This document shows, in pieces, positions 1 to 64,000 of a stretch of DNA of 64,000 nucleotides. The stretch's first letter is position 1. Each line of letters begins with the position of its first letter. The stretch covers positions 434,001 to 498,000 of the forward strand of contig NZ_JAEDAE010000003.1 in assembly GCF_016056375.1 (NCBI RefSeq), written 5' to 3'. Under the pieces are notes generated by a model. It was given only the letters and a program-made list of their open reading frames with translations. It had not been told where the DNA came from and searched no databases. The stretch is from Hymenobacter negativus (GTDB lineage: Bacteria; Bacteroidota; Bacteroidia; Cytophagales; Hymenobacteraceae). The position numbers and the translations under genes were made by a program.

Positions 1-29
1 TATTTCCGGGCAGCTTTTTTTGCGGTTTA

Positions 30-47
30 CCCGAATTGTTATTCGGG
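30..47. other. Small perfect hairpin upstream of the SusC-like gene
   Basis: Arms CCCGAAT (30-36) and ATTCGGG (41-47) pair perfectly around a 4-base loop and are followed by T-rich sequence. It could be the terminator of a gene left of the window or a leader structure of the SusC-like gene. The T-run is broken, so the terminator reading is weak. Confidence 0.35.
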
Positions 48-82
48 GGTTTATTCATTTCTAACAGTTTACCCACTTTTCC

Positions 83-3000
83 ATGAAACACAAACTTATT
101 ACTCACTTAAGGTTGCTGCTCCTCTTTGCGGCGTGCCTCTATTCTGCCTCGGCCTGGGCCCAAAGCCGGGCCATCAGCGGCCGGGTGGTCGGGACCGATG
201 GCGGGGGCATTCCTGGCGTGACAGTGCTAGAGCAGGGCACCACCAACGGCATTAGCACCGGCGCCAATGGCGATTTCAGCCTGACTGTGCAGCCTAACGC
301 CACGCTGGTCATTAGCTCGGTAGGCTACAAGGCGCAGACGGTGGCCGTGGGCAGCCAAACCACGCTCAACGTCACGCTGGCCGCCAGCACCACCGAACTT
401 ACCGAAGCCATTGTGGTAGGCTACGGCACGCAGACCAAGGCTGATTTGACAGGCTCCGTGACGCAGCTCTCGGCCAAGGACGTGGAAAACCAGCCGGTGG
501 TGAGCTTCGAGCAGGCCATTCAGGGCCGGACGCCGGGCGTGGCCATCAGCCAGGGCTCGGGCAAGCTGGGCGCGGGCGTGCAGATTCGGGTGCGTGGCTC
601 GGCCTCGGTCACGGCTTCCAACCAGCCGCTGTATGTGATTGACGGCATTCCGGTGACTTCGCAGGACCAGTCGCAGGCCAACACCGACGGCGCCAACCCG
701 CTTGCCGACCTCAACCCGAATGATATCGAGAGCATCTCCATTCTTAAGGATGCCTCGTCGTCGGCCATCTACGGCTCGCGCGCCTCGAACGGCGTGGTGA
801 TTGTGACCACCAAAAAAGGCCGCCAGGGCCAGACCAAGGTGAACGTGGGCTACTACGTGGGCCGCAGCACGCCCACCCGCAAGCGGAAATTCCTGAATGC
901 TGCTCAATACAAGGAGCTGTTCAGTGAGTCCATTATCAATGCGGGCTACGTGGGAACGGGTGCCGACCAATACCCGGACGTGGCAGGGGTTTTCTCCGAT
1001 TTCGGCGGGATTGACTACAACTCGACATCCGATACGAACTGGGGCGACCAGGCTTTCCGCGACCACGGTTCGGTGAGCCAGTACGATTTGAGCGTGGCCG
1101 GCGGCGATGCCAAAACGCGCTTTTACCTCAGCGGCACGTTCAACGACCAGACGGGTATCATCATCGGCAACCGCTTCCGGCGGGGCAGCATCCGCCTCAA
1201 CCTCGACCACAGCATCTACGAAAAGCTGAAAGTGGGCATCAACCTCTCGCTCACTCGTTCGGTGAACGACCGGGTTTCGGACGACAACGCCTTTGCCAAC
1301 CCCCTGCAGCTGAACGCCCTGCCGCCCTTGCAGCCGGTGTACGACCCCACTTCGGGCAAACTGAACCCCAACACGCTCTACTACAACAACCTGCTTGACC
1401 AGCAGCTCGGCAGCAACCGCGCCGGTAACTTCCGCTCGTTCAGCACGGCCTTCCTGAGCTGGGAGCCGCTGAAGGGCCTGACGCTGCGCACCGAGGTAGG
1501 CGGCGACTTCCTAAATCTGAACGAGGACCTAGTGCGCGGCGCCGGCACGCAGGACGGCGGCTCGACCGGCTACGCCTACAGCGCCCAGACGCAGGTAATC
1601 AACTACACCACCAACAACACGGCCACCTACGGCTTCAACCTCGGCGATGACAACCGCTTTGAGGCCCTGGCCGGCTATTCCTACCAGCGCTCCGATACCA
1701 AGCTGACGGCTGCCGAAGGCCGCGGTTTCCCCACGCCGGAGTTTACGCGCATTGCCAGCGCCGCCGTGAAAACCAGCGGTAACCAGTCGTTTGGCACGGG
1801 CTTCTCGTTCATCTCCTACTTCGGCCGTCTCAACTATGCGTTCCGCAACAAGTTCCTTGTGTCGGGCAGCATCCGCCGCGATGGCTCGTCGCGTTTCGGC
1901 CAGGATAACCCGTATGGCACGTTTGGGGCCGGCTCGGTGGGTTACGTGGTTTCGGAAGAAAGCTTCCTGAAGGATAATTCGGTGGTGAGCTTCCTGAAGC
2001 TGCGCGCCAGCTACGGCCTCACCGGCAACGCCGAAATTGCCAACTTCGCTTCCCGCTCGCTGTTCGCCGCACTGCCTTATGCCGACCTGTCGGGCACGGC
2101 CCCGCTCAACACCCTGGGCAACCTCAACCTGACCTGGGAAAACACCAAGCAGGTGGACCTGGGGGTAGAATTCGCCTTCCTCAACAACCGCATCACGGGC
2201 GAAGCTGACGTGTACCAGAAAACCACTACCGGCCTGCTGCTCAACCGCCAGCTGCCCTACACCGGCGGCTACAGCATCATTACCGAGAACATCGGCTCGC
2301 TGCGTAACCGCGGTCTGGAACTGGCCCTGAATGGCCGCGTGCTCGACGGCGACTTCAAGCTGAGCGTGGGTGGCAACATCTCGTTCAACCGCAACATCAT
2401 CACCACGCTGAAGGATGAAATCATCCCCGGCGGCAACACGCTGAGCCGCGTGCGTCAGGGCGAGCCCATTGGTGTGTTCTGGGGCAAGAAATACGCTGGC
2501 GTCGACCCCGACAACGGCGATGCACTCTACTACACGGCCGACGGCTCGAAGACGAATGTTTACGCCAACGCAGTTGACCAGAAGCTAGGCAACCCGAACC
2601 CGAAATACACGGGCGGCGTCACGCTCAATATGTCTTACAAAGGCTTCGACCTGAGCGGCCTGGGCCAGTTTACCGTTGGCAACGACATTTATAACGGCGC
2701 GGGCATCTATCAGTCGGTAAACGGGGACTTCTTCGACAACCAGACCATCGACCAGCTCAACCGCTGGCAGAAAAAGGGCGACATCACCGACATTCCGCAG
2801 GCCCGCTTCGGCGAAGGCAACGGCACGGGCACCTCGTCGCGCTGGATTCAGGACGGCTCGTTCTTCCGCCTCAAAAACATCACCCTAGGCTACAACCTGC
2901 CTGCCGACCTAGTGAAGAAGGGTTACCTGCAATCGGTGCGCATCTACGTGACGGGCCAGAACCTGGCCACCTTCACCAAGTACACCGGGTACGACCCCGA

Positions 3001-3103
3001 AGTAGTATCGGGCCTCTACAATGCCAACACGGTGTTGGGCCACGATTTCTACACGCCACCATTGGCCAAAACCTTCCTGGCCGGTGTTAACCTGGGCTTT
3101 TAA
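83..3103 (+). CDS. SusC/RagA-type TonB-dependent outer-membrane transporter
   Basis: A 1006-residue SusC-family outer-membrane channel that should import an oligomeric nutrient using TonB energy. Residues 1-27 are a signal peptide ending in Ala-Trp-Ala-Gln. A carboxypeptidase-regulatory-like (CarboxypepD_reg) domain follows at about 30-110. The plug is at about 120-250 and has the SusC signatures PLYVIDGIPV and SILKDASSSAIYGSRASNG. The rest is a 22-strand barrel ending in the aromatic GVNLGF. Its length is normal for the family. The SusD gene starts 21 bases downstream, so the two form a pair. No glycosidase, sulfatase or sigma/anti-sigma gene lies beside them in the window, so the substrate cannot be named. 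The start is the only ATG that gives a complete signal peptide. Confidence 0.95.
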   Translation: MKHKLITHLRLLLLFAACLYSASAWAQSRAISGRVVGTDGGGIPGVTVLEQGTTNGISTGANGDFSLTVQPNATLVISSVGYKAQTVAVGSQTTLNVTLAASTTELTEAIVVGYGTQTKADLTGSVTQLSAKDVENQPVVSFEQAIQGRTPGVAISQGSGKLGAGVQIRVRGSASVTASNQPLYVIDGIPVTSQDQSQANTDGANPLADLNPNDIESISILKDASSSAIYGSRASNGVVIVTTKKGRQGQTKVNVGYYVGRSTPTRKRKFLNAAQYKELFSESIINAGYVGTGADQYPDVAGVFSDFGGIDYNSTSDTNWGDQAFRDHGSVSQYDLSVAGGDAKTRFYLSGTFNDQTGIIIGNRFRRGSIRLNLDHSIYEKLKVGINLSLTRSVNDRVSDDNAFANPLQLNALPPLQPVYDPTSGKLNPNTLYYNNLLDQQLGSNRAGNFRSFSTAFLSWEPLKGLTLRTEVGGDFLNLNEDLVRGAGTQDGGSTGYAYSAQTQVINYTTNNTATYGFNLGDDNRFEALAGYSYQRSDTKLTAAEGRGFPTPEFTRIASAAVKTSGNQSFGTGFSFISYFGRLNYAFRNKFLVSGSIRRDGSSRFGQDNPYGTFGAGSVGYVVSEESFLKDNSVVSFLKLRASYGLTGNAEIANFASRSLFAALPYADLSGTAPLNTLGNLNLTWENTKQVDLGVEFAFLNNRITGEADVYQKTTTGLLLNRQLPYTGGYSIITENIGSLRNRGLELALNGRVLDGDFKLSVGGNISFNRNIITTLKDEIIPGGNTLSRVRQGEPIGVFWGKKYAGVDPDNGDALYYTADGSKTNVYANAVDQKLGNPNPKYTGGVTLNMSYKGFDLSGLGQFTVGNDIYNGAGIYQSVNGDFFDNQTIDQLNRWQKKGDITDIPQARFGEGNGTGTSSRWIQDGSFFRLKNITLGYNLPADLVKKGYLQSVRIYVTGQNLATFTKYTGYDPEVVSGLYNANTVLGHDFYTPPLAKTFLAGVNLGF

Positions 3104-3124
3104 TCTTTTGACTTCCTCTCCAAT

Positions 3125-4543
3125 ATGAAACATACCTTTATTCGGCCAGCCGTGCTGGCCCTGGCCCTGGGGCTGAGCCTCACCGGCTGCAAAGACCCGC
3201 TGGACATTGCTCCGCAGCAGGGCATCGACGTATCGGTGGCTCTGAATACTCCCGAGAAAGTAGGTGGTGCGGTTGTCGGCATGTACGCCAAGCTCGACGA
3301 CCCACGCCTCTACGGTACCGACCTTATTCTGGTGCCCGAGCTCATTGGCCCCGAGAACTACATCCGCTGGGATGGCACGTTCACCAACTACCGCCAGATT
3401 GCCACCCGCTCGTCGTTCACCTCGCTGAATACCACCGCTGCCGGCATCTGGCAGCGGGCTTATGAGGACATCAACCAGGCCAACCTGGTGCTCAGCGCCC
3501 TGCCCGTGGTGACGAATGCCGACCTGAAAGCGCAGTACGAGGGCGAAGCTCGTTTCGTGCGCGGCCTATTGTATTTCGATTTGGTCCGGCTCTACGGCCA
3601 GCAGTACCAGCCCGGCACCGCGAATGCGCAATTGGGCGTGCCCATCACGCTCGCGGCCAACACGACCGTCGACCAGGCCACCGTGAAGCTACCCCGCGCT
3701 ACCGTGGCGCAGGTCTATACCCAGGTAATTAATGACCTGACCATAGCCATGCAGAAGCTGCCCGAAAGCAACGGCACCCGCGCCACCACCTACGCCGCCG
3801 AGGCGCTGCTGGCCCGCGTGTACTTGCAGCAAAGCAACTTCGCAGACGCCCGCACTGCCGCTGATGACGTCATCACCCACAGCGGGAAGTCGTTGGCGGG
3901 CTCGGTGGCTGCCATCTTCGCCAACCGCAACGGCAGCGAAACATTGTTTGAGCTTCAGCAAAACGACCAGAACAACGCCGGCACATCCAACGACGGCCTG
4001 GCCACCTACTTCGCCAGCGACGGCGGCGTGGGCCGGGGCGATGTGCGCATTCTGCCGGCTTTCTCCACTCAGTACGAGGACAGCGACGCGCGCGGCACCG
4101 ACTCGCTGGCGGCTTCGGCCACGCGCAAGCTCATTTACCTCGGCGATGGAGCCCGGCCCGGCCGGTTGCGCAGCATCAAGTACCGCACCTATGGCCAGAA
4201 TATTCCCATCATTCGTCTGGCCGAGATGTACCTCATCCGGGCCGAAGCCGATGTGCGGGCCGGCAACACCGCCGATGCCCTGGCCGACGTAAACCGCATC
4301 CGGACGCGGTCGGGCGCTACCCCGCTCACCACCGTTACGCTCGAAGATGTGCTGCATGAACGCCAGCTGGAACTGGCCTTCGAAGGCTTCCACATCTACG
4401 ACCTCAAGCGGACCAACGCGGTTATCGTTCCGGCTGCCGGCACCACGCCGGCCGTGAATGCCAACGACCCCAAGCTGATTCTGCCCATCCCGCAGCACGA
4501 CATTAACCTGAACGAGCTGCTGGTGCAAAACCCCGGCTTCTAA
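3125..4543 (+). CDS. SusD/RagB-family surface lipoprotein
   Basis: A 472-residue SusD-type nutrient-binding lipoprotein that forms the lid on the SusC channel at the cell surface. The lipobox LTGC places the lipidated cysteine at residue 22. The TPR-rich N-terminal part (about 50-250) and the C-terminal motifs YLIRAEADVRAG, DVNRIRTRSGA and ERQLELAFEGFHIYDLKR are typical of RagB/SusD. It ends in LLVQNPGF. At 472 residues it is at the short end of the family. It is co-transcribed with the SusC gene (21-base gap) and followed by a strong terminator. The ligand is unknown because no degradative enzyme sits next to it. Confidence 0.94.
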   Translation: MKHTFIRPAVLALALGLSLTGCKDPLDIAPQQGIDVSVALNTPEKVGGAVVGMYAKLDDPRLYGTDLILVPELIGPENYIRWDGTFTNYRQIATRSSFTSLNTTAAGIWQRAYEDINQANLVLSALPVVTNADLKAQYEGEARFVRGLLYFDLVRLYGQQYQPGTANAQLGVPITLAANTTVDQATVKLPRATVAQVYTQVINDLTIAMQKLPESNGTRATTYAAEALLARVYLQQSNFADARTAADDVITHSGKSLAGSVAAIFANRNGSETLFELQQNDQNNAGTSNDGLATYFASDGGVGRGDVRILPAFSTQYEDSDARGTDSLAASATRKLIYLGDGARPGRLRSIKYRTYGQNIPIIRLAEMYLIRAEADVRAGNTADALADVNRIRTRSGATPLTTVTLEDVLHERQLELAFEGFHIYDLKRTNAVIVPAAGTTPAVNANDPKLILPIPQHDINLNELLVQNPGF

Positions 4544-4562
4544 TTTCGCGTTGCTGACAAAT

Positions 4563-4598
4563 AAAAGCCCGCTCCAACGCATTGGAGCGGGCTTTTTT
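4563..4598. terminator. Bidirectional Rho-independent terminator between SusD and SPFH genes
   Basis: A 15-bp stem (4563-4577 with 4582-4596) and a 4-base loop, with A-run on the left and T-run on the right. It can end both the rightward SusCD transcript and the leftward SPFH gene. Confidence 0.9.
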
Positions 4599-4615
4599 GT
4601 GCAAGCGTAAAACCG

Positions 4616-5527
4616 TTATTTGTCGCCAATCAGCAGTTGCGGCGCCGCACCACGCCCGCCGCCCATGATGATGACCTTGGCATTGGGTGAAGTGGCAATG
4701 GCCTGGTTGGCCTTGATGGTTTCGTACTGCAGGAGCTTGTCGCTCAGCTCGGTGTTTACGATGCGCTGATAATCGGCAATGCCCTGGGCTTCTACGCGCT
4801 TGCGCTCGGCTTCCTGCTTTTCCTTTTGCAGCACAAACTGCATTTTCTGGGCATCCTGCTCGGCCGAAATCTTGCTTTCGATGCTACGCTTCACCGACTC
4901 GGGCAGCTGGATGTTGCGGATGAGCAGCTGGTCGAGCTGTAGACCATTGGTGCGGAAATCCTTCTCGATGGCGGCCAGAATCCGGGCTTGAAATTCTTCG
5001 CGACGCGTGGAGTAAAGTGCCACGGCATCATAGTAAACCGCATTATCCCGGATGCGGGTGCGCGAAATGGACCGCACAATTTTGTCCTGATAATCCTCGC
5101 CGATGGTGGCCAGAATGTGCGGGGCCTGCGCCGGCACCACGTGGTAGAGCACGGTGAGGTCAATCACCACTTCCAGCCCATCGGCCGAGAGCACCCGGAT
5201 GGCGTCGTCGCCCGACTGCTGGCCCTCGCCGTGCTGCGCCGACATGGTGTAGTTCTGCGTCCGGGTGTCGAAGCGCGTCACGTCCACCAATGGGTTCACC
5301 ACGCTCAGGCCGGGTTGCAGCACGCGCTTTTGCACCTGCCCAAACAGCGTTTGCACGCCCACTTGGCCCACGCCCACCTGCACCACTGTGCTCAGGGCCA
5401 GCCCCAGAATCAGAAACACGCCGCCGAGGAAAACCAGGCCGCCGCGCAGCCGCTCCAGCCGCTCAGAGAAGCGGGAGGCATTCAGCCCCAGCACCAGAAT
5501 GATAAAACCAAGAATGCTGAGAAACAT
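4616..5527 (-). CDS. SPFH/prohibitin-family membrane protein
   Basis: A 303-residue protein of the SPFH (stomatin/prohibitin/flotillin/HflK) superfamily, which forms large membrane-anchored oligomeric scaffolds. Hydrophobic segments lie at about 2-20 and 30-50. The SPFH domain (about 50-230) contains VQTLFGQVQKRVLQPGLSVVNP, shown here in part as GLSVVNPLVDV. It is followed by a charged coiled coil rich in Glu, Lys and Gln (about 225-270, EQDAQKMQFVLQKEKQEAER). The C-terminus is Gly-rich. The gene lies 33 bases downstream of the 154-residue acidic protein and is probably co-transcribed with it. Prohibitin-type homologues often modulate membrane proteases, but no FtsH gene is visible here. The precise role is unknown. 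Confidence 0.88.
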   Translation of the reverse strand: MFLSILGFIILVLGLNASRFSERLERLRGGLVFLGGVFLILGLALSTVVQVGVGQVGVQTLFGQVQKRVLQPGLSVVNPLVDVTRFDTRTQNYTMSAQHGEGQQSGDDAIRVLSADGLEVVIDLTVLYHVVPAQAPHILATIGEDYQDKIVRSISRTRIRDNAVYYDAVALYSTRREEFQARILAAIEKDFRTNGLQLDQLLIRNIQLPESVKRSIESKISAEQDAQKMQFVLQKEKQEAERKRVEAQGIADYQRIVNTELSDKLLQYETIKANQAIATSPNAKVIIMGGGRGAAPQLLIGDK

Positions 5528-5560
5528 GAGAAAGCAGGATTTGGGGTTGGCAGCTTAAGT

Positions 5561-6025
5561 TTACTCGTCCTCGTCGGAACCAAAGTCCAGGGTGCGGGCC
5601 AGGTCCACGCCTTCCTGCGCTATTTCTTCCAGCAGCTCGGGCGCGTCGGCATCCAGCGTGCGGCCGAAGAGGTTGAGCAGCTCTTCGCCTTCTTCGTTCA
5701 CGTACAGATTCTCATAAAGCCGGTCAAACAGGCGCGCCTCGCGGCCGATGATGCGGTCGATGTCGTCGGGTGAGCGGGCTTCGTTCAGGGCGCGGTGCAG
5801 CACGTCAAGTACCTGCCGGCTTTCGTCGTGGTCGCCCAACTCCGATACCAGCTTGAGCAGGCTCATGGCCAGGCCCAGCCGCACCTGCTCAAACCGGAAG
5901 GATAGCTGCGCGGGTGGGGCTTTGCGCAGCAGGTCGTAGGCCTGCAAAGCATTGGGGGTGAGGTAATACTTCACGTCGTTGGGCGCGGTGAAGGATAGGT
6001 GCAGCAGTTGTTCGTAAGGCGTCAT
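5561..6025 (-). CDS. Conserved-looking acidic helical protein of unknown function
   Basis: A 154-residue soluble protein that I do not recognise. It has no signal peptide or membrane segment. It is predicted helical, rich in Leu, Glu and Asp, and ends in the very acidic tail FGSDEDE. The sequence is well balanced in composition and reads as a real gene, unlike the overlapping frames. It starts with ATG at 6025 and is followed 33 bases later by the SPFH gene on the same strand, so the two are likely one operon. An adaptor or partner of the SPFH scaffold is possible, but this is inference from position only. Confidence 0.8.
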   Translation of the reverse strand: MTPYEQLLHLSFTAPNDVKYYLTPNALQAYDLLRKAPPAQLSFRFEQVRLGLAMSLLKLVSELGDHDESRQVLDVLHRALNEARSPDDIDRIIGREARLFDRLYENLYVNEEGEELLNLFGRTLDADAPELLEEIAQEGVDLARTLDFGSDEDE

Positions 6026-6162
6026 AAAGCGAAGGCGGAATCCGGGACCGAAACACGGCTCGGCACGGTGCGTAAGCAGAAAGCCGAAAGGTACATGCGG
6101 ATAGCAGCCCAGGTGCTGAATCGGCGCGTTTGGCTCATTATTACACCCTCAGCTTTTTTTCG

Positions 6163-6399
6163 ATGACACACAAATCCAAATGGCTGATTTTTGCCCCGCT
6201 GGGGCTGGCCACTATTGGCGCGGGGGCCAGTATGGTGCACTGGGCCGGCAGCCTTAAAGAACAGCGCCAACCCGCTTCTAGGTGGATAATGGCCGGCACG
6301 GCGGCTCTGGTCGTGCTCAACTCCGGCCTCAGTCTGTTTGGACGCGGCGTGGTAGAGAAAGTGCTGCACGAGCTGCGCGAAAAACCCGGCGGTGAGTAA
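6163..6399 (+). CDS. Small two-helix membrane protein
   Basis: A 78-residue protein starting at ATG 6163. An in-frame TTG at 6130 would add 11 residues with no membrane or signal feature, so the ATG is preferred. Two hydrophobic segments, at about 6-26 and 41-60, are separated by a short charged loop (SLKEQRQPASR). The C-terminus is charged. I do not recognise the family; it is a simple integral membrane protein. It is divergent from the 154-residue/SPFH operon and followed by a terminator. Confidence 0.68.
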   Translation: MTHKSKWLIFAPLGLATIGAGASMVHWAGSLKEQRQPASRWIMAGTAALVVLNSGLSLFGRGVVEKVLHELREKPGGE

Positions 6400-6431
6400 T
6401 CCCCCGCAGGCCTTCGCACCAGGGCAAGAAA

Positions 6432-6455
6432 AAACCCCGACCTAAGCCGGGGTTT
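6432..6455. terminator. Rho-independent terminator between convergent genes
   Basis: Arms AAACCCCG (6432-6439) and CGGGGTTT (6448-6455) form a stem between the rightward small membrane protein gene and the leftward Lys/Thr-rich gene. A and T runs on either side suit both directions. Confidence 0.75.
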
Positions 6456-6495
6456 CTCTTGCTGGAAAGCGGAAAGGAACAGCTCTTGGAAAGGA

Positions 6496-6804
6496 CTATT
6501 CGGTTTTGGCTTCCATTTTTTCGGTGCCTTCTTTGGTCTTGGCGCTCACTTTGTTGGCACCGTGCTTCACGGCGTGACCGGTTTTCTTGGCACCGCGCTT
6601 GATGGCGCTACCCGTTTTGTGGGCCACGTTGCCGGCGGCATCTTTCGTGTTTTCGAGGGCCTGGCCAACGTTGGTTTTGCCGGTTTTGGTTACCACTTTG
6701 GTGGTGCCGTTGTCGCGGGTCTTAACTTCCGTGGTAGGAGTGGTTTGCGCATAAGCAGTAGTAGCAAAAGCGGAAAGGGCGAGCAACAGGGTTACTTTTT
6801 TCAT
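6496..6804 (-). CDS. Small exported Lys/Thr-rich protein
   Basis: A 102-residue protein starting at the ATG at 6804, which gives a clean signal peptide (MKKVTLLLALSAFATTAYAQ). The upstream in-frame ATG at 6870 would bury this signal behind 22 residues and is rejected. The mature part is highly basic and repetitive, with Lys-Thr, Ala-Lys and Gly-Ala patches such as KTGSAIKRGAKKTGHAVKHG. Helical repeats of this kind resemble LEA-like or histone-H1-like low-complexity proteins. The function is unknown. A role in binding anionic envelope material would fit the charge but is speculation. Confidence 0.72.
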   Translation of the reverse strand: MKKVTLLLALSAFATTAYAQTTPTTEVKTRDNGTTKVVTKTGKTNVGQALENTKDAAGNVAHKTGSAIKRGAKKTGHAVKHGANKVSAKTKEGTEKMEAKTE

Positions 6805-6919
6805 GGGGTCAAAAGAAGAAAAAGGGTTATGAGGGCTTTGTACGCTCCCTATTGGCAAAGGTTGGTGCAAGGAGCGTGCCGCAGTCGGCCCGGCGGCTGA
6901 AAACTGGGTTTCAGCGGCT

Positions 6920-8179
6920 TCAAGGCAGTAGTAATGAGCTGTCGCCGTAGCTCAGAAACCGGTAGTCGTGGTTCAGGGCGTGCTCATACATTGCCCGCCA
7001 GTTTGGCCCCAGCAGCGCCGCTACCAGCAGCAGCAAGGTGCTTTCCGGCTGATGAAAATTGGTAATCAGCCCATCGGCCAGCCGGAATTCATAGCCCGGC
7101 GCAATCAGCAGCCGCGTGCTGGCTTGCAGCGTATCGGTGCCCGTGGCTTCGAGGTGCTGGAGCAGGGCCGTCAGGGCCATTTCGGGGCTGATGCGGGCCG
7201 CCACCTCGGCCATTTCGTAGGGTTGCCATTGCGATACCAGCAGTTCGGCTACGGCGGGCGCGGCTGGCTCCGTGATTTCATTTGCGGAGTGCAGCAGGCC
7301 TACGCCCAGCCAGTACAGCGTTTCCAGGGTGCGTAGGCTGGTGGTGCCTACTGCGATTACCGGCCGGGGCCGGTGGGCGAGCAACTGGCGCAGCAGCCCG
7401 GCCGTGACCAGAATGGGCTCGGTGTGCATGGGGTGGCCGGCCATGTGGTCGGCCTTCACCGGCTGGAAGGTGCCCGCGCCCACGTGCAGCGTAACGTGGC
7501 CCGTCGAAAAGCCTTTTTCCTGTAGCTCAGCCAGTATTTCGGGGGTAAAGTGCAGGCCGGCAGTGGGGGCCGCCACGGCTCCTTCGGCGGCGGCGTACAC
7601 GGTCTGGTAGCGCACGGCATCCGTGGCCGTATCGGGGCGGTCTATGTAAGGGGGCAGGGGCAAATGGCCGGCCGCACGCAGCACTTCGGCAAAGGGCAGC
7701 TCGGCCGGCTCCCAGCGGAAGTCAATCAGCGCCGTGCCTGCTTCCTGTAGCCGGCGTTCGGCATGCAGTGTGGCGGGCTGACCGTCGGCAGAAGTGAAAT
7801 CCAAGGTTACCGGGCCTTCTTTCCAGCGGCGGCCGTTGCCCACCAGGCAGCGCCAGGTGCAATTGCCGGTTTGCTGCAAGGCCAGCTCCAGGCTGCGGTG
7901 CGGGGCCACGGGCTCCAGGCAAAACAGTTCGACCTGGCCCCCGGTGGGCCGGCGGGCCAGCAGCCGCGCGCGCACCACGCGGGTGTCGTTGAAAACGAGG
8001 AGGGCACCGGCCGGCAGCTCGCTGGGCAGGTCGCGGAAGTTTTTATCGGTGAGCTGGCCGTGGCGGCTCACCAGCAGCTTGCTGGCGGCGCGGTCGGGGA
8101 GGGGTTCCGGCGCGATGCGCTCGGCAGGCAGCGGATACGTGAAATCGTGGATGGAAAGCTGGCGCGGGTCGGGGTTCAT
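6920..8179 (-). CDS. queA: S-adenosylmethionine:tRNA ribosyltransferase-isomerase QueA
   Basis: A 419-residue QueA, the cytoplasmic enzyme that moves the ribosyl part of S-adenosylmethionine onto 7-aminomethyl-7-deazaguanine in tRNA to make epoxyqueuosine at the wobble position. Family motifs are clear: DFTYPLPAERIAPEPLPDR at the N-terminus, LLVFNDTRVVRARL, the GAVAAPTAGLHFT motif, HVGAGTFQPVKADHMAGHPMH, VIAVGTTSLRTLE and the C-terminal NFHQPESTLLLLVAALLG. It is longer than the roughly 350-residue enterobacterial form. No tgt or other queuosine gene lies nearby in this window. Confidence 0.96.
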   Translation of the reverse strand: MNPDPRQLSIHDFTYPLPAERIAPEPLPDRAASKLLVSRHGQLTDKNFRDLPSELPAGALLVFNDTRVVRARLLARRPTGGQVELFCLEPVAPHRSLELALQQTGNCTWRCLVGNGRRWKEGPVTLDFTSADGQPATLHAERRLQEAGTALIDFRWEPAELPFAEVLRAAGHLPLPPYIDRPDTATDAVRYQTVYAAAEGAVAAPTAGLHFTPEILAELQEKGFSTGHVTLHVGAGTFQPVKADHMAGHPMHTEPILVTAGLLRQLLAHRPRPVIAVGTTSLRTLETLYWLGVGLLHSANEITEPAAPAVAELLVSQWQPYEMAEVAARISPEMALTALLQHLEATGTDTLQASTRLLIAPGYEFRLADGLITNFHQPESTLLLLVAALLGPNWRAMYEHALNHDYRFLSYGDSSLLLP

Positions 8180-8232
8180 CCCGCAAAGGTCGTGACACAG
8201 CGCGGGCTAATCCATAGGCGCCAGCAGCTTCA

Positions 8233-8296
8233 GCTTGCGACAAATGGAGCTGGTAGTACGCCTGCAACAATCGAATGGGCTGCGCTCGTCGCAAGC
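8233..8296. repeat. Inverted repeat between queA and the methyltransferase gene
   Basis: Perfect 9-base arms GCTTGCGAC (8233-8241) and GTCGCAAGC (8288-8296) are separated by 46 bases in the 128-base gap. The stop codon of the leftward methyltransferase gene (TAG, 8308-8310) lies just beyond it in a GTAGCAC context. Its origin is uncertain; it may be a decayed copy of a dispersed palindrome. Confidence 0.45.
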
Positions 8297-8307
8297 GGCG
8301 GCATGTG

Positions 8308-9105
8308 CTACTTCCTGAACAACAGCAGGTGCTGCTGCGGTAGCGTCTCGATGGAATCGGCCAGGACCATGCCCACGGCGGCCATTTCCTTGCGGGCCTG
8401 CCCGATGCTCATCTTGTGGATGCGCTTGATGGGCACATTAACATCTTCGGCCCGGTACTCGACCAACGCCAGCCGGCCGGTGCCGGGGCGCAAAGCCCGC
8501 CGGATGGCGCGGCCCATCTCGCGCGGGTGGTCGAACTCATGGTAGGCGTCCACAATAAGCACCAGGTCCACGCTGTCGGCGGGCAGGCCGGGGTTGGTGG
8601 TAGTGCCCAGCACCGGGCGCACGTTGGTCACCTTCTGGCGGCGCTTGTTTTCCTGCAGTGCCGCAATCATTTCGGGTTGAATATCAACGGCCAGCACCTG
8701 CCCTTTGGGGACTTTTTTGGCCAATTGAAATGAAAAGAAACCCGTGCCGGCCCCAATATCGGCCACCACATCGGTGGGTTTCAGGTTCAGCTCTTTCAAC
8801 AATAAGTCGGTGCCTTCTTCCTGACGGCGGCCTTTGCGCTCCAGCCAGCTCGCGCCCTCGTGGCCCATTACGTGGGCAATCTGCCGGCCCAGGTAGTAGG
8901 TCCCAATACCGTTGGGGTCGCGGGGCGAAGCGGTTTCGTAGCCGCTGGTATCGGCCACCATCATGGCCTGCATGCGACGCTCATTACTCATCGAGGGGCG
9001 GGTTTCGGCCGGTAGCTGCGTGCAGCTCATTATCAGCACCCCGGCTCCTGTCCCTATTCCCACTACACCCAAAGCCCGTTGCCAGGTAGAAAAACAGTAT
9101 TTCAT
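8308..9105 (-). CDS. Class I SAM-dependent methyltransferase-like lipoprotein
   Basis: A 265-residue protein from the ATG at 9105. This start gives a basic-hydrophobic leader ending in LIMSC, a plausible lipobox with Cys at about residue 29. The longer start at 9126 adds 7 unrelated residues. The body has a class I methyltransferase fold: motif I VVADIGAGTGFFSFQL (about 110-125), acidic motif VLAVDIQPEM, and DLVLIVDAYHEFDHPREM. The export signal is odd, since SAM is a cytoplasmic cofactor. Many Bacteroidota have such leader-bearing methyltransferase-like proteins with unknown substrates. The leader might instead be an inner-membrane anchor with the domain in the cytoplasm. Confidence 0.85.
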   Translation of the reverse strand: MKYCFSTWQRALGVVGIGTGAGVLIMSCTQLPAETRPSMSNERRMQAMMVADTSGYETASPRDPNGIGTYYLGRQIAHVMGHEGASWLERKGRRQEEGTDLLLKELNLKPTDVVADIGAGTGFFSFQLAKKVPKGQVLAVDIQPEMIAALQENKRRQKVTNVRPVLGTTTNPGLPADSVDLVLIVDAYHEFDHPREMGRAIRRALRPGTGRLALVEYRAEDVNVPIKRIHKMSIGQARKEMAAVGMVLADSIETLPQQHLLLFRK

Positions 9106-9320
9106 ACGATTTGCAAGTAAGCACATACGGGCTATTCAACAGCAATTTGGTGCGCTACGTTCAGCTAGCGCCCGATTGGAAACGAGTTGAGCCGTAGCGG
9201 GAACCGTGCCGGAAAACGATTTTAAGAACCGGCGGAACAAATAAAGTAATTCCAAAGAATCGCCTATTTGTAATTTTTGCCGTAGAATGCGCAATCAAGT
9301 TTTCTCTTACCCGCATACCT

Positions 9321-9953
9321 ATGAAGAACCTTTTTCCCCCCTTCGCCAAACTGATTGCGCTTGCCGCCTGTGCCCTCACGCTGGGCAGCTGCAGCCGTTC
9401 CGAGTACGCCATGCTGCCCAAGGGTAGTTCCTACCACGGCGTTACGCGGGTAGCCACGCCCGTGCCAGCTGCCGCAACGCCTGCAACGGCTGCTGTAGCC
9501 TCGGTAGCCGCCCCTGTTGCTCCGGCTGCTCCCGCTGTGGCAGTTGCGCCTGCCACTCGCGTTGCTCAGTCGGCTCCGGTAGCCAAGGCCCCCACTGCTA
9601 AAGTGGTGGTGACAGAAACCCCGGCAACCAGCGCTACTGTCGTAGCCAACGCGCCCGCTGCTGCCCCTGCCAAGCTGAGCTTCCTGCAGCGCGTGGCTCT
9701 CAATAAGGTAAGCAAGAAACTGGAGAAGGCATCACAAAAAGCCAGCTTCAACCGCCACGATAATACGGCCAGCACGGCCCGCCTCGACGGTAAGCTGCGC
9801 CAGGGCCTGATTCTGCTGTTGGTGGGCTTGCTGGTAGGCATTGTGGGTGGCGCAGTAGGCGGTACCATTGGCGGTATCATCGGCCTGTTGGGTCTCATTC
9901 TGGCCATTATCGGCATCGTGCTCATCATCCTGTACCTGCTCGACGAGCTGTAA
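9321..9953 (+). CDS. Lipoprotein with Ala/Val/Pro linker and glycine-zipper membrane segment
   Basis: A 210-residue protein with a lipobox LGSC (Cys24). It then has a long low-complexity linker of Ala, Val, Pro and Thr (about 45-125), a short basic helix (about 125-150), and a strongly hydrophobic C-terminal region (about 158-208). The first half of that region is a glycine zipper (GLLVGIVGGAVGGTIGGIIG). The layout suggests a lipid-anchored protein that also spans or inserts into a membrane. I do not recognise a named family. It is monocistronic with a strong terminator just after it. Confidence 0.82.
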   Translation: MKNLFPPFAKLIALAACALTLGSCSRSEYAMLPKGSSYHGVTRVATPVPAAATPATAAVASVAAPVAPAAPAVAVAPATRVAQSAPVAKAPTAKVVVTETPATSATVVANAPAAAPAKLSFLQRVALNKVSKKLEKASQKASFNRHDNTASTARLDGKLRQGLILLLVGLLVGIVGGAVGGTIGGIIGLLGLILAIIGIVLIILYLLDEL

Positions 9954-9970
9954 GCCCTTGCGCTTTTCAT

Positions 9971-10016
9971 CATCAAAAAGCCCCGGCTGCACTGAAGCAG
10001 CCGGGGCTTTTTGATG
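9971..10016. terminator. Strong bidirectional terminator
   Basis: A perfect 20-bp stem (9971-9990 with 9997-10016) with a 6-base loop, containing A-run, GC-rich core and T-run. It lies between the rightward lipoprotein gene and the end of leftward priA, and serves both. Confidence 0.93.
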
Positions 10017-10048
10017 GTCAATATGCCCATTGAGAGACAATCAAGGGC

Positions 10049-12592
10049 TTACATCGGGTCCACGTCGGCCACGAGGCGGACCTGCTTAAATTCCTTGTGG
10101 TCTTTCACCACGTCCATGGCTTCGCAAATCATCTGCTTGGCCTGCTTGAGCACGGTGTGGGCCCGGTCGAGCTTGATGGTGATTTCCTGCAGATAGAAAT
10201 TGCGAATGCGGAAGATATAAGGCGCTTCCGGCCCCAAAACCGCGGCCCGGCCCAGGCGGTCCACCAACTCCTGCGTCAGTAAAATGGCGGCTGCCTCGCC
10301 CACGTTTTGGTCGATGTGCTTCACCGTCATCTTGATAACGCGCATGAAGGGCGGGTAGCCGTGCTCGTGCCGCTGCACGATTTCGTAGTTATAAAACTCG
10401 ATGTAATCGTTGCGGATGACCTTGTCAAAAATCACCTGCGTGGGGTCGGCCGTCTGGATGATGACCTTGCCCTTTTTGCCCTTGCGCCCGGCCCGCCCAC
10501 TCACCTGCACAAACATCTGGTAGGCGCGCTCGTGCGCCCGGAAATCGGGGTAATGAATGATGCTGTCGGCGTTGATGATGCCCACGAGGCTTACGTTGGC
10601 AAAATCCAGGCCTTTTGTCACCATCTGGGTGCCTACCAACACGTTGGTGGCCTGCTTCTCGAAGTCGGCAATGATTTGCTGGTAGCTGTTTTTGGCGCGC
10701 GTCGTGTCCAAATCCATGCGCTGGATATTGGCCTGGGGCAGCATGATTTTGAGGTCATCCTCAATTTTTTCGGTGCCAAAGCCCTGGGTTTTCACGGCGC
10801 GGGAGCCGCAGGCGGGGCATTTGCTCACCATGCTGTCGTGGTAGCCGCAGTAGTGGCAGCGCAGCTCGTGGCTGTGCTTGTGGTAGCTCAGGCTCACGGC
10901 GCAGTTAGTGCATTTCGGTATCCAGCCGCAGTCCTGGCAGGCCACCACGGGCGCGTAGCCGCGCCGGTTCTGAAACAGAATGACCTGCTCTTTCCGGCCC
11001 AGGGTGCGCTCCACTTCACCCAGCAAATCGGCGGTGAAGTGGTTGTGCATGGTTTTCTGCTCGCGGGCCTTGCGAGTGTCCACCAACTCAATTTCGGGCA
11101 TGCCAGCTTCTCCGAAGCGCTTGGTGAGGCTCACCAGCCCATAACGGCCCTGCTTGGCCTGGTAATAGGTTTCGACGGCCGGCGTGGCCGAGCCTAGTAG
11201 CGTTTTGGCACCCTGGAAGTTTGCCATCATCAGGGCTACCTCGCGGGCGTTGTAGCGTGGGGCGGGGTCGTACTGCTTGTAGCTTGATTCATGCTCCTCG
11301 TCCACGATAATGAGCGACAAATTATCAAACGGCAGAAACACCGCCGAACGCACGCCCACCACTACCTGGAAACGGCCCGAGAGCACGCCATTCCATACTT
11401 CCACCCGCTCGTTGTCGGAGAATTTGGAATGGTACACGCCCAGCCGCGAGCCAAATACGCGCATGAGGCGCGTTACAATCTGGGCCGTGAGGGCGATTTC
11501 AGGCAACAGGTACAGCACCTGCCCGCCGCCATCCATCGCCTTGCGGATGAGGTCGATGTAAATCTCAGTTTTGCCCGCGCCAGTCACACCGTGCAGCAGC
11601 ACTATTTCCTTTTCGCCGAAGTGGGCCATGATTTCATCCCGCGCCTTGGTCTGGGCCTCGCTCAGGCTGAACGGCATGTGAATGGCACCCTCATTTTCCA
11701 CCGGGAAGCGGCTCACAATCTGGTCAAATTGCTCCAGCACGCCGTTTTTGATGAGCGTATTCACGGCCGAAGCCGAGAGGTGCGGGCTGCTGGCCAGGTA
11801 AGCTTTCTCGATGCCGGTCTGGTTGGAATGCTCGTTCTGATACACCGGCACGCGCTGCAGGTACTTCATAAGCACATCAAGCTGCTTGGGCTTGCTGGTG
11901 AGCTGCTCAAAGAGCTGTTCCAGCGACGCTTCCGACACGAAATGGTGCGCCAGCCGCACCTTCTTCACCACCTTGGGCGCATACTTATCGGCGGTGTGCT
12001 CGAAGAGGAAAATTACGTCCTTGTGCATCAGCGACTTGATGACCTTATGGAAGGACGTGATGCCGAGTAGGTCGCCCACTTCGGTAAAGGTCAGGGCTTT
12101 GCCGTCTTCCACCACGCCCAACGCGTCCACAATCAACGTTTCCTGCGTGGAAAGCGGGTACTCGTTTTCCTCCCGTGAAAACCCCGGGTGCAGCTGAATC
12201 CGCGACTCTGAGCTAAGCTTCAGCGCCGAGGGCAGCGCAGCATTAATCACCTCGCCGATGGTGCACATGTAATAGTCGGCCATCCAGCGAAATAGCTTGA
12301 GCTGCGCCTGCGTGACCACCGGCGCATCGTCAATAAATTCGAGGATGTACTTCGCTTGATACTCCTTGGGCGCGGTTTCGTGCACGGCCGCTACAATGCA
12401 ACTGAGCGTCTTTTTGGCCCCGAACTGCACGATGACGCGCCCGCCAATCACCACGTTGTCATTCAGCTCATACGGCACCCGGTAGGTGTAGAGCCTGGGC
12501 AAAGGCAGGGGCAGAATAACGTCGGCAAACAGCGTCACCCGGTCGGCCGAGGGCGCGGCCACGGGAGCAATAAAATCAAGCGTAAGACTCAA
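10049..12592 (-). CDS. priA: Primosomal protein N' (replication restart helicase PriA)
   Basis: An 847-residue PriA, the DEAH-type 3'-5' helicase that reloads the replisome at collapsed forks. The N-terminal DNA-binding domain (about 20-120) carries FADVILPLPLPRLYTY. Walker A is HGVTGAGKTEIY and Walker B is IIVDEEHESSYKQYD. The zinc-binding segment has paired cysteines (CQDCGWIPKCTNC, CHYCGYH, CPACGS). Helicase motifs V/VI appear as VLVGTQMVTKGLDF and QVSGRAGRKGKKG. The C-terminus ends in VRLVADVDPM. The start is a TTG at 12592, since no in-frame ATG is available before the conserved region; a GTG at 12538 is an alternative that would trim 18 residues. Confidence 0.96.
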   Translation of the reverse strand: MSLTLDFIAPVAAPSADRVTLFADVILPLPLPRLYTYRVPYELNDNVVIGGRVIVQFGAKKTLSCIVAAVHETAPKEYQAKYILEFIDDAPVVTQAQLKLFRWMADYYMCTIGEVINAALPSALKLSSESRIQLHPGFSREENEYPLSTQETLIVDALGVVEDGKALTFTEVGDLLGITSFHKVIKSLMHKDVIFLFEHTADKYAPKVVKKVRLAHHFVSEASLEQLFEQLTSKPKQLDVLMKYLQRVPVYQNEHSNQTGIEKAYLASSPHLSASAVNTLIKNGVLEQFDQIVSRFPVENEGAIHMPFSLSEAQTKARDEIMAHFGEKEIVLLHGVTGAGKTEIYIDLIRKAMDGGGQVLYLLPEIALTAQIVTRLMRVFGSRLGVYHSKFSDNERVEVWNGVLSGRFQVVVGVRSAVFLPFDNLSLIIVDEEHESSYKQYDPAPRYNAREVALMMANFQGAKTLLGSATPAVETYYQAKQGRYGLVSLTKRFGEAGMPEIELVDTRKAREQKTMHNHFTADLLGEVERTLGRKEQVILFQNRRGYAPVVACQDCGWIPKCTNCAVSLSYHKHSHELRCHYCGYHDSMVSKCPACGSRAVKTQGFGTEKIEDDLKIMLPQANIQRMDLDTTRAKNSYQQIIADFEKQATNVLVGTQMVTKGLDFANVSLVGIINADSIIHYPDFRAHERAYQMFVQVSGRAGRKGKKGKVIIQTADPTQVIFDKVIRNDYIEFYNYEIVQRHEHGYPPFMRVIKMTVKHIDQNVGEAAAILLTQELVDRLGRAAVLGPEAPYIFRIRNFYLQEITIKLDRAHTVLKQAKQMICEAMDVVKDHKEFKQVRLVADVDPM

Positions 12593-12635
12593 AACAGGTA
12601 TAGCGTAGGAGCGGATAGTAAAGATAACAGGGCCG

Positions 12636-12661
12636 TAGCGCGAACCATGGCGCCGCCGCTA
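12636..12661. repeat. Short palindromic TAGCG...CGCTA element
   Basis: TAGCG (12636-12640) and CGCTA (12657-12661) bound a GC-rich core centred on CCATGG. The right end supplies the TAG stop codon of the leftward DUF255 gene. It may be a remnant of a dispersed palindrome, but the pairing is short. Confidence 0.35.
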
Positions 12662-14755
12662 GAGCGTCGCTAGCGCGTCCGGCACGCTGTACACCGGCGC
12701 CTGGCAGGCATAGTTGCGGCACACGTGCAAGGCGGTGCGGCCATCTGTGGGGGTAGGCAGCAGCTTCAGCAACGGTAGTTCCGACGCGGTTTCGGTGCCG
12801 GCCAGGACCGTATCAAACAAAAAATGCCGGCTAAGTTCCTCGCGGAATTCCTCCGTTGCGGGGCCTTGAATGGCAATTTCGGCTCCCGGCCGCAGGAGCG
12901 CCGCATAAAGCGAAGCCCAGTTGGCGAGGTGCTGAGGTTCTTTCACCACCAGATGGCGCAGCTGGCGTAGCATTTCGGCGGCCAGGTCGGTGTATTGGGC
13001 CTTTTCAAGGTGGCGACCCAGGCGGCGCAGGTTGTGCGCCATGATGGAGTTCGAGGCGGGAATTACGTTATCGAACAGCTCTTTTTTGCGGGCGATAAGC
13101 GGCTCAGCGCGGCTGTCGGTGTAGAAAAATAGCGTTTCAGTGGCGTCGAAGAAGTTGGCCAGCACGTATTCCGTCAGCCCTTCGGCCTCGCGCAGCCACT
13201 TTTCGGCAAAGGTCACTTCGTACAAGCTGATGTAAGCCTGAATGACTAGCGCGTAGTCTTCCAAAAAACCGCTGATACTGGCCCGGCCGTCTTTGCATGT
13301 CCGGAACAGGCCCGCGCCGTCGCGCAGATTGGCTTCGATAAAGCGGGCGTTGTGCTCAGCCATCACCAGGAATTCGGGCTCACCAAAGGCCCGGTAGGCA
13401 TCCGTCAGGCCTTGCAGCATCAGGGCATTCCAGCCGGTGAGGACTTTGTCGTCGAGGCCAGGGCGCACGCGGGTGGCGCGCACGGCCATGATTTTCTGTT
13501 TCCAGCTCGCTACGATTTCCGGCAGCACGCCGGGAGCCAGCTGGTGGACGACGGCAAAGGCTTCGTCGGTTTCGCGGCGGTGCAGGATGTTGCGGCCGTG
13601 CTCCCAGTTGCCCACGGCCGTGCAGTTGTAGTAGTCGGAAAACAGCGGTTCCTCGTCGCCCAGAATCCCGCGCAATTCTTCCTTCGTGAAGACGTAAAAC
13701 TTGCCTTCCTCGCCCTCGCTATCGGCATCGAGCGAAGAGTAGAACCCGCCCTCATCATTGGTCAGCTCCAGCCGGATAAATTCGATGGTATCGTACACCG
13801 TTTCCCGGAAAAGCTCGTCCTTCGTCAGTTGGAAGGCCTCGCTGTACAGGCTCACCAGCTGGCCGTTATCATACAGCATCTTCTCGAAATGTGGGGCCAG
13901 CCACTCCCCATCCACCGAGTAGCGCGCGAAACCGCCGTGCACCTGGTCGTAAATGCCGCCCCAGGCCATTTCGCGCAAGGTTAGTACCGCCTGGTCCAGC
14001 ACCGCCCGGCTGCCACTGATGGCGTGCGCCCGCAATAAAAACCGCCAGATGCTGGGCATCGGAAACTTCGGGGCGCGGTTCATGCCGCCGCGTTCGCGGT
14101 CGAAATTCGTGCTCAGGTTATACACCAGCAGCTTAAATTCATCATCGGAAACGCCGGCCGGTCCGGTTTCCGGCGCTACGCCGATGGTTTCTAAGGCTGC
14201 GTAGTCGGCTTCCTGGGCCTCATTGCGGTTGTGCCCGCCATATTTGGCCAGTTCGCTCTTGCCGATGACTTCCATAAACCGCTCAGCTGACTGCTCCAGC
14301 TCGGCGCGGTGCTCGCCGGCATAGGCCTGTCCGATGTTGGTCAGCAGCTTGGTCCAGTTGCCCTGCGGGAAGTAGGTGCCACCGTAAAAAGGCTTGGCGT
14401 CGGCCGTCAGAAACACGTTCAGCGGCCAGCCGCCCTGAAGACCCATGGCGTGCAGCGCATCCATGTAAATCTGGTCCACATCGGGCCGCTCCTCCCGGTC
14501 GACTTTGATGCATACGAAATGTGTATTCATCACCGCCGCCACCGCCTCGTTCTCGAACGACTCGCGCTCCATTACGTGGCACCAGTGGCAAGCCGCATAG
14601 CCAATACTAACCAGAATAGGCTTTTGCTCAGCCTGCGCCCGGTTCAGCGCCTCCGGACCCCACGGATACCAATCCACGGGGTTATGGGCGTGCTGTTGCA
14701 GATAAGGACTGGTTTCCTGAGCAAGACGGTTGGTATGCGACGCAGCGTGGGCCAT
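12659..14755 (-). CDS. DUF255 thioredoxin-fold / (alpha/alpha)6-barrel protein (YyaL/SPATA20 family)
   Basis: A 698-residue protein of the DUF255 family (bacterial YyaL, eukaryotic SPATA20). The N-terminal thioredoxin-like domain (about 5-165) has a CxxC motif CHWC at residues 56-59 inside [14 protein letters not shown]. The rest is an (alpha/alpha)6-barrel like N-acylglucosamine 2-epimerases, with [19 protein letters not shown] and [18 protein letters not shown] as recognisable blocks. There is no signal peptide, so it is cytoplasmic. The family's reaction is not established. Length is typical. It lies alone between priA and the GSCFA gene. Confidence 0.93.
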
Positions 14756-14786
14756 AAGTATGCGGAGTAGGGGAGGTGCTAAAACA

Positions 14787-14815
14787 CCAAACCCGGCAAA
14801 AAAGGCCGGGCTTGG
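14787..14815 (-). terminator. Possible terminator of the GSCFA gene
   Basis: Arms 14787-14797 and 14805-14815 pair over 11 bases with one mismatch around a 7-base loop. It lies after the leftward GSCFA gene, but the T-run is in the loop rather than after the stem, so termination is uncertain. Confidence 0.4.
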
Positions 14816-14863
14816 GAAATAAATAACGCAACTCGCCGGATTTTAGCGGGCTTTTATCAGAGG

Positions 14864-17665
14864 TTAAGCTGACTTTTTCGGTGTTTTGCGTTTGGCAGCT
14901 GGTTTGGCAGCTGGCGTTTCGGTTGCAATAACTGGTTTGTCAGCCTTGGTAACCGCTTTTTTTTGAGCAGCCGCTTTAGTAATAGCCGCTTTGGAAACCG
15001 ATTTTTTTGCAGCGGCTTTGGCTACTGCCGCCACTTTCTGCTCTGCTGCCGCAGCGGGCTTTTGAGCGGACTTAACCTTCTTTTTAGCCGGTACAGGCTT
15101 ATCGGCGGCTGTTGGGGCCGTTTCCGTAGTGACATCCGGAGCCTGCGCTTCAGACAGAGCTGGAGCCGCGGCGGCCTTTGCTTTTGCTGCCACCTTGCGC
15201 TTCGGCGTTGGGGGCGTAGCCGTCGACGAAGCTTCTGTTGCAACTGGTGCGGCTGACATTGCGGCCGTTGGCGCTACGGGCGCGTTAGCCGGTTTAGCTT
15301 TTGCCGTAGCCTTCCTAACCACTGCAGCCTTTGAGGGCACTGTTTTGGTTGCGTCAGCTTTCGGCTCGGGGGCAGAAGTTACCAGCGAGGCCGAGGTGCC
15401 CATCATGCGTCCGGCAGCCACTTGCGTCCGAACCACCGACGGGTCAGCTATTGGAATTACCGGCGTGTCAACAGCGGGTTTCTCGGCCCTTCCACCCACC
15501 GCGGCTCTTCTCTTACGAGCCGATGGCTTGGCTGGGGCCGGATTTGTAACGGGCGTATCCACGGCATTTGGTACTCCTGTCGTCGAAACAACGGCCGTAG
15601 CTTGCCCGCTTACCGGCAGTGCCGCCACTGGTTCCTGCGGCTGACGCATATCCTCGCGTCGGCTCTCACTGACTGATTCTGATGATTCGGAAAGTTGAGC
15701 CGCGCTGGCTATCGGCAAGGTTTGATGCGTGCCAGCTACTACGTTCTCTGAAGTTGCGGTGCTGGCTTCATCAACACTTGCAGCCAGTTTCCGGGCCTTT
15801 TTCTTTTTCCGGTTGCGGCTACTGCGGGAAGTAGTAGCCGCAATGTCAGAATCAGATTCAGCGTTGATAATCAGCGCGTCTGGTGTTGTCAATGCTTCAA
15901 AATCAACGGGTGTAAATGCTTCCGCATCCACCATTGGCGTTTCCGAAGCTGAACCTTCGGCAGCAGGTGGAGTGGCAAACAACTCTACGCGAGGTACGCG
16001 GCCTGGCTCGTTGCGCCGCCCACCCCGTTTTACCGGCTGCGATTTGGTGATAACGCTGGATTTCGGCGTTTCCGGACGGATGTTCTGCCCAGCGGGCAGT
16101 GCGCCAGCTGCTGCTTCCAAAGCAGTTTCCGAAGCCGGTAGCTGGCTTGGGTCTATGCCCAGCTCAGCCGTGAGACGCAATGCATGCTTACGCGCCGTGC
16201 GCTTTGCTCCGCCCCGCGAACGACGCTTCTTCTTGCGGCCTTGTTCATGCTCGGCAGCATCTGCTCCCTGTTCCGAATTCACTGCTCCAACCGTAAATTC
16301 AGTCGAGGCTGCTACTGGAGTCAACTCAGTCTCTCCAACATCGGTATTTGCTAGGAAAGGCTGCTGCGCAAATTCGTCGGCTTCCCCAAAACTTGCGGCC
16401 TGAAAAGCCTCCGTTTCGGAAGGAGCGGCCCCCCGGCCTCTGCCTCGGCCATCGCGCCGCCCGCGCTCAGGCCGGTCCGAACGACCCGCCCGGTGCGCTC
16501 GGAATTCTTCCGGCGACAAGCGCGAAGCACGGCCGGTTTCGGTGCTGCTGGTGGGCTGCTCAGCGGCGGCTCCATTAGCTGGTGCAACGGGCGTCATTGG
16601 CAAAGCTTCCGAGCCTTCGCCAATGTCAATCCGTTCCTCATTATCCTCCAGCTCTTCGACAACCATCGGCGGTTGTATCGGCTCCGGCAGGGCCGCGATG
16701 CGCGCCCGCACCGTGCGCAGCTCATCGGCCACGTCTACTTTGCGCAAGCTCAGTTGCTCCAGCTTTTCGCGGGTGCTTTCCAAGAACTGCCGGTGTTCAG
16801 GCGCGCCTTCGTGCAATGGCCGGTGCCCCAGCGACTGCCGCACGGCCGCCCATTCCTTGCGGAAACGCCCAAAATCAGCATCGAAATACGCCCGGGCAAA
16901 CTTCTCCCAGATATAATCCTCCGCCACTTCCGACGGGTGCAGCATATCCGACGCATAGAAGCGGTAGTCGCGCAAATCATCCACCAGCAGCTCGTAAGCC
17001 GGGAAATAGGCCACGCCAGGCAGCAGGTCGCTCACAATGTGCGTAGCCAATCGCAGCACCGACTTGCTCACCGCATTCAGCTGCAGAGTGTCTTTCAAAT
17101 GCCGCACAGGGCTCACCGTCAGCACAAAGCGCAAGTCTGGGTTGATGCGGCGCAGGTAAGCATGCGTCTCCGCCAGCGCATTGATAATCTCATCCGGCGT
17201 CAGCAATTCGCGCACAAATAAGTCGCTCGGCTGTTTGTGGCAATTGCTTACCAGTTCACCGGTTTCGCGCAGGCGGTAAGCCCAGGCCGTGCCCAGCGTC
17301 AGCAGCACCACGTCTGTATTGCGCAGGAACTCGCCCGTTTGCCGCACCACTTCCTGGATGTACTGAAGCAATTCCACCGGCGAATCGGCCCCGACGCTGC
17401 CGTGGAGGTCGTAGCTCTGCCAGCGCCCACGGGCTTGCACCAAGTGCCGCTGCCAATCCACCTCTTCGCCAGCAGCTGCGCGCAGCAGTCGCGCCAGCGC
17501 CAGCGGCTGAAACACGGTGCCGAATGGATTCACCCGCGCCTCTACCTTATTAGCTACCAGCCGCGAGCCAATGCTGTCAGCAAAACACGAACCCATGGTG
17601 AGCACCAGTGCTGTGCGCGCCAGCTGGCCAGCGGCCGGGGCAATTGTCAATTCAGTTCTAAACAT
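14864..17665 (-). CDS. GSCFA-domain protein with long disordered basic C-terminal tail
   Basis: A 933-residue protein. Residues 1 to about 260 are a GSCFA domain (SGNH-hydrolase-like), with the naming motif GSCFADSIGSRL and the block SPVRHLKDTLQLNAVSKSVL. A helical segment (about 265-320) follows. From about 330 to 933 the chain is low complexity: an Arg/Gly-rich patch (RDGRGRGRG), a Lys/Arg patch (GRKKKRRSRGGAKRTARKH), then several hundred residues of Ala, Lys, Thr, Val and Pro resembling histone H1, ending KRKTPKKSA. The GSCFA part alone is the usual size of such proteins. The tail gives the gene nearly three times the expected length. There is no stop, frameshift or second start at the junction, so it reads as one protein. 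The target is unknown; the tail suggests nucleic acid or anionic polymer binding. Confidence 0.9.
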   Translation of the reverse strand: MFRTELTIAPAAGQLARTALVLTMGSCFADSIGSRLVANKVEARVNPFGTVFQPLALARLLRAAAGEEVDWQRHLVQARGRWQSYDLHGSVGADSPVELLQYIQEVVRQTGEFLRNTDVVLLTLGTAWAYRLRETGELVSNCHKQPSDLFVRELLTPDEIINALAETHAYLRRINPDLRFVLTVSPVRHLKDTLQLNAVSKSVLRLATHIVSDLLPGVAYFPAYELLVDDLRDYRFYASDMLHPSEVAEDYIWEKFARAYFDADFGRFRKEWAAVRQSLGHRPLHEGAPEHRQFLESTREKLEQLSLRKVDVADELRTVRARIAALPEPIQPPMVVEELEDNEERIDIGEGSEALPMTPVAPANGAAAEQPTSSTETGRASRLSPEEFRAHRAGRSDRPERGRRDGRGRGRGAAPSETEAFQAASFGEADEFAQQPFLANTDVGETELTPVAASTEFTVGAVNSEQGADAAEHEQGRKKKRRSRGGAKRTARKHALRLTAELGIDPSQLPASETALEAAAGALPAGQNIRPETPKSSVITKSQPVKRGGRRNEPGRVPRVELFATPPAAEGSASETPMVDAEAFTPVDFEALTTPDALIINAESDSDIAATTSRSSRNRKKKKARKLAASVDEASTATSENVVAGTHQTLPIASAAQLSESSESVSESRREDMRQPQEPVAALPVSGQATAVVSTTGVPNAVDTPVTNPAPAKPSARKRRAAVGGRAEKPAVDTPVIPIADPSVVRTQVAAGRMMGTSASLVTSAPEPKADATKTVPSKAAVVRKATAKAKPANAPVAPTAAMSAAPVATEASSTATPPTPKRKVAAKAKAAAAPALSEAQAPDVTTETAPTAADKPVPAKKKVKSAQKPAAAAEQKVAAVAKAAAKKSVSKAAITKAAAQKKAVTKADKPVIATETPAAKPAAKRKTPKKSA

Positions 17666-17670
17666 TAAAG

Positions 17671-17695
17671 CAAAAATAGCCCGTAACCGGGCTAT
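17671..17695 (-). promoter_or_regulatory. -7-like element overlapping a perfect hairpin upstream of the GSCFA gene
   Basis: On the minus strand TATTTTTG (17671-17678) matches the Bacteroidota -7 TAnnTTTG and lies only 5 bases from the start codon. It overlaps an 8-bp perfect hairpin (17676-17683 with 17688-17695). No clear -33 TTG is seen at the right distance, so the promoter call is weak; the hairpin could be an operator or leader structure. Confidence 0.35.
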
Positions 17696-17713
17696 GGCCC
17701 GAGAAGCGGAATA

Positions 17714-17744
17714 AAAAAAGCCCCGCCAGCAGGCAGGGCTTTTT
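17714..17744 (-). terminator. Terminator of the rpsF-rpsR-rplI operon
   Basis: A-run, AGCCC-GCC stem with one mismatch to GGC-GGGCT, and T-run lie just after the rplI stop codon in the leftward direction. Confidence 0.8.
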
Positions 17745-17767
17745 CTTATCTAGCAAAGGAACCGAGA

Positions 17768-18211
17768 CTACTCGGCTACTACGCGGAAGTTAATCGTGTG
17801 CTTCACTTCCTTGTGCAGGTTAGCCGTAGCGGTGTAGTCGCCAGCCGAAGCCGGCTCCTGGTCGAACGACAAACGCTTGCGGTCGATGTCAACACCCTTA
17901 GCTTTCAGCGCATCGGCCAATTGCAGGGTGGTTACCCGACCAAAGATTTTGCCGCTTTCACCCACCTTAGCGGGGATTTCCAGCACCATATCACCGACCT
18001 GGTCAGCAATAGCCTGGGCGTCACCTTTGATTTTGTCGGCTTTGTGAGCGGCCTGGCGCACGTTCTCAGCCGTGATTTTCTTGTTCGTCTTGTCGGCCAA
18101 CATGGCCAGACCCTGCGGCAACAGGAAGTTGCGACCGTAGCCCGATTTCACGGTCACGATGTCGTTCTTGTACCCGAGGCCCTTAACGTCGTCTTTGAGG
18201 ATGATTTCCAT
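17768..18211 (-). CDS. rplI: 50S ribosomal protein bL9
   Basis: A 147-residue bL9 of the large ribosomal subunit. The start at ATG 18211 gives the conserved N-terminus MEIILKDDVKGLGYKND; the longer frame from 18250 runs through a repeat element and is rejected. The N-terminal domain motif VKSGYGRNFLLPQGLA, the connecting helix and the C-terminal rRNA-binding domain are all present. It is the last gene of rpsF-rpsR-rplI, separated from rpsR by an 88-base gap occupied by an inverted heptad repeat. Confidence 0.97.
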   Translation of the reverse strand: MEIILKDDVKGLGYKNDIVTVKSGYGRNFLLPQGLAMLADKTNKKITAENVRQAAHKADKIKGDAQAIADQVGDMVLEIPAKVGESGKIFGRVTTLQLADALKAKGVDIDRKRLSFDQEPASAGDYTATANLHKEVKHTINFRVVAE

Positions 18212-18221
18212 TATCTTGATA

Positions 18222-18301
18222 AGATGTGAGAACCTAGAACTTAGAGCCAAGAGCGTAGACGCAGTCGAAATCTAAGTTCTGAGTTCTCAGGTCTAAGGTC
18301 T
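18222..18301. repeat. Inverted degenerate heptad-repeat hairpin filling the rpsR-rplI gap
   Basis: The left arm has five 7-base units (AGATGTG, AGAACCT, AGAACTT, AGAGCCA, AGAGCGT; 18222-18256). The right arm has four units (AAGTTCT, GAGTTCT, CAGGTCT, AAGGTCT; 18274-18301) that are the reverse complement of the same type of unit, AGAnCTn. The element starts inside the TAG stop codon of rpsR and ends about 10 bases before the rplI start codon. Elements of the same design occur at 20823, 28042, 34808 and 42334. Confidence 0.88.
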
Positions 18302-18575
18302 ATTTCAGGGCGTCGGCTACGTACGGCATCAGAGCCAAGTGGCGGGCCTTCGCGATGGCCTGAGTCACTTTGCGCTGGAATTTCAGGCTGGTGCCGGTGA
18401 GGCGACGGGGCAGCACGCGGCCCTGCTCGTTCACAAACTTCAGCAGGAAGTTCGGGTCTTTATAATCCACGTACTTAATGCCATTCTTCTTGAAGCGGCA
18501 GTATTTTTTGCGGGTATCCTGCGGCTTGTTCATAGCCGACCGGTCGTTGTTGCGGTTGAATGCGGGAGATGCCAT
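18300..18575 (-). CDS. rpsR: 30S ribosomal protein bS18
   Basis: A 91-residue bS18 of the small subunit platform. It contains the family block [20 protein letters not shown] and the [33 protein letters not shown] region, cited in part as ITGT-type [13 protein letters not shown]. It starts at ATG 18575, 11 bases after rpsF. Its stop codon lies inside the first heptad of the repeat element before rplI. Confidence 0.97.
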
Positions 18576-18586
18576 GTCGTGCTAAA

Positions 18587-18964
18587 TTATTGGGCTACGG
18601 CTTCGGTTTCTTTGGCAGCCTTCTGCTGGTTCATTTCGCCGTTGCGGCGGCGGGTGTTGTACTCCACGGCGTGCTTGTCGAGCACGGTCGTAAGGAAGCG
18701 GATAACACGCTCGTCGCGGCGGAAAGCCAGCTCGAGCACGTCCACGATGTTGCCTTCGCCCGTGTAGGACAGGCAGAAGTAGTAGCCCGTGTTCTTCTTT
18801 TGAATCGGGTAAGCCAGCTTGCGCAGGCCCCAGGCTTCGGTGGACAGGAGGGCGGCGCTATTTTCCTTAAGCACCTGAGTGAACTTCTCGACCGTTTCTT
18901 GCACCTGGCTCTCGTTCAATACGGGAGTCACGATGAAGACCGTCTCGTAATTTCTTTGTTCCAT
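18587..18964 (-). CDS. rpsF: 30S ribosomal protein bS6
   Basis: A 125-residue bS6 that pairs with bS18 in the small subunit. The ATG at 18964 gives MEQRNYETVFIVTPVLNESQ, the usual bS6 start; the in-frame extension from 19009 overlaps the promoter and is rejected. Blocks AWGLRKLAYPIQKKNTGYY and the ferredoxin-like fold pattern are clear. The C-terminal Glu/Ala tail is normal in this phylum. It is the first gene of rpsF-rpsR-rplI with a good promoter match upstream. Confidence 0.97.
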   Translation of the reverse strand: MEQRNYETVFIVTPVLNESQVQETVEKFTQVLKENSAALLSTEAWGLRKLAYPIQKKNTGYYFCLSYTGEGNIVDVLELAFRRDERVIRFLTTVLDKHAVEYNTRRRNGEMNQQKAAKETEAVAQ

Positions 18965-19006
18965 TACGATGGGGGTGAATTGTGGGTGTAAAAATTGATT
19001 GGGGCG

Positions 19007-19037
19007 CAAAGGTACTGACTTTCCGGCACATTGCCAA
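19007..19037 (-). promoter_or_regulatory. Bacteroidota-type promoter of the rpsF operon
   Basis: On the minus strand the -7 element TACCTTTG (19007-19014) fits TAnnTTTG exactly and a TTG (19035-19037) lies 20 bases upstream. It is 42 bases before the rpsF start codon. Confidence 0.75.
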
Positions 19038-19402
19038 GGCCACCGTAATCATCTTACCGAATTGCAATTCTCACCGCGGGCAGTCATCAGCCACACCAGC
19101 GGGTGCCTCTGTCCGTGTTACCTATATATAAGGAATAGGGGAGGAGGATAAAAATTGAGTTCGATGCTCCTGCGCCGAATGAAAAGTGTGGGCGAGAATG
19201 ACTGGAGCAAAACAACAAAAATAGCTGCCCGTGGTTCCGATTTAGGGCTTTAGAAATCACCGCATAACCTATGGCCACCGATGGTTTTCTGACGCTGCCA
19301 CGACTCAATTAGAAGCTGCGCCGTATTGGCTGCCGGACTGCGGAAAGCCCATAATAGGGCTAATCCAAACGGCTGCCGCTGCCCGGAAATTGTATTTCGA
19401 AC
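19038..19402. other. Divergent intergenic region without a supported gene
   Basis: This stretch separates the divergent rpsF and actA promoters. It holds an AT-rich patch around 19120-19160. One 73-codon minus-strand frame (19087-19308) has no recognisable protein features and is not called. No tRNA-like cloverleaf or structured RNA was recognised. Confidence 0.6.
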
Positions 19403-19433
19403 TTTGCCGCCTACGATTCCTGACCTACATTTG
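19403..19433 (+). promoter_or_regulatory. Bacteroidota-type promoter of the act (Alternative Complex III) operon
   Basis: TTTG (19403-19406) and TACATTTG (19426-19433) match the -33 TTTG and -7 TAnnTTTG consensus with a 19-base spacer. The actA start codon is 45 bases downstream of the -7 element. Confidence 0.82.
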
Positions 19434-19478
19434 TGGCCTTGAAATGCCCTAGCGTTTCGTTTTACCGTCTATTTTCTT

Positions 19479-20813
19479 ATGAATAGCATTCGACTCCGTT
19501 CCTTACCTCATCTGTTGCTGGCATTTGTGCTCACGTTTGCCGGCATCCAGCAGGCTTCGGCCCAAGACGCTGCCGCCGTGAAAAAAGAAGGGGTAGCCCC
19601 CGGTGCCACGGCTGCTGCCACGCCCGCAACCGCTGCTGCTCCGGCCGCTGGCGGTGGTGATGCCGCTGCCATCGCCGCCGGTGATGCTCTTTTCAAAGGC
19701 AATTGTGCCCAGTGCCACGCCGTGAATGAGCAGGTAGTTGGTCCCGCCCTCGCCGGCATCACCAAGCGCCGCCCCATCTCCTGGATTTTGCCCTGGGTAA
19801 AGAACTCCAGCAAAGTAGTAGCCAGCGGCGATGACTATGCTGTGGCTCTTTTCAACAAGTTCAACAAGCAGCAAATGCCCTCCTTCGCCCTCTCGGACAA
19901 GGAAGTAACTTCGATTGTAGCTTACATCACTTCGCAGGAAGGCGCAGCTGCTGCCCCTGCTGGCGGTGTTACGGCTGGCAACGCGGCCGCTGCCGATGGT
20001 CAGGCTGCTGCTGGCGGTGCCGATGCCGGAGCTGGCAAATACGTTGACATCCTGCTTATTGTCCTCGTAGTGGTGCTGATTGTGCTGGTGGTGACGCTCG
20101 TTATCATTGGTAACCTGATGAAAGACGTGCTGCGCGGCCGCAAGGACCTCGACGGCCGCGACATCGAAATTCTGGAGCAGCGCTTCGACTGGGGCAAGTT
20201 TTACCGCTCGCCCGTACTACGCGGTATTGTAGGTGTCGTTTTTGCCCTCGTTTTACTTTATGAAGGTGTGCAAAGCGTAATGGCCGTTGGCCTGAACCAG
20301 GGCTACCAGCCCACGCAGCCCATTGCTTTCTCGCACAAGCTGCACGCCGGCACCAACCAGATTAACTGCGCCTACTGCCACACGTCGGTGTACAAGAGCA
20401 AATCGGCCAACATTCCTTCGGCCAACATTTGTATGAACTGCCACTCGCAGGTGAAGACGGAGTCGCCCGAAATCAAGAAAATCTACCGCGCCATCGAGCG
20501 CAAGCAGCCGATTCAGTGGGTTCGTATTCACAACCTGCCCGACCTGGCTTACTTCAACCACTCGCAGCACACGCAGGTAGCAGGCCTCCAGTGCCAGACC
20601 TGCCACGGCCCCATCCAGAATATGGAAGTAGTGTACCAGTATTCGGCCCTCACCATGGGCTGGTGCATCAACTGCCACCGCGAGATGCCCCTCAACACGA
20701 AGGATAACAAGTACTACGACAACCTCGTGAAGCTGCACGACTCGAAAAACGCCGGTGCTCCCTTCACCGTGTCGTCGAACGGCGGCACCGAGTGCTCGAA
20801 GTGCCACTACTAA
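19479..20813 (+). CDS. actA: Alternative Complex III subunit ActA, six-heme cytochrome c
   Basis: A 444-residue multiheme cytochrome c of Alternative Complex III (quinol:cytochrome c oxidoreductase). A signal peptide ends near residue 29 (QQASAQ). An N-terminal monoheme domain carries CAQCH at 76-80. Two hydrophobic segments (about 188-212 and 247-273) follow, then a pentaheme domain with CAYCH 297, CMNCH 318, CQTCH 372, CINCH 396 and CSKCH 439. ActA is classically the pentaheme subunit; the extra N-terminal heme domain makes six. The domain is joined by an Ala/Gly-rich linker. It is the first gene of the operon, with a matching promoter upstream. Hemes relay electrons within the periplasmic part of the complex. 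Confidence 0.94.
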   Translation: MNSIRLRSLPHLLLAFVLTFAGIQQASAQDAAAVKKEGVAPGATAAATPATAAAPAAGGGDAAAIAAGDALFKGNCAQCHAVNEQVVGPALAGITKRRPISWILPWVKNSSKVVASGDDYAVALFNKFNKQQMPSFALSDKEVTSIVAYITSQEGAAAAPAGGVTAGNAAAADGQAAAGGADAGAGKYVDILLIVLVVVLIVLVVTLVIIGNLMKDVLRGRKDLDGRDIEILEQRFDWGKFYRSPVLRGIVGVVFALVLLYEGVQSVMAVGLNQGYQPTQPIAFSHKLHAGTNQINCAYCHTSVYKSKSANIPSANICMNCHSQVKTESPEIKKIYRAIERKQPIQWVRIHNLPDLAYFNHSQHTQVAGLQCQTCHGPIQNMEVVYQYSALTMGWCINCHREMPLNTKDNKYYDNLVKLHDSKNAGAPFTVSSNGGTECSKCHY

Positions 20814-20822
20814 TTGGTTAGT

Positions 20823-20962
20823 GGGGACTTCGGGTCTTGGGACTTAGTTTTCTCATGACTCGGCCCCTTATCCATTCTGTTACAAAAAAAGATTCCGCTT
20901 ATAAATTCAAGTACCTCGCGGCTGGTGGCCAAGTCCCCAAGTCCCCGAGTCCCTAAGTCCCC
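20823..20962. repeat. Inverted octad-repeat element in the actA-actB gap
   Basis: The right arm has four 8-base units (AAGTCCCC, AAGTCCCC, GAGTCCCT, AAGTCCCC; 20931-20962) and ends 4 bases before the actB ATG. The left arm (20823-20845) has GGGGACTT, CGGGTCTT and GGGACTT, the reverse complement of the same unit. An 85-base spacer separates the arms. The design matches the heptad elements elsewhere in the window, with an 8-base unit and a longer centre. Confidence 0.83.
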
Positions 20963-20966
20963 AAAA

Positions 20967-23900
20967 ATGAAGTACTGGAAAGGAATTGAGGAACTGGAAA
21001 GCGCCCCGGAGTTCATGCAATCGGCCTTCGCCGAGTTCATGCCGGTTAAGGAAAGCCACGAGAGCAAGGACGATACGTCGGCTCCCCGTCGCGACTTCCT
21101 CAAGCTGATGGGTTTCGGCGTTGGCGCGGCCATGCTGGCTTCGTGCGAAACGCCGGTAGTGAAGGCCATCCCGTACCTGAACAAGCCCGAGGAAATTGAC
21201 CCGCTCATTTCCAACTTCTACGCTTCCACCTACTTCACCGGCTCGGACTACAACGCCGTACTGGTAAAGTCGCGCGAAGGCCGGCCGATTAAGCTGGAAG
21301 GCAACCCGGAGTCGCCCATTACCAAAGGCGGCCTGTCAGCGCGTGCTCAAGCCGCTGTACTGAGTCTGTACGACGGTGGCCGTTTGCAGCACTTCGCCAT
21401 CAAAGGCCAGAAGGCCGAGGTGAAGCAAGTTGACCAGGAAATCCGCACGAAGCTGGCCGGCACCACGGGCCGCATCGCCATCGTGTCGCACACGATTATC
21501 AGCCCGAGCACGAAGAGGGCCATTGCCGAATTCGCTGCCCGCTACCCCAACACTACCCACGTAATGTATGACGCGCAGTCGGCCACCGGCCTGCTGCAAG
21601 CCAACGGCGGCGTGGTTCCCGGCTACGATTTCAGCAAGGCTAACGTCATCGTGAGCCTTGATGCCGATTTCCTCGGTACCTGGATTTCGCCCGTAGAGTA
21701 TGCCAAGCAGTACGTGGTAAACCGCAAGGTGAGCACGGATAAGCGCACCATGTCGCGCCACTTCCAGTTCGAGACCATCATGTCGCTCACCGGCTCCAAC
21801 GCCGACGTGCGCGTGCCAGTGAAGCCCTCGGAACAGGGTGCGGTGGCACTGGCCTTGTACAATGCCATCGTAAACGGTGGCAGCGTGTCAACCTCTGCTT
21901 CTTATGGAAAGCAACTGGCTATTGCTGCAGCCGAGCTGAAAGCCAGCGGTAGCACCGGCCTCGTGGTTTCGGGTTCGAACGACCCCGCCGTGCAGTCGCT
22001 GGTAACTGCCATCAACCAAACTCTTGGCAACGCCGGCACTACTATCAGCGCTGCTTCGAGCAATGTGCGCCAAGGCGACGATGCCCGCATGGCCGCCCTA
22101 GTGAATGATATGAATAACGGCAGCGTAGGCGCCGTTATCTTCTACAACGCCAACCCGGTGTTTAACCACCCAATGGGCGACAAAGTGAAGTCGGGCATTG
22201 CCAAAGTGCCGTTGACCATCTCGCTCAACGACCGTCTGGACGAAACCGGCAGCCTCTGCCAGTACGCCGCTCCTGACAACCACTGGCTGGAATCGTGGAA
22301 CGACTTCGAGCCGAAAGCTGGCTACCTCAGCCTGTCGCAGCCTGTGATTACGCCGCTGTTCACCACCCGCCAGGCCCAGGAGAGCCTGCTGCATTGGGCT
22401 GGCAACAACACGACTTACTACCGCTTCCTCCGCGCCAACTGGCGTGGCATCACCCCCACGGATGCGGCCTGGGACAAAGTAGTGCACGATGGCGTGGCCA
22501 TGGGTACTGCCCTGCCCGCAGCACCGGCCATGACGGCGATGAGCGCTGCCACTGCTGCCTCGCAGCTGAGCGGTGCCGCCAAGCCGAACGGTGTTGAACT
22601 TGCTCTCTACGAAAAAGTAGGCCTGAGCGCGGACGGTTGCGGAGCCAACAACCCCTTCCTGCAGGAGTTGCCCGACCCGATTTCGAAAGCAACCTGGGGC
22701 AACTACGTAGCCATACCCCGCGCCATGGCCGTTGCTAACAAGTGGGAGCAGGGCGATGTGGTAAAAGTGACTGCTAACGGCCACAGCATCGAGCTGCCTG
22801 TGCTGATTCAGCCCGGCCAGACCAATGGCACGGTGAGCATCGCCCTCGGCTACGGCCGCACAATGGCTGGCAAAGCCGGCGACAAAGTAGGGGAGAACGC
22901 CGCCCCACTCGCCATGACGGCCAACGGCATTCAGTACATGAATGTGGTGACGCTGGAGAAGACGAGCGCCACCTCGCCCATCGCGCAGACCCAGACGCAC
23001 CAGACGCTGATGGACCGCCGCCCGGTGGTGCAGGAGAATACGCTAGCTAACTACAAAAAGAACCCCAAGGAAGTAACGGAGTACGAGAAAATCGCTACGC
23101 CTGATGGCTTGGAAGCGCCCAGCAAGGTATCGCTGTGGCAGGACTACCAGTACAACAACCACCACTGGGGCATGGCCGTGGACCTCAACTCCTGCATTGG
23201 CTGCGGCTCGTGTGTGATTGGGTGCCAGACCGAAAACAACACTGCCGTAGTAGGTAAGCAGCAGGTTATCAACCGCCGCGAGATGCACTGGATGCGCATC
23301 GACCGCTACTACAGCTCGGATGCGCACAAGAGCGACTTCGAAAGCAAAGGCAAAGTAGGTACCTACGCCGCCATGGAAGACCCTTCGGAAAACCCGCAGG
23401 TTATCTTCCAGCCGATGATGTGCCAGCAGTGCAACCACGCACCCTGCGAAACGGTGTGCCCGGTACTCGCTACCACGCACAGCTCGGAAGGTCTCAACCA
23501 GATGACCTACAACCGTTGCATCGGCACGCGCTACTGCGCCAACAACTGCCCGTATAAAGTGCGTCGTTTCAACTGGTTCTCGTACTACTCGAACGAGAAG
23601 TTCGAAATCGTGAACGGCCACATGTTCACCGACCTCGGCCGCATGGTGCTGAACCCAGACGTAACAGTACGTGCCCGTGGTGTGATGGAGAAATGCTCGT
23701 TCTGCGTGCAGCGCATTCAGCTCGGCAAGCTCGAAGCCAAGAAGCAGAAGCGTCGTCCGGTGGATGGCGAGATTGTAACTGCCTGCGCCCAGTCGTGCCC
23801 CACCGAAGCCATCGTGTTCGGTGATATGAAAGACCCCAACAGCCGTATTAGCAAGCTCCTGCGTCGTGAAGACGGCGAGCGCGCTTTCCACTCGCTCGAC

Positions 23901-23981
23901 TCCATCAACGTGCAGCCGAACGTGACGTACCTGACGAAGATTCGGAATTCTGAATCGGAGTTCTTCGGCAAAGAAGCTTAA
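20967..23981 (+). CDS. actB: Alternative Complex III subunit ActB, iron-sulfur protein
   Basis: A 1004-residue ActB, the large peripheral iron-sulfur subunit of Alternative Complex III. The start is ATG 20967; the frame extends 14 codons upstream only through a repeat element. A twin-arginine signal RRDFLKLMGFGVG begins at residue 41 and ends with LASC (Cys60), so the protein looks Tat-exported and possibly lipidated. A molybdopterin-oxidoreductase-like domain (about 80-690) follows; in this family it lacks the cofactor. The C-terminal ferredoxin-type domain has Cys motifs CIGCGSCVIGC (743), CQQCNHAPCETVC (819), CIGTRYCANNC (851), CSFC (910) and CAQSC (940), fitting four Fe-S clusters. ActC follows 24 bases later. 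Confidence 0.95.
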   Translation: MKYWKGIEELESAPEFMQSAFAEFMPVKESHESKDDTSAPRRDFLKLMGFGVGAAMLASCETPVVKAIPYLNKPEEIDPLISNFYASTYFTGSDYNAVLVKSREGRPIKLEGNPESPITKGGLSARAQAAVLSLYDGGRLQHFAIKGQKAEVKQVDQEIRTKLAGTTGRIAIVSHTIISPSTKRAIAEFAARYPNTTHVMYDAQSATGLLQANGGVVPGYDFSKANVIVSLDADFLGTWISPVEYAKQYVVNRKVSTDKRTMSRHFQFETIMSLTGSNADVRVPVKPSEQGAVALALYNAIVNGGSVSTSASYGKQLAIAAAELKASGSTGLVVSGSNDPAVQSLVTAINQTLGNAGTTISAASSNVRQGDDARMAALVNDMNNGSVGAVIFYNANPVFNHPMGDKVKSGIAKVPLTISLNDRLDETGSLCQYAAPDNHWLESWNDFEPKAGYLSLSQPVITPLFTTRQAQESLLHWAGNNTTYYRFLRANWRGITPTDAAWDKVVHDGVAMGTALPAAPAMTAMSAATAASQLSGAAKPNGVELALYEKVGLSADGCGANNPFLQELPDPISKATWGNYVAIPRAMAVANKWEQGDVVKVTANGHSIELPVLIQPGQTNGTVSIALGYGRTMAGKAGDKVGENAAPLAMTANGIQYMNVVTLEKTSATSPIAQTQTHQTLMDRRPVVQENTLANYKKNPKEVTEYEKIATPDGLEAPSKVSLWQDYQYNNHHWGMAVDLNSCIGCGSCVIGCQTENNTAVVGKQQVINRREMHWMRIDRYYSSDAHKSDFESKGKVGTYAAMEDPSENPQVIFQPMMCQQCNHAPCETVCPVLATTHSSEGLNQMTYNRCIGTRYCANNCPYKVRRFNWFSYYSNEKFEIVNGHMFTDLGRMVLNPDVTVRARGVMEKCSFCVQRIQLGKLEAKKQKRRPVDGEIVTACAQSCPTEAIVFGDMKDPNSRISKLLRREDGERAFHSLDSINVQPNVTYLTKIRNSESEFFGKEA

Positions 23982-24005
23982 GAAAACGCTTAATCTATAT
24001 CAACT

Positions 24006-25457
24006 ATGCAGCACGTATCAGCCGTACGCGAGCCGCTCGTAACTGGCGGTAAGACGTTACACGACGTAACGCAAGACATCTGCTATCAGGTCGAAGCCAA
24101 GCCCAACCTCCGTTGGATGGCTGCTCTGAGCGTGGCGCTGTTCTTTCTGGGGGTGTTCTTCTACTCCGTATACCGCACCGTATGGTACGGCATCGGCGAG
24201 TGGGGCCTGAACAAAACCGTGAACTGGGCCTGGGACATCACCAACTTCGTGTGGTGGGTAGGTATCGGTCACGCCGGTACGCTGATTTCGGCCGTTCTGC
24301 TGCTGTTCCGTCAGAAATGGCGGAGCTCCATCAACCGCGCCGCCGAAGCCATGACCATCTTTGCCGTAATCTGCGCCGCCATGTTCCCGGTGTTGCACAT
24401 GGGCCGTCCGTGGTTGGCATTCTACGTTTTCCCGCTGCAAAACACGCTGGGTTCGCTGTGGGCCAACTTCAATTCGCCGCTGCTCTGGGACGTATTCGCA
24501 ATCTCAACTTACTTCACGGTGTCGCTGGTGTTCTGGTACATCGGCCTGATTCCCGACTTTGCTACCATCCGTGACCGTGCCAAAGGGCCCATTGCCAAAT
24601 TCAGCTACTCCATGCTGAGCTTCGGCTGGAAAGGTTCGGCCAAAGCTTGGTCGCGCTACGAAACGGTTTCGCTGATTCTGGCCGGTGTTTCGACCCCGCT
24701 CGTACTCTCGGTACACACCATCGTATCGATGGACTTTGCTACCTCGGTGGTACCGGGCTGGCACACCACCATCTTTCCGCCCTACTTCGTGGCCGGTGCT
24801 ATCTTCTCGGGTTTCGCCATGGTGCTTACCCTGATGCTTATCACCCGCGTGGTATTCCGCCTCGAAGACTACATCACGCTGGAGCACATCGCGCTGATGA
24901 ACAAAATCATGATGGTAACCGGCTCCATCGTGGGTGTGGCATACATCACGGAGTTCTTCATCGCTTGGTACTCGCAGGTTGAGTTCGAGCAGTACGCCTT
25001 CATCAACCGCGCTACCGGTCCTTACTGGTGGTCATACGCCTCGATGATGACCTGCAACGTGATTACGCCGCAGCTGGTGTGGTTCCGTCGCGTACGCTAC
25101 AGCATTGGCCTCACGTTCATCCTGTCTATCATTGTGAACATCGGTATGTGGTTCGAGCGCTTCGTAATCATCGTGACCTCGCTGCACCGCGACTACCTGC
25201 CGTCGAGCTGGGCTATGTTCTCGCCCTCAATTATCGACATCGGCCTGTACCTCGGCACCCTCGGCTTGTTCTTCACGCTGTTCCTGCTCTTCGCCAAGTT
25301 CTTCCCTGTGATTAACATGGCCGAAGTGAAAACCATCCTGAAGTACACCGTTGACAACGGCCCTACTTACAACCCCGAAAAAGCGGCTCACGCTCATCAC
25401 CCTGCCACTCACGGTGCCCCTGCCTCGGCTCCCGTAACCTACAACCAGCATGACTAA
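24006..25457 (+). CDS. actC: Alternative Complex III subunit ActC, NrfD-like quinol-binding membrane protein
   Basis: A 483-residue NrfD/PsrC-family integral membrane protein with about ten transmembrane helices, the expected menaquinol oxidation site of Alternative Complex III. Typical blocks include NFVWWVGIGHAGTLISAVLL, FPVLHMGRPW and NVITPQLVWFRRVR. The C-terminal tail is rich in His, Pro and Ala (AAHAHHPATHG). The last 8 bases overlap the actD start, which suggests translational coupling. Confidence 0.95.
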   Translation: MQHVSAVREPLVTGGKTLHDVTQDICYQVEAKPNLRWMAALSVALFFLGVFFYSVYRTVWYGIGEWGLNKTVNWAWDITNFVWWVGIGHAGTLISAVLLLFRQKWRSSINRAAEAMTIFAVICAAMFPVLHMGRPWLAFYVFPLQNTLGSLWANFNSPLLWDVFAISTYFTVSLVFWYIGLIPDFATIRDRAKGPIAKFSYSMLSFGWKGSAKAWSRYETVSLILAGVSTPLVLSVHTIVSMDFATSVVPGWHTTIFPPYFVAGAIFSGFAMVLTLMLITRVVFRLEDYITLEHIALMNKIMMVTGSIVGVAYITEFFIAWYSQVEFEQYAFINRATGPYWWSYASMMTCNVITPQLVWFRRVRYSIGLTFILSIIVNIGMWFERFVIIVTSLHRDYLPSSWAMFSPSIIDIGLYLGTLGLFFTLFLLFAKFFPVINMAEVKTILKYTVDNGPTYNPEKAAHAHHPATHGAPASAPVTYNQHD

Positions 25458-25977
25458 GCAATTCGCCCTCGGCATCTTCGAAGACGAAGACGTGCTGCTG
25501 CACGCCGTGGAAAACGTGCGCGCCGCCGGCGTGAAAATCTACGACGTATTCTCGCCCTACCCGGTACACGGCATTGACGACGCCCTCGGCATCGAGCGGT
25601 CGCGCCTGCCCATTGCTGCCTTCTTCTTCGGCCTGACGGGACTCTCGTTTGCGCTGTGGATGCAGATTTACATGCTGGGTTTCGACTGGCCGATGATTAT
25701 CGGTGGTAAGCCCCACATCGGCCTGCCGGCCTTCGTGCCGGTGGCATTCGAATTGACGGTGTTCTTCACCTGCCACGGCATGGCCCTCACCTTCTTCACG
25801 ATTACGGGTTTGTATCCGCGCTTCAAAGTACCGGTGATGGATGTACGCGCCACCGACGACAAGTTCGTAATGGCCATTGAATTGGATGAAAACAGCTCGC
25901 AATTTCCCCGGCTGACCCAGCTGCTGCGCGACAACGGCGCTTCGGAAGTCAACCAAAAAGAAATGACCAACAACTAA
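25450..25977 (+). CDS. actD: Alternative Complex III subunit ActD (DUF3341)
   Basis: A 175-residue DUF3341 protein, a small membrane subunit of Alternative Complex III. It opens with FALGIFEDEDVLLHAVENVR and VKIYDVFSPYPVHGID, which form a soluble domain of about 55 residues. Two transmembrane helices (about 58-78 and 98-120) follow, then a cytoplasmic tail with VTDDKF-like VRATDDKFVMAIELDENS. It overlaps actC by 8 bases and its stop shares a base with the actE start. Confidence 0.93.
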   Translation: MTKQFALGIFEDEDVLLHAVENVRAAGVKIYDVFSPYPVHGIDDALGIERSRLPIAAFFFGLTGLSFALWMQIYMLGFDWPMIIGGKPHIGLPAFVPVAFELTVFFTCHGMALTFFTITGLYPRFKVPVMDVRATDDKFVMAIELDENSSQFPRLTQLLRDNGASEVNQKEMTNN

Positions 25978-26726
25978 TGATGCATCCGCTGACCCTGAGC
26001 CTGCGCGTTTCGGCGCTGCTACTGTCCTTGGGACTGGCCACCACGGCCTGCACCCACGACGGAAACGACCCCGGCGTAGAATATGCACCGGAGATGTACG
26101 AATCCATCCCCTACGAGCCCCTGCGCCAAACCACGTTTAACACCGTGAACTCGTTCGGTATCAATGAGCGCACTCCCGCCAACGGTACCATCCCCCGTGG
26201 CAAACTCAACTATTTCGACCACATTCCCAAGGATAGTGTGCGAATGGCTGAGCGGATGCTCCACAACCCGTACCCTTACACAAAAGCCAATTTGGAAGAA
26301 GGCAAGGTGCTCTACACGCGCATTTGCCAGCATTGCCACGGTGAGGCCGGCGACGGTCAGGGCCCGGTAGGCAAGATTTTCAAGGGCGTACCGAATTACT
26401 CGACGGGTGCCTACAAGACGATGAACGATGGACACATCTACCACGTCATCGAGTGGGGCCGCAACCGCATGATGCCGCACGGCTCGCAGGTGAATCCCGA
26501 AGAGCGTTGGAAAATTGCCATGTACGTGCACGTGTTGCAGCGTGGCGAAGGCCCCGATGCACTTAGCAAGCTGATTGCGAAAGGCCCGACCAACACGGTC
26601 ACCAGCGACTCTACTGAAACTAAAGACGCCACCAACACTGCTCCAGTGGGTCAGGCACAAGCCAACACCGGTTCAGAAACCCCCGGCGAAGGCAAAACCA
26701 AAGCAACTAACGGCAACGCCCACTAA
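25977..26726 (+). CDS. actE: Alternative Complex III subunit ActE, monoheme cytochrome c lipoprotein
   Basis: A 249-residue lipoprotein cytochrome c of Alternative Complex III. Lipobox ATTAC puts the modified cysteine at about residue 25. A single heme motif CQHCH lies at 117-121 in a cytochrome c class I domain. The N-terminal extension (about 30-100) has the ActE-like YAPEMYESIPYEPLR segment, and MMPHGSQVNPEERW supplies the expected Met ligand region. The C-terminal 45 residues are a Thr/Asn/Gly-rich tail. Adjacent ATG codons at 25977 and 25980 are both possible starts; the first overlaps the actD stop. Confidence 0.93.
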   Translation: MMHPLTLSLRVSALLLSLGLATTACTHDGNDPGVEYAPEMYESIPYEPLRQTTFNTVNSFGINERTPANGTIPRGKLNYFDHIPKDSVRMAERMLHNPYPYTKANLEEGKVLYTRICQHCHGEAGDGQGPVGKIFKGVPNYSTGAYKTMNDGHIYHVIEWGRNRMMPHGSQVNPEERWKIAMYVHVLQRGEGPDALSKLIAKGPTNTVTSDSTETKDATNTAPVGQAQANTGSETPGEGKTKATNGNAH

Positions 26727-26732
26727 CGCACT

Positions 26733-28043
26733 ATGGCAACTCTGACGCACCACGAAAGCGCCACGGCTGAACAGCTCGTCGTTACGGATGGCGCCCGTAA
26801 AACTTTTATTGCCATCATCGTCACCGGTGTGGTAATACTCATTCTCGGTATCCTCGCCCAAGTGTTAGGTTGGGGCGCTGCCGAGCACGGCGAGGCCGCC
26901 GGCCACGCTGCCGCTGCGCATGGCGCTGCTCACGAAGAAGGCCATTCCGTGCTGATTAAGCGCGTAATTGTAAGTCTTTGGCACAGCAACCTGTTTTTCC
27001 TTGGTGTGTCCACCATCGGCACGGTATTCATGGCTATCAACTACGTAGCTTACGCTGGTTGGTCGGTGATGGTGAAGCGCATTTCGGAGGCTCTCAGCGC
27101 GTGGGTTATTCCAGGCGGTGTGATTATGCTCATCATTTTCCTGGTTGGTCGTCACGACATCTTCCATTGGACTCACGAGGGCATCATGGATAAAAACAGC
27201 CCAAACTACGATGCCATCATTGCCGGTAAAAGTGGTTTCCTGAACTTGCCCTTTTACCTCATCCGTACCATCGTTTACTTGGCTATCTGGGCTTACTTCA
27301 GCTGGAAATTACGCCAGTTGTCGTTGCAGGAGGATTTGAATGGTGGCACTGTTTGGTTTCACAAGAGCATCAATGCTTCGGCCTTGTTCCTAGTGTTGTA
27401 CGCCGTGAGTTCTTCGATGTCTGCTTGGGACTGGGTAATGTCGGTTGACACCCACTGGTTCAGCACCATGTTTGGCTGGTATGTATTCGCTTCGTGGTGG
27501 GTATCTGGTATCGCTGCTATCGCGCTTACTGCTATCTTCCTTAAACAAGCAGGTTACCTCCGCGCTTTGAGCGTCAACCATCTCCACGATTTGGGTAAGT
27601 TGATGTTCGGGTTCAGCATTTTCTGGACCTACGTATGGTTCGCCCAATTTATGCTGATTTGGTATGCCAACCTTCCTGAAGAAGCTGTGTACTTCAACCA
27701 GCGTCTGGGTGGCTTTGAAGGCCGTTATACCTTCCTGTTCTACTTTAATATCTTCATCAATTTCGTCTTTCCGTTCCTGGGTTTGATGACGCGTGACGCC
27801 AAGCGCCAGATGATTATCATGAAAATCGTCTGCATCGCCATCCTTGCGGGGCACTGGTCAGATTTCTATCTGATGCTCATGCCCGCAACTTTGCGTGGTG
27901 AAAACGGGTTCCTAATCGAGATTGGCATTGCTGCCATTTTCCTGGGTGCTTTCCTCATTTTGTTCACGCGCCGTCTGGCTTCGGCATCGCTTGTTGCTGT
28001 CAACCATCCGTTCCTCGACGAGAGCGTTCACCACACTACCTAG
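26733..28043 (+). CDS. actF: Alternative Complex III subunit ActF, NrfD-like membrane protein
   Basis: A 436-residue membrane protein related to ActC/NrfD, with about ten transmembrane helices, that packs beside ActC in the complex. An early loop (about 48-72) is very rich in His, Ala, Gly and Glu (EHGEAAGHAAAAHGAAHEEGH). Recognisable blocks include GRHDIFHWTH, SSSMSAWDWVMSVDTHWFST and LGKLMFGFSIFWTYVWF. It starts 6 bases after actE. Its TAG stop opens the heptad-repeat element that fills the gap to coxB. Confidence 0.94.
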   Translation: MATLTHHESATAEQLVVTDGARKTFIAIIVTGVVILILGILAQVLGWGAAEHGEAAGHAAAAHGAAHEEGHSVLIKRVIVSLWHSNLFFLGVSTIGTVFMAINYVAYAGWSVMVKRISEALSAWVIPGGVIMLIIFLVGRHDIFHWTHEGIMDKNSPNYDAIIAGKSGFLNLPFYLIRTIVYLAIWAYFSWKLRQLSLQEDLNGGTVWFHKSINASALFLVLYAVSSSMSAWDWVMSVDTHWFSTMFGWYVFASWWVSGIAAIALTAIFLKQAGYLRALSVNHLHDLGKLMFGFSIFWTYVWFAQFMLIWYANLPEEAVYFNQRLGGFEGRYTFLFYFNIFINFVFPFLGLMTRDAKRQMIIMKIVCIAILAGHWSDFYLMLMPATLRGENGFLIEIGIAAIFLGAFLILFTRRLASASLVAVNHPFLDESVHHTT

Positions 28044-28125
28044 ACTTTAGATTGAAGACCTGAGCGCAAGCTGTTCAAAAACTTGCGCTCAGGTCTTAAT
28101 ACTTAGTACTCAATACTAAAACTCA
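28042..28125. repeat. Inverted heptad-repeat hairpin filling the actF-coxB gap
   Basis: The core is a perfect 16-bp stem (28055-28070 with 28082-28097) with an 11-base loop. Outside it, 7-base units run on both sides: AGACTTT, AGATTGA, AGACCTG on the left; AGGTCTT, AATACTT, AGTACTC, AATACTA, AAACTCA on the right (28091-28125). The element begins inside the actF TAG stop and the last unit touches the coxB ATG with no base between. No T-run follows the stem. Confidence 0.88.
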
Positions 28126-29196
28126 ATGACTGCTCTTACCATTTTGCTGGTGTTGGTGTTGCTATTGGTCGTATTCGGCCTCCTGTTCCGCCTGCAGATT
28201 TTTACTTCTATTTTCTCGGGCACCTTCACCCGCGACATTGGCATGAGCAATAGCGTGAATGCTATTCTGATGCTGGTTTTTCTAGTAGGTGGTGGTGCAT
28301 GGTTTGCCTATTCGTTTGTTGAGAACTTCAACAAAATGAACCCGCCTATTGCCTCGGTACATGGACACAAAATGGAAACCATGTTCTGGACCACGATGGC
28401 TGTGATTGGCGTAGCTTTCGTAATTACCCAGATTCTGCTGTTTTGGTACTCGTATAAATACCAACACAAGGAAGGCCGTCGCGCTTACTTCTTTGCACAC
28501 AACAACACGATTGAGGTTGTCTGGACGATTATCCCAGCCATTGTGATGGCTTCGCTGATTTTCGCCGGTTGGAAAGCCTGGACCCGTATTACCGGTCCCG
28601 CACCGAAAAATTCGGTAGTAGTAGAGGTAATGGGTAAGCAGTTCAACTGGCTTGTGCGTTACCCTGGTCGTGACATGAAGCTTGGGGTAATTAATTACCG
28701 CATGATTGATGCTGTGAACGAGTGGGGCTTTGACCTGAGTGACAAAGCGGCTCAGGATGACTTCACGACTAATGAAATCCACGTGCCCAAGGGCGTGCCG
28801 GTGCTGATTAAGATTCGTTCGCGCGACGTATTGCACGCCGTGTACATGCCCCACTTCCGAGTGCAGATGTACGCTGTTCCCGGTATGCCGACCCGTTTTT
28901 GGTTCACACCAACTACCACAACCGATGAGATGCGTGCCAAACTGGGCAACCCCAAGTTCAACTATGAACTGGCCTGCAACCAGCTGTGTGGCGGCAGCCA
29001 CTTCGCTATGAAAGCTACGGTGATTGTGGACGAGCCCGACGACTACCAGAACTGGTACGCTTCGCAGCAGTCGTTCACGCAGAAGAACCCCGACGTGCTG
29101 GCCGCTTTCAAACAGAAGGCAAAGGCCGTGCCCGCTCCGGTAGCAGCCACGCCCGAAGTGGAAGCAGCGCCGATGCCTCTGGCCGCCTCGAACTAA
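28126..29196 (+). CDS. coxB: Cytochrome c oxidase subunit II
   Basis: A 356-residue subunit II of the aa3-type oxidase, which takes electrons from cytochrome c through the CuA centre. A first hydrophobic segment lies at 1-28 and two more at about 40-65 and 90-115, with HNNTIEVVWTIIPAIVM typical of the second subunit II helix. The cupredoxin domain has KQFNWLVRYPG and the complete CuA motif C284-x3-C288-x3-H292-x2-M295 (CNQLCGGSHFAM). There is no fused cytochrome c domain. The C-terminal tail is rich in Ala, Pro and Val. It is co-transcribed with coxA, which starts 22 bases later. Confidence 0.96.
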   Translation: MTALTILLVLVLLLVVFGLLFRLQIFTSIFSGTFTRDIGMSNSVNAILMLVFLVGGGAWFAYSFVENFNKMNPPIASVHGHKMETMFWTTMAVIGVAFVITQILLFWYSYKYQHKEGRRAYFFAHNNTIEVVWTIIPAIVMASLIFAGWKAWTRITGPAPKNSVVVEVMGKQFNWLVRYPGRDMKLGVINYRMIDAVNEWGFDLSDKAAQDDFTTNEIHVPKGVPVLIKIRSRDVLHAVYMPHFRVQMYAVPGMPTRFWFTPTTTTDEMRAKLGNPKFNYELACNQLCGGSHFAMKATVIVDEPDDYQNWYASQQSFTQKNPDVLAAFKQKAKAVPAPVAATPEVEAAPMPLAASN

Positions 29197-29218
29197 TTAC
29201 TATCAACGGTATTCCGCT

Positions 29219-31111
29219 ATGTCAGACCTGACCCCCAAACCCCATTTTTCAGCCAGCGTGCAAGCGTCGGGTGGCGTGGGCTCGGCCCCGGTGCCGACCA
29301 CCGAGCACGGCGACCACCTGCACCACGACGACCACGACCATGAGCATCATGACCAGCATTGGCTGTGGAAGTACGTGTTCAGCCAAGACCACAAGCAGAT
29401 TGCCAAGCAATTCCTGATTACGGGTATGTTCTGGGCTATCCTTGGCGGTACTCTTTCCAGTTTGTTCCGTTTGCAGCTCGGCTGGCCCGAAGGCACGATG
29501 GAATGGCTAAAGCCCGTCCTCGGTGGCTGGATTCAGGCTGGTAAACTCAACCCTGAGTTCTACCTCGCGCTGGTGACGATGCACGGTACCATCATGGTAT
29601 TCTTCGTGCTGACAGCCGGTTTGAGCGGTACGTTCTCAAACTTCCTCATTCCGCTGCAAGTAGGTGCCCGCGACATGGCTTCGGGCTTTATGAACATGCT
29701 CTCGTACTGGTTCTTCTTCCTGTCGAGCATTATCATGTTCTCTTCCCTGTTCATTGAAACCGGTCCGGCGGCAGCTGGCTGGACAATCTATCCTCCGCTG
29801 AGCGCTCTACCGCAAGCCATCCCCGGCTCCGGTACGGGTATGACGCTGTGGCTGGTGAGCATGGTGTTCTTCATCGTGTCGCAGCTGCTGGGTGGTGTCA
29901 ACTACGTGACGACGGTTATCAATCTGCGTACCCGTGGCATGAGCATGAGCAAATTGCCGCTCACCATCTGGGCCTTCTTCCTGACGGCTATTCTCGGCAT
30001 TCTGTCGTTCCCGGTTCTGTTCTCGGCGGCTCTGCTGTTGGTGTTCGACCGTTCGTTTGGTACCTCGTTCTTCCTGTCGGATATCTACATTGCGGGTCAG
30101 GCTTTGAGCAATCAGGGTGGTTCGCCGGTATTGTTCCAGCACTTGTTCTGGTTCCTAGGTCACCCCGAAGTGTACATTGTAATCATGCCGGCTATGGGTA
30201 TGGTGTCGGAAGTGCTGGCTACGAATGCTCGCAAGCCCATCTTCGGCTACCGCGCCATGATTGGTTCGCTGATTGGTATCTCGCTGTTGTCGTTCGTGGT
30301 GTGGGCTCACCACATGTTCGTGACGGGCATGAATCCTTTCCTCGGTTCGGTCTTCATGTTCCTGACGCTTATCATCGCCGTGCCTTCGGGCGTGAAGGTG
30401 TTCAACTGGCTGGCAACCCTGTGGCGTGGTAATATCCGCTTCACGGCCGCTATGCTGTTCGCTATCGGTTTTGTGTCGCTGTTTATTTCGGGTGGTCTGA
30501 CAGGTATTATCCTCGGTAACGCCACTCTCGACATTCAAATGCACAACACCTACTTCGTGGTAGCTCACTTCCACTTGGTAATGGGTAGTTCGGCATTCTT
30601 CGGCCTGTTCTGCGGCGTGTACCACTGGTTCCCGAAGATGTTCGGCCGAATGATGGACGAGAAGCTGGGTTACATCCACTTTTGGTTGACGTTTGCAGGC
30701 GTGTACCTAGTGTTCATGCCGATGCACTACGTTGGTATCGCCGGTTTCCCCCGTCGTTACTACGCTTGGACTGGCTTTGATGCCTTCTCGCAATTCGCGG
30801 ATATGAACAAGTTCATCTCGATTGCTGCCATCATCGCCTTCCTGGGTCAGTTCATCTTCATCTTCAACTTCTTCTACAGCATATTCCGCGGTCGTCGCGC
30901 TACCCAGAACCCTTGGAACTCGACTACGCTGGAATGGACTACGCCAATTGAGCCCGGCCACGGCAACTGGCCCGGCGAGATTCCGGCTGTGTACCGCTGG
31001 CCCTACGACTATAGCAAGCCCGGTTCAGATGTGGACTTCATTCCCCAGAACGTACCGTACTCGCAAACGCAGTCATCGAATTTGCCTTATGAGCAGGAAC
31101 TGGCTGACTAG
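29219..31111 (+). CDS. coxA: Cytochrome c oxidase subunit I
   Basis: A 630-residue heme-copper oxidase subunit I with twelve expected transmembrane helices and the heme a / heme a3-CuB site. The active-site HPEVY motif begins at His315 and includes Tyr319 of the His-Tyr crosslink. The heme ligands lie in VAHFHLVMG (His450, His452). Residues about 30-50 form a strongly His/Asp-rich segment (HGDHLHHDDHDHEHHDQHW) before the first helix. The gene follows coxB and is ended by a strong terminator, separating the core from the assembly genes. Confidence 0.97.
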   Translation: MSDLTPKPHFSASVQASGGVGSAPVPTTEHGDHLHHDDHDHEHHDQHWLWKYVFSQDHKQIAKQFLITGMFWAILGGTLSSLFRLQLGWPEGTMEWLKPVLGGWIQAGKLNPEFYLALVTMHGTIMVFFVLTAGLSGTFSNFLIPLQVGARDMASGFMNMLSYWFFFLSSIIMFSSLFIETGPAAAGWTIYPPLSALPQAIPGSGTGMTLWLVSMVFFIVSQLLGGVNYVTTVINLRTRGMSMSKLPLTIWAFFLTAILGILSFPVLFSAALLLVFDRSFGTSFFLSDIYIAGQALSNQGGSPVLFQHLFWFLGHPEVYIVIMPAMGMVSEVLATNARKPIFGYRAMIGSLIGISLLSFVVWAHHMFVTGMNPFLGSVFMFLTLIIAVPSGVKVFNWLATLWRGNIRFTAAMLFAIGFVSLFISGGLTGIILGNATLDIQMHNTYFVVAHFHLVMGSSAFFGLFCGVYHWFPKMFGRMMDEKLGYIHFWLTFAGVYLVFMPMHYVGIAGFPRRYYAWTGFDAFSQFADMNKFISIAAIIAFLGQFIFIFNFFYSIFRGRRATQNPWNSTTLEWTTPIEPGHGNWPGEIPAVYRWPYDYSKPGSDVDFIPQNVPYSQTQSSNLPYEQELAD

Positions 31112-31156
31112 TTAGAAAATGGTTGATTAACCAATGCAATTGGTAAAGTCCCGAAG

Positions 31157-31184
31157 CGGGCCGCCTAATCGGCGGCCCGTTTTT
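31157..31184 (+). terminator. Rho-independent terminator after coxA
   Basis: A 9-bp GC stem CGGGCCGCC (31157-31165) with GGCGGCCCG (31171-31179), 5-base loop and a TTTTT run. It should stop most transcription from the act/cox core before ctaA. Confidence 0.88.
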
Positions 31185-31275
31185 GTTTCACGGCTTTTAC
31201 TTGACCACTTAAATTTTATGCGTTGGCTGTCTTGCGCAGATATACCGCGGTAGTAACAGCCACCCGCTTTTTGTT

Positions 31276-32418
31276 ATGGATAATATTCACCTGAGCCCTG
31301 CCGTCCGCCGTTTTCGATTTGTCGGTATTCTTACAGTTGTAAGCGTGTACCTATTGATTTTGGTAGGTGGGGTTGTGCGCAGTACCGGCAGCGGCATGGG
31401 TTGTCCCGATTGGCCCAAATGCTTTGGCAGCTGGGTGCCGCCAACGAAAGCCAGCCAACTGCCCGCCAATTATAAGGAAGTGTACACCGCGCAGCGGGTG
31501 GCCAAGAATCAGAAGCTGGCCCGCACGTTGCAGCGAATGGGTTTTGCGCAGGTGGCGGGCAGCATTTTCGCGCATCCTACGCAATACATCGAGACCGATT
31601 TCAATCCGGTAAAAACCTGGATTGAGTACGTAAACCGGTTATTAGGGGCACTGATAGGAGTTTTTGTTTTCCTCACGGTTGTATTTGCCGTGCCTTACCT
31701 GCAGCGAGACCGAACCATCTTTTGGTTGGCTTTTTCCTCATTCCTGCTGACTGGTGTGCAAGGCTATCTCGGGTCACTGGTTGTCTCTACCAACCTGCTG
31801 CCGGTGATGGTGACTGTACACATGGCGCTGGCGCTGGTGATAGTTGCATTGCTGCTCTATGCGGTTGACCGGGCGCAGTGGGGGCAGGGAAGTCCTGCGT
31901 CGACCTTGCCGAATGTCGCCTCAATCAACGAACCGAAAGTGGGCAAGCGCCCTACAGCAACTTTGCGAATCTGGCTCTGGGCAGCGCTATTGCTTACATT
32001 CTGGCAAATTGTGCTTGGGACGCAGGTACGGGAGCAGGTTGATATCGTATCGGCTGCAGCAGGCTATGTGGGGCGCGAAAGCTGGGTGAGTAAACTCGGT
32101 AGTGTATTCAGTCTGCATCGCACAATGTCGGCCGCGGTGTTGCTACTGAACGTGTATACCGGCTACGAGCTTTGGCAATTAGCGCAACAGCGGCTGCGCA
32201 AACTGGTTACCGCTACGCTACTTCTCATGGGGCTGGAAATTCTGGCGGGTATTGTTCTGGCGTCGTTTGCGCTGCCGGCAGCAGTGCAGCCGGTGCATCT
32301 TACGTTGGCTACCGTGTTATTCGGCGTACAATTCCTGACGCTGCTGGCCGTAGCTCGCGCTGGCAAAAGCCCGGAAACTATTGCGCCTACGGATGCACCC
32401 CGGCGGGTTGTTGCGTAA
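31276..32418 (+). CDS. ctaA: Heme A synthase (COX15/CtaA)
   Basis: A 380-residue CtaA, the membrane enzyme that oxidises the C8 methyl of heme O to make heme A for the oxidase. Eight transmembrane helices are expected. The first has VGGVVRSTGSGMGCPDWPKCFG, cited here as its core GSGMGCPDWPKCFG, with the conserved cysteine pair. His ligands appear in VTVHMALALV, VFSLHRTMSA and PVHLTLATVLF. It begins 92 bases after the coxA terminator, so it may have its own promoter, but none was convincingly found. Confidence 0.94.
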   Translation: MDNIHLSPAVRRFRFVGILTVVSVYLLILVGGVVRSTGSGMGCPDWPKCFGSWVPPTKASQLPANYKEVYTAQRVAKNQKLARTLQRMGFAQVAGSIFAHPTQYIETDFNPVKTWIEYVNRLLGALIGVFVFLTVVFAVPYLQRDRTIFWLAFSSFLLTGVQGYLGSLVVSTNLLPVMVTVHMALALVIVALLLYAVDRAQWGQGSPASTLPNVASINEPKVGKRPTATLRIWLWAALLLTFWQIVLGTQVREQVDIVSAAAGYVGRESWVSKLGSVFSLHRTMSAAVLLLNVYTGYELWQLAQQRLRKLVTATLLLMGLEILAGIVLASFALPAAVQPVHLTLATVLFGVQFLTLLAVARAGKSPETIAPTDAPRRVVA

Positions 32419-32484
32419 CTTTGCGGCCCCGTTGGGTCTGGCTCCTTCAAGTTGAGCTGGACAACGAAATTATTAGCACAATTG

Positions 32485-33336
32485 ATGGTTAAGGCCCGCG
32501 CCTATTTTCAGCTGCTCAAATTCCGGCTTTCGCTCACGGTAGCGTTTTCCAGCGCCATCGGGTACATGCTGGGTGCGCACGAACTTAGCTGGATCCGGGC
32601 GCTACTGGTGATGCTGGGGGGGCTACTCGTGACTGGCTCGGCTAATATCATTAATCAGGTGCACGAGCGGGAGTTGGATAAGTTGATGACTCGCACGGCC
32701 AAACGTCCACTACCGCTGGGTATTATTTCACCAGCAGAAGCGTGGGTATTTTGCGTGTTGCTGGGCGTGGCCGGGTTTGCGCTGCTGTGGTATTTCTTCA
32801 ACCCGCTTACGGCGGGTCTGTCGTTGCTGTCACTCATCCTCTACGGATTCATCTACACGCCGCTGAAAACGATTTCGCCCATCTGCGTAGCAGTAGGTGC
32901 CATCCCGGGCGGTTTGCCGCCGCTCATTGGCTGGGTGGCAGCTACCGGATACATCGGCGTTGAAGCGTGGGTATTGTTCGGAATTCAATTTATGTGGCAG
33001 TTTCCGCATTTCTGGGCCATTGCCTGGGTGGCCGACGACGACTACAAGCGGGCCGGGTTCAAAATGCTGCCAACGCCGGGCAACCGCGACCTGCGTACCG
33101 CGTTCCAGATAATGACTTACACCCTGCTACTGATTCCGCTGAGCCTGTTGCCGTTGGAGTTCAACATTTCAGGGCGCATTTCGGCGCTGGTTGCCGTAGT
33201 GGCTGGGGTGCTATTTCTACTGCTCACGGTTCAGCTGATGCGGACGCAGTCGCGCAAAGCGGCATTACGTATCATGTTTGCCTCTTTTTTGTACTTGCCC
33301 ATCGTCCAAATTGCTTTGGTGCTGGATAAAATGTAG
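32485..33336 (+). CDS. ctaB: Protoheme IX farnesyltransferase (heme O synthase)
   Basis: A 283-residue UbiA-family prenyltransferase that farnesylates heme B to heme O, the step before CtaA. The first Asp-rich region appears as NIINQVHERELDKLMTRT and the KRPLP motif follows. A second block reads WQFPHFWAIAWVADDDYKRAGFKML. About nine transmembrane helices are expected. The ATG at 32485 is preferred; a TTG at 32452 would add 11 residues. An 84-base gap with heptad repeats separates it from the next gene. Confidence 0.94.
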   Translation: MVKARAYFQLLKFRLSLTVAFSSAIGYMLGAHELSWIRALLVMLGGLLVTGSANIINQVHERELDKLMTRTAKRPLPLGIISPAEAWVFCVLLGVAGFALLWYFFNPLTAGLSLLSLILYGFIYTPLKTISPICVAVGAIPGGLPPLIGWVAATGYIGVEAWVLFGIQFMWQFPHFWAIAWVADDDYKRAGFKMLPTPGNRDLRTAFQIMTYTLLLIPLSLLPLEFNISGRISALVAVVAGVLFLLLTVQLMRTQSRKAALRIMFASFLYLPIVQIALVLDKM

Positions 33337-33382
33337 CAGTTTGTGTTCCGGTTTTACCTAGTTGCGAAAAGCCGTACTGTCA

Positions 33383-33417
33383 GCAATTACAATTGACAAT
33401 CAATACCTAACAATTAG
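33383..33417 (+). repeat. One-sided heptad tract before the first subunit III gene
   Basis: Five 7-base units GCAATTA, CAATTGA, CAATCAA, TACCTAA, CAATTAG end 3 bases before the ATG at 33421. The opposite arm is not clear, although CTAGTTG near 33358 is one mismatch from the reverse complement of the last unit. The 84-base gap has the same size as the better-formed heptad elements, so this may be a decayed copy. Confidence 0.55.
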
Positions 33418-33420
33418 CTT

Positions 33421-34008
33421 ATGAATCCTTCAGAAACATTATCCGAAAAGGAAGTTGGGCTTGGCTGGCACCCCAAGCGCGTGCTACTTATTCTGCTTAT
33501 TTTCAGCATTGTAATGATGTTTGCGGCTTTCACCAGCGGCTACATTGTGCGCCGTGACGAAGGCAACTGGCGTGAGTTTGAATTGCCGGGTTCGCTGCTT
33601 ATCAATTCCATCCTGATTGCGCTGAGCAGTGCCAGCATGCAATGGGCTTATTTCTCAGCCCGTAAGGACGAAATCAGCCGTGTCAAGACCGGCTTGATTA
33701 TTACATTGGTACTGGGCCTGGCTTTTCTGGTTGGGCAGTACCACAGCTTCGGCGATTTGGTGGCTGGCAACACCTATTTCGGAGGGGCCGACGCCAATCC
33801 TTCGGGTTCGTTCGTATACGTGTTGATGGGGGTGCACGCTTTTCACTTGGTTACCGGGCTTATTTTTCTGGCCGTAGTCCTCAAGCGGACGCTTAATTAT
33901 CAGGTGCATTCGCGTGCTCTGCTCTCCATCGGCAACGCTACCTTATACTGGCACTTCCTAGGTGGGCTTTGGCTGTACCTGTATTTGTTCTTACTTTTGA
34001 ACCACTAA
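33421..34008 (+). CDS. Cytochrome c oxidase subunit III-like membrane protein (first copy)
   Basis: A 195-residue subunit III family protein with five expected transmembrane helices. The opening LGWHPKRVLLILLIFSIVMMFAAFTSGYIVRR and the GVHAFHLVTGLIFL and TLYWHFLGGLWLYLY blocks, quoted here in short, are typical. It has the short form seen in Bacteroidota that carry two subunit III genes side by side. The second copy starts 21 bases later, so both may be made together. Which of the two occupies the classical position in the oxidase cannot be decided from sequence alone. Confidence 0.92.
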   Translation: MNPSETLSEKEVGLGWHPKRVLLILLIFSIVMMFAAFTSGYIVRRDEGNWREFELPGSLLINSILIALSSASMQWAYFSARKDEISRVKTGLIITLVLGLAFLVGQYHSFGDLVAGNTYFGGADANPSGSFVYVLMGVHAFHLVTGLIFLAVVLKRTLNYQVHSRALLSIGNATLYWHFLGGLWLYLYLFLLLNH

Positions 34009-34029
34009 AACGACGTTACGCTGTCTGCT

Positions 34030-34803
34030 ATGGCCCAATCGACCACTTTGCCGCACCCCGCGGCTTCCGCTACCCACGACGCCCCGCGCACCGGCAACTG
34101 GGATGGCGGCAACGAACCCTTCAAAGCGAGCTACGGCAAGCTGATGATGTGGTTCTTCCTGCTTTCTGACGCATTTACTTTCGCCGCCTTCCTCACTACT
34201 TATGGCATGATTCGCCATAAGCACGAGGTTTTCACCGGCGAAGCCAAAGACTTTGTATTCAGCACGCGGTGGTGGCCCATTCCTGACCATGTATTCAACG
34301 CCTTCCCCGGCATGGGCGAGGCAAACGTTCCCCTCGGTTTCGTGGCCTTGATGACCATGATTCTGATTCTGAGCTCAGTAACGATGGTGTTGGCCGTTGA
34401 GGCTGGCCACCGCATGGACAAGGCCGATGTGCAGAAATGGCTGCTTTGGACCATCCTGTTCGGTACCACTTTCCTGGGCAGCCAGGCGTGGGAGTGGACT
34501 CACTTCATCAATGGCCACCACGAAGGCACAGTAATGGCCGACGGCACGGTATTCCACGGAGCTAACCTGGCGATGAACCAATACGGGCCGGTGCTTTTTG
34601 CCGACCTGTTCTTCTTCATCACGGGCTTCCACGGCACGCACGTATTCTCCGGCGTTTGCCTCTTGGTTTGGTGCTTTATTGCCACTACCAACGGTACTTT
34701 CGAGAAGCGTGGCCACTACGAGATGATTGAAAAAATCGGCCTCTACTGGCACTTTGTAGATTTGGTGTGGGTATTCGTATTCACCTTCTTCTACCTCGTT
34801 TAA
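34030..34803 (+). CDS. coxC: Cytochrome c oxidase subunit III (second copy)
   Basis: A 257-residue subunit III with about seven hydrophobic segments. Typical features are KLMMWFFLLSDAFTFAAFL near the N-terminus, LGSQAWEWTHFINGHHEG in the middle with a Glu/His-rich helix, and FFFITGFHGTHVFSGV and IGLYWHFVDLVWVFVFTFF at the end. The periplasmic insert at about 60-95 is longer than in the first copy. It is followed by an 89-base gap filled by a heptad-repeat hairpin before the subunit IV gene. Confidence 0.94.
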   Translation: MAQSTTLPHPAASATHDAPRTGNWDGGNEPFKASYGKLMMWFFLLSDAFTFAAFLTTYGMIRHKHEVFTGEAKDFVFSTRWWPIPDHVFNAFPGMGEANVPLGFVALMTMILILSSVTMVLAVEAGHRMDKADVQKWLLWTILFGTTFLGSQAWEWTHFINGHHEGTVMADGTVFHGANLAMNQYGPVLFADLFFFITGFHGTHVFSGVCLLVWCFIATTNGTFEKRGHYEMIEKIGLYWHFVDLVWVFVFTFFYLV

Positions 34804-34807
34804 TAAA

Positions 34808-34887
34808 GAGTGTTGAATGCTGAATGTTGAGTGCTGAGTAATCAACTTGGCCAACATTCAACCCTTAACCCTCAACATTCAAAATTT
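34808..34887. repeat. Inverted heptad-repeat hairpin between subunit III and subunit IV genes
   Basis: The left arm has GAGTGTT, GAATGCT, GAATGTT, GAGTGCT, GAGTAAT (34808-34842). The right arm has AACATTC, AACCCTT, AACCCTC, AACATTC (34853-34880), whose reverse complements are GAATGTT-type units, then AAAATTT (34881-34887). A 10-base spacer separates the arms. The element starts 4 bases after the upstream stop and ends 5 bases before the downstream ATG. Confidence 0.9.
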
Positions 34888-34892
34888 CAAAA

Positions 34893-35237
34893 ATGGCTTC
34901 TCACGCAACTACTGAACATACCCTCGCGCAGGGCGAAATCGCCAAGCCGAACACTGCCTGGATTTGGCGGGTATTTGGCGTCCTGGTTGGTATCACGGCT
35001 GTCGAATTCGTTTTCGTATTCCTAATGCACCCGAGCACGCTGCGCAACAGCATTTTCATCGTGCTTACCATCATGAAAGCCTTCTTCATTGTGGGCGAGT
35101 TCATGCACCTGAAACATGAAACCAAAGGCCTGATTTGGACCATTCTGGTACCGGTGGCGCTGCTGGTGTGGCTGCTGGTGGCCCTGATTACTGAAGGCTC
35201 GTTCATCGGCGAAGTCCTACAAAACATGTTTAAATAG
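34893..35237 (+). CDS. Cytochrome c oxidase subunit IV-like small membrane protein
   Basis: A 114-residue protein of the prokaryotic subunit IV (COX4_pro) type with three transmembrane helices (about 25-45, 52-70 and 80-103). The pattern LTIMKAFFIVGEFMHLKHE is characteristic of the family. It is thought to stabilise the oxidase. It directly follows the second subunit III gene after a heptad element and precedes the SCO-like gene by 3 bases. Confidence 0.9.
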   Translation: MASHATTEHTLAQGEIAKPNTAWIWRVFGVLVGITAVEFVFVFLMHPSTLRNSIFIVLTIMKAFFIVGEFMHLKHETKGLIWTILVPVALLVWLLVALITEGSFIGEVLQNMFK

Positions 35238-35240
35238 CGG

Positions 35241-35915
35241 ATGCGGCCCCGCCAAACCCTTTTGCTGGGGCTGCTGCTATTGGTGCCGGTACTGGCCTTT
35301 TTGTTCCTGTTCCGCTTCGGCAATAACCGTTACGCGCTGCCAACTTACCTGCCCGACCGTGTGGACTCCACGCAGGTTGGCGGGGAGTGGCAGCGCGATA
35401 CTGTTTTTCACCAGGTTGCCCCATTTCAGCTTCCCTCTTCCAACGGGCGCGAAGTGAGCAGTGCAGAACTAGGAAAAGGCTTGTATATCGCCCAATTCTT
35501 CGGTGTCGATGAGGCCAGTCCCCGCGTAGCTCGACAGCTCCTGCGGGTGCAGGAGAAATTCCGACACGAGCCCCGCGTGCGCCTGGTCACCTTCGTGCTG
35601 AATGGTGCCCCTAACAAAACCACCGCGCTATCCCAACTGGCCGAGCAATACGGCACCATTGCCGGCAAATGGTTTTTCCTGACTGGTGCCCCCGACACCC
35701 TTAAGCGGCTTACCCAACAGGAGTTTCGCTTGACTGCCGACCCTAAGCGCTTGCCGGGAGCCGTGTACACGGCCAACATCCCCGTTGGCCGGCTGTTGTT
35801 GGTTGACAATCAACGTCGGGTACGGGGTATTTATGATGGTACCGACGGCCGCGAAATAGACCGCTTACTCACGGAAGTGACCGTGCAGCTTTACGACTAT
35901 GAACACCCCCACTGA
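35241..35915 (+). CDS. SCO1/SenC-like protein lacking the copper ligands
   Basis: A 224-residue membrane-anchored thioredoxin-fold protein in the position usually held by SCO, the copper chaperone for CuA of subunit II. An N-terminal helix (about 5-26) anchors it. The SCO pattern can be followed: PFQLPSSNGREVSS, YIAQFFGVDE, VRLVTFVLN, WFFLTGAPDTLK and LLLVDNQRRVRGIYDGTDG. The CxxxC copper motif expected after the first beta-strand is replaced by FGVDEASPR, the protein has no cysteine at all, and the usual His before the LVD strand is absent. It therefore cannot bind copper in the known way. A structural role or loss of function are both possible. It overlaps the DUF420 gene by 17 bases. Confidence 0.82.
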   Translation: MRPRQTLLLGLLLLVPVLAFLFLFRFGNNRYALPTYLPDRVDSTQVGGEWQRDTVFHQVAPFQLPSSNGREVSSAELGKGLYIAQFFGVDEASPRVARQLLRVQEKFRHEPRVRLVTFVLNGAPNKTTALSQLAEQYGTIAGKWFFLTGAPDTLKRLTQQEFRLTADPKRLPGAVYTANIPVGRLLLVDNQRRVRGIYDGTDGREIDRLLTEVTVQLYDYEHPH

Positions 35916-36474
35916 ACAACTCCATCCGCCGGTAATGGCCCCCGGGGATTACACGCGCTACAAAATCATCCTTGGTGGCTTAGGAGTAATAGTGCCACTG
36001 CTGGTTGCGGTGCTGTTCTATTTCAAGGGCATTTTCAAGATTGATGGTGCCGATGCTTACCTGCGTATGCTGCCGGCCGTAAATGCCGGCTTGAATTCGC
36101 TGACTGCCGTGGCATTGCTGGTGGGTTTTTACTTTATCAGGCAGAAGAATGTGCTGGCTCACCGCACGGCCATGGGAACTGCCTTCGCCCTGGGCGGGCT
36201 GTTTCTACTGTCTTATGTCGCGTACCATTCGCAGGTAGAGAGCACGCATTTTGGTGGGGTTGGCGCTATTCGAACTGTTTATTTCTTCCTGCTGCTCAGC
36301 CATATCAGCCTGGCGGTAGTAACGGTTGGGCTGGTGCTATTTACGCTGTATTTTGCGCTCACGGGGCAATACACCAAGCATAAGGCCATTGCGCGCTGGA
36401 CCTTTCCGGTGTGGCTGTATGTATCGGTGACGGGTGTAATCGTGTATTTCATGATTTCGCCGTATTATACCTGA
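35899..36474 (+). CDS. DUF420 membrane protein (CtaM-like)
   Basis: A 191-residue DUF420 protein with about five transmembrane helices, a family linked to maturation of aa3-type oxidases (CtaM in Gram-positive bacteria). It carries conserved His residues in FYFIRQKNVLAHRTAM, YHSQVESTHFGG and KHKAIARWTFPVWLYVSVTG. The start overlaps the SCO-like gene by 17 bases, so translation is probably coupled. Its place in this operon supports an assembly role for the oxidase. Confidence 0.9.
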   Translation: MNTPTEQLHPPVMAPGDYTRYKIILGGLGVIVPLLVAVLFYFKGIFKIDGADAYLRMLPAVNAGLNSLTAVALLVGFYFIRQKNVLAHRTAMGTAFALGGLFLLSYVAYHSQVESTHFGGVGAIRTVYFFLLLSHISLAVVTVGLVLFTLYFALTGQYTKHKAIARWTFPVWLYVSVTGVIVYFMISPYYT

Positions 36475-36514
36475 GACTAAGAAACTTTGCTTTAATATTT
36501 ATGTTGATTTAGCT

Positions 36515-36769
36515 ATGAAAAAGCCCTTTTTTGCTGCTGCTTTTGCCCTGCTGTTAGGTGTGATGCTGAGTTTGGCCCCTTTGGCTGCCCGAGCGCAGTG
36601 CACAATGTGTAAGTCGCAGGTAGAAGCGGCCCGGCAGGAGCGCGACGATTATGATGTGGCCGGCCTCAACAAGGGCATCGTGTACATGATGACGGTGCCC
36701 TATATCCTCATGGGTGCGGTAGGCTATTTCTGGTACCGTCGCACCCATCCCAAGATGGCCAAGGCTTAG
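36515..36769 (+). CDS. Small exported membrane protein with a CxxC motif
   Basis: An 84-residue protein with a signal peptide (about 1-28, ending in ARAQ). A CTMC motif at residues 29-32 lies immediately after the cleavage site. A charged segment and one transmembrane helix (about 55-75) follow, with a basic C-terminus. I do not recognise a named family. The location right after the SCO-like and DUF420 genes, and the exposed cysteine pair, suggest a thiol or metal function in oxidase assembly; this is inference. Its stop codon shares a base with the next start. Confidence 0.78.
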   Translation: MKKPFFAAAFALLLGVMLSLAPLAARAQCTMCKSQVEAARQERDDYDVAGLNKGIVYMMTVPYILMGAVGYFWYRRTHPKMAKA

Positions 36770-37173
36770 TGAAGCAGCCCGATACGGCTATTCCATCTAC
36801 GGGCCGGGCATTGCTGGCCTTGCGTTGTCCGCGCTGCCATACGGGTAAGCTGTTTACGCACCCGGCGCTGAGCACCAGTTTTATGGAAATACCCGAAGCC
36901 TGCCCGGTTTGCCAGCAGACCTACGAGCCGGAGCCGGGTTTTTACTATGGCGCGATGTATATCAGCTCGGGGTTCTCAACGGGAGTGCTGCTGGGAATTG
37001 GGTTTCTGCTGTATTATTTCGCCAACGACCCGCCGCTGTGGGTGTATGTGGCAACGGTGGCTGCCGCCGTGCTGGCCATAACGCCGATGCTATTTCGCTA
37101 CTCGCGGGCGGTGATGCTCTACGGATTTGGTGGTGCACGCTTTGACCCGCGTTACTTAAATCGGTATAAATAA
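36769..37173 (+). CDS. DUF983 zinc-ribbon membrane protein
   Basis: A 134-residue DUF983 protein. It begins with GTG at 36769, overlapping the previous stop codon by one base. Two CxxC pairs (CPRC and CPVC) form a probable zinc ribbon at about 20-47, followed by YEPEPGFYYGAMYISSGF, the family signature. Two transmembrane helices (about 64-84 and 88-106) and the C-terminal GGARFDPRYL follow. DUF983 proteins often accompany oxidase genes, but their role is unknown. It is the last gene of the oxidase assembly operon and is followed by a terminator. Confidence 0.9.
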   Translation: MKQPDTAIPSTGRALLALRCPRCHTGKLFTHPALSTSFMEIPEACPVCQQTYEPEPGFYYGAMYISSGFSTGVLLGIGFLLYYFANDPPLWVYVATVAAAVLAITPMLFRYSRAVMLYGFGGARFDPRYLNRYK

Positions 37174-37192
37174 AAGGATTGAGAATTTTGGA

Positions 37193-37218
37193 AATGCTGC
37201 CAATGGCAGCATTTTTTA
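37193..37218 (+). terminator. Terminator after the DUF983 gene
   Basis: Arms AATGCTGCC (37193-37201) and GGCAGCATT (37205-37213) form a perfect stem with a 3-base loop, followed by a T-run. Confidence 0.85.
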
Positions 37219-37306
37219 TTAGGCTTGGATTTTGCGGGTTGCTTAGACAGGGGCCATTTCGAGCCGGGGATTTCATTTAGGTAATGCTTGCCTCGGCGAT
37301 AGGCTT

Positions 37307-40300
37307 TTGTGGCGAGGTATCGTGCTTATTTTGGGGCCGCCTACGCTTCGCCGGATTAACGATTTCATTTTCTCTTTTTTGCGTCAGCTTCCTTTTTTTG
37401 GCTCATCCGTAAAGCAAGCTTCCTCATGGCGACGACTGCCCTGGCTGTTGCTGCTGTGGGCTGTATTGTGCTTTGTAGGGGGATACCTGGCCAGCCGCTA
37501 CGCGCAAACCCCGGGCGTTGTGCAACGCACCGATGTAGCCCGCCTGCAGCATTTGGTGCGCAACGCTGAGGCTACGGCCCGCCGGGAGGTCGATACCGTA
37601 GCCGCCGAGTTGCCTCGCGGTGGCTACAGCTTTCAAAAGCTGATTGCGCAGACGACGTACCCCACCTGCATATTGGAGAACGGGGCGCTGCGCTATTGGT
37701 CCGATGCTACCCTGCGGCCCGAAGCGGAGGCCGCCGGCACCGCTTCCGAGCGACTGGTGGAAACATCCTTGGGGAGTTTTCTGCAACTGCGCCGCCTGGC
37801 CGGCCGGTATCTCATTCTGGTTTATCTACCGCTGGAGCGGCACTACGACATCAGCAATCGGTACCTGCGGGAGGGAGGCGAGCAGGCGCTGTTCAGGGGC
37901 ATGGAGCTAAAGGTAGTAGCAGATAGCGCCGCCGAAGGACCGGCCCGGTTTGATGCGCCCGATGGACATTACCTGTTTTCCATCAGGCGCTTACAACCGA
38001 ATCCACTCACGGGACAATATGTGCCGCTGGGGCTGCTGGCACTTGGAAGCCTGCTGTATGCCGCGGGGTGGCTGCTACTGGCGTGGCGCTGGTGGGGAGC
38101 GGGCCGGCCAATGGCTTCCGTGGTTGCCCTGGTAGTGCCGTTGGTGGTGTTGCGGGCACTGCTGCTGTACCTGGGGTTGCCGTATTCATTCATTGAGTTG
38201 CCATTATTCGACCCGCGCGTGTACGCGGCGGCGTGGTGGGCGCCCTCGCTGGGCGACTTGATGCTCGACTCCCTACTGGCTTTGCTGGTAGCTGTGGGAA
38301 GCGTGGCCTTATGGCGGCATTTTCAGGTGCCGCTACGGCTGCGGGCACCGCAGACTCTTGGCCGGCAGGTGATGGCCGCAGTACTGGTGGGGGGCGCTTT
38401 TTGTGGGTGGCTGGGGCTATTATTCAGCTATTACACTTCGGTCTTTGGCAGTTCTCAGCTGAGCCTCGATGTAAGCCGGAGCGTGCAGATTACGGGATTT
38501 TGGGTAGTGCTGGCGCTGGCGGTGCTGCTGCACACGGCCGCATGGCTGGTGGGACTATTCGGCCTGACGCAGCTGGCGGGGGCCCTGTTGCAGCACGTGC
38601 CGCGCCGGCTGCTGCTGTTGGCCCCCGCATTGGCTACACTGCCGGTGCTGGGGGCAGGGCTGGCCCTGGGGCAACCGTGGTTGCTGCTCCTGGGCGTTTT
38701 GCTGTTGTTCGCCGCGCTGGTGCGGGCCGTGAACCTGCGGGCGATACCGACCACCAGCAACTACCAGTCCTCGGTGCTGCTGGTGCTGCTGCTGGCCCTC
38801 ACGTCGGCCACCGGGGCGTTAGCGCTGTATTCCCGTTTCGAAAAACAGGTGCTGGTTGATAAGCAACGACTGGCTGGAAATCTTCTGGTTGATAATGATT
38901 TTCAGGGAGAATATCTGCTAAGTGAGCAGATGCACAAAATCGCGCGTGACCCGTTTGTGCGGCGGTCGCTCACCGCTGCTTTTGGGCGGCCCGAAGCGGT
39001 GCGTGAGCGCATTGCCCGCCAATACCTGAGCGACTACTTCGACAAGTACGAAAGCACCATCACGCTGTATGACGCGGCTGGTGACCCAATAGGCGCCCCC
39101 AAAGGCACGCCCAGCCTGCGCGAAGCCCGCGCGGCCACGGCGCGCCAGGCCACGCCCACCGGGCAGGCCGGTGTTTTCCTGGTGAAGTCCGATAACCCTT
39201 TTGGCTCGCGGCGCTATGTGGCGCACATCACCGTGCCGGGGCAGCGCGTGAGTGGCATTGGCCTGCCCATTGGGTCGGTGCGGGTGGAGTTAACGCTCAA
39301 AAAACTTACCTCCTACAGCGTGCTGCCGGAACTACTGGTGGACCAGAAGTTCTTCGAGCCCGGCCTAGCTACTGAACTGAGCTACGCTGGTTACAACCAC
39401 GGCCGACTGGTGTACAGCGAAGGCGATTTTGACTACGCCAACCGCCTGCCCACGGCCTTGCTGGCCGAGCCCCGCCTTTATACTACGGGCCTCACACGCA
39501 GAGCTTTTCACCATTTTGCCGTGCGCGGGTCGCTGGACCGGACGGTGGTCGTCACTACGGCTACCTACTCGCTTGGCGACTGGCTGGCCAACTTTTCATT
39601 TCAGTTTTTGCTGTCGACGTTTTTCTGGCTATTGCTGGGCGGCGTAGGGTTGCTGATACGCGGCCGGGCGTTGCCCCGGCTCAACTTCAGCACGCGCATC
39701 CAGCTGCTGCTGAATGTGGGCATTGTGGTGCCGCTGCTGGTGGTGAGCGTGGCCACGGCCAGCCAGCTCATCGATTCCTATAAGCGCGACCTGGCCCGCA
39801 CCTACGAGCGGCGTGGGCAACTGGCATTGGAAAGCCTGCGCCGTCAGCGCCACTTACTATCCGACAGCACGGCCCGGCCCACCCTGGCCGCGCTGGTCAA
39901 GAACGTGGCGGCCCTTACCGAAACCGACCTCAATCTCTACGATGCCCACGGGGAGCTGTTGGCCAGCAGTCAGCCCCTCATTTTCGATGCCGGCCTGCTG
40001 GGGCCGCTGGTGAACCCGCAGGCCATGGTGGCGCTGCGCGAGCGCAACCGGCCCCGCGCCCTGCTCACGGAGCGGGCAGGTTCGCTGTCGTTCAATTCCT
40101 TATACTTGCCAGTACGGTCAGGTGCGGGCGAAAAAGTGGTGGCCGACTTGGCGGGCCACGCCCTGGGGCATGGGCTGACAGGAGCAACCGCTGATAAGGC
40201 AGTGAAATATTCAGTCAACTCGCCATTTGATGACGATGATGGGTCGTCGGCCGACGAAATAGACATGCCGACGGGGCCGATTCTGGGGTATGTGGGCATT

Positions 40301-41284
40301 CCGTTCTTCGACTCGGAAAAGGCGCTGAATACCAAGCTGACGGAGTTGTTTACAACGATTCTGAACATCTTCACCCTGATGTTTCTGCTGTTTCTGGGGC
40401 TGGCGTATGTGGCGGCGCGGCAGCTCACGGCCCCGCTCAAGCTCATTACCGAAAAGCTTACCCAAACCACGCTTACCGGCGAAAACGAATTGCTGGACTA
40501 CCGCAGCTCCGACGACGAAATCGGCCTGCTGGTGCGCGAGTACAACGCCATGCTTACCAAGCTGGAAGCCAGCAAGCGCGAGCTGGCCGCCCAGGAAAAG
40601 GAGGCGGCCTGGCGCGAAATGGCTCGGCAGGTGGCCCACGAAATCAAAAACCCGCTCACGCCGATGAAGCTGAGCCTGCAGTTCCTGCAAAAAGCCATTG
40701 CCGAGCGCCGGCCCAACGCCGAGGAGCTTATCGGCCGCATCAGCCAGACGCTCATCACCCAGATTGACGTGCTTAGCGACATTGCCACCAGCTTCAGCAC
40801 CTTTACCAACCTGCCCACCATGCGCCCCGAACGCTTGGACGTAGCCGCCGTGCTGCGCCGCTGCGCCGGCTTGCACCAGCCCGATACCGACGACGGCGCG
40901 CTGGCCCTGCACCTGCCGCCCGATGCTGAAACCGGCCGCTACGTGGTATTTGCCGACGAAAACCTGCTGGTGCGCACCTTCAACAACCTGCTGATAAACG
41001 CCCGCCAGGCCGTGCCCGAAGGCCGCGCTCCGCACATCGACGTGAGCCTGGAACCAGTGGACGGCAAAGGCGTGCGGGTAGCCATCCGCGACAACGGCGC
41101 GGGTATCCCGGAGGACGTGCGCGAGAAAGTCTTCGTGCCCAATTTCACCACCAAGGCCAGCGGCTCGGGCATTGGGCTGGCGGTGGCCAAGCGCGGCATT
41201 GAGAGCGCCGGGGGCAAAATATGGTTTGAAACCGAAGTGGGGGAGGGGACGGACTTTTTTATTGAGCTGCCGCTGGCCGGGTAA
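37307..41284 (+). CDS. Large NtrY-like membrane sensor histidine kinase
   Basis: A very large sensor kinase of up to 1325 residues. A first transmembrane helix (about 45-65) and an extracytoplasmic domain (about 70-220) are followed by a block of about eight hydrophobic segments (about 220-510). A second extracytoplasmic domain (about 520-760) and a helix near 765-790 come next, then further sensor regions and a helix near 1010-1035. The cytoplasmic end has a HAMP-like linker, the phosphorylation helix REMARQVAHEIKNPLTPMKL with His1111, the N-box NNLLINARQAV, and G-boxes DNGAGIP and GSGIGLAVAKRG. The start is uncertain: TTG 37307 is the longest option, GTG 37322 and TTG 37379 are alternatives, and no ATG is available before the first helix. 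No response regulator gene lies beside it. Confidence 0.9.
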   Translation: MWRGIVLILGPPTLRRINDFIFSFLRQLPFFGSSVKQASSWRRLPWLLLLWAVLCFVGGYLASRYAQTPGVVQRTDVARLQHLVRNAEATARREVDTVAAELPRGGYSFQKLIAQTTYPTCILENGALRYWSDATLRPEAEAAGTASERLVETSLGSFLQLRRLAGRYLILVYLPLERHYDISNRYLREGGEQALFRGMELKVVADSAAEGPARFDAPDGHYLFSIRRLQPNPLTGQYVPLGLLALGSLLYAAGWLLLAWRWWGAGRPMASVVALVVPLVVLRALLLYLGLPYSFIELPLFDPRVYAAAWWAPSLGDLMLDSLLALLVAVGSVALWRHFQVPLRLRAPQTLGRQVMAAVLVGGAFCGWLGLLFSYYTSVFGSSQLSLDVSRSVQITGFWVVLALAVLLHTAAWLVGLFGLTQLAGALLQHVPRRLLLLAPALATLPVLGAGLALGQPWLLLLGVLLLFAALVRAVNLRAIPTTSNYQSSVLLVLLLALTSATGALALYSRFEKQVLVDKQRLAGNLLVDNDFQGEYLLSEQMHKIARDPFVRRSLTAAFGRPEAVRERIARQYLSDYFDKYESTITLYDAAGDPIGAPKGTPSLREARAATARQATPTGQAGVFLVKSDNPFGSRRYVAHITVPGQRVSGIGLPIGSVRVELTLKKLTSYSVLPELLVDQKFFEPGLATELSYAGYNHGRLVYSEGDFDYANRLPTALLAEPRLYTTGLTRRAFHHFAVRGSLDRTVVVTTATYSLGDWLANFSFQFLLSTFFWLLLGGVGLLIRGRALPRLNFSTRIQLLLNVGIVVPLLVVSVATASQLIDSYKRDLARTYERRGQLALESLRRQRHLLSDSTARPTLAALVKNVAALTETDLNLYDAHGELLASSQPLIFDAGLLGPLVNPQAMVALRERNRPRALLTERAGSLSFNSLYLPVRSGAGEKVVADLAGHALGHGLTGATADKAVKYSVNSPFDDDDGSSADEIDMPTGPILGYVGIPFFDSEKALNTKLTELFTTILNIFTLMFLLFLGLAYVAARQLTAPLKLITEKLTQTTLTGENELLDYRSSDDEIGLLVREYNAMLTKLEASKRELAAQEKEAAWREMARQVAHEIKNPLTPMKLSLQFLQKAIAERRPNAEELIGRISQTLITQIDVLSDIATSFSTFTNLPTMRPERLDVAAVLRRCAGLHQPDTDDGALALHLPPDAETGRYVVFADENLLVRTFNNLLINARQAVPEGRAPHIDVSLEPVDGKGVRVAIRDNGAGIPEDVREKVFVPNFTTKASGSGIGLAVAKRGIESAGGKIWFETEVGEGTDFFIELPLAG

Positions 41285-41359
41285 AACAGCCCAAGCGCCA
41301 CCGCGACGGCACGAAATCCCCGGTTCGTGTCGTTACCTGCCAAACCCGACCTTTACCGA

Positions 41360-44300
41360 ATGATTCGTCGTTTACGCCTGTGCTTCCCCCTGGTGGGCCT
41401 GCTCGTCGCGGCGCTATTCATGGGTAGGCAAGATGCGCGGGCGCAGGCGCGGTCGTACCCGGCAGGGCCCATCAAAACCGGAGAAGCGCCGCCCAGTACC
41501 CGGCGCTGCCGCTGGGTGCGCCTCGCGCCGGGCCGTGATACGACCAGCTTTGCGCTGCCGGATTCGCTCACGGTGGTGCCCTCGTCGGTAGTTATCAACG
41601 GGCGCGGCGCGGATTATGACGGGCGCACCGACCGCTACCGCTGGGTGCGCGCCGCGCCGCGTGACAGCAGCGGCGTACCTCGACCCGATTCCATTCTGGT
41701 GTGCTACCGGGTGCTGCCGCTGCGCCTCACAGCGGCCCGCTTCCGACGGCCGCGCAGCCTGATGGACAGCCTGGGTTTTCGGCAGGTGATTTCCCGGTTC
41801 GAGGATTTCTCGGTAAAGGAGCAGATTCTGAACACACCGGGCGTGAGCAAAACGGGTAATCTGAGCCGGGGCCTAAGCTTTGGCAACACCCAGAACGTGT
41901 TTGTGAACTCGGCTCTGAACCTGCAATTGGAGGGACAACTGGCCGAAAATATTCACCTCACGGCCGCTATTTCGGACCAGAACGTGCCCTTCCAGCCTGA
42001 GGGCAACACCCAGCAGCTGCAGCAGTTCGACAAAATCTACATCACCCTCACAAACCCCAACTGGAACCTGACGGCCGGCGACGTGGTGCTGCGCAACAAG
42101 CCCGACTACTTCCTGCGCTACTACAAAAACATCCAGGGCGCGGCCGTGGAGGCCAACTTCGGTCCGCCGATGGTGGGGCTGAGCGGCTTCGGGGCCGCGC
42201 CGGGCGTGGCCAACGCGGTGTTTCTGAACGGCGTGGCGGGGCAGGTGCCGGGCGGGGCGGTCGGGCCGTCGCCGGCTACCCTCAACCCGCCGGCCATCAG
42301 CCAGCCCCAACTCACGGACCCCAACCGGCTGCCGGGAGTGGGAAGCGGGGAGCGGGGAGTGAGCACGGTGACGGTGGTCGACGGCGGGGACACTTCCCGC
42401 TCCCCGCTCCGCGCTCCCAAAAAGTGGCGCTCGTCGACGTCGGTGGCGGGCGGAGTGGCGAAGGGCAAGTTTGCCAGCATCCAGGTGCCGCCCATCGAGA
42501 ACGTGCAGGGGCCGTACCGGCTGAACGGGCCGAACGGCGAACAATTCATCATTGTGCTGGCCAATTCGGAGCGGGTGTACCTGGATGGCCGGCTGCAGAC
42601 CCGGGGCTTCGATGCCGACTACACCATCGACTACAACCTGGCCGAAGTCACGTTTACGCCGCGCCACCTCATCACCCGCAACTCACGCATCCGGATTGAT
42701 TTCGAGTATTCGGACCTCAACTATTCCCGCTCGCTGGTGGCTGCCAGCCACTACCAGCAGCTGGGCCGCCTGAGCGTGCACGGCAATTTCTACCAGGAAG
42801 CCGACAACCCCGACAACGCCCCCAACCTCAACCTGAACGACACGCTGCGCGCTGCTCTGCGCCGGGCCGGCAACGTGGCCGTGGCCACCGCCACCGGCGG
42901 CGACTCAGTGGCCTACGACCGCCGCATTGTGCAGTACCACCGCGAGCTGCGGCTGGTGGGCAGCCAGCGTGTGCCGGTGTTCACCTACGTAGGGGCCGAT
43001 TCGCCGATTGACTCGCTGCGTGGCTCCTACACGGTGCGCTTTACCGACGTGGGGCAGGGCAACGGCGACTACGCGCGCAGCACCAACCCGCGCTTCCTTA
43101 CCACCAACGGCACCGTGTATGAATACTTGGGGCCGGGTCTGGGCCGTTACCGCCCGGTGCGCCTCATCCCTACGCCGCTGCTGAAGCAGCTGGCGACGGC
43201 CGGCCTCAGCTATCAGCTGGACAGCAGCACGACGGTATTCGTGGACGTGGCCCGCTCGCGTCTCGACCGCAACCGCTTCTCCTCGGAGAGCGACCAGGAC
43301 GGGGCCATGCACGTGGGCTATACCGTGCAGGACCGCCGCCTGCCCGCCGCACTGGCCAACGGGGTTTTGAAGGATTACCGCCTCCGCTCGACGCTGGATT
43401 ACGAGTACACCGGCAAGCGCTTTTCGCCGATAGACCGCTACCGCGACATTGAATTTGACCGCAACTGGAGCAACGTGAGCACTACGGCCACCACCGGCAC
43501 TACGCCGGTGGCGCGGGAGGATAATATCTTCAATTTCAGCGTAGGGGCTAATAAGGATGCGAACAACGGAGTGAACTACCGCCTGAGCCGCCGCTTCCGG
43601 CCGGGCGAGGTGAACGGCCTGCAGCACTGGCTGGACGCGGCCCAGAAAGTGGGCAACCTGGAGATGCGCGGCTCGCTGTTTCTGCTGAATTCGGATGCCG
43701 GGCGCTTCCACTCCAACTGGGCGCGGGGCGAGGCCACGGGGCGCTTCGTGGGCGGCCGCATCGTGCCCGGCTATACCTACCGGTTCGATAAAAACCGCGT
43801 CACGTCGGCCACCACCGACACCATTCGCTCGGCCAACTACTTCGATGAGCACGACGTGTTTATCCAGAGCCGCGACTCGGCCCACACCCAGTTCCGCCTC
43901 GACTACGCCTACCGCCGCGACCAAACCCCCAACCGCGAGCAAACCGCTCTGCAACGGCGCGGCACCGCCCAAACCTGGCAGGGCACGCTGGCTTCGCGCC
44001 TGGGCAAAACCCAGGACATTCGGGTGCTGGGCACCTACCGCGACCTCGACTCCCTGGGCCTGGCCCGCAACCGCACGGTGCTGGGCCAGGTGTTCTACAA
44101 CGCCGGCCTGCTCCAAAACCAGATTCGCTCCGAGCTGAACTACAGCGTGGCCACCGGCCGCGAGCTCAAGCGCGACTACTCGTTTCTGGCCGTGCCGGCC
44201 GGGCAGGGCACGCACTACTACGCCGGCGACCTCAACGGCAACGGCCGCGAGGACAAAGACGAGTTTTTTGAGGCCCAGACGCCGGATGCGCAGTACCGTA

Positions 44301-45229
44301 CCTACATCAAAGTGTACCTGCCCACCACCGACTACATCACGGCTTTTACCAACCGGCTGGCCTACCGCCTCACCACGGCCGCCCCGCGCGGCTGGCGCGA
44401 AGCCGGCGGCTGGCGGGCGGTGGCCTCGCGCTTCGCCACGCTCACGAGCATTACCGTGGACCGTCGCACCACCGACCCGTCGGTGCTCAAGCGCCTCAGC
44501 CCCTTCAGCTTCGACAAGGAGGATGCCCAGCTGCTGGCGTTTAATCAGCTGTTTCGGAATACGCTGTATTTCAACCGGTCGAATCCGATTTTCGGGGCTG
44601 AATTCACGGTGCAGCAGACGCAGCAGAAGACGCTGCTGGCGCAAGGGTCCGATTTGCGCAACCTCACCACCCAGAGCCTGCTGCTACGCCGCACGCTGGC
44701 CACCTCGTTCACGGGCCGCCTCACGGGCTCGCGCGACATCCGCGAAGCCACCAGCAGCTACCTGCTGGCCCGCAACTACCGCCTGCTGATTTATACCGTT
44801 CAGCCCGAAATCAGCTACCAGCCCACGCCCGTACTGCGCCTTACGGGTACTTACGCGCACACCTTCAAGCAAAACACGCTCGATGCGCCCTTGCCCACGC
44901 TGCCCACGCCCACCCCGGCCGAAACGCACCCCGGCCTCTTTGATGATTTGGGCCTCGAAGCTCGCCTGAGTCAGGTGAGCAAGCGCACCATTTCGGCCGC
45001 CACGCACTACACCCGCGTGCAATTCGACGCGGACCCCACCGCCCTCAACTCCGTGGTGGCCATCGAAATCCTCAACGCCCTGCGCCCCGGCAGCAACTTC
45101 ACCTGGAACCTGAACGTGGAGCAGCGCCTCAGCAACGGCCTCAACATCACGCTGGCCTACGACGGCCGCAAAGCCAGCAACCTCAACACCGTGCACACCG
45201 GGCGCATGCAGGTGGCGGTGCTGTTTTAA
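41360..45229 (+). CDS. SprA-like giant outer-membrane beta-barrel protein
   Basis: A 1289-residue exported protein starting at ATG 41360; the GTG at 41327 would put 11 residues in front of the signal peptide and is rejected. The signal peptide ends near ARAQ. The N-terminal region has the SprA-type block GNTQNVFVNSALNLQLEGQL and DQNVPFQPEGNTQQLQQFDK. From about 400 on, the chain shows alternating aromatic/polar beta-strands ending in MQVAVLF, fitting a large barrel. SprA itself, the type IX secretion translocon and gliding protein, is nearly twice as long, so this is a shorter relative. Residues about 326-353 are encoded by an inverted heptad-repeat element inserted in frame in a Pro/Gly-rich linker. 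The gene follows the kinase by 75 bases. Confidence 0.8.
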   Translation: MIRRLRLCFPLVGLLVAALFMGRQDARAQARSYPAGPIKTGEAPPSTRRCRWVRLAPGRDTTSFALPDSLTVVPSSVVINGRGADYDGRTDRYRWVRAAPRDSSGVPRPDSILVCYRVLPLRLTAARFRRPRSLMDSLGFRQVISRFEDFSVKEQILNTPGVSKTGNLSRGLSFGNTQNVFVNSALNLQLEGQLAENIHLTAAISDQNVPFQPEGNTQQLQQFDKIYITLTNPNWNLTAGDVVLRNKPDYFLRYYKNIQGAAVEANFGPPMVGLSGFGAAPGVANAVFLNGVAGQVPGGAVGPSPATLNPPAISQPQLTDPNRLPGVGSGERGVSTVTVVDGGDTSRSPLRAPKKWRSSTSVAGGVAKGKFASIQVPPIENVQGPYRLNGPNGEQFIIVLANSERVYLDGRLQTRGFDADYTIDYNLAEVTFTPRHLITRNSRIRIDFEYSDLNYSRSLVAASHYQQLGRLSVHGNFYQEADNPDNAPNLNLNDTLRAALRRAGNVAVATATGGDSVAYDRRIVQYHRELRLVGSQRVPVFTYVGADSPIDSLRGSYTVRFTDVGQGNGDYARSTNPRFLTTNGTVYEYLGPGLGRYRPVRLIPTPLLKQLATAGLSYQLDSSTTVFVDVARSRLDRNRFSSESDQDGAMHVGYTVQDRRLPAALANGVLKDYRLRSTLDYEYTGKRFSPIDRYRDIEFDRNWSNVSTTATTGTTPVAREDNIFNFSVGANKDANNGVNYRLSRRFRPGEVNGLQHWLDAAQKVGNLEMRGSLFLLNSDAGRFHSNWARGEATGRFVGGRIVPGYTYRFDKNRVTSATTDTIRSANYFDEHDVFIQSRDSAHTQFRLDYAYRRDQTPNREQTALQRRGTAQTWQGTLASRLGKTQDIRVLGTYRDLDSLGLARNRTVLGQVFYNAGLLQNQIRSELNYSVATGRELKRDYSFLAVPAGQGTHYYAGDLNGNGREDKDEFFEAQTPDAQYRTYIKVYLPTTDYITAFTNRLAYRLTTAAPRGWREAGGWRAVASRFATLTSITVDRRTTDPSVLKRLSPFSFDKEDAQLLAFNQLFRNTLYFNRSNPIFGAEFTVQQTQQKTLLAQGSDLRNLTTQSLLLRRTLATSFTGRLTGSRDIREATSSYLLARNYRLLIYTVQPEISYQPTPVLRLTGTYAHTFKQNTLDAPLPTLPTPTPAETHPGLFDDLGLEARLSQVSKRTISAATHYTRVQFDADPTALNSVVAIEILNALRPGSNFTWNLNVEQRLSNGLNITLAYDGRKASNLNTVHTGRMQVAVLF
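42334..42418. repeat. Inverted heptad-repeat element inside the SprA-like coding sequence
   Basis: The left arm has GGGAGTG, GGAAGCG, GGGAGCG, GGGAGTG (42334-42361). The right arm has CACTTCC, CGCTCCC, CGCTCCG, CGCTCCC (42391-42418). The arms match as reverse complements at 24 of 28 positions, with a 29-base spacer. The reading frame stays open through it and encodes a Gly/Ser/Arg-rich linker. The design is that of the intercistronic elements elsewhere in the window. Confidence 0.85.
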
Positions 45230-45251
45230 GAGCTGTTTGGGTTAATTATCG

Positions 45252-45346
45252 TCTGGTGTAGAGACGCATATTTGCGTGTCGTCGGCCGCACCGTTACCGC
45301 AATTTCTGTTCAACGACGAGACGCAAATATGCGTCTCTACACCAGA
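45252..45346. repeat. Palindromic MITE-like element
   Basis: Arms 45252-45284 and 45314-45346 are 33 bases each and pair with one mismatch around a 29-base centre. The outer part includes GGTGTAGAGACGCATATTTG and its reverse complement. It occupies most of the 154-base gap between the SprA-like and exonuclease genes. No coding capacity is present. The GTAGAGACGC palindrome resembles dispersed repeats known from several bacterial phyla, which I recall but cannot verify here. Confidence 0.85.
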
Positions 45347-45383
45347 TGGCTGCTATGGTTGAAGGTCTGTTAATACCGAAAGC

Positions 45384-45998
45384 CTAGCGAGCCAGCGCCA
45401 CGCGCTGCTTGGCGGCCCGCGCCGCCAGCCCGGCCGTGAGCTCGCGCTGCTTGAAGCACAGCGGCAGCGCAGTGCCCGAGCGGAAAGCGCGCACCGTGAT
45501 TTCGGCGCAGGCGCGGGCGTCGCTCAGCGCGTCGTGGTGGCTGAGTGGGATGCCGAACTGCCCGGCCACGTGGTCGAGCTTGTGGCGCTCGAAGTGGGGC
45601 CAGCACACCTTGGCCAGCTTCACCGAGCACAGCGCGTGGAAGGCGGGAATGGGCAGGTCGAAATCGCGGCAGCTGTATTCGAGCACGCTCACGTCGAAGG
45701 CCGAATTGTGGGCCGCCACGGGCTGCCGGTGCAGGTAGGGCAGGAGCTGGGGCCACACGTCGGCCAGGGTAGGGGCATCGTATAGCTCGGCTTCCGAAAT
45801 GCCGTGCACCTGCTGGTTGCGCCAGTCTACGCGCAGCACGCGGGGGCGCAGCAGCGTGGCGTAGGTTTCCACAATCTGGCCGCCGCGCACCCGCACCACG
45901 CCCACGGCACAGGCGCTGTCGCGGCGTTCGTTGGCAGTTTCAAAGTCGATGGCCGTGAAGTCGAGGTTGGCCAACGCCTGAGTAATTTCTCCTTGCAT
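45384..45998 (-). CDS. DnaQ-like DEDDh 3'-5' exonuclease
   Basis: A 204-residue exonuclease of the DNA polymerase III epsilon family. The ATG at 45998 is chosen because it precedes the exonuclease domain directly; an upstream in-frame ATG at 46106 overlaps the end of the next gene. The ExoI motif is FTAIDFETAN (Asp and Glu), ExoII is AHNSAFDVSVLEY, and ExoIII is HHDALSDARACAEI with His and Asp four residues apart, giving a DEDDh active site. There is no polymerase or BRCT domain. A role in DNA repair or RNA trimming is possible. Confidence 0.9.
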   Translation of the reverse strand: MQGEITQALANLDFTAIDFETANERRDSACAVGVVRVRGGQIVETYATLLRPRVLRVDWRNQQVHGISEAELYDAPTLADVWPQLLPYLHRQPVAAHNSAFDVSVLEYSCRDFDLPIPAFHALCSVKLAKVCWPHFERHKLDHVAGQFGIPLSHHDALSDARACAEITVRAFRSGTALPLCFKQRELTAGLAARAAKQRVALAR

Positions 45999-46047
45999 AA
46001 TAGGCAAGTTAGCCGCAATTGGGCTAATCTGAGCTATTGGCCCGGGG

Positions 46048-47529
46048 CTATTGGGCGGCGGGCAACGGTGGGGCAGCCGCATCGCAGCACACGTCGGGCA
46101 CCTCAAAGTAGCGCTCCATTACACCATTAATATTGCCCGCGCAACCAGGTGTGAGGTCAATATCAAACTCAAGTTCTGAACTGAACTGGTGCAGTGGAGC
46201 CAGCACCCGGCCGTAGCGCAGGCGCAGCGGTGGCAGCGTGACTTGTGGGGTGCCGGCGCGGTGCGCCGCTCGCAACGCGGCAAAACGGGCCTGCATCTGG
46301 GCATCAAATGGGGCGGCACTGGTGGTTAGCTCTCGCCATGCTTCGGACACATGCCCGGCCCCAATGAGGCCAATGAAAAGCAACGATAACAGGAATTGAA
46401 ACAGCTTTTGCCGATGCTTGCCCGCGGCAGCCATCGGCAGAAACTGCAGCCCTACTAGCCACCCCAGCCCGGCCGTGGACAGTAGCAGCACAAGCATGAT
46501 TTCGTTCTGGGCGCGGGGCAGCGGCGGCCCTACCACGAGGTGCCGGAACAGCAAAAAGCCAATAAAATTCAGCAGGCTAAACCCTGCCAATACTGTTGCC
46601 CATTGCCGGCGAGAAAGCAGAACCATCGTTTGGCTATCAATCAATTGTTGGCGGCCAAGCCACAGCCCGGCCACTCCGGCCGCCAGCACGCTAAATTCAG
46701 TTAGCGGCTTGCTCAGAAACAGCAGCATCGAATAAGCAGCGCGCGGCCCAAGCACCAGCCAGCGGTAGGCGTGGTAAGGGTCGGCGGGCGGAGCCATGGC
46801 GGCTACGCGGGCCCAGTTGCCGGGAGCCACAGCCGCCAGTGCAACGGCCGCCGCCCCGATGCCGAGCCACAGCAGCAGCTTGGGCCGGGCCGTTTGGGGC
46901 AAAGCGAAAGCCAACAGCGCCAGTACGGGCACGGCCTGCACCAGCGTCAGCTCGTTGCCGGTGAGGGCCAGCACCAGCGGCAGGCAGGCCAGGCCCGCGT
47001 AGCGCCACCGCGTGGCTTCCGGACCCCAGACTGCGCGTAGGGCCAATGCTGTGAAATTCAGCAGCCCCATCAACGGCAATTGGTAGGCCACGATGCCGCA
47101 AAACCAATACAGGAACGAGAATGGCGACGGCGCGGCGTTGCAAAACAGCGCCAGCAACAGCCCCGCTGCCCATAGCGCCCGGCCCCAGGAGTACGCGCGT
47201 CGCAAAACCGTGTGCCCCAGCACCTGTAGCAAATGCGCCAAGCTGGCCCATTGAGCCAAAAAAGCCGCTGCCGCTACTACTTTCACCCCGCCCAGCCAGC
47301 CGTAGGCCACGGGGTTCAGCACCGTCATGATGAAGGTGGTGGTGAAGCGCCCGGTCCAGGTTTGAAACAGCCACAACTGCACGCCCCAAGTGCCGTGCTC
47401 CCGCATCCAATAGCCGTTGCGGAAGTCGTCGAAAAACGGCTGATTGAACGCGGTGAGCAGTAGGAAGGGCAGCAGGGCCAGGATGATGCCTAGGCGCGGA
47501 AGAAGCTGACGTAACAGAGAACTAGGCAA
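46048..47529 (-). CDS. DUF6056-type polytopic membrane protein
   Basis: A 493-residue membrane protein with about ten transmembrane helices. The N-terminal FNQPFFDDFRNGYWMREHG is the FDD-containing segment seen in DUF6056 and related lipid-linked glycosyltransferase-like proteins, where the Asp pair follows the first helix. This suggests a GT-C-type fold, but the reaction is unknown. A soluble C-terminal part (about 400-493) contains several short beta-rich stretches. The start is a TTG at 47529; no ATG precedes the first helix. The upstream gap holds an inverted repeat. Confidence 0.72.
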   Translation of the reverse strand: MPSSLLRQLLPRLGIILALLPFLLLTAFNQPFFDDFRNGYWMREHGTWGVQLWLFQTWTGRFTTTFIMTVLNPVAYGWLGGVKVVAAAAFLAQWASLAHLLQVLGHTVLRRAYSWGRALWAAGLLLALFCNAAPSPFSFLYWFCGIVAYQLPLMGLLNFTALALRAVWGPEATRWRYAGLACLPLVLALTGNELTLVQAVPVLALLAFALPQTARPKLLLWLGIGAAAVALAAVAPGNWARVAAMAPPADPYHAYRWLVLGPRAAYSMLLFLSKPLTEFSVLAAGVAGLWLGRQQLIDSQTMVLLSRRQWATVLAGFSLLNFIGFLLFRHLVVGPPLPRAQNEIMLVLLLSTAGLGWLVGLQFLPMAAAGKHRQKLFQFLLSLLFIGLIGAGHVSEAWRELTTSAAPFDAQMQARFAALRAAHRAGTPQVTLPPLRLRYGRVLAPLHQFSSELEFDIDLTPGCAGNINGVMERYFEVPDVCCDAAAPPLPAAQ

Positions 47530-47540
47530 AGTAAGAATGG

Positions 47541-47653
47541 TGTAGCGCCGCAGACTTGCGGCTCGTCGGTCGCGCCGTCAGGACGGGTCCAGTGTCGCCG
47601 TTCAACCGAAGGTCAGCGAAGCTAACGATGAGCCGCAAAGATGCGCTGCTACA
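47541..47653. repeat. Imperfect palindromic element overlapping the end of the GH20 gene
   Basis: Arms 47541-47568 and 47626-47653 match as reverse complements at 22 of 28 positions, separated by 57 bases. Each arm begins TGTAGC at its outer end. The outer end of the right arm contains the TAG stop codon (47649-47651) of the leftward GH20 gene. Confidence 0.72.
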
Positions 47654-49706
47654 GCCCGACCAGCTTGCGGGCGGCTTTCACCACGGCCAATTCGGCCTGG
47701 CCGGCGGGGGCCTGTGCGGCATCCAGCGTGGCGCGAGTGGCGGCCAGCCACGCCAGGGAGGGAACCTGACCGGTTTGCAGCTGCGTGAGGCGCTCCAGCA
47801 CCACGGTAGCCACGGCGGCCAGCCGGGTGGAGAGCGGGCCGTATTCCGTCAGGCTGGGGTTAGCGGCGAGCAGGGGTTGGAGCAGTACATCGTTGACCTG
47901 CCAGCGTACGGCCTGAGCCCGCAGCGTGCCCAGCTGGCGCAGCGAGGCCGGCAGCCAATTAGGCGAAGCGGGCTTGAACGCCACCACACTGTCCACCAGC
48001 ACGCCGAAGCGGCGGGCCACATCCGACTCGGCCGGCGCGGCATCTACCAAGCGGTTGAGCGGGGTGGCGGTGGTGTAGTTGAAGCCCTGGAAATTGCGTT
48101 TATATTCCTTCACCGGCTCAATAACTTCGGCCAGGGTGCGCAGCGGAACCACGTTGCTGGTGCCAGCCATCTGCTTCAGCAGCAGTTCGGGCACGCGGCG
48201 GTGGCGCAGGCCCAGCGTTTCGAGCTGCGGGGACAATACATTCAGCCGGCGGTACATATCCGCCACGCTCTGAGTCGCAGCCTGCGGCGACCACAGCCGC
48301 TCGGCCACGGCGGCCGCCCGGGGCCAGATGCGCGAGTCGAGTACGACCGAATCGGCGTATTCGGCCCACATAGCCGCCTCGCCACCCAGCACCAGCTTCT
48401 GCTCGGCGGCCGTGAGGGGCGTGTCGGGCGGCAGCGGGTCGGTGAGGTAGGAACTGGCCGCGCTGAGGTTCAAATCGATGTAATAACCACTCGAAAGCAG
48501 CACCGGGTGGCCAAGTTTTGCAGCATCGTTCAGGCCCTTTTTGCCCCGCCAGCTTTGGATGACGGCTTCTTTTGGTAAGTCGGGGCCGAGAATTTCATCC
48601 CAGCCAATCATGGTTTTGCCACGCTGTTGCAGCATCACCATCACGCGGCGGTTGAAATAAGTTTGCAATTGGTGCTTGTCTACGGTTTTGCCGTCTGCCT
48701 TCACCATTTTGTGGGCCTGCATCCAGGCCACGATGCGCGGGGTGCGCCGCCAGTTGCGGCCGTCGTTTTCGTCGCCGCCGGCGTGGAAATACGGGTCCGG
48801 AAACAGCGTCGTCATCTCCGTCAGCAGCGAATCCAGGAAGGTGTAGGTGGTTTCGCGGGTCGGGTCGATGGCCACGTTGGTGGTGCGCCAGCGGGTGTAG
48901 GGGGCGTAAGTCGAATCGGCCGATTTCAGGCGCGGGTAGGCCACAATCCAGCTGGTGGTGTGACTGGGCATGTCGAACTCCGGCACCACGCGGATGCCGC
49001 GCGCCGCCGCGTAAGCCACCACCTCGCGTACCTCGGCTTGGGTATAAAACAGCCCATCGGTGCTGCCCACCGTCTGCAAACGCGGAAAAACCTTGCTTTC
49101 GATGCGAAAGCCCTGGTCATCGGTGAGGTGCCAGTGTAGTACGTTCAGCTTCACGGCCGCCATGCCGTCGAGGTTGCGCTTGATGACGGCCACGGGCATA
49201 AAGTGCCTCGCCGCGTCAATCAGGAGCCCGCGCCAGGCAAAGCGCGGCTGGTCCCGGATGTCGACTTCGGGCAGATAGCGGCCTTTCTTATCGGTGCGCG
49301 GCAATTGCTCCAGCGTGGCCAGTGCCCGCAGCACGCCCAGGCTGGTGGGGGCGTCGATGCTCACGCCCATTGGCGTCACGCGCAGCGAATACCGCTCTTC
49401 GTCAAACAGCTCGGGCCGGCCCACGCGGCCGTAGCGGATTTGCAGCGTGGCCAGCCCCGCCGTTTTCGTGGCCAGCGATAGGCGGTTGATGGTACGGCCC
49501 ACCGCGTCCGCCACCGCCGGGTCTACCTGAGCTGGCAACAGCGGTTTCAGCGACGTTTTTAACAGTAGATGACCCTGGCCGTAATTGGCTTCGGCAGGCA
49601 GCGGTAGTAATGCAGACGCGGTTTGAGCCGCCGCCGGGCGCGTCAGCAGCCCCAGCAGTAGCACCAGCCATTTCCCCCATTTCGGCGCTTTCCCAGTTTT
49701 TGGCAT
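47649..49706 (-). CDS. Beta-N-acetylhexosaminidase, glycoside hydrolase family 20
   Basis: A 685-residue exported GH20 enzyme that removes terminal GlcNAc/GalNAc from chitin oligomers or glycans. The signal peptide (about 1-27) ends AAAQ. A GH20b domain (about 30-150) precedes the catalytic barrel (about 155-490). Visible motifs are LLIDAARHFMPVAVIKRNLD, LHWHLTDDQGFRIES, VPEFDMPSHTTSW and the catalytic pair in AGGDEND near residue 312. The C-terminal part (about 500-685) is helical. Its stop codon is embedded in the palindromic element. Confidence 0.95.
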   Translation of the reverse strand: MPKTGKAPKWGKWLVLLLGLLTRPAAAQTASALLPLPAEANYGQGHLLLKTSLKPLLPAQVDPAVADAVGRTINRLSLATKTAGLATLQIRYGRVGRPELFDEERYSLRVTPMGVSIDAPTSLGVLRALATLEQLPRTDKKGRYLPEVDIRDQPRFAWRGLLIDAARHFMPVAVIKRNLDGMAAVKLNVLHWHLTDDQGFRIESKVFPRLQTVGSTDGLFYTQAEVREVVAYAAARGIRVVPEFDMPSHTTSWIVAYPRLKSADSTYAPYTRWRTTNVAIDPTRETTYTFLDSLLTEMTTLFPDPYFHAGGDENDGRNWRRTPRIVAWMQAHKMVKADGKTVDKHQLQTYFNRRVMVMLQQRGKTMIGWDEILGPDLPKEAVIQSWRGKKGLNDAAKLGHPVLLSSGYYIDLNLSAASSYLTDPLPPDTPLTAAEQKLVLGGEAAMWAEYADSVVLDSRIWPRAAAVAERLWSPQAATQSVADMYRRLNVLSPQLETLGLRHRRVPELLLKQMAGTSNVVPLRTLAEVIEPVKEYKRNFQGFNYTTATPLNRLVDAAPAESDVARRFGVLVDSVVAFKPASPNWLPASLRQLGTLRAQAVRWQVNDVLLQPLLAANPSLTEYGPLSTRLAAVATVVLERLTQLQTGQVPSLAWLAATRATLDAAQAPAGQAELAVVKAARKLVGL

Positions 49707-49807
49707 CGTGTTCAGTTAGAGTTGAATTGCCCGTTAACTACAAATTGCTGTCCACAACCGGAAGTAAGCGCACGCTGGAATCCGTAAAATCCGAGCCAAC
49801 CCGTGGT

Positions 49808-51199
49808 CTATATCAGGCCGCGGGCTTTGAATTCCAGATACTTATTGATGGTGTTGGCTGTCAAATCCTTCGGTGCAGTCAGCAGCGAATAAATGCCGTA
49901 ACGCTGCAGCTCGAGCACAATCTGGCGCTTTTCCTGGGCAAATTTCTCGGCGATGGTCTGGTTGTACACGTCCTCCGTCGACCCGGCCGGGGCTTCGAGG
50001 AAGGCCCGCAACTCGGTGTTTTCGAAGAACACGACCAGCAGCAGGTGGTCCTTGGCCAGGCGGCGCAGGTAGGGCAATTGGCGCTGCATGCCGTGCAGCG
50101 TTTCAAAATTGGTGAACAAAATCAGCAGGCTGCGCTGCTTGATTTTGGCTCGCACCGTGGCGTAGAGCAACTCGAAGTCGGTTTCGAGGTACTTGGTTTT
50201 CTGGCGGTAAAGAATTTCCAGGAGCTTCAGCAGGTGGCCGGGGCGGCGGTCGGCGGCCAGCGCGGCACCGGGGCGGTTCGAGAAGGTGAGTAGCCCGGCT
50301 TTGTCGTGCTTGAGCAGCGCAATGTTGCTGACTACCAACGTAGCATTGATAGAGTAGTCGAGCAGGCTCAGCCCATCAAACGGCATGCGCATCACGCGGC
50401 CTTTGTCGATGAGGCAGTACACCTGCTGGGCGCGCTCGTCTTGGAAGTGGTTCACCACCAGCGCATCATCGGTTCCGGTACCAGTGCGGCGGGCGGTGGC
50501 TTTCCAGTTCAGGCTGCGTGGGTCGTCGCCGGCCACGTAGGGCCGGATTTGCTCGAACTCCATGCTGTGGCCCACGCGCCGGATGCGCTTCACGCCCACC
50601 TCCGTGAGGCGGTTGTGGATGGCCAGCAGCTCGTACTGTCGCATTTGCAGGAAGGACGGGTAAACAGGAACCACCTTGCCCTGCTCGTAGCGAAACCGCC
50701 GCCGCACCAGCCCCAGCGGCGAAGCGGCGTAAATATTCAGCGCCCCAAACTCGTACTCGCCGCGCTTGGTGGGCCGCAGCTGGTAATCAATAATCTGCGT
50801 TTCGCCGGATTTGATGGCCGTTTTGAACAGCACATCGCGCCGTTGAAACTGGTGCGGAATCTCGTCAATCGTCTCGGTCTGGATGGGAAACCGGTAGCGG
50901 TTTTCGAGGTAAATCCGCACGTCATTATCCGAGCCGTTGGCCAGCTTCTCACCGAGCACCCGCCGCCCGAATACCGGCGCGGTCTGCCCTTTCACGGGCG
51001 CATACAGCAGCAGCGCATCAAGCAAGGCCAGCACCACAAACAGGCCCAGCACGATTTTTATCGGCCCGAGCAGCCAGGGCAGGAAAAAGGCCACCACGAA
51101 GCCGACTGCAATGGCCGCCAGCGCTTGAAAGAAACGGGAGGTAAGAAATAGCGTCAAGGGTAACGGCGTGAAGGGAAAGGCAATATTCGGCAATTTCAC
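49808..51199 (-). CDS. DUF58 membrane-anchored protein
   Basis: A 463-residue DUF58 protein, the usual partner of MoxR ATPases. Two transmembrane helices (about 20-65) are followed by an immunoglobulin-like region and then the DUF58 domain with YVAGDDPRSLNWKATARR. A VWA-like fold with VYCLIDKGRVM (about 275) follows, where the MIDAS pattern is degenerate. It belongs to the MoxR cluster but is separated from the MoxR gene by the SDR and NADAR genes. All run leftward. Confidence 0.92.
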   Translation of the reverse strand: MKLPNIAFPFTPLPLTLFLTSRFFQALAAIAVGFVVAFFLPWLLGPIKIVLGLFVVLALLDALLLYAPVKGQTAPVFGRRVLGEKLANGSDNDVRIYLENRYRFPIQTETIDEIPHQFQRRDVLFKTAIKSGETQIIDYQLRPTKRGEYEFGALNIYAASPLGLVRRRFRYEQGKVVPVYPSFLQMRQYELLAIHNRLTEVGVKRIRRVGHSMEFEQIRPYVAGDDPRSLNWKATARRTGTGTDDALVVNHFQDERAQQVYCLIDKGRVMRMPFDGLSLLDYSINATLVVSNIALLKHDKAGLLTFSNRPGAALAADRRPGHLLKLLEILYRQKTKYLETDFELLYATVRAKIKQRSLLILFTNFETLHGMQRQLPYLRRLAKDHLLLVVFFENTELRAFLEAPAGSTEDVYNQTIAEKFAQEKRQIVLELQRYGIYSLLTAPKDLTANTINKYLEFKARGLI

Positions 51200-51207
51200 A
51201 CCAACCT

Positions 51208-51232
51208 GCGGCGCGCTATAAAGTCCACGCTA
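51208..51232. repeat. Possible palindrome remnant at the end of the SDR gene
   Basis: The minus-strand sequence just after the SDR stop reads TAGCGTGGACTTTATAGCGCG. The TAG is the stop codon, and the TAGCG context resembles the outer ends of the elements at 12636 and 47541. No clean second arm is seen in the short gap. Confidence 0.3.
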
Positions 51233-52021
51233 CACCGCGCTGCGCACGATGCCGCCGTCCACGCGCAGGGCCGCGCCGTTGATGGCCCCGGCCAGCGGAC
51301 TGGCCACAAACACGGCAAAATCGGCAATTTCCTTGGGCTGGATGAGGCGACCGATAAGCGAGGTGGGCCGGTTTTCGGCCATGAAGCGGCGCTCGGCGGC
51401 GGCGTAGTCGGCTTCGTGGGGAAATACCTGGCGGATGAATTCTTCCACGCCGGGCGTGTGCGTCGAGCCGGGCATCAGCGTGTTCACCGTCACGGCGGTG
51501 CCCTTGGTGAGCTCGGCCAGGCTGCGCGAAATGGAGAGCTGCATGAGTTTGGTGGCGCTGTAGTGGGCCATTTCGGGGGCCGGGTTCAGGGCCGATTCGC
51601 TGCTGATGAACAGGATGCGGCCGGTGTTGCGGGTCAGCATGCCGCGCAGGTAGTGGCGGCTCAGGCGTACGCCGCTCATCATGTTCACCTCAAACAGCCG
51701 CTGCCAGGCTTCGTCGGTGGCGTCGAAGAAATCGGTGGCTTCGTAGATGCCCAGGTTGTTGATGAGCACGTCCACCTCGGGGTATTGCTGGATGGTGCGC
51801 TCAGTGCCTTCCGCGGTGCCGTTGTCGGCAGCTAGGGGCAGCAGCTGCGCATTTGGGGACTCCTGTTGCAACTCGGCAACGGCCTGGGTCACGCTGGCCT
51901 CGGAGCGGCCGTTGATGATGACTTTGGCGCCTTCGCGGGCGAAAGCGCGGGCCATTTCCAGGCCAATGCCGCCGGTGGAAGCGGTGATGAGAACGGTTTT
52001 ATCGGTGAGTTGAACGTCCAT
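51230..52021 (-). CDS. Short-chain dehydrogenase/reductase
   Basis: A 263-residue classical SDR. The NAD(P)-binding motif is [13 protein letters not shown] at about 14-26, with VIINGRS for cofactor choice. NNLG (about 89-92), the catalytic Ser in FISSESA and the YxxxK pair in HYSATKLM are all present. The substrate cannot be predicted. It is leftward like its neighbours and lies 78 bases after the NADAR gene, inside what is otherwise a MoxR-DUF58 locus. Confidence 0.93.
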
Positions 52022-52099
52022 GATGCGGCGAGTGGGAGAGTGAATCAGCCGGTTGAAATGCGGACTGAATAATGGATAACCCGCAACGGCGGCTCCCGG

Positions 52100-52651
52100 T
52101 TATTGCCGCCGCAATTCGTCCCGCACCGCCATCAGCGCAAAGCCTAACAGATTCGGTTCCAACCAGCGACTGGGATTAGCGGCGTCGGCCGCGTCGGCCG
52201 CCAGCCCAATGCCCCAGATGGTATCCACCGGACTGGCTTCGACGAGCACCCGGTCGTTGGTGGAAAGCAGGAATTTCGCCAGCTCCGAATGCTGCCCGAA
52301 CTTGTGCAGGTTGCCCGCAATCACGATTTCAACCTTGCGTGCTTCCCATATCTCAGGGTCAAAATTCTGGATTTCGCGGCCCAGCTTCTTGGCTTCGGCC
52401 GGGCTTTTGGCGGCCAGAATTTGGTCCAGGGTCTTATCGTCATTGAACAGCCGCGCCTTTTCAGCCATCATCCAGTGCTCCGTGGACCGGTAGGTGATGC
52501 CGGCCACCACAAAATCGGCTGGCCACCACTGGCTCAGGCACGATTTGGTGATGGTGCCGTCCTTGCTGGGCTGGTTGCCCCAGAAAAACAGGTACTTGAC
52601 ACGGGCATCCTGCGTCAGCTGGTCAAGCAGCCATTCGGTAGAGTATTTCAT
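52100..52651 (-). CDS. NADAR-family protein (YbiA-like)
   Basis: A 183-residue NADAR protein. Family blocks include YLFFWGNQPSKDG, the STEHWMMAEKARLFND helix, KFGQHSELAKFLLST and LVEASPVDTIWGIGL. NADAR proteins include YbiA-type N-glycosidases acting on riboflavin intermediates and ADP-ribose hydrolases that remove ADP-ribose from guanine. This sequence alone does not decide between them. It starts 2 bases after the MoxR stop, so it is probably co-transcribed with MoxR. That location inside a MoxR locus is unusual. Confidence 0.92.
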   Translation of the reverse strand: MKYSTEWLLDQLTQDARVKYLFFWGNQPSKDGTITKSCLSQWWPADFVVAGITYRSTEHWMMAEKARLFNDDKTLDQILAAKSPAEAKKLGREIQNFDPEIWEARKVEIVIAGNLHKFGQHSELAKFLLSTNDRVLVEASPVDTIWGIGLAADAADAANPSRWLEPNLLGFALMAVRDELRRQ

Positions 52652-52653
52652 GC

Positions 52654-53709
<1,056 letters not shown>

Positions 53710-53982
53710 CTACAAAGTGCTGGCGTAGCCAAGTAAGGTCTGAGCGGTTTCGTCGTCGGCGCAGGTCTGCCGCAGGTCTGCAAGAATTTTTTTGGCGTAT
53801 TCGGCCGCAACGAGGTTTTTGTGGTAAAGCTTGAGGTCCTGCAGCAATTCGCTGATATCGTACCAGTCAATATCGGCCAGCAATTCCTTTTCCTGCGCCG
53901 AGGCTTGTTTCTTGAACAGGTGATTATCCCAGCGGTACTTGATGAGGACGGCGAGCTTGGCAACGGTGAGCATGGCAGGCAT
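53710..53982 (-). CDS. Small conserved-looking helical protein next to MoxR
   Basis: A 90-residue soluble, helical protein with a short hydrophobic N-terminal stretch (LTVAKLAVLIKYRW) and charged remainder. I do not recognise a family. It fits exactly between the DUF4350 gene (3-base gap) and MoxR (no gap), which suggests translation in one unit. An overlapping frame at 53685-53963 has a shadow-like composition and is rejected. ATG codons at 53982 and 53973 are both possible starts. Because of the tight packing it may be a subunit or adaptor for the MoxR system. Confidence 0.72.
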   Translation of the reverse strand: MPAMLTVAKLAVLIKYRWDNHLFKKQASAQEKELLADIDWYDISELLQDLKLYHKNLVAAEYAKKILADLRQTCADDETAQTLLGYASTL

Positions 53983-53985
53983 CGG

Positions 53986-55512
53986 TTAGCGGTGGGCTTC
54001 GCGCTTGAAATCAGTCAGCGCCCTGCTTAATTGCAGCAATTGCTGGTCGTTCATCTGCGGAGCGGTACGGGCGAAATTTACCAGCCGCAGCAGCTCATCA
54101 ACGCGCGGCCGGGCCAGGCCGGATTTCTGGCTGAGCCGCTCCCGGAAGTTCTCATCGCCAAAATCCGGGCTCGTTTCCTGGAAATGCGTGCGCAAATAAT
54201 CCATAAACAGGCCCACTTTTTTCTCCGCAATCAGGGCGTGGCTGCTGCCCTGGCGGTAAAGGCTGGCCACTGTGCGCGTAAACAGCAGCGTGGTATTGGG
54301 TAGCGGCTTGAGCGTGGGAATGATGCGCTGCCGCCGCCGCGCTTCCACCAGCACAAACAGGATTCCGCCGATGATGAGCAGGTACCAGGCCGTATTCAAC
54401 GCTTCGTGGCCGCTCACGAGGCGCAGCAGCGACTGGTCGCCGAGGCGGCCCTGCTTCTGGTATTCGTCCCACCAGGTAGGCCGGGCGGGCAGGTAGGAGA
54501 GGGCCGTGGCCGCAAACTGCGTGCTGGCGGGCCGCAGCACAAACTGGTTGGTGAAGGCAATGGGCACCGAGCACAGGTACACGTGCCCGCGCCCATAGTC
54601 GAGGCGCACGAACACGGGGCGGCCCTGCGCATCGGTGGCTAGGGCGCGGCCCACGCGGCCCGAATCCACCACGAAGCGCACGTTGGCATCGCCGCCGGGC
54701 AGACGGTAGCGCGGGCAAGCTAAGGCCGGGTTGTTGAAGCGCACCGTCACCGAATCGGGCACGGGCAGGCCGCGCGGGCCGACGTGGGTGGGCAGCTTCA
54801 CGGTGCGGGTGCGGACGCCCAGCGTATCGAGCAGCGCGCTGGTGGAATCGCCAACGTTTTCGGCCACGATGAACACGTCGTTGCCATTGGCAATAAAGCG
54901 CAGCAGGGCGTGGGCATCGGTGGCGCTGGCTTCAAACGTGGTGTTGACGAACAGATAGTTGGCGCGAAGGCTCAACAAGTGCTCAGTAGTCCGGTCGTGC
55001 CCTTCCTCGTCATTTTCTTCGTACTCATCTTCCGAAGTCGTGCTACTGTCGGAAGCTACTGCGGCCGTATCAACGACAGGTTCTGCGGGGTATTCGTCGT
55101 CTAAACGAGGACCTGAAGAGCCAGATGACTTCGGGTGCGCGCTGGGCAATGGCTGCTTTTCGGCCGGCTGATTAGTGGAATCCGTGATGTCTCTGACATA
55201 TGCTTTTGTCTGATGGCTGCTGTCTCCCGCCGTGGTGATGGTGCGTGCCTGCGATTCGGCCAGCGCATCGGTTACTTTCAGCGAGATGCCAGTGAGCTGG
55301 TTGTAGATGGGCAGGCGCGTGGTCTGAACGGAATCGGTGCCGAGCAGGCGCGGCAGCTGGTCATACAGCACGTAGGTGCCGTAAGGAATTTTGTCCTTGT
55401 TGATGAGCGTGGGGCGCCAGTCCACCGGCTTGGGCCGGTAGTATTCCAGCGCCACGTAGGCGCCAAACAGGGCCAGCAAACCCAGCAGATACCAGCGGAA
55501 AGTCGAGGTCAT
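53986..55512 (-). CDS. DUF4350 membrane protein with acidic insertion
   Basis: A 508-residue DUF4350 protein of the MoxR cluster. An N-terminal transmembrane helix (about 7-25) is followed by PVDWRPTLINKDKIPYGTYVLYD, quoted here only in part, which is typical of Bacteroidota DUF4350. Residues about 85-180 form a Ser/Asp/Glu-rich insertion (DSSTTSEDEYEENDEEGHD). The conserved fold resumes at LLSLRANYLFVNT. A second helix (about 375-393) and a cytoplasmic helical domain complete it. The insertion adds roughly 90 residues over related proteins as I know them. Confidence 0.86.
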   Translation of the reverse strand: MTSTFRWYLLGLLALFGAYVALEYYRPKPVDWRPTLINKDKIPYGTYVLYDQLPRLLGTDSVQTTRLPIYNQLTGISLKVTDALAESQARTITTAGDSSHQTKAYVRDITDSTNQPAEKQPLPSAHPKSSGSSGPRLDDEYPAEPVVDTAAVASDSSTTSEDEYEENDEEGHDRTTEHLLSLRANYLFVNTTFEASATDAHALLRFIANGNDVFIVAENVGDSTSALLDTLGVRTRTVKLPTHVGPRGLPVPDSVTVRFNNPALACPRYRLPGGDANVRFVVDSGRVGRALATDAQGRPVFVRLDYGRGHVYLCSVPIAFTNQFVLRPASTQFAATALSYLPARPTWWDEYQKQGRLGDQSLLRLVSGHEALNTAWYLLIIGGILFVLVEARRRQRIIPTLKPLPNTTLLFTRTVASLYRQGSSHALIAEKKVGLFMDYLRTHFQETSPDFGDENFRERLSQKSGLARPRVDELLRLVNFARTAPQMNDQQLLQLSRALTDFKREAHR

Positions 55513-55529
55513 AAAGCAGGGAAATTAAC

Positions 55530-56306
55530 TCAGGCGGCACGCCGGGCCGCGGGGCCAGCCACCAGCGTTTGGAAAGCCCGTTGGCCGGCCCGCACCCGCT
55601 CATACAGCGGCTCGGACAGCGCCAGCTCGCCGTACCACACAAACTCGAACTGCCGGGTAATTTCGCGAAAGTCGTCCCGGATAGCACCGGTGGGCGGCAA
55701 TTCGGCCAAGTAAGCGTGATTGGTTTTGTCGGGCTGCCAGTTGATGAGGCCGCGGTCCGACAGTGTTTTTAGCAATTGCAGGTAGCCCAGGCGCACAGCC
55801 AGCCGCCAGTTGCCGGCCGCTTCGGCCTCGGCCAGGCGGGTGGCAAAATCCACTTCGTGAATGTTCTCGGCGGCGGTGTCGTAGGCCAGGGGCGCGCGCC
55901 GGGGCGAGCGGCCAAACAGGGCCGTGAAGTCGATTTGCAGCAGTTTGAGCACCACAAACACGCCCGCGCCCAGAAACAGCGCATAGAACACCCAGCGCCA
56001 GAAGTGGCTGTAGCTGCGGCTGTTCAGCCATTCGATAACCGTTTGCCACACCCGCGCCCAAAACAGGCTCCAGGCGCTTTGCTCGGCGCGGGTGTCGGGC
56101 TCCACGTATTGAAACTCGCGCTGCCCGCGCAGCTCCCGCAGGCGGGCGGCATCGGGGCGGCGCTGCTGCGGGGCGGGGCCGGCATCGGGCGGCAGGGGCC
56201 AGGTGGCGGCGGGCCGGGCGGGCGCATCGGGCCGGGCGGCCCGGCAAGGGGCGGCCAGCACCAGCAGCAGCAACAAGGCCCGAAGCCAGGAAGAGAAAGC
56301 AGCCAC
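55530..56306 (-). CDS. DUF4129 membrane protein
   Basis: A 258-residue protein with an N-terminal signal or anchor (about 5-23), a Pro/Ala-rich segment, a transmembrane helix (about 97-117) and a C-terminal DUF4129 domain. The domain contains RLAEAEAAGNWRLAVRLGYL and the FVWYGELALSEPLYERV block. It lies in the canonical order of MoxR clusters, 17 bases before the DUF4350 gene. Its function is unknown; DUF4129 domains are often found with transglutaminase-like proteins, but no such domain is present here. Confidence 0.88.
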   Translation of the reverse strand: MAAFSSWLRALLLLLVLAAPCRAARPDAPARPAATWPLPPDAGPAPQQRRPDAARLRELRGQREFQYVEPDTRAEQSAWSLFWARVWQTVIEWLNSRSYSHFWRWVFYALFLGAGVFVVLKLLQIDFTALFGRSPRRAPLAYDTAAENIHEVDFATRLAEAEAAGNWRLAVRLGYLQLLKTLSDRGLINWQPDKTNHAYLAELPPTGAIRDDFREITRQFEFVWYGELALSEPLYERVRAGQRAFQTLVAGPAARRAA

Positions 56307-56377
56307 GAAGGAAATAGGGAGAAGGAAAGAAGGATGGGGTTTCAGCCAGTTAATCAGGGCTGTCGCCCAAATGAGAG

Positions 56378-57346
56378 CTAGTATTCGCCTTCGTCATCGG
56401 GGCGGTAGTCGGTGTTGTGCACGGGGACGGGAGCCCGACCAAGCTGGTCCACCATTTGGCGCAGGCCGATGCCGTCGCGGCGCTCCACCAGGTTAAAGTA
56501 CTGGAAGGCAATGGCCAGCAGGATGGGCGGGTAAATCAACAGGTTGAGCACCCCGCCGAGCGTGGTAAGCACAATGAGTAGTACACTGAAGTCTTGGTTG
56601 GCGCCGTCGGTGCCCAGCGCGCCGCGCGCCATGCCCAGCGTGAGGCCGCCCGCCATGGCCCCCACCACCGCAAACAAAATCCCGAGCATAAACAACATGA
56701 TGAATAGCAGGCCGAAAGTCGACCACCACTTGCCCTTAATCAGCTGTAGGCAGCGGCTCAGCGTGGCGCCGAAGCCACTGCCTTCCATCACCTTCACCAC
56801 AAAAAACAGGCTGAACGCGACAGATAAATAAATGCCCGGTATCGCGAGCAGGAAGAAGCCAATTATAATCAATATCGCCAGCCCGAAATACGACAGGAAC
56901 GAGCCCAGGAAATGCTCCTTCACTCCCTGCCATACCTCGCCCGGCATGATGGGCTCATTCGTGGGAGCGGGGTGCATGCAGAGCTTCACGTAGCTGTACA
57001 CGGTGAGCACCAGCAGCGTAGCAAAAGCAAAGCTGACGGATATGTTGAGCCAATACAGAGGCGTGCCCGTCATGCGCCCCATCAGGGCCAGTTGCTCCAG
57101 CGCGGCCGTGTTGGGCGAGTAGCGGGTACCGGAGCGCACCGCCCCCAGCGTTTCCTGCAGCATCTGCTGTTGCAGCACGGCGGCCGCCACGCCCCGCAGC
57201 AGCGCTGCCGGCAGCACAATGTAGAGCAAGGCCCGCCCCAGGCCCCTCCAGTGGGCGCCGATGAACTCAAACGTAGCCGAAAATTTCTGGCCAAAATCCC
57301 GCTGCTGGCGAAAATCAGATTCCTGGGTAAAGGGTAAGCGCGTCAT
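56378..57346 (-). CDS. Polytopic membrane protein of the MoxR cluster
   Basis: A 322-residue membrane protein with about six transmembrane helices. A soluble N-terminal 30 residues (RDFGQKFSATFEFIGAHW) is followed by helices interrupted by a periplasmic loop. Glycine-rich helices include GAMAGGLTLGMARGALG. It resembles the DUF4013/GPDPase-membrane-domain type, but I am not sure of the family. It lies between the SpoIIM and DUF4129 genes and runs with them. Confidence 0.75.
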   Translation of the reverse strand: MTRLPFTQESDFRQQRDFGQKFSATFEFIGAHWRGLGRALLYIVLPAALLRGVAAAVLQQQMLQETLGAVRSGTRYSPNTAALEQLALMGRMTGTPLYWLNISVSFAFATLLVLTVYSYVKLCMHPAPTNEPIMPGEVWQGVKEHFLGSFLSYFGLAILIIIGFFLLAIPGIYLSVAFSLFFVVKVMEGSGFGATLSRCLQLIKGKWWSTFGLLFIMLFMLGILFAVVGAMAGGLTLGMARGALGTDGANQDFSVLLIVLTTLGGVLNLLIYPPILLAIAFQYFNLVERRDGIGLRQMVDQLGRAPVPVHNTDYRPDDEGEY

Positions 57347-57388
57347 AAAAAGAATGGAAGGGAAGAAATAAAGCCCAGCATGACCGGC

Positions 57389-58363
57389 CTAGCGGCCCGC
57401 CGCAGCTGGTGCGGCCAGCACCGCGCCCTGCCGCCGCAGCCGCCACGGGTACCACCCGAAGTACCACAGAATGAACGCCGCCGAACTGCCGATAATGGCC
57501 ACGCTGGCCGCCACCGGCATCTCGGTGTGGCGCGTCACGAAGCTTTCGAGAAAGCCGGCCAGCATAAAAATGGGCACCAGCCCCAGCGCCAGCTTGCCGC
57601 CCTCGCGGGCCGCGTGCCGAAACGACTCGGCCCGGCTGTGCGTGCCCGGAAACAAGATGCCCTGGGCCATAACAAAGCCCGCACCGCCGGCCAGCACAAT
57701 GGCCGAAATTTCCAGCGTGCCGTGAATCCAGATGGTGAGCACCGAAGCGGCCAGGACATGCTGCTGGTAGAAAAAATACTGAAACGAGCCCAGCATTAGG
57801 CCGTTGTAGAACAGCGCCGCGCCCGTGCCCAACCCCGCCGTGATGCCCATGGCAAAAGCCGTGAGTGCCACCTTGATGTTGTTGAAAGTAATGAAGAGGA
57901 ACATCGACGTTTCCTCGTCGCTCTTGTAAATGGCCATCGGGTCGCCCCGATGAATGTTTTCCAGCGTCTGGTTCACATAATTGTCGCCCAGAATGCTGCG
58001 CACGAAGGTGTCGTCATACGCCGCCGAAAGGGCACCCAGGGCCGTGCACAGCACAAAAAATAGCAGCGTCCAGGCCAGCACGCCCTGATGGCGGCTTACC
58101 ACCAGCGGCAGCTCGCGCGCCCAGAAGTGGCCGAAACGGCCCCTGGCCTCGGCTTTGTTCTTGTAAATGGCCTGGTGCAGCTTGCCCGTGAGTGTGTTGA
58201 GGTAGGCCGTGGTGGGCGACTCCGGGTAAAAGGTTTGGGCGTAGGCCAGGTCATCGGTCAGGGCTACGAAGCGGGCAGCCAGCTCGTCGGGATTGGTGGC
58301 GGGCGTGGTTTCGTACTGCTGCCAGCGGGCCTGATTTTGCCGCAGGAAAAGGGCTTCGCGCAT
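57389..58363 (-). CDS. SpoIIM-like (stage II sporulation protein M family) membrane protein
   Basis: A 324-residue membrane protein of the SpoIIM superfamily. The N-terminal cytoplasmic segment MREALFLRQNQARWQQYE and the DDLAYAQTFYPESPTTAYLN block are typical of the Bacteroidota form. A first helix near 110-130 and a later group of four helices contain FNNIKVALTAFAMGI and WIHGTLEISAIVLAGGAGF. It is not evidence of sporulation, since this family is common in non-sporulating phyla. It is the first gene of the leftward MoxR cluster. Confidence 0.93.
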   Translation of the reverse strand: MREALFLRQNQARWQQYETTPATNPDELAARFVALTDDLAYAQTFYPESPTTAYLNTLTGKLHQAIYKNKAEARGRFGHFWARELPLVVSRHQGVLAWTLLFFVLCTALGALSAAYDDTFVRSILGDNYVNQTLENIHRGDPMAIYKSDEETSMFLFITFNNIKVALTAFAMGITAGLGTGAALFYNGLMLGSFQYFFYQQHVLAASVLTIWIHGTLEISAIVLAGGAGFVMAQGILFPGTHSRAESFRHAAREGGKLALGLVPIFMLAGFLESFVTRHTEMPVAASVAIIGSSAAFILWYFGWYPWRLRRQGAVLAAPAAAGR

Positions 58364-58532
58364 GGGGCGTGGAATAGGACCTTAAAGGTAGCAAAAGCGG
58401 CGATAGTAGCAGAATATCAGAAAAAAAGAGGCCGGGCTGCGTGCGCTGTCTGGCTGGTTATATGCCCGGGTTCGCCGTACTTTTCGCGGCCGAATCTTGG
58501 ACCCACATTATCCCGCTACCGCCGGCCCATTT

Positions 58533-59258
58533 ATGAGCACCATTCGCATTCAGACTACCCAAAACGTTTCGTTAGAATATGAAATTGCCAGCGCCGGCGA
58601 CCGCATTCTGGCGTCGCTTATCGACTATGGCCTGTATTTCGTGTGGTTTATCGCTTGGAGCGTGCTCAACGGTGAGTATCACCTCAGCCCCGGCGGACGG
58701 GCGGGCCAGGTGATACCTCTGCTACCCACTACCTTCTACATGCTGGCCTGCGAGGTGTTTTTCAACGGCCAGACGCTGGGCAAAAAAGCCCGCGGCCTGC
58801 GCGTGGTGCGGCTGGACGGTACCCGTGCCGGCCTCGGCGACTACCTGCTGCGGTGGCTGCTGCGGCCCATCGAAATTGTGGCTACCTCGGGCGTGGTGGC
58901 CCTGATTACCATCCTGCTCAATGGCCGGGGCCAGCGCCTAGGCGACCTCGCCGCTGGCACCACCGTCATCAGCCTCACAAAGCGGCCCAGCTATGCCACG
59001 CCCCTGGCTGGCGAGGTGGCGGCCATTGCGGGCTACCAGCCGGTCTTTACGCAGGCCGCCGCCCTGACCGACCACGACGTGGCGCTCATCCGCAAGTTGC
59101 TTTACCATGGCAGCAAGCAGGAGAATTACTTGTTGCTGAACGAAGTGGCAAATAAGGTGAAAGCCATTACCGGCATTCAAACCAGTTTGCAGGACGGCCC
59201 ATTTTTGAAAACCATTCTGCGTGACCACGCCCATCTGGCGGTGCACGGTTCCGTTTAA
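58533..59258 (+). CDS. RDD-family membrane protein
   Basis: A 241-residue RDD protein with an N-terminal RDD domain of two or three transmembrane helices. The ATG at 58533 gives MSTIRIQTTQNVSLEYEIAS, the usual start for this family; the longer frame from 58497 is rejected. Motifs include GDRILASLIDYGLYFVWF, LGKKARGLRVVRLDG and the RGQRLGDLAAGTTVI block. The C-terminal 80 residues are soluble. RDD genes usually accompany SpoIIM in MoxR clusters; here it is divergent from the SpoIIM gene. Confidence 0.93.
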   Translation: MSTIRIQTTQNVSLEYEIASAGDRILASLIDYGLYFVWFIAWSVLNGEYHLSPGGRAGQVIPLLPTTFYMLACEVFFNGQTLGKKARGLRVVRLDGTRAGLGDYLLRWLLRPIEIVATSGVVALITILLNGRGQRLGDLAAGTTVISLTKRPSYATPLAGEVAAIAGYQPVFTQAAALTDHDVALIRKLLYHGSKQENYLLLNEVANKVKAITGIQTSLQDGPFLKTILRDHAHLAVHGSV

Positions 59259-59279
59259 GCTCCGGAAATAAATCCCACA

Positions 59280-59312
59280 AAAAAGGCCCGCTGAATTTCA
59301 GCGGGCCTTTTT
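59280..59312. terminator. Bidirectional terminator between the RDD and M36 genes
   Basis: Arms 59280-59293 and 59299-59312 form a 14-bp stem with A-run, GC core and T-run. It serves the rightward RDD gene and the leftward peptidase gene. Confidence 0.9.
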
Positions 59313-59332
59313 TGTGAGGGGCTAACCGGCGG

Positions 59333-62300
59333 TTATTCCCGCTCTACGCGCAGCATGGTGGCGCTGCCGTCGGGCAGTTGCAGGCGCACCAGGTAGAGGC
59401 CGGCGCGCAGGGCGGCGGCTTCGTTCCAGGTGAGGGTGCTGGTGCCAGCGGCCACACGGTCTACGGTGCGGTGCAGCAGCAGGCGGCCGGCCACATCATA
59501 GAGGTCGAGGTCCATCTTGGGCTGGGCCGAAGGCAGGTTCAGGCGGAGCTGCAGGCCCTGCGAGCCGAAGGGGTTGGGCTGGGCCGTGAACTCGCTGGCC
59601 TGGGCGAGGCCGGTTTTCTGAGCGGTTGTGGTATTGGTGGTCAGGTAGGTGGTCACGGTCTGGGTGCTTTGCAGCACGTTGGAACCGTTGCGAAGCTCCA
59701 CAATCTGATTGCCGCCACAGCCATTGATAACCTGGATATCGTCAATGAACCAGCCCTCGAAAGTGCCGGGGCTGCCGTTGTCGGTGCGGGTGCGGAAGCG
59801 CACGAGCATCGGCATGCCCGCGAAGGAGCGCAGGTCGAGCGCCGAGCGGATGAAACCGGCGGTGCCGGTCACGCTCCGGCCCGAGAAGCATTTCTGGCCG
59901 GGGGCCGTGGTGCTGGCATCGAAGGTGCTGTTGTAGCCATTCTGAATCCAGAGGGTGGCCGGGTTCTGCCAGGTGGTGCCGTTGTTGGTGGATATTTCCA
60001 CGGTGCCGCCGTCGTAGCTGCCCTCAAAGTCGAAATAGTGGTAGAACGAGAGCACCGACAGGCCCGTGGGCGTGAACGGGGTCGAGGTCAGCACGAAATC
60101 GGTGGGGATGGCCGGAGCCGTGGCCCACCACGAGGTGGTGCCGCTGTTGGCGTGGGCCGTGCTGGTGGTCCAGGTGGAAGTGCCGGTGATGGGCTGCGCA
60201 GCGAAGCCGCCGGTCGTGTTGGCTTCCCGGTTGTCGTTTACGGGCGTAACCGGCGCGCAGGCACTGGCCGCCGCCGCCTGGCCCAGGAAGCGCAGCGTGC
60301 GCGTCTGGCCCGGCGCCGTGAACGTAATGTTGCTGAACGTGACCTTGTTGCCCACGAGCGTGCCGCCGGTGGTGCTGCTCACGAACTGCATGCCCGTGGG
60401 CAGCTCGTCGGTGAGGGTGTAAGGAGCGGTGGGCACGCTGCAATTGCAGGCCAGCTTGTACTCGTTGGTGAAGGTGTTGCCGGAAACCAGCGGCGTCACT
60501 TTTTGCAGCGTCACGGGCGGCGGCATGTCGAAGGCCGCCGTTTGGTCGGTGGCGCTGCCCGAAGAGCCTTCCACGGCGCTGTAGCCCATGCCGCGGCGGG
60601 CAAACGCGTTCCAAATGGTGCAGTGGTACTGGCCCTGGTAGAGCAGCGAATCGGCAGCCAGGATGGCGTCGCGGGCGTCGAGGAAGCCGGGCTGGCAGGG
60701 CTGGAGCTTCATGCCTTGCAACACCAGCTGCATGGCAATGTTGTTGCCGCCGTTGGCGGCTCCGTTATACAGGTTGGGCTCGATGCGGCCGCGTTGCTGG
60801 ATGATGTTCCAGGTCATGTCCCACAGGGCAGCGCACCAGATTTCGCCAATGGCGTGTACTTCGGGGTTGGTGGCCACGTTGGCGTAGGTCAGCGGGTTTA
60901 CCGTGAGGTTGGTGGAGTAGGGGTAGCGGCGGATGCCGCTGCCGGTGGCCGTCTGGCCAGAGGCGTAGGTGCCTACGGGGCGGGCGTTGGGGCCGTCGGT
61001 GAGGGCCGCCGTGGTCCAGTCGGTGGTCAGCATCAGGGCCAGGTAGTCGCTCCAGCCTTCGCCGCCTTGCTCGGCATTGTTGAGGCAGCTGCTGTTGGCG
61101 GGGCCGCCCGTGAGGCGGGTGCTCACGCCGTGGCCGTACTCGTGCACCATTACGCCGTTGTCGAAGTCACCATCCAGCATTGGGCCGGGCGCTGGCGCGC
61201 GGGGCAGGGTAACTTGGATGTTGTTGGTAATCTGAGCAACCAGGGTGGCCCCGTCGGCCTGCGAAATCATTACCGAAGGAATGGTAACCGTGTTGTCGCT
61301 GCCACCCATTACCGAAGGCGCACCGGCCACGTTGTTTACCACAATGGCGGCGGTGGCACCGGCCAGTTGGGCATTTTTCACTTTCACCGAGAAATTGCAG
61401 CTACCCCGGTAAATCAGCGCGATTTTGCCGGTGAGCGCCGTGGCGGTAGTGGCGGTGCAGCCCAAGTTACCCGCGTCGTTGTACAGCGCCAGTTGGCCCG
61501 AAATAGGACCCAGCGTGGCAAGGCTGTTGTTGGTGCTGAAACCGCCTTCCACGGCCGGATAGCTGCCGGCCACGGTGCTAGGGGCCGTCACTATCAGCGA
61601 ATAAGATGGCGTGGCGGCACTCCAGAGGTACATCTGCATGCGGCCGCTGCTGCCGTCGGCCGGCGTGCTGAAGTTGGCATTGTTGGTGCCGAGGCCGTCC
61701 TGGGCTTCGGCTTTCACGTAGTCGTTGCCGCTGCCGCCCCGGCCCATGTTATCGGCCTGGAAGTTACCGGCAGCCTCCGTGAAGCCGTACTGGTAAGTGA
61801 TGTCGTGGATGATGTTGTTCCAGTAGAACAGGTTGGTAACGGCCGCGTTGCGGTTGGTAGTGCCGCCGGGCGCCAGGGTGAAATCGGGCGTGTAGTTGAA
61901 GCTGAGGGCAGGGGCTGCCGTCGTCGAGTTGGCGTAGTTGCCGGGCGCGTTGGTGTTGGCGGCGTCGTCGTAGGCGGCCACGTTGTTGCCCCGCGTGAAG
62001 GCGTAGTTGGTGGTGCCGTCGAAGTTCCAGCCGTAGGTGGTGGCGTTGTTGGTGGCCCCGGCTTTCAGCCACGGGTCGGTATCGGTCTGAACGCCGGTGG
62101 CCGTGGGCCGCTCCCGGGGGAAGGGAATTACCAGAAACGATGTCGAGGTGGTAGTGGGCGGCGGCGGGGGAAGGAACTGGGCGGCCTTCGCAACCGTGGC
62201 CACTGCGCCTTTAGTGGCCACAGCAGCGGGCCGGGCGTGAGGGGCAGCGGCTTCGCTCACGGTCCAGTTGTCCTGGCTCACGATGGCACCCGAGGCGGCA

Positions 62301-62899
62301 TCTACCCGCACGTTCCACCAGTCGGGCGAGCCGAGCAGGTCGACGTTCACGTTCCAAGTCAGGTGGGCCTTGCCGGCCTCATCAAATGCCCAGGTTAGGC
62401 TGGCCACAATGTCTTGCCGGGCCACGCCGCTGGCGGCGAAGGTCTGGCGGGCTTCGGGGCCACTCTCTTCCGTGAGGCGGAGTGGGGTAGCGGCGAAGGG
62501 ACGGTCCAGATGCTGCAAGGCGCGGCTCACGGCCACCGCAGCCGTGATGGCCGGTGTGGCGGGCACGCCCGCAAACTGCTTGGCCGGCACAAACGCTCCG
62601 GTGTGCGAGGCCAGGCGGCTGCCCACAAACGCCAGCGACTGAATCTTGTTAAAGACCGGAATTCCCTGGTATAGCTGCTGCACGTACATGTGCTCCAGGC
62701 CGTTGGCATCGGCGTAGGCACTGCTCATGCGCAGGTCGGCGGGCGCAAAGCCGGGGCCTGCCCACTGGCTGCGCACGGCCAAGGCTTTCTCCATGGCCTG
62801 CTGGGGGGCAAGGGACTGCGCGTGTAGCGCAGTCAGCGGCAGCAGGCCGAGCAGGGCCAAGCTGAGCTTTTGAAAGGTAAAAGGTTTACTCACGGGCAA
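59333..62899 (-). CDS. Secreted M36 (fungalysin-type) metallopeptidase with type IX sorting domain
   Basis: A 1188-residue secreted zinc peptidase. A signal peptide (about 1-28, ending LHAQ) and an FTP-type propeptide (about 30-210) come first. The M36 catalytic domain has HEYGH with the first His at residue 586, and GWSDYLALML supplies the downstream Glu/Asp region. A protease-associated (PA) domain is inserted before it (about 440-550). Later regions include a beta-sandwich (about 900-1080) and a C-terminal sorting domain (about 1105-1188) with AQPNPFGSQGLQLRL and AGLYLVRLQLPDG. The sorting domain means secretion by the type IX system and surface attachment or release. Length is typical of Bacteroidota M36 proteins. 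Confidence 0.95.
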   Translation of the reverse strand: MPVSKPFTFQKLSLALLGLLPLTALHAQSLAPQQAMEKALAVRSQWAGPGFAPADLRMSSAYADANGLEHMYVQQLYQGIPVFNKIQSLAFVGSRLASHTGAFVPAKQFAGVPATPAITAAVAVSRALQHLDRPFAATPLRLTEESGPEARQTFAASGVARQDIVASLTWAFDEAGKAHLTWNVNVDLLGSPDWWNVRVDAASGAIVSQDNWTVSEAAAPHARPAAVATKGAVATVAKAAQFLPPPPPTTTSTSFLVIPFPRERPTATGVQTDTDPWLKAGATNNATTYGWNFDGTTNYAFTRGNNVAAYDDAANTNAPGNYANSTTAAPALSFNYTPDFTLAPGGTTNRNAAVTNLFYWNNIIHDITYQYGFTEAAGNFQADNMGRGGSGNDYVKAEAQDGLGTNNANFSTPADGSSGRMQMYLWSAATPSYSLIVTAPSTVAGSYPAVEGGFSTNNSLATLGPISGQLALYNDAGNLGCTATTATALTGKIALIYRGSCNFSVKVKNAQLAGATAAIVVNNVAGAPSVMGGSDNTVTIPSVMISQADGATLVAQITNNIQVTLPRAPAPGPMLDGDFDNGVMVHEYGHGVSTRLTGGPANSSCLNNAEQGGEGWSDYLALMLTTDWTTAALTDGPNARPVGTYASGQTATGSGIRRYPYSTNLTVNPLTYANVATNPEVHAIGEIWCAALWDMTWNIIQQRGRIEPNLYNGAANGGNNIAMQLVLQGMKLQPCQPGFLDARDAILAADSLLYQGQYHCTIWNAFARRGMGYSAVEGSSGSATDQTAAFDMPPPVTLQKVTPLVSGNTFTNEYKLACNCSVPTAPYTLTDELPTGMQFVSSTTGGTLVGNKVTFSNITFTAPGQTRTLRFLGQAAAASACAPVTPVNDNREANTTGGFAAQPITGTSTWTTSTAHANSGTTSWWATAPAIPTDFVLTSTPFTPTGLSVLSFYHYFDFEGSYDGGTVEISTNNGTTWQNPATLWIQNGYNSTFDASTTAPGQKCFSGRSVTGTAGFIRSALDLRSFAGMPMLVRFRTRTDNGSPGTFEGWFIDDIQVINGCGGNQIVELRNGSNVLQSTQTVTTYLTTNTTTAQKTGLAQASEFTAQPNPFGSQGLQLRLNLPSAQPKMDLDLYDVAGRLLLHRTVDRVAAGTSTLTWNEAAALRAGLYLVRLQLPDGSATMLRVERE

Positions 62900-63045
62900 A
62901 AAATAGGTAGTGATGAAACGTTATGAAGCTCGGAAAACTAAAAGTACAACATTCAAGGTGTTCCCCGATGATGGCAGGCAAACCATTGTCCTTAAATGAC
63001 TAAAACTTATTCTTTTTGAGAAGGATTTAACGCCCGGAAAGAAGG

Positions 63046-63079
63046 AAAGCCCCGCCGAATAATTTCGGCGGGGCTTTTT
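63046..63079 (-). terminator. Terminator downstream of the DUF4394 gene
   Basis: Arms 63046-63059 and 63064-63077 form a perfect 14-bp stem with a 4-base loop and A/T runs, 42 bases beyond the stop codon of the leftward gene. Confidence 0.9.
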
Positions 63080-63120
63080 CATAAGGAGGCTTGTAAGTGT
63101 GGCTAAGCCGTTGAGCAGGG

Positions 63121-64000
63121 TTATTCTATCACCAGCTGGCGGGTGGCGGCGGGCTGGCCATCCACCACGAGGCGCATCAGGTACAAGCCGGGCTTGGCAG
63201 TGCCGGCTTCCCAACGCAGTTCCTGCGGCCCGGCCGGCAGCGCCGCCGATGGCACGGTTGCCACACGACGGCCCAGGGCATCAACCACGCTTAGTTCGAC
63301 CTGGCCGGGGCGGGCCATATTAAAGGCCAGCGCAGTGCGGCCATGGGTTGGGTTGGGGTACAGGCTCAGCCCGGCCACCAGGTCGGCGCGGTCGCGCACG
63401 GCCGTATTCACACCAGCCGGGCCAGCCACGGCTATGTCGCGGGCCGCCAGGCCATTGCCGATGGCGCCTACCAGCGTGGTGGCGCCCGTGGTCAGGTTCA
63501 CGGTGTAAAGGTTGGTGTTGGCCGTGGTGCCGGGGTTCGCTACTAGGTAGGCTGTGTTGGTACCGGCCACCGGCGAGTAAATATCCATGTCCAGGCTGGA
63601 CGCCGTGGCATTAGCCGTAATGCCCGAGGTTCCCACCGTGTTCAGGGTGCCGTTGTTCGGCGGGTTTTGGGTGGTGAGGATGTTCAGGCTCAGGTCGTAA
63701 TTGTAGAGAGTAGTAGCGGTGGCAAGGGGGCCGGCCACGCTGTTGGTGTAGGCCACGGCCCCAATGTTGGGCGTGGCAGCGGCGTTGGCATCGGTGGTCG
63801 CGTAGGCCAGCTGGGTATCGGTGGCGGCAACGGTGCCATCGTTGGGGTTGAGGCGGTAGTTTGCGCGGTTAGATGAGGTTACGCGAATGCGGTCCACCGT
63901 CGGGTTGAAGTCGAAACCAACTTTGCCGGTGCCCAACTCCAGGCGAATAGCCGAGCCGATAGGCGTGGCCACCCCCGTTACCGCACTTATCGAATACACT
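63121..64000 (-). CDS. DUF4394 repeat protein with type IX sorting domain (partial)
   Basis: The C-terminal 293 codons of a protein that continues beyond the right edge of the window. The visible part holds DUF4394 sequence (about 1-190 of the fragment) with VGFDFNPTVDRIRVTSSNRANY, quoted partly here, and repeated blocks such as GAVAYTNSVAGP and TAYLVANPG. The last 80 residues are a sorting domain with GLSLYPNPTHGRTALAF and GLYLMRLVVDG. It is therefore a secreted surface protein. The first codon in the window is GTG but is not a real start. The family's role is unknown. Confidence 0.88.
   Translation of the reverse strand, partial: VYSISAVTGVATPIGSAIRLELGTGKVGFDFNPTVDRIRVTSSNRANYRLNPNDGTVAATDTQLAYATTDANAAATPNIGAVAYTNSVAGPLATATTLYNYDLSLNILTTQNPPNNGTLNTVGTSGITANATASSLDMDIYSPVAGTNTAYLVANPGTTANTNLYTVNLTTGATTLVGAIGNGLAARDIAVAGPAGVNTAVRDRADLVAGLSLYPNPTHGRTALAFNMARPGQVELSVVDALGRRVATVPSAALPAGPQELRWEAGTAKPGLYLMRLVVDGQPAATRQLVIE

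Follow-up and report, generated by a model that had tools for sequence, protein, structure and literature searches.

Heptad arrays are known from heterocystous cyanobacteria as the STRR heptamers, and heptads also occur in the tRNA-Leu intron, where they make up stem-forming arms. The nearest described relatives of the element reported here are the inverted GGGAATC heptamers of Xanthomonas. GGGAATC, or (GGGANTN)n, heptamers were described in Xanthomonas and GGGGA(C/T)T heptamers in Nostoc (Rehm et al. 2015, PMC4692102). In that study, the Xanthomonas heptamers include convergent array pairs (70 and 75 cases), are mostly located no more than 50 bp from ORFs, overlap ORFs in 7-11% of cases and, when two species were compared, kept their gene context in 83% of cases (PMC4692102). 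TAACTGA heptamers were described in Beggiatoaceae, cyanobacteria and some Bacteroidetes (MacGregor 2015, PMC4679880). They are direct repeats with a unit of seven bases, placed shortly before start codons and in some cases within ORFs or ribosomal protein operons, and indels between strains occur in 7-nt steps; one inverted case was recorded, related heptamers were called rare, and a binding site for a translational regulator was proposed (PMC4679880). Rickettsia palindromic elements (Ogata 2000, 2002, reviewed in PMC10969869) are tolerated in frame inside unrelated protein genes. They are about 150 bp long, show no heptad periodicity and group into families, within each of which both the sequence and the encoded peptide are conserved (PMC10969869). 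In bacteria, heptad repeats have mainly drawn attention as oddities of intergenic DNA. The orthologues compared here show intragenic stages.

We analyzed a 64,000-nucleotide stretch (the window) of the genome of Hymenobacter negativus (5.14 Mb, designated G000). The close relatives retrieved were all Hymenobacter. A period-7 scan, which required arms to be both periodic and mutually complementary, identified three elements in the window, one of them inside a SprA-like gene:

41360..45229, + strand: SprA-like host gene, 1289 aa, open throughout (ORF; local weak TIGR04189 match)
42331..42422, + strand: whole heptad foldback element (period-7 scan)
42334..42361, + strand: arm 1, GGGAGTG GGAAGCG GGGAGCG GGGAGTG (28 nt, four heptads)
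42362..42390, + strand: loop, 29 nt
42391..42418, + strand: arm 2, reverse complement GGGAGCG CGGAGCG GGGAGCG GGAAGTG (28 nt, four heptads on the complementary strand)
18220-18296: heptad foldback with the word TAGAACT, in the rpsR-rplI gap (18212-18299)
34808-34891: heptad foldback with the word TTGAATG, in a gap between co-directional genes

The preliminary description of this DNA had recognized two GGGAGCG-type arms in the SprA-like gene, an open frame through them and a linker of about 28 encoded residues in a Pro/Gly-rich region, and our analysis bears it out on these points. The arms, 29 nt apart, are complementary at 24 of 28 positions (86%), and their heptads take the form GGRAGYG. The ORF is uninterrupted from the ATG at 41360 to the stop codon at 45229, and the element is read in frame as ...LTDPNRLPG-VGSGERGVSTVTVVDGGDTSRSPLRAPK-KWRSST.... 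The surrounding linker, from QPQL to SST, is Pro/Gly-rich and variable in every orthologue compared, although its length differs little, at 31-50 residues and mostly 42-45. The host protein is only weakly SprA-like, as TIGR04189 matched residues 399-453 alone, with 21 bits against a cut-off of 200. A Pfam search of this protein detected no families, a PDB sequence search returned nothing, and the AlphaFold model was uninformative in the linker region (mean pLDDT 35).

No elements were detected in the window at periods 6, 8, 9, 10 and 11, and a few period-5 matches were due to a looser threshold. With a stricter threshold, two elements were found in the window versus none in 60 dinucleotide shuffles. 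In addition, the best score in the host gene (42) was not reached in any of 300 synonymous-codon shuffles (maximum 39) or 300 codon permutations of the gene (maximum 33). On the strength of these shuffles, a chance origin in GC-rich coding DNA was rejected.

Like the repeats of Rehm et al. (PMC4692102), the Hymenobacter elements are dispersed heptad arrays with a GGGA-type core, convergent pairs and a constant gene context with variable sequence. With respect to the unit GGGANTN, GGGAGTG of the present arms fits, and GGGAGCG and GGAAGCG do not. The available part of that report describes one or two words per genome, whereas Hymenobacter has many words, which differ even in the same gap of sister species; it treats the repeats as quadruplex motifs and does not describe an in-frame empty site or a stepwise arm history. 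Heptads, 7-nt steps and occurrence in Bacteroidetes are shared with the TAACTGA repeats, and TAACTGA is the 3′-arm form of the Hymenobacter CAGTT word. However, the word in the SprA-like gene is GGRAGYG, CAGTT-type words being located elsewhere, and the elements are foldbacks and not direct repeats. A palindromic repeat in frame within a protein gene is also a feature of Rickettsia palindromic elements. Unlike those, copies in Hymenobacter have only heptad words in common, their loops are not shared and their words differ; an empty site in orthologues was present for hscA (see below) and absent for the SprA-like gene. Short dispersed hairpins in intergenic gaps resemble REP sequences mobilized by IS200-type (RAYT, PF01797) enzymes, and REP-like GTCATGCTGAGCGCAGTCGAAGCATGAC hairpins adjoin or replace heptad elements; yet the heptad foldbacks have no conserved foot, consensus hairpin or ends, and the window genome has no PF01797. 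Separately, an inverted repeat with a REP-like look (GTGTAGAGACGCATATTTGCGT...ACGCAAATATGCGTCTCTACACCA) is located downstream of the SprA-like gene (45256-45346), and a further palindromic pair (GTGTAGCGCCGCAGACTTGCGGCTC...GAGCCGCAAAGATGCGCTGCTACA) lies between genes at 47540-47655.

Different states of the linker were found in 29 Hymenobacter orthologues. H. artigasi (genome G009, locus L036) has arm 1 alone (GGGAGCG GGAAGCG GGGAGCG GGGAGTG, CCGGGAGCGGGAAGCGGGGAGCGGGGAGTGGGC) in a linker as long as that of the window species, and arm 1 is followed by sequence common to other species (...SAGVRKGLAWRSST). In H. siberiensis (G071, L038) and its sister or close relative (G072, L037), a single heptad is present (CCGGGAGTGGGC), and the linker is shorter by exactly 21 nt. 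At this locus, G099 has neither arm 1 nor the single heptad; in most other species, the linker is of similar length and its sequence is unrelated. Arm 2 was not detected outside the window species, where it takes the position of SAGVRKGLA in others with no net change in length; the ancestral GVRKGL-type sequence is kept in all four nearest relatives and in most other species. Among all SprA loci retrieved, only that of the window genome contains the two-armed element. In a tree of the flanking protein, the window species was placed outside a clade of H. artigasi with (G071,G072) (support 100/97), implying that arm 1 is older than arm 2. The one-armed, one-heptad and ancestral arm-2 states of the relatives therefore suggest stepwise assembly that overwrote linker sequence. 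Because the arms differ at 4 of 28 positions, arm 2 is not a fresh exact copy. No second copy of the loop was found elsewhere in the genome by DNA search, and the whole element as a query retrieved arm fragments alone and never the loop. The loop shares 8 nt (CACGGTGA) with the sequence that follows arm 1 in H. artigasi; some of the loop may accordingly be old, but so short a match carries little weight.

These states differ from those expected of a single insertion. The preliminary description had named orthologues lacking residues of about 326-353, with intact flanks, as a sign of insertion, and had advised a look for a target duplication at the DNA borders. Instead, orthologues have arm-1-only, one-heptad or unrelated linkers, and no target duplication was recognizable at the borders of the element. 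On the basis of orthologue DNA, in which H. artigasi is one-armed at equal length and H. siberiensis and its sister are 21 nt shorter, we reject one insertion event accompanied by target duplication for this locus. The observation that the preliminary description had said would refute it, the same residues in distant genera, was not made: Algoriphagus orthologues match only 438 nt of the 690-nt region.

We favor, with moderate confidence, the view that this intragenic heptad foldback grew in place in a disposable Pro/Gly linker and was not inserted whole. In addition to the one-armed, one-heptad and ancestral linkers of relatives and the restriction of both arms to the window species, this view is supported by the tree, by 7-nt indels between elements of G071 and G072, by the in-frame length change in a deacetylase-like gene (see below), by the stop-free word, by the specificity for period 7, by the lack of PF01797 in the window genome and by the retrieval of arm fragments without the loop. 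In the simplest history, drawn from the sequences of a few genomes, arm 1 came first: comparison shows about four GGRAGYG heptads already present in the linker before the window species and H. artigasi diverged. The H. siberiensis lineage then lost exactly three units, or 21 nt, of this array. Arm 2 was added later and in the window lineage alone, where an inverted copy of the array took the place of the downstream sequence. The likeliest maker would be slippage combined with template switching: seven-base slippage would extend and trim arrays, and an intramolecular template switch during replication would copy an array backwards. Within a gene, frame-preserving changes alone, in 21-nt steps, would survive.

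The GC-rich word is not confined to the SprA-like gene. GGRAGYG occurs at about nine loci in the window genome (24 matches with one mismatch allowed; none in a backwards control); of 120 Hymenobacter genomes, 13 have it too, at different loci. Further intragenic elements were detected, one of which corresponds to a clean empty site in relatives:

L012 1500-1585 (G000:C17:199584): two-armed GGRARYG element in hscA (HscA by NCBIfam)

This copy encodes EVGSEKREAGHTTEPSSASHSPLPAP, with 24 extra residues immediately before the VLLVGGSTR motif. In H. artigasi, H. siberiensis, G072 and G099, the sequence reads DAKL-ET-KLDAV or DAKL-DT-KLDAV with contiguous flanks and a net difference of 72 nt, i.e., these four relatives have a precise in-frame empty site without any seed heptad. 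No target duplication was recognizable at the hscA copy. The empty site implies that new sites do arise; in this respect the earlier proposal of elements arising at new sites stands for hscA, while the single insertion assumed for the SprA-like locus does not. The SprA-like copy, which had been put forward as the strongest hint of movement, is not unique given the other intragenic copies.

Among these, host identities that did not come from a family search were assigned by eye. The GC-rich word is present in a D-Ala-D-Ala-ligase-like gene (L020), and GGGAGCG heptads form one arm in the FtsK linker of the window species (L003); neither linker can be used as an empty site because it varies in every relative. 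The FtsK linker of H. artigasi (L268) contains a different heptad word, CAGCAACGAGAAACCAGCGACTAGAAACC. A methylmalonyl-CoA-mutase-like gene of G071 and G072 has a two-armed GAGTTAA element and is 17 residues net longer than in the window species, and another two-armed GAGTTAA element lies inside a nuclease-like gene of H. siberiensis. An alpha/beta-hydrolase-like gene encodes KSEELRV...LLTLNSQL in H. siberiensis, with a similar element in the window species and a different heptad word in the same linker of G067 (NSSFLIPHSSL). The array in a deacetylase-like gene has changed in frame: its length in G071 and G072, whose flanks there are almost identical, differs by exactly 21 nt, and H. artigasi is without a block of about 84 nt. 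The one-armed and two-armed stages, the 21-nt changes and the hscA empty site catch the process inside genes.

Besides the four mismatches between the arms, two observations speak against growth in place. The hscA copy, with both arms and a new loop absent from four relatives, looks like insertion of a finished element, and the presence of the GC-rich word at about nine loci, and at other loci in relatives, is beyond what local slippage alone explains. Since slippage and template switching do not account for them, a mobile foldback of the Rickettsia-palindromic-element kind keeps substantial confidence as a possible but less probable origin. Finished two-armed elements would then be inserted by a putative trans-acting enzyme into gaps and as in-frame linkers, and the H. 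artigasi state would represent decay. The clean 72-nt hscA site, dispersal of one word within the genome and at other loci in relatives (backwards controls near 0), the GAGTTAA elements in the mutase-like and nuclease-like genes, and variation in the presence of elements between species at matched sites all agree with mobility. However, the clade of one-armed and armless relatives excludes the window species, and all of its members keep the ancestral arm-2 region, so that loss would need to restore ancestral sequence. Loops were not common to copies in the whole-element DNA search, no target duplication was seen and no candidate enzyme was found. A search for the Y1/IS200-type transposase PF01797 detected none in the window genome, and 1-9 matches were present in four sampled relatives. 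Its absence indicates that a Y1/IS200-type enzyme is not needed for the copies in the window genome, and RAYT/REP mobilization there was rejected. It is unlikely, but worth considering, that an active process of Bacteroidota, perhaps with a dedicated enzyme, writes foldbacks of freely chosen words in operon gaps and linkers, replaces the word while keeping place, length and symmetry, and occasionally seeds new genic sites.

We consider it improbable that the elements are functional intercistronic RNA hairpins, acting for example in translational coupling or processing, and that the intragenic copy is a stray. The location of gap elements, often within a few nt of stop and start codons, and the filled rpsR-rplI gap in most of 27 species, mostly of 88-96 nt despite about eight words, would suit such a role. 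Yet mismatches between arms, read on the sense strand, comprised 29 G-U and 43 A-C pairs, without the G-U excess expected of RNA-level selection, and co-directional gaps were not enriched (38 of 52 elements versus 840 of 1224 neighbour pairs). RNA-level selection was rejected on these two negative tests, and evidence from gaps has no bearing on the copy in the ORF. An Rfam search of the window yielded no matches to known RNA families. By analogy with the proposal for Xanthomonas GGGAATC repeats, G-rich heptads might have been retained for G-quadruplex formation: arm 1 has a GGGG run at each seven-base step, two loci of the genome contain heptads of the GGGAATC type, and quadruplexes of the Xanthomonas heptamers are described in vitro (PMC4692102). 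This would be a very improbable explanation, as most Hymenobacter family members have AT-rich words unable to form quadruplexes. Hardly credible at all is an ordinary low-complexity linker whose GC-rich Gly/Ser/Arg/Pro codons mimic an inverted heptad by chance. The linker is indeed Pro/Gly-rich and variable in every orthologue, but neither kind of codon shuffle reached the observed score, and the word recurs at about nine loci, with backwards controls of zero and at period 7 only.

The element of the SprA-like gene, for which we favor growth in place, is a member of a genuine family of heptad foldbacks that spans the phylum. In a census covering 1.58 Mb from three genomes, raw scan matches, a few of which were other palindromes, numbered 10 in 380 kb of the window genome, 19 in 400 kb of G072 and 20 in 400 kb of G071, or 26-50 per Mb; the same stretches gave 0-7 matches at periods 5, 6, 8, 9 and 10. 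Density was lower in G067 (10 matches in 400 kb). Of 395 Bacteroidota genomes, 98 contain the two-armed pattern GARYNNN x3 ... RYTCNNN x3, and at the genus level it is present in 53 of 170; its backwards control matched five genomes. Each element has its own word, including GAGTTAA, TTAGCTG, AATTATA, GAATGAG, TTGAATG, TAGAACT, GTTTCTG, TAGTCAG, GATAAGG and GGGAGCG. Within an element, each heptad of one arm has its mirror image in the other, and this holds for odd heptads too (e.g., GAGTTAT GAGTTGA GAGTTAT GAGTTAT at C3:33237), and GAGTTAA-type words have the AGTT form on the 5′ arm wherever examined. Several elements of G071 and G072 differ by single 7-nt indels, and presence at matched sites differs between species. 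Dispersed 7-bp tandem arrays thus occur beyond chance, and convergent arrays form inverted repeats; the family represents a new form of an already known repeat type. No description of such a many-word family in Bacteroidota was found in the open-access literature.

Gap elements often end a few nt from the preceding stop codon and the following start codon. In orthologous gaps of the window species and H. siberiensis, with flanks about 86-96% identical, the words often differ; for instance, the gap that contains the element at 34808-34891 has a GAGTTAA-word element in H. siberiensis. The rpsR-rplI gap is occupied by heptad foldbacks of 86-125 nt in most of the 27 Hymenobacter species read, with a distribution of words that does not track kinship. 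Between the window species and H. siberiensis, its flanks are 94-96% identical and the gap 50%; between H. siberiensis and the more distant G056, the gap is 97% identical and the flanks 88-93%. This suggests that gap alleles were exchanged via conserved ribosomal genes, or that words were retained convergently. Words of sister species in this gap thus represent hypervariable sequence with fixed place and length in an essential operon.

Survival of copies in coding DNA has a simple arithmetic side. As 7 and 3 share no factor, at least three equal heptads are read as one seven-residue peptide in every frame, and a word is consequently stop-free in all frames or in none. From one strand, arrays of GGRAGYG are read as GSGERGA, and from the opposite strand as RSPLPAP. 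Of all possible heptads, half lack stop codons on both strands. GGRAGYG is one of these, with no stop in any frame of either strand, and GAGTTAA, TTAGCTG, AATTATA, TAGAACT and TTGAATG are not. Only 5 of 52 two-armed elements outside ORFs have stop-free words; the elements found in genes are therefore plausibly what remains after such filtering. Where AT-rich words lie inside genes, the frame is kept open through variant heptads alone. Tolerance of the present element in its gene would thus be due to one peptide in three frames, a stop-free word and the survival of frame-keeping changes alone. The encoded peptide is best seen as a neutral linker, a passive survivor of a DNA-level process that is mostly visible in gaps, and we propose no function for it. 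In genome annotation, a short stretch of Gly/Ser/Arg or of the KSEELRV kind in a Bacteroidota protein could be a DNA repeat instead of a conserved domain.

The interest of these elements rests on the family and its behaviour more than on the copy in the SprA-like gene. Why the unit is seven bases, and whether arrays move, grow or copy backwards, is a question of long standing that can now be tested in one culturable genus. Two further structures were noted beside the heptad elements. At L228 of H. siberiensis (G071:C1:2188740-2188845), the heptad array contains an extra 83-nt near-perfect palindrome enclosing GTCATGCTTCGACTGCGCTCAGCATGAC; G072, otherwise nearly identical at this locus, is without this palindrome. 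In the window, a period-8 sibling is present at 20814-20966, with two arms of AAGTCCCC octads (GGGACTT... / ...CCAAGTCCCCAAGTCCCC), and the same site in H. siberiensis contains a TAGTCAG heptad foldback.
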